The notes below the pieces were generated by a model. It had not been told where the DNA came from, made no database searches, and saw only the letters and a program-made list of their open reading frames with translations. From JBGPLH01 sp041486365 [NCBI: Thermodesulfobacteriota bacterium] (GTDB lineage Bacteria; JAUYMQ01), in assembly GCA_041486365.1 (NCBI GenBank), contig JBGPLH010000182.1, positions 1-6,736 of the forward strand: a DNA stretch of 6,736 bases, given 5' to 3'. Below are positions 1 through 6,736 of this stretch, piece after piece. Every line of letters begins with the position of its first letter. Position 1 is the stretch's first letter. The translations under genes and the position numbers were made by a program.

Positions 1-587
1 AGCGGGCTCGAGATCAGCGGCGCCTTCAGCACCGTCTCGATGTCCACCTCGCTCTGGAAGTGGGCCTTGTCGTTCATCGAGCCGTTGTGATGGTTCTTCA
101 CCGCCACCAGGGCGAGCTGCTTCTTCGTGGTGCCGTAGCGGTGGAAGTGCCGGTTGGCGGCCATGGCGAAGAGGTTGGGCGCCGTGATCCCGTAGGCCAG
201 CACCGGGTGGTTGCGCGTGTTCGGGATCCCGCGGGCGCCCGAATCCTTGAGCTTCTCGAATCCCAGCGCAAGCACGACGTCGTACATCCCGCTCGCCACG
301 GCGAAGCAGGCGTTCCTGAAAGCGTCCATGCCGCTCGCGCAGTAGTTCTCGTTGCGTGAGATCGGGATGTTCTGGATCTTCAACGCGTCGCCGAGGCTCG
401 TCCCCGCGAAGGCCGAATTCAGCGTGCCCACCCAGGCGGCCTCGATCTGCTTCGGCTCGACTCCGGCGTCCGCCAGGGCCTCGAAACCCGCCTCCACGAT
501 CATGTCCTCGATGCCCATGTGGTAGTTCTCGCCGAACTTCGAGCACCCGGTGCCCACCACCGCCACGCGATCCTTGATGCTGCCCAT
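1..587 (-). CDS. Thiolase family protein (acetyl-CoA acetyltransferase / SCP2-thiolase-like), 3' end cut by window edge
   Basis: The visible part is 195 residues, about half of a thiolase (usual length about 390-400). It starts at ATG 587 with MGSIKDRVAVVGTGCSKFGE. The nucleophile motif ENYCASGMDAF places the acyl-accepting cysteine at residue 83. The stretch around residues 145-180 (HRYGTTKKQLA, KNHHNGSMN, KAHFQSEV) is typical of the SCP2-thiolase / lipid-transfer-protein branch. The catalytic His and second Cys of the C-terminal half lie outside the window. Thiolases of this branch cleave or form 3-oxoacyl-CoA in the cytoplasm, often bound to a DUF35 protein. The upstream gene ends 11 bases before this start, and its stop codon TGA runs into the ribosome-binding sequence GAAGGAG, so the two are almost certainly co-transcribed and probably translationally coupled. 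The family assignment is firm; the substrate is unknown. Confidence 0.93.
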   Translation of the reverse strand, partial: MGSIKDRVAVVGTGCSKFGENYHMGIEDMIVEAGFEALADAGVEPKQIEAAWVGTLNSAFAGTSLGDALKIQNIPISRNENYCASGMDAFRNACFAVASGMYDVVLALGFEKLKDSGARGIPNTRNHPVLAYGITAPNLFAMAANRHFHRYGTTKKQLALVAVKNHHNGSMNDKAHFQSEVDIETVLKAPLISSP

Positions 588-598
588 CGGTTTCTCCT

Positions 599-2026
599 TC
601 AATCCCTCGGCCGCGACTTCCAGAAATAGTTCTTGAGCCCACCGCCCTCGTGGAGCTTGCGGAGCACGAGGTCCACCTCGAGCCCGATGCGGACGTCCTG
701 GGGGCCGGCGTCGGCCATCTGGACCAGCACGCGGCCGCCCCCGTCCACGTTGACCACCGTCTCGATCGTGGGCGGGTCCAGCGAGGGGAAGAGGTAGTCG
801 CTCGTGAAGGTGTGCACCGTCCCGCGCCGGGCGAGCTTTTCGTCGTCGAAATCGTCCTTGGAACCGCAGTCGACGCATACGCGCTGGCGCGGGAACTGGG
901 TCATCCCGCACTTGCGGCACTTCTCCCCGTACAGCTGCAAATCCTGTTTGAACTCGCGCCACATCACGACCGGGCTCGACGCGCCCTCGGCGGGGATGAT
1001 CTTCGCAAGATCGCGGAAGAGGGCGTACTGGCCGTAGCTCGGCATCGGGCGCTTGCGGGAGAGGTAGTAGGACACGCCGCGCCGTTCGCGCCGGGAGTCG
1101 ATCGCCTCCGTCACGCGGAAGACCAGCGCGTCGCTGCCGTCGCCGTAGCTCGCCACGACGAGCCGGTCGCCGGGCTTGGCCGTCTCGAGCGCCTGCGCGA
1201 GGCCGATGAGCGCCTGCGCGCACCCCGTGTCCCCCACGGCACCGAGCAGCGGGTCGGCGAGCTGGGTTTTCGGATCCAGCTCGAGTTTCTTCGCGACGGC
1301 CTGGGCGACGCGGGCGTTGGGTGTGTAGAGGATCAGGCGCGCGACGTCCACGGGCTTCAGGTCGAGGCGCTTGAGCAGTTTCGAGATGCTCTCGCCGAGC
1401 ACGCGCTGGTAGCCGAACTTGCCCTCGAAGCCGCCTGGGAACTGCTGGACGTAGGGATCGGCGTCGCGCCGCCAGGTCCCTACGAACTCGTCGTTGATCG
1501 AGACCTGCCCCTCGAGGATCGCGATCAGGTCGTCGGCACCGAGGAGCAGGGCGGCCGCGCCGTCTCCGAACATCATCTCGTTGGCGGTGCGGGGCTCCGC
1601 GGGACGCATGTCCGCGGCGGCGACGAGCGCGCGCCCGGAGGTCCCGGCCTTGATCGCGTCGAAGGCGGACAACATGGTCGAGGTGGCGGCCCTGAGCGTG
1701 TTGGCGCTGTCCTCCGTCCGGCACTCGCGGTCGAGATCGAGGGCCGTGGCGAGGAGCCCGGCGCCGATCTTCTCGCGATAGGGGGCCGTCGTGCTCGCGA
1801 AGTGGACCACGCGGAGGTCCGCGCGGAGCCGCTCGGGGTCGAGCCCCTCCACGCAGTTGGAGGCGGCCTCGAAGGCCATGGTGAACGTGTCCTCGTCGAA
1901 GGACGCGACCGCCTTCTCGCCCTTGGCCGCCGGCTGCTGCCACTCCCGCGCGATGATCTCCCGGGCCAGCCGGTAACGGGGGATGTAGGCGCCGAAGGAG
2001 ACGATGCCGACGGGTTGTTCGCGCAT
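599..2026 (-). CDS. Fused HMG-CoA-synthase-like / DUF35 zinc-ribbon OB-fold protein
   Basis: A 475-residue protein with two parts. Residues about 5-310 have the HMG-CoA synthase/KAS III-like thiolase fold: GIVSFGAYIPRYRL at the start, FDEDTFTMA near 43-51, FGDGAAALLLG near 153-163, and PGDRLVVASYGDGSDAL near 285-301. Residues about 355-470 are a DUF35 domain: a zinc ribbon with C370-x2-C373 and C384-x2-C387, then an OB-fold (RGTVHTFTSDYLFP onward). By my manual alignment to archaeal HMG-CoA synthases, the catalytic Cys is Leu111, the His is Tyr234 (YTPN for HQPN), the Glu is Thr79/80, and the Asn motif GNTYSG reads GDTGCA. Ordinary HMG-CoA synthase activity is therefore doubtful. The next gene is a thiolase, so a thiolase/synthase-like/DUF35 assembly is likely, as in the archaeal mevalonate complex. 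ATG 2026 is chosen over TTG 2056 because it has a strong Shine-Dalgarno site and the predicted transcript starts near 2056. Confidence 0.9.
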   Translation of the reverse strand: MREQPVGIVSFGAYIPRYRLAREIIAREWQQPAAKGEKAVASFDEDTFTMAFEAASNCVEGLDPERLRADLRVVHFASTTAPYREKIGAGLLATALDLDRECRTEDSANTLRAATSTMLSAFDAIKAGTSGRALVAAADMRPAEPRTANEMMFGDGAAALLLGADDLIAILEGQVSINDEFVGTWRRDADPYVQQFPGGFEGKFGYQRVLGESISKLLKRLDLKPVDVARLILYTPNARVAQAVAKKLELDPKTQLADPLLGAVGDTGCAQALIGLAQALETAKPGDRLVVASYGDGSDALVFRVTEAIDSRRERRGVSYYLSRKRPMPSYGQYALFRDLAKIIPAEGASSPVVMWREFKQDLQLYGEKCRKCGMTQFPRQRVCVDCGSKDDFDDEKLARRGTVHTFTSDYLFPSLDPPTIETVVNVDGGGRVLVQMADAGPQDVRIGLEVDLVLRKLHEGGGLKNYFWKSRPRD

Positions 2027-2034
2027 CCTGGGTC

Positions 2035-2040
2035 CCTCCC
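2035..2040 (-). promoter_or_regulatory. Ribosome-binding site fixing the start of the synthase-like gene
   Basis: Read on the minus strand the bases are GGGAGG, with eight bases between GGAGG and ATG 2026. The longer in-frame alternative at 2056 would be a TTG with no leader left on the predicted transcript, so this site decides the start. The protein sequence also supports it: conserved family similarity begins at GIVSFGAYIP, just after this ATG. Confidence 0.75.
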
Positions 2041-2062
2041 GTGAAATACGAAGCAACCTCAG

Positions 2063-2091
2063 CTTTTAGCCGCCCCTTTCTGTGCTGTCAA
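2063..2091 (-). promoter_or_regulatory. Sigma-70-type promoter for the synthase-like/thiolase operon
   Basis: On the minus strand there is a perfect -35 hexamer TTGACA (2091-2086), a 17-base spacer, and a -10 hexamer TAAAAG (2068-2063; four of six matches to TATAAT). Transcription would begin near 2056, giving a leader of about 30 bases before ATG 2026. The short AT-rich patch around 2063-2068 stands out in GC-rich DNA. The -35 box lies inside the palindrome at 2087-2102, so a repressor bound there would block this promoter. This is a prediction from sequence only. Confidence 0.6.
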
Positions 2092-2102
2092 CCCGGGTTG
2101 AC
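2087..2102. promoter_or_regulatory. 16-bp perfect palindrome, candidate operator shared by divergent operons
   Basis: GTCAACCCGGGTTGAC reads the same on both strands. It lies in the 166-base gap between the divergently transcribed synthase-like and biotin carboxylase genes. Each arm supplies the TTGAC core of a -35 box, one for each direction. An extra copy of the left arm, GTCAAC, lies at 2109-2114, 22 bp (about two helical turns) from the first, inside the spacer of the plus-strand promoter. The arrangement fits a dimeric repressor of the TetR or GntR type, as is common for fatty-acid and branched-chain acyl-CoA degradation operons. No regulator gene is in the window, so the protein is unknown. 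Confidence 0.55.
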
Positions 2103-2126
2103 CCTGCCGTCAACGCGTGGTAACAA
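2098..2126 (+). promoter_or_regulatory. Candidate promoter for the biotin carboxylase operon
   Basis: TTGACC (2098-2103) is followed by a 17-base spacer and TAACAA (2121-2126). The -10 box is weak (three of six matches) but is preceded by TGG, the TGn of an extended -10. Transcription would start near 2133, leaving about 60 bases of leader before GTG 2193. The -35 box is the right arm of the palindrome at 2087-2102, back to back with the minus-strand promoter. It is less certain than the minus-strand promoter. Confidence 0.42.
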
Positions 2127-2192
2127 GCAGCTTCCGTTCTCCCGGGAAGGGAGTCCTCGCACCCGCGTCACCGATTCGAAGGGTCCCGTCGC

Positions 2193-3536
2193 GTGTTCCG
2201 AAAAGTCCTGATCGCCAACCGGGGAGAGATCGCCGTCCGCGTGATCCGCGCCTGCCGCGAGCTCGGGATCCCCACGGTGGCCGTCTACTCGGAGGCCGAC
2301 GCGGAGGCCGTCCACGCGAGGGCGGCGGACGAGCGCGTCCTTATCGGCCCGCCGCCCGCGAAGCAGAGCTACCTCGACGCCGGGCGGATCATCGCGGCCG
2401 CGAAGGACACCGGCGCGGAGGCGATCCATCCGGGTTACGGGTTCCTCTCGGAGCACGCCGACTTCGCGCGGCGCTGCCACGACGAGGGTCTCGTCTTCAT
2501 CGGGCCCTCGCCGGACGCGATCGAGAAGATGGGCGCCAAGGCGCTCGCCCGCGACCTCGTCCGCGCGGCGGGGGTGCCCGTCGTGCCGGGAAGCGAGTCG
2601 GGCGTGGAGACGCTGGACGAGGCGAAGCTCGTCGCCCTGGGCGTGGGCTACCCGGTGTTCCTGAAGGCCTCCGCGGGGGGTGGCGGCATGGGGATGCAGA
2701 TAGTCCCCGACGAGGCGACCCTCGATAAGGTGTTCGTCACCGCCCGGGATCGCGCGGAGTCGCTCTTCGGCCAGAACGCCGTGTACGTCGAGAAGGGGCT
2801 CCCGGGGCCTCGCCACGTGGAGTTCCAAATCTTCGGCGATGCGCAGGGGAACCTGATCCATTTCTACGAGCGCGAGTGCACGATCCAGCGCCGGCACCAG
2901 AAGGTGATCGAGGAGTCGCCTAGCCCGGCCCTCACCCCGGCACTGCGCGAGCGCATGGGCGACGCCGCGATCCGGGTGGCCCGCACGGTGGATTACGTGA
3001 ATGCCGGGACGATCGAATGCCTCGTCGATGCGGACCGTAACTTCTACTTCATCGAGATGAATACCCGGCTCCAGGTCGAGCACCCGGTCACGGAGATGAC
3101 CTGTGGGATCGACCTCGTGAAGCTCCAGCTCCGGGTGGCCAGCGGCGAGCCGCTCGGCATCCGCCAGGGGGACGTGAAGCCCCGGGGTCACGCCATCGAG
3201 CTGCGAATCTACGCGGAGGATCCCGACAGGAACTTCTTCCCCAGTCCCGGCACGATCAGGGTATGGCGGACGCCGGAGGGCGACGGGATCCGGCTGGACG
3301 CGGGCGTGGCCGAGGGATCCGTCGTGAGCGTGCACTACGACCCGATGCTCGCCAAGCTCATCGTTCGGGGCGAGCACCGCTCCGACGCCATCGCACGGGC
3401 GCTGGACGCGCTCGATCGGTTCCACGTCGAGGGCGTGAAGACCAACATCGAGCTGCACAAGCAGGTGCTGCGGCACCCCGAGTTCCAGGCCGGGACCTTC
3501 GACACCGGCTTCCTTTACAACCGCCTCAAGGCCTGA
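2193..3536 (+). CDS. Biotin carboxylase subunit of an acyl-CoA carboxylase (AccC/PccA-like)
   Basis: A 447-residue stand-alone biotin carboxylase, the normal length for AccC (about 449). It uses ATP and bicarbonate to carboxylate biotin on a carrier protein in the cytoplasm. The N-terminal Rossmann-like domain opens with FRKVLIANRGEIAVRVIRA and contains HPGYGFLSE (79-87). The ATP-grasp domain has a glycine-rich loop (KASAGGGGMGMQ, 158-169), IQRRHQKVIEE (231-241), and IEMNTRLQVEHPVTE (287-301) with E288, N290 and R292. GHAIELRI (332-339) gives R338. These match E. coli AccC numbering exactly, so it should be active. The glycine loop has Met166 and Gln169 where Arg/Lys and Arg are usual, suggesting a less common subfamily. 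GTG 2193 fits the conserved N terminus; a GAAGGG sequence ends nine bases upstream. A small biotin carrier gene follows, but no carboxyltransferase is in the window. Confidence 0.95.
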   Translation: MFRKVLIANRGEIAVRVIRACRELGIPTVAVYSEADAEAVHARAADERVLIGPPPAKQSYLDAGRIIAAAKDTGAEAIHPGYGFLSEHADFARRCHDEGLVFIGPSPDAIEKMGAKALARDLVRAAGVPVVPGSESGVETLDEAKLVALGVGYPVFLKASAGGGGMGMQIVPDEATLDKVFVTARDRAESLFGQNAVYVEKGLPGPRHVEFQIFGDAQGNLIHFYERECTIQRRHQKVIEESPSPALTPALRERMGDAAIRVARTVDYVNAGTIECLVDADRNFYFIEMNTRLQVEHPVTEMTCGIDLVKLQLRVASGEPLGIRQGDVKPRGHAIELRIYAEDPDRNFFPSPGTIRVWRTPEGDGIRLDAGVAEGSVVSVHYDPMLAKLIVRGEHRSDAIARALDALDRFHVEGVKTNIELHKQVLRHPEFQAGTFDTGFLYNRLKA

Positions 3537-3544
3537 CCGGAGGT

Positions 3545-3561
3545 CCCCCTCGAAGAGGGGG
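3545..3561 (+). other. GC-rich hairpin between biotin carboxylase and carrier genes
   Basis: Perfect seven-base arms CCCCCTC (3545-3551) and GAGGGGG (3555-3561) enclose a three-base GAA loop, nine bases after the biotin carboxylase stop. No T-run follows (the next bases are CCGACAAGAATTTATG), so a classical intrinsic terminator is unlikely. It may stabilise the upstream message end or tune the ratio of carboxylase to carrier. The carrier's own Shine-Dalgarno site lies 35 bases farther on and is not covered by the stem. Confidence 0.5.
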
Positions 3562-3609
3562 CCGACAAGAATTTATGAGCGCCATCCAAACAGTGAAGGA
3601 GCGTGATCC

Positions 3610-3825
3610 ATGGCGACCGAAGTGCCCGCCCACATCACTGGGACCGTGTGGAAGATCGAGCGGAAGGTGGGAGACTCCGTGAGCGAGGGAGACACCATCG
3701 TGATTCTCGAGTCGATGAAGATGGAGATGCCCGTCGAGGCGCCCTCGGCCGGGACGATCTCCGAGATCCGCGTCTCGGAAGGCACCCCGGTGAACGAGGG
3801 AGACGTCATCGCGGTGATCGCGTGA
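3610..3825 (+). CDS. Single-domain biotin (biotin/lipoyl) carrier protein
   Basis: A 71-residue protein that is essentially only a biotinyl/lipoyl attachment domain. The motif LESMKMEMPV places the biotinylated lysine at residue 37 in the usual Met-Lys-Met turn. The flanking repeats VGDSVSEGD and EGTPVNEGDVI form the two symmetric halves of the barrel. Full-length AccB has about 150 residues with a flexible N-terminal region, which is absent here. The closest known type is the small biotin/lipoyl attachment protein of Bacillus (YngHB), which also sits beside a separate biotin carboxylase and a crotonase gene. It should carry carboxybiotin from the preceding gene's product to a carboxyltransferase. 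A clear AAGGAG site (3596-3601) eight bases ahead fixes ATG 3610. Lipoylation is a less likely alternative given the neighbour. Confidence 0.93.
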   Translation: MATEVPAHITGTVWKIERKVGDSVSEGDTIVILESMKMEMPVEAPSAGTISEIRVSEGTPVNEGDVIAVIA

Positions 3826-3870
3826 CGTCTCCGTGCCTCGCGGATCGCGGCCCCGGACCCCGGGTGCGCC

Positions 3871-4671
3871 GTGGTAGGTGACGGCGCCGCGCGCGTGATC
3901 GTGGAGCGCCGCGACAACCTGGCGCTCCTCGTGCTCAACAATCCCGCCAAGCGCAACGCGCTCAACCCCGATCTGCTGCTCGATCTGATCGAGGCGCTCG
4001 ATCGCCTGCGCGGCGAGGACGTGCGCGCCCTCGTCTTCCGGGGCGCGGGCGAGAAGAGCTTCTGCTCCGGCTACGACATCTCCGCGATCCCCACGCGGAT
4101 CCCGCCCGAGGACTTCGCGACCCGGTCGCCCCGGAACCTTGTCCAGGAGGCGATCGGTCTCGTGGAGGAGTTCCCCCTTCCCACGATCGCCATGCTGAAC
4201 GGTCACGCCTGGGGCGCGGGATGCGAGCTGGCCACCGCCTGCGATCTTCGCGTGGCGGTCCCCGAGGCGACCTTCGGCATGCCCCCCGCGAAGCTCGGGA
4301 TCATCTACTCGCCGCGGGGCTTGAAGCGCTTCCTGAATCTGATCGGCGTGGCCAACACGAAGGAGATGTTCTTCACGGCCCGTGGCGTGGACGCGGCACG
4401 GGCGCTCGACATGGGTCTCGTGAGCCACGTCGTGCCGCGGGGGGAGCTGGAGGATTTCGTGTTCGGCCTCGCCTCCGACATTGCCGCGGGCGCGCCGCTC
4501 GCGCTCCGGGGGATGAAGCGGGTGATCGCCTTCTGCCTCGCGCACGATCTGGCGCCGGAGGACGAGGTCGAGGCCACGCGCCTCATCGCCGAAACCTTCG
4601 CGAGCGAGGACCTCGTGGAGGGCCAGGCGGCGTTCCTGGAGGGGCGGAAGCCCCGATTCAAGGGCAAGTGA
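3871..4671 (+). CDS. Crotonase-superfamily protein resembling methylmalonyl-CoA decarboxylase (YgfG/ScpB-like)
   Basis: A 266-residue crotonase-fold protein, usual length for the family. The oxyanion-hole regions are FCSGYDI (64-70) and NGHAWGAGCELATACD (110-125) with Glu119. The second catalytic Glu of enoyl-CoA hydratase (rat E164, in QPE) is replaced: the segment reads FGMPPAKLGIIYSP (135-148), with Pro139 at that place and Tyr146 matching the active-site Tyr140 of E. coli YgfG. More YgfG-like stretches, from memory of that protein, are KEMFFTA (164-170), ELEDF (192-196) and SEDLVEGQAAFLEGRKPRF (245-263). YgfG converts methylmalonyl-CoA to propionyl-CoA. His66 of YgfG is Tyr68 here, so the substrate may differ; methylglutaconyl-CoA or enoyl-CoA hydratase remain possible. 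It begins 45 bases after the carrier, in the same operon. GTG 3871 is the only reasonable start but has a weak ribosome-binding site. Confidence 0.88.
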   Translation: MVGDGAARVIVERRDNLALLVLNNPAKRNALNPDLLLDLIEALDRLRGEDVRALVFRGAGEKSFCSGYDISAIPTRIPPEDFATRSPRNLVQEAIGLVEEFPLPTIAMLNGHAWGAGCELATACDLRVAVPEATFGMPPAKLGIIYSPRGLKRFLNLIGVANTKEMFFTARGVDAARALDMGLVSHVVPRGELEDFVFGLASDIAAGAPLALRGMKRVIAFCLAHDLAPEDEVEATRLIAETFASEDLVEGQAAFLEGRKPRFKGK

Positions 4672-4686
4672 CCATGCAGCCGTGAA
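4672..4686. other. Short convergent gap between operons
   Basis: Only 15 bases separate the stop of the plus-strand crotonase gene from the stop of the minus-strand hydrolase gene. There is no hairpin or T-run here, so neither operon has a visible intrinsic terminator and their transcripts may overlap as antisense. Confidence 0.6.
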
Positions 4687-5571
4687 TCAAAACACCTGCG
4701 TCTCGCCGTGCCGCAGGATCGCCACGCGATCGCCGAGCCCCTCGTGGTCGCGGATCGCGGCCAGCCACTCGATGGGCTCCTCAACCGGCTCGTAGGAGAG
4801 GACGAAGGTTCCCCAGTGGATGGGGACGAGCCACTTCGCCTTGAGATCGTGGAAAACCTTCACGGCATCTTGTGGATTGCAGTGCACGGCCCGGAAGGTG
4901 TCGGGCTTGTAGGCGCCGATGGGAATCAGGGCGACGTCGACCTTGTGCTTGCGTCCGATGTCCTTGAACCGCGGATCGTACGCGGTGTCCCCGCCGAAGA
5001 AGACCGACTTCGAGCCGCCCTCCACCAGGAACGCCGTATAGCCCCGGTAGGTGTCGTGGAAGTAGCGGTGCCCGAAGTGGCGCACCGGGAGCGAGGTCAC
5101 GCGGACGTTTCCGATGTCCACGTGATCGTGGTGGCCGAGCTCGATCACCTCGCGGAGCCCCGCCTTCCGCGGCAGATCGCCGACGTCCTGGGGGCAGATC
5201 ACCGGCGTGTGCTTCGGCAGCCGTCGCAGTGTCGGTAGGTCGCAGTGATCCATGTGGGCATGAGAGAGCAGGACCATGTCGAGTTTCGGAAGGTGGTCGA
5301 AGGGGATCCCGGGCTCCACCAGGCGGCGCAGGAGCAGGATCCGGCGTGAGTAGATCGGATCGGTGAGCACGTTCATTCCCGCGGTCTGGATGAGGGTCGT
5401 GGCGTGGCCGATGTAGGTGACGGCCGTCTGGTCCTCGCCGACGATCCCGGGCGGCTCTCGGCCCTCGACCCGCCGCATTGGAAGCAGCATCGTGAGCGCG
5501 ATCTTCCGCGCCACGCGCCCCCGGGTGATGATCCCCTTCGGGCGCTTTCCCGGCTGCCGCTTCTTCGTCAT
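4687..5571 (-). CDS. Metallo-beta-lactamase-fold hydrolase, NAPE-PLD-like (COG2220)
   Basis: A 294-residue MBL-fold enzyme. The metal ligands are visible: SHAHMDHCD with H104, H106, D108 and H109; a histidine in LPVRHFGHR (H165 or H168); D195 in FFGGDTAYD; and H252 in PIHWGTF. The segments YIGHATTL and NVLTDPIYS (residues 53-75), IPIGAY (216-221) and IHWGTF are characteristic of the N-acylphosphatidylethanolamine phospholipase D branch, which is widespread in bacteria with mostly unknown substrates. The N terminus (residues 1-35) is strongly basic with a short hydrophobic patch (IALTMLLPM), which could bind membrane but is not a convincing signal peptide. ATG 5571 overlaps the upstream stop as ATGA and has GGAGG nearby. 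The frame is open for 67 more codons upstream, but those overlap the aminopeptidase gene and look non-native. Confidence 0.9.
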   Translation of the reverse strand: MTKKRQPGKRPKGIITRGRVARKIALTMLLPMRRVEGREPPGIVGEDQTAVTYIGHATTLIQTAGMNVLTDPIYSRRILLLRRLVEPGIPFDHLPKLDMVLLSHAHMDHCDLPTLRRLPKHTPVICPQDVGDLPRKAGLREVIELGHHDHVDIGNVRVTSLPVRHFGHRYFHDTYRGYTAFLVEGGSKSVFFGGDTAYDPRFKDIGRKHKVDVALIPIGAYKPDTFRAVHCNPQDAVKVFHDLKAKWLVPIHWGTFVLSYEPVEEPIEWLAAIRDHEGLGDRVAILRHGETQVF

Positions 5572-6701
5572 CCCGCCTCCGCCTGACTCGCCGTCCCCGC
5601 CGCTCCCGTCGCGCGCCGCAGCGCCGACCTCGGGTCCTCCCCGCGCTTCTGCGCGTCGAGGAAGAATGCCACCACCTTCCGCAGGTCCCGTCCCTTCGCC
5701 TCGTAGAGCCGCTCGAAGGCTGGCAGGTCGCCGTAGTAGCGGCGGTTCGCCAGGATCACCGCGTTGTTCCACTCTTGCCGCGCGAAGTCCTCGTAGAGCG
5801 GCATGGAGAACCCCTTCTTCATATCCTCGAAGGCGCGCTTCTCCTCCCGGAAGATCTCCTCCCGCCGGGCCAGTGTCTCCCGCTCCGGAAGCTTCCGGGC
5901 GTACAGCGCCTCGAGGCGACGTGACACCTTCTCGATGAACGCGCCGAAGGCCACGTCGTCGGCGATGCGCGCCCGGGCCTCGCGCACGCGGCGGTCGTCG
6001 GGGCCGAAGCGGCGCGCGAGGAAGGCCAGGCCCGCCGTGTTCCCCACGAAGGTGGCGAACCCCTCGTCGAAGTCGACCTCTCCCTTGAGGAAGAGGGTTG
6101 CATGGGTGAGCTCGTGAAGAATCAGCTCGGGGATCTCCGCCTCCGGATAGCGCAGGAACGTCGAAAAGATCGGATCGCCGAACCAGCCGAGCGTGCTATA
6201 GGCGGCCACACCGCCCACGGTGGTGTCGTACCCCTCGCCGGAGAGCCGCCGGGCCTCTTCGTCGGCCCGGGGCCGCGCGAAGTAGCCCTTGTAGGGGACG
6301 GTGCCGACGACCGGAAACCACCAGTGGTAGGCCTCGAGCCGGGTCCTTTCGGCGGCGGAGACGACCCAGCAGACGACCTTGCGATCGAGACGTACGTAGG
6401 TGTCGAAGTTGTGCGTGCGCCGGAGGCCGATCTGCTCCTCCCCGTAGCGCTTGGCCTCCCGGGCGAGCCGGATCAGCGATTTCTCCTTCTGGCTCGCGGA
6501 CGGGTCGCCCAGGACCTGCGTGACGTCGCGCCGCGCCAGCAGGATTCGAGCCTGCCCGATCCCGAGATGCATCAGATAGAGCGCGGGGCAGGCCGGAAGC
6601 GCCGCCAGCGCCCCGAGCACAGCGACGGCGATCACTGCCGGCACCGCGCGCCGGGCGCGCGGTGGGCGCTTGCTGTCGGGTCGGGCGGACTCTCGTGTCA
6701 C
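5568..6701 (-). CDS. Putative zinc aminopeptidase, probable lipoprotein (PF10023-like)
   Basis: A 377-residue protein with the zinc-peptidase motif HELTH (H196, E197, H200) and a downstream Glu213 in DFDEGFATF as probable third ligand. It also has YDTTVGGVAAYSTLGWFGDP (158-177) and WNNAVILANRRYY (311-323), which I recognise from the predicted aminopeptidase family PF10023 (COG4324). The N terminus has a basic region (KRPPRARR), a hydrophobic stretch (residues 20-37) and Cys38 in ALPAC, a weak lipobox with Pro at -2. Membrane anchoring facing the periplasm is likely, by lipid or by the uncleaved helix. Residues 255-295 are charged and helical-looking. GTG 6701 retains the basic region but lacks a good ribosome-binding site, and the frame stays open to the window's right edge, so the true start could lie outside. 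The stop overlaps the next gene's start (ATGA). The activity is inferred from the motif; family substrates are largely unknown. Confidence 0.85.
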   Translation of the reverse strand: MTRESARPDSKRPPRARRAVPAVIAVAVLGALAALPACPALYLMHLGIGQARILLARRDVTQVLGDPSASQKEKSLIRLAREAKRYGEEQIGLRRTHNFDTYVRLDRKVVCWVVSAAERTRLEAYHWWFPVVGTVPYKGYFARPRADEEARRLSGEGYDTTVGGVAAYSTLGWFGDPIFSTFLRYPEAEIPELILHELTHATLFLKGEVDFDEGFATFVGNTAGLAFLARRFGPDDRRVREARARIADDVAFGAFIEKVSRRLEALYARKLPERETLARREEIFREEKRAFEDMKKGFSMPLYEDFARQEWNNAVILANRRYYGDLPAFERLYEAKGRDLRKVVAFFLDAQKRGEDPRSALRRATGAAGTASQAEAG

Positions 6702-6736
6702 GGGCGGGCCGGAAGCTCCCGATCGCGGCGGGCGTC

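What the first reader, a model, noticed from the sequence alone, without database searches (positions are those of the whole stretch)
599..2026. Synthase-like domain seems to lack the whole HMG-CoA synthase catalytic set
The fold motifs of HMG-CoA synthase are clear, but by manual alignment to archaeal enzymes the nucleophilic Cys is Leu111 (TLRAATSTM where ACKAGT-type is expected), the His is Tyr234 (YTPN for HQPN), the Glu is Thr79/80, and GNTYSG reads GDTGCA. One cysteine, C269, sits in the last motif. The domain keeps good overall conservation, so it may be a scaffold or CoA-binding partner, or do a different Cys-independent reaction such as a retro-aldol or retro-Claisen step.
Basis: partly seen in the sequence, partly recalled or inferred. 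Interest (0 to 1): 0.68.

Follow-up and report, generated by a model that had tools for sequence, protein, structure and literature searches.

The report
Catalytically empty HMG-CoA-synthase-like thiolase partner
This protein looks like the enzyme HMG-CoA synthase but, like the relatives examined, has lost the catalytic residues and sits beside a thiolase, so it is most likely a non-enzymatic helper subunit of that thiolase rather than an enzyme itself.

Summary
Window 599-2026 (-) encodes 475 aa: an HMG-CoA-synthase-like domain fused to a zinc-ribbon/OB-fold (DUF35) domain. phmmer, MAFFT and hhalign place T79, L111 and Y234 opposite the Glu, Cys and His of archaeal HMG-CoA synthase 6ESQ. Of 90 family rows none has Cys, Glu or His in those columns. 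C269 is not conserved (4 of 90). A thiolase lies within 1.5 kb on the same strand in 85 of 89 relatives and keeps Cys and two His where the columns are present (85 of 85, 83 of 83, 82 of 82). A solved precedent exists: PhlA, lacking Cys and Glu, in PhlABC, where only thiolase PhlC is seen to act (PMC6392133). Best reading: a fused pseudo-synthase/DUF35 adaptor of a degradative thiolase. The retro-aldol idea has no positive support but is not excluded. A likely relative is the unplaced 'HMG-CoA synthase' of an estrogen-degradation cluster (PMC7793797). Complex formation and reaction are untested; structure prediction failed.

The parts
599..2026 (-). Pseudo-HMG-CoA-synthase/DUF35 fusion protein, 475 aa
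   Evidence: translation; NCBIfam PRK04262 226.4 bits at residues 5-341, below its cut-off of 244; PDB 6esq_I E 8.2e-29, PhlA 9skh 5.8e-28 and 5m3k 7.4e-28
1004..2014 (-). HMG-CoA-synthase-like domain (residues about 5-341), no catalytic Glu/Cys/His
   Evidence: ACP_syn_III_C at residues 218-298
1790..1792 (-). T79, column of the catalytic Glu
   Evidence: T in 77 of 90, E in 0 of 90
1694..1696 (-). L111, column of the nucleophilic Cys
   Evidence: L in 42 of 90, C in 0 of 90
1325..1327 (-). Y234, column of the catalytic His
   Evidence: P 38, Y 22, H 0 of 90 (one gap)
662..949 (-). DUF35: zf-ChsH2 zinc ribbon and OB_ChsH2_C (residues 360-455), zinc-ribbon Cys 370/373/384/387
   Evidence: Pfam 30 and 31.5 bits, over the gathering scores 23.2 and 27.1; all four Cys in 84 of 90 rows
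3..587 (-). Partner thiolase, N-terminal 195 aa (cut by the window end), nucleophile C83 in NYCASG
   Evidence: starts 11 bases after the adaptor stop codon, with AGGAG before its ATG (sequence)

Best explanation
The protein is not an HMG-CoA synthase. It is a catalytically empty HMG-CoA-synthase-like domain fused to a DUF35 domain, and it serves the thiolase encoded directly downstream, as PhlA and PhlB serve PhlC. The DUF35 part would staple the two thiolase-fold proteins together. The empty synthase fold would complete the CoA and substrate cavity and stabilise the complex, while the thiolase Cys and His cleave a 3-oxoacyl-CoA in a degradative, beta-oxidation-like pathway. Shown here: loss of the catalytic residues across the family sampled, an intact zinc ribbon, gene adjacency, intact thiolase catalytic residues in relatives, and co-divergence with the thiolase. 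Inferred: physical complex, CoA binding, the reaction and its direction, the substrate.
For: 0 of 90 family rows keep Cys, Glu or His at the HMG-CoA synthase columns. The old Cys and His columns are at the 29th and 54th conservation percentile of the domain, while the thiolase Cys and two His are at the 99th to 100th of theirs. A same-strand thiolase lies within 1.5 kb in 85 of 89 relatives, with Cys in 85 of 85, HDCF His in 83 of 83 and GHP His in 82 of 82 rows that have a residue there, the window's thiolase counted for Cys only. Adaptor and thiolase distances correlate, r 0.79 for the synthase-like part and 0.88 for DUF35 over 80 pairs (the window pair not among them), 0 of 999 permutations as high. 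The four zinc-ribbon Cys are kept in 84 of 90. In PhlABC, PhlA lacks the Cys (Gly115) and Glu (Cys83) and only PhlC residues interact with the bound phenol (PMC6392133, passages). In 6ESQ and PhlABC, DUF35 holds thiolase and synthase-like subunits together (PMC12329534, passages). In the nearest relatives L001 and L002 the order is SDR dehydrogenase, this protein, thiolase.
Against: No structure: the AlphaFold2 model from 4 sequences was unusable (pLDDT 34.7). Two relatives lack a nearby thiolase: L018 within a 12 kb stretch, and L007 within its 6.7 kb contig. T79 (84th percentile), R141, G154, D155 and G268 are conserved in the family but differ from the active synthase, so some replacement function is possible. 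The PhlA paper itself leaves open that PhlA and PhlB take part in earlier steps of the pathway, and sees room for acetyl-CoA near PhlA. The co-divergence partly reflects shared ancestry of the genes. The window's own thiolase is cut off, so its His residues were not seen. P0001 is not in the PhlA branch of the tree.
Confidence: 0.75

Rival explanations
1. The synthase-like domain runs a different, Cys-independent reaction (retro-aldol, hydration, decarboxylation) with a replacement active site.
For: T79 is T in 77 of 90 rows, and R141, G154, D155 and G268 are conserved in the family but not in 6ESQ. Ltp2 and Sal show that thiolase folds can be turned into aldolases (PMC12329534 abstract).
Against: The old Cys and His columns vary: L/T/Q/V/P/I/A/M/S/G, and P/Y/A/Q/D/S and others. 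C269 is not conserved. R141, G154 and G268 are shared with PhlA, which is thought to take no direct part in the acyl transfer. The aldolase conversions known to me are in the thiolase subunit, and that subunit keeps its Cys here.
Confidence: 0.12
2. A more specific form that overlaps with the best explanation: the empty domain is mainly a channelling module, which joins the preceding dehydrogenase (SDR) and the thiolase so that a bulky 3-oxoacyl-CoA passes between them.
For: 12 fused proteins join the synthase-like domain, DUF35 and an SDR; one of the two scanned with Pfam also has an SCP2 domain. An SDR lies near the gene, same strand, within 2.5 kb, or is fused to it in 22 of 89 relatives, L001, L002 and L003 among them. 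In the archaeal complex thiolase and synthase share a CoA site (stated in PMC12329534).
Against: 67 of 89 relatives showed no SDR by this test, though many loci were too short to judge. The 12 fusions were fetched for their length, which inflates the 22. No SDR is seen in the window. Channelling was not tested; PMC12329534 finds it unlikely for a different DUF35 complex, Shy-Sal.
Confidence: 0.3
3. It is a working HMG-CoA synthase whose catalytic residues were shifted or misaligned.
For: The NCBIfam model PRK04262 names five of seven scanned relatives hydroxymethylglutaryl-CoA synthase, above its cut-off; 29% identity to 6ESQ. 11 of 90 rows have a Cys within three columns of the expected place.
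Against: Three alignment methods agree. The 11 nearby Cys lie at differing places and the window protein has none of them. No Cys, Glu or His at the columns in any row. P0001 scores below the cut-offs of all three HMG-CoA synthase models that it matches.
Confidence: 0.02

Closest known systems
PhlA of the PhlABC acyltransferase (Pseudomonas protegens 5M3K, Chromobacterium sphagni 9SKH)
   Same: HMG-CoA-synthase fold without catalytic Cys or Glu, works with a DUF35 protein and a Cys-thiolase; a similar GD(T/A)G motif
   Different: PhlA and PhlB are separate chains; the complex acylates phenols for antibiotic synthesis; about 28-30% identity; a different branch of the tree
Archaeal thiolase/HMG-CoA synthase/DUF35 complex (6ESQ, Methanothermococcus)
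   Same: Same three domains; DUF35 holds thiolase and synthase together (PMC12329534)
   Different: 6ESQ synthase has Glu, Cys and His at the three columns; the window protein has none
EGO55_13555 'HMG-CoA synthase' of the estrogen edc cluster, Novosphingobium tardaugens, and its likely counterpart in strain ES2-1 (L101)
   Same: L101 has closely matching order of annotated genes, is fused to DUF35, next to a thiolase and an SDR, and has none of the three catalytic residues
   Different: Steroid pathway; the window's substrate is unknown. The EGO55_13555 sequence itself was not examined
Ltp2-ChsH2(DUF35) and Sal-Shy steroid aldolases; BbsAB benzoylsuccinyl-CoA thiolase
   Same: Thiolase fold bound to a DUF35 domain
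   Different: No HMG-CoA-synthase-like subunit in these (recalled, and none mentioned in the passages seen); in Ltp2 and Sal the thiolase site is converted to an aldolase, whereas the thiolases here keep Cys and His

Membership tests
HMG-CoA synthase (archaeal type, TIGR00748/PRK04262) | Nucleophilic Cys | tested here: not met
   L111; 0 of 90
HMG-CoA synthase (archaeal type, TIGR00748/PRK04262) | Catalytic Glu and His | tested here: not met
   T79 and Y234; 0 of 90 each
HMG-CoA synthase (archaeal type, TIGR00748/PRK04262) | Curated score cut-off | tested here: not met
   PRK04262 226.4 of 244 bits, TIGR00748 158.5 of 353.35
HMG-CoA synthase (archaeal type, TIGR00748/PRK04262) | Homology over the full domain | tested here: met
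   hhalign 330 columns, E 2.4e-48, by sequence only
HMG-CoA synthase (archaeal type, TIGR00748/PRK04262) | Enzyme activity | not testable with these tools
   no assay
PhlA-type non-catalytic subunit | HMG-CoA-synthase-like domain without Cys and Glu | tested here: met
PhlA-type non-catalytic subunit | Encoded together with DUF35 and a Cys-thiolase | tested here: met
   fused DUF35, thiolase C83 next door; adjacency only
PhlA-type non-catalytic subunit | Same branch as PhlA | tested here: not met
   P0001 in a 78-row branch (100/99) without PhlA
PhlA-type non-catalytic subunit | Physical complex of the A2C2/B4 type | not testable with these tools
   single-chain prediction only, and it failed
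DUF35 (zf-ChsH2 + OB_ChsH2_C) | Zinc ribbon with four Cys and OB fold over gathering scores | tested here: met
Ltp2/Sal-type aldolase | Thiolase-fold subunit whose thiolase catalytic set is changed for an aldolase site | tested here: not met
   window thiolase keeps Cys (C83), its His residues lie beyond the window; relatives keep Cys and both His

The most novel reading that the evidence does not exclude
A large, apparently unstudied family of dead HMG-CoA synthases has become a standard adaptor of degradative thiolases. Fused to DUF35, and in some lineages also to the dehydrogenase, it builds beta-oxidation complexes that pass bulky 3-oxoacyl-CoAs between enzymes, including the unplaced 'HMG-CoA synthase' of estrogen degradation.
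Probability: 0.35. Interest if true: 0.65.

Novelty: new variant of a known kind. Interest (0 to 1): 0.5.

Why it matters
NCBI's model PRK04262 names some of these proteins HMG-CoA synthase: five of seven relatives scanned pass its cut-off without any of the three catalytic residues (four of the seven were chosen because one search had shown them over it). Genomes can thus be credited with a mevalonate-pathway step that these genes cannot perform by the usual chemistry. The plasmid records listed call them OB-fold protein, 3-oxoacyl-ACP synthase III C-terminal protein, zinc ribbon protein or hypothetical, among other names. The reading gives a testable role to a gene that the estrogen-degradation work could not place in its pathway; its authors already doubted a condensing activity (PMC7793797). 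It would extend the PhlA precedent from an antibiotic pathway to a catabolic arrangement seen here in several bacterial phyla and haloarchaea.

Tried and rejected
Structure prediction from the window protein and three relatives (A2) failed: pLDDT 34.7. No fold search was run on it. A scan of viral contigs for more relatives found none. No whole genome is held for the window, so its missing thiolase half and the genes beyond it could not be read. C269 as a replacement nucleophile was rejected (4 of 90). HMG-CoA synthase activity by shifted residues was rejected. A link to the biotin carboxylase next door was not supported: no biotin carboxylase ORF over 60 bits was found in the relatives' loci searched, but most of these have only about 1.5 to 3.5 kb of flank. 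The tree has only one Cys-bearing synthase (6ESQ), so the number of losses of the active site was not settled. The paper on the archaeal complex (Vogeli 2018) is not held and was seen only as cited elsewhere. A promoter and terminator scan of 1900-2300 found nothing. The last genome search (57 of 59 genomes with some match, many of them only to FabH-like or DUF35 parts) drew mostly the same genomes again and entered no count.

Selection to be borne in mind. The 90 rows are P0001 plus 89 non-redundant ORFs over 95 bits from the loci I held: 3 loci and those; the best matches of two 297-genome samples of one phylum that are nearly the same sample; 40 regions that I picked from those lists, 12 of them for long open frames; weak matches from 10 genomes; a family search in 5 genomes; and 8 of 71 plasmid records. 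Fragments L081 and L083 were dropped before the conservation and tree work. Four thiolase-upstream pairs were dropped, and rows without a thiolase and the window pair could not enter the 80-pair comparison.

Full report
What is there. Window 599-2026 on the minus strand encodes 475 aa. Pfam finds a ketoacyl-synthase-III C-terminal domain (residues 218-298), a zf-ChsH2 zinc ribbon (360-391) and an OB_ChsH2_C fold (397-455). NCBIfam's best match is HMG-CoA synthase PRK04262 over residues 5-341, at 226.4 bits against a cut-off of 244; TIGR00748 gives 158.5 against 353.35 and TIGR01835 49.9 against 360.35. So the ORF is an HMG-CoA-synthase-like domain fused to DUF35. The next gene on the same strand starts 11 bases after its stop codon, with AGGAG before the ATG. 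It is a thiolase, cut by the window end at 195 aa, with the nucleophile motif NYCASG (C83).

The observation. phmmer against solved structures gives 6esq_I (archaeal HMG-CoA synthase, E 8.2e-29) and PhlA (9skh 5.8e-28, 5m3k 7.4e-28). phmmer, MAFFT and hhalign put T79, L111 and Y234 opposite a Glu, a Cys and a His of 6ESQ. That Cys and Glu are key residues is stated in the PhlA paper; that the His is catalytic, and the identity of the three in S. aureus, is recalled. The family profile aligned to S. aureus HMG-CoA synthase 1TVZ puts Glu, Cys and His in the same columns, a positive control.

Family test. I collected 89 relatives (selection described under Tried and rejected). Of 90 rows including the window protein, none has Cys at the Cys column, none Glu at the Glu column, none His at the His column (one row has a gap there). 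The Cys column holds L 42, T 11, Q 9, V 8, P 7, I 6, A 3, M 2, S 1, G 1; the His column P 38, Y 22, A 8, Q 7, D 5 and others; C269 is Cys in 4 of 90. Over 88 rows (two fragments dropped) the Cys and His columns rank at the 29th and 54th conservation percentile of the domain; the Glu column, now mostly Thr, is at the 84th. The four zinc-ribbon Cys are all present in 84 of 90 rows. Of the six exceptions, two are fragments (L081, L083), three are ORFs of synthase length that end before DUF35 (L082, L084, L085), and L102 lacks three of the four.

Partner test. A thiolase ORF lies on the same strand within 1.5 kb in 85 of 89 relatives, downstream in 80 and upstream in 5. Of the four without, L081 is a fragment at a contig end. 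L008 has a thiolase about 1.7 kb away, L018 has none within a 12 kb stretch, and L007 has none within its contig. In the alignment of these 85 and the window's thiolase, Cys is present in 85 of 85, the HDCF His in 83 of 83, the GHP His in 82 of 82, and a further His in 77 of 79 rows that have a residue there. The first three columns rank at the 99th to 100th conservation percentile of the thiolase, the last at the 90th. So the thiolases keep their catalytic columns, while the synthase-like domains do not keep theirs. Distances of adaptor and thiolase correlate (r 0.79 for the synthase-like part, 0.88 for DUF35; 80 pairs; 0 of 999 permutations as high), partly because of shared ancestry. The window thiolase is 69% identical to that of L002 over its 195 residues, while the adaptor is 47% identical, so the adaptor appears to diverge faster.

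Context. In the nearest relatives L001 and L002 the order is SDR dehydrogenase, adaptor, thiolase. Twelve relatives, fetched because their frames exceed 800 aa, fuse an SDR behind DUF35; one of the two scanned with Pfam also carries SCP2. By a strict two-query test an SDR is near or fused in 22 of 89 relatives, these 12 included. On plasmids of Sphingomonas and Variovorax the order is SDR, MaoC hydratase, adaptor, thiolase. In Novosphingobium ES2-1 it is acyl-CoA dehydrogenase, SDR, adaptor, thiolase, two enoyl-CoA hydratase-like genes, a hypothetical gene, lipid-transfer protein, OB-fold protein, P450. These look like degradative neighbourhoods. The substrate in the window is unknown; on the other strand lie a biotin carboxylase, a biotin carrier and an enoyl-CoA hydratase.

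Literature. Passages of PMC6392133: PhlABC is a Phl(A2C2)2B4 dodecamer; PhlA resembles HMG-CoA synthase but has Gly115 and Cys83 in place of Cys and Glu; only PhlC residues interact with the bound phenol, and PhlA and PhlB are very likely needed for a properly formed complex. The same passages leave open a part of PhlA and PhlB in earlier steps and see space for acetyl-CoA near PhlA. Passages of PMC12955522: activity is primarily attributed to PhlC, and only PhlC was expected to act in the C. sphagni enzyme. Passages of PMC12329534: in 6ESQ and PhlABC the DUF35 domains hold the complexes together, and 6ESQ's thiolase and synthase share a CoA site. Passages of PMC7793797: EGO55_13555, an 'HMG-CoA synthase' homologue listed next to a thiolase in the estrogen edc cluster, was one of two genes that could not be placed in the pathway; its authors found it in a different group of the HMG-CoA synthase tree and suggested that it does not condense and may have another activity, such as thiolase. 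L101 has a closely matching gene order and lacks all three residues: Glu to Thr, Cys to Leu, His to Ser. In searches of the held library I saw no paper that assigns a role to the fused family; these were listings and abstracts apart from the passages named (also passages of PMC10398937, and PMC11321319, on other DUF35 complexes), and most subscription papers are not held.

Tree. P0001 groups with L001, L002, L003 and L018 (100/97) inside a 78-row branch (100/99). 6ESQ, PhlA and 9vbo fall in the other 14-row group together with ten further Cys-less proteins, fused and unfused. The tree is rooted at its midpoint for drawing only and has one Cys-bearing row, so a single loss is possible but not shown.

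Verdict. Loss of the HMG-CoA synthase catalytic set: near certain. PhlA-like adaptor of the adjacent thiolase: likely (0.75). Replacement chemistry in the synthase-like domain: possible (0.12), with T79, R141, G154, D155 and G268 as the residues to test.

Noticed in passing
L109, L114, L119, L017, L019: NCBIfam PRK04262 names these Cys-, Glu- and His-less proteins hydroxymethylglutaryl-CoA synthase above its cut-off (368.8, 299.7, 299.3, 244.3 and 248.6 bits against 244): a likely misnaming by an equivalog model.
   Followed up: partly
L041-L052 (12 loci): Fusions of the synthase-like domain, DUF35 and an SDR dehydrogenase (SCP2 as well in L042), with a separate thiolase behind and a MaoC hydratase nearby in 10 of 12.
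   Followed up: partly
L129 (L018) and L130 (L007): Relatives of the adaptor with no thiolase nearby (12 kb stretch and 6.7 kb contig); what they would pair with is unknown.
   Followed up: partly
L002: Record titled Klebsiella pneumoniae MAG, but its adaptor is nearly identical to that of the Deltaproteobacteria MAG L001; the species label looks doubtful.
   Followed up: no
PDB 9vbo_A: A solved protein named 3-oxoacyl-ACP synthase III C-terminal domain protein also lacks Cys, Glu and His at these columns (E, C and Q instead) and groups with PhlA on a long branch.
   Followed up: no
window 2193-4671 (+): Divergent genes for a biotin carboxylase, a biotin carrier and an enoyl-CoA hydratase; no carboxyltransferase among the window ORFs scanned.
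   Followed up: no
window 650-2044 (+): A 464-codon open frame antisense to the adaptor, probably a by-product of high G+C coding.
   Followed up: no
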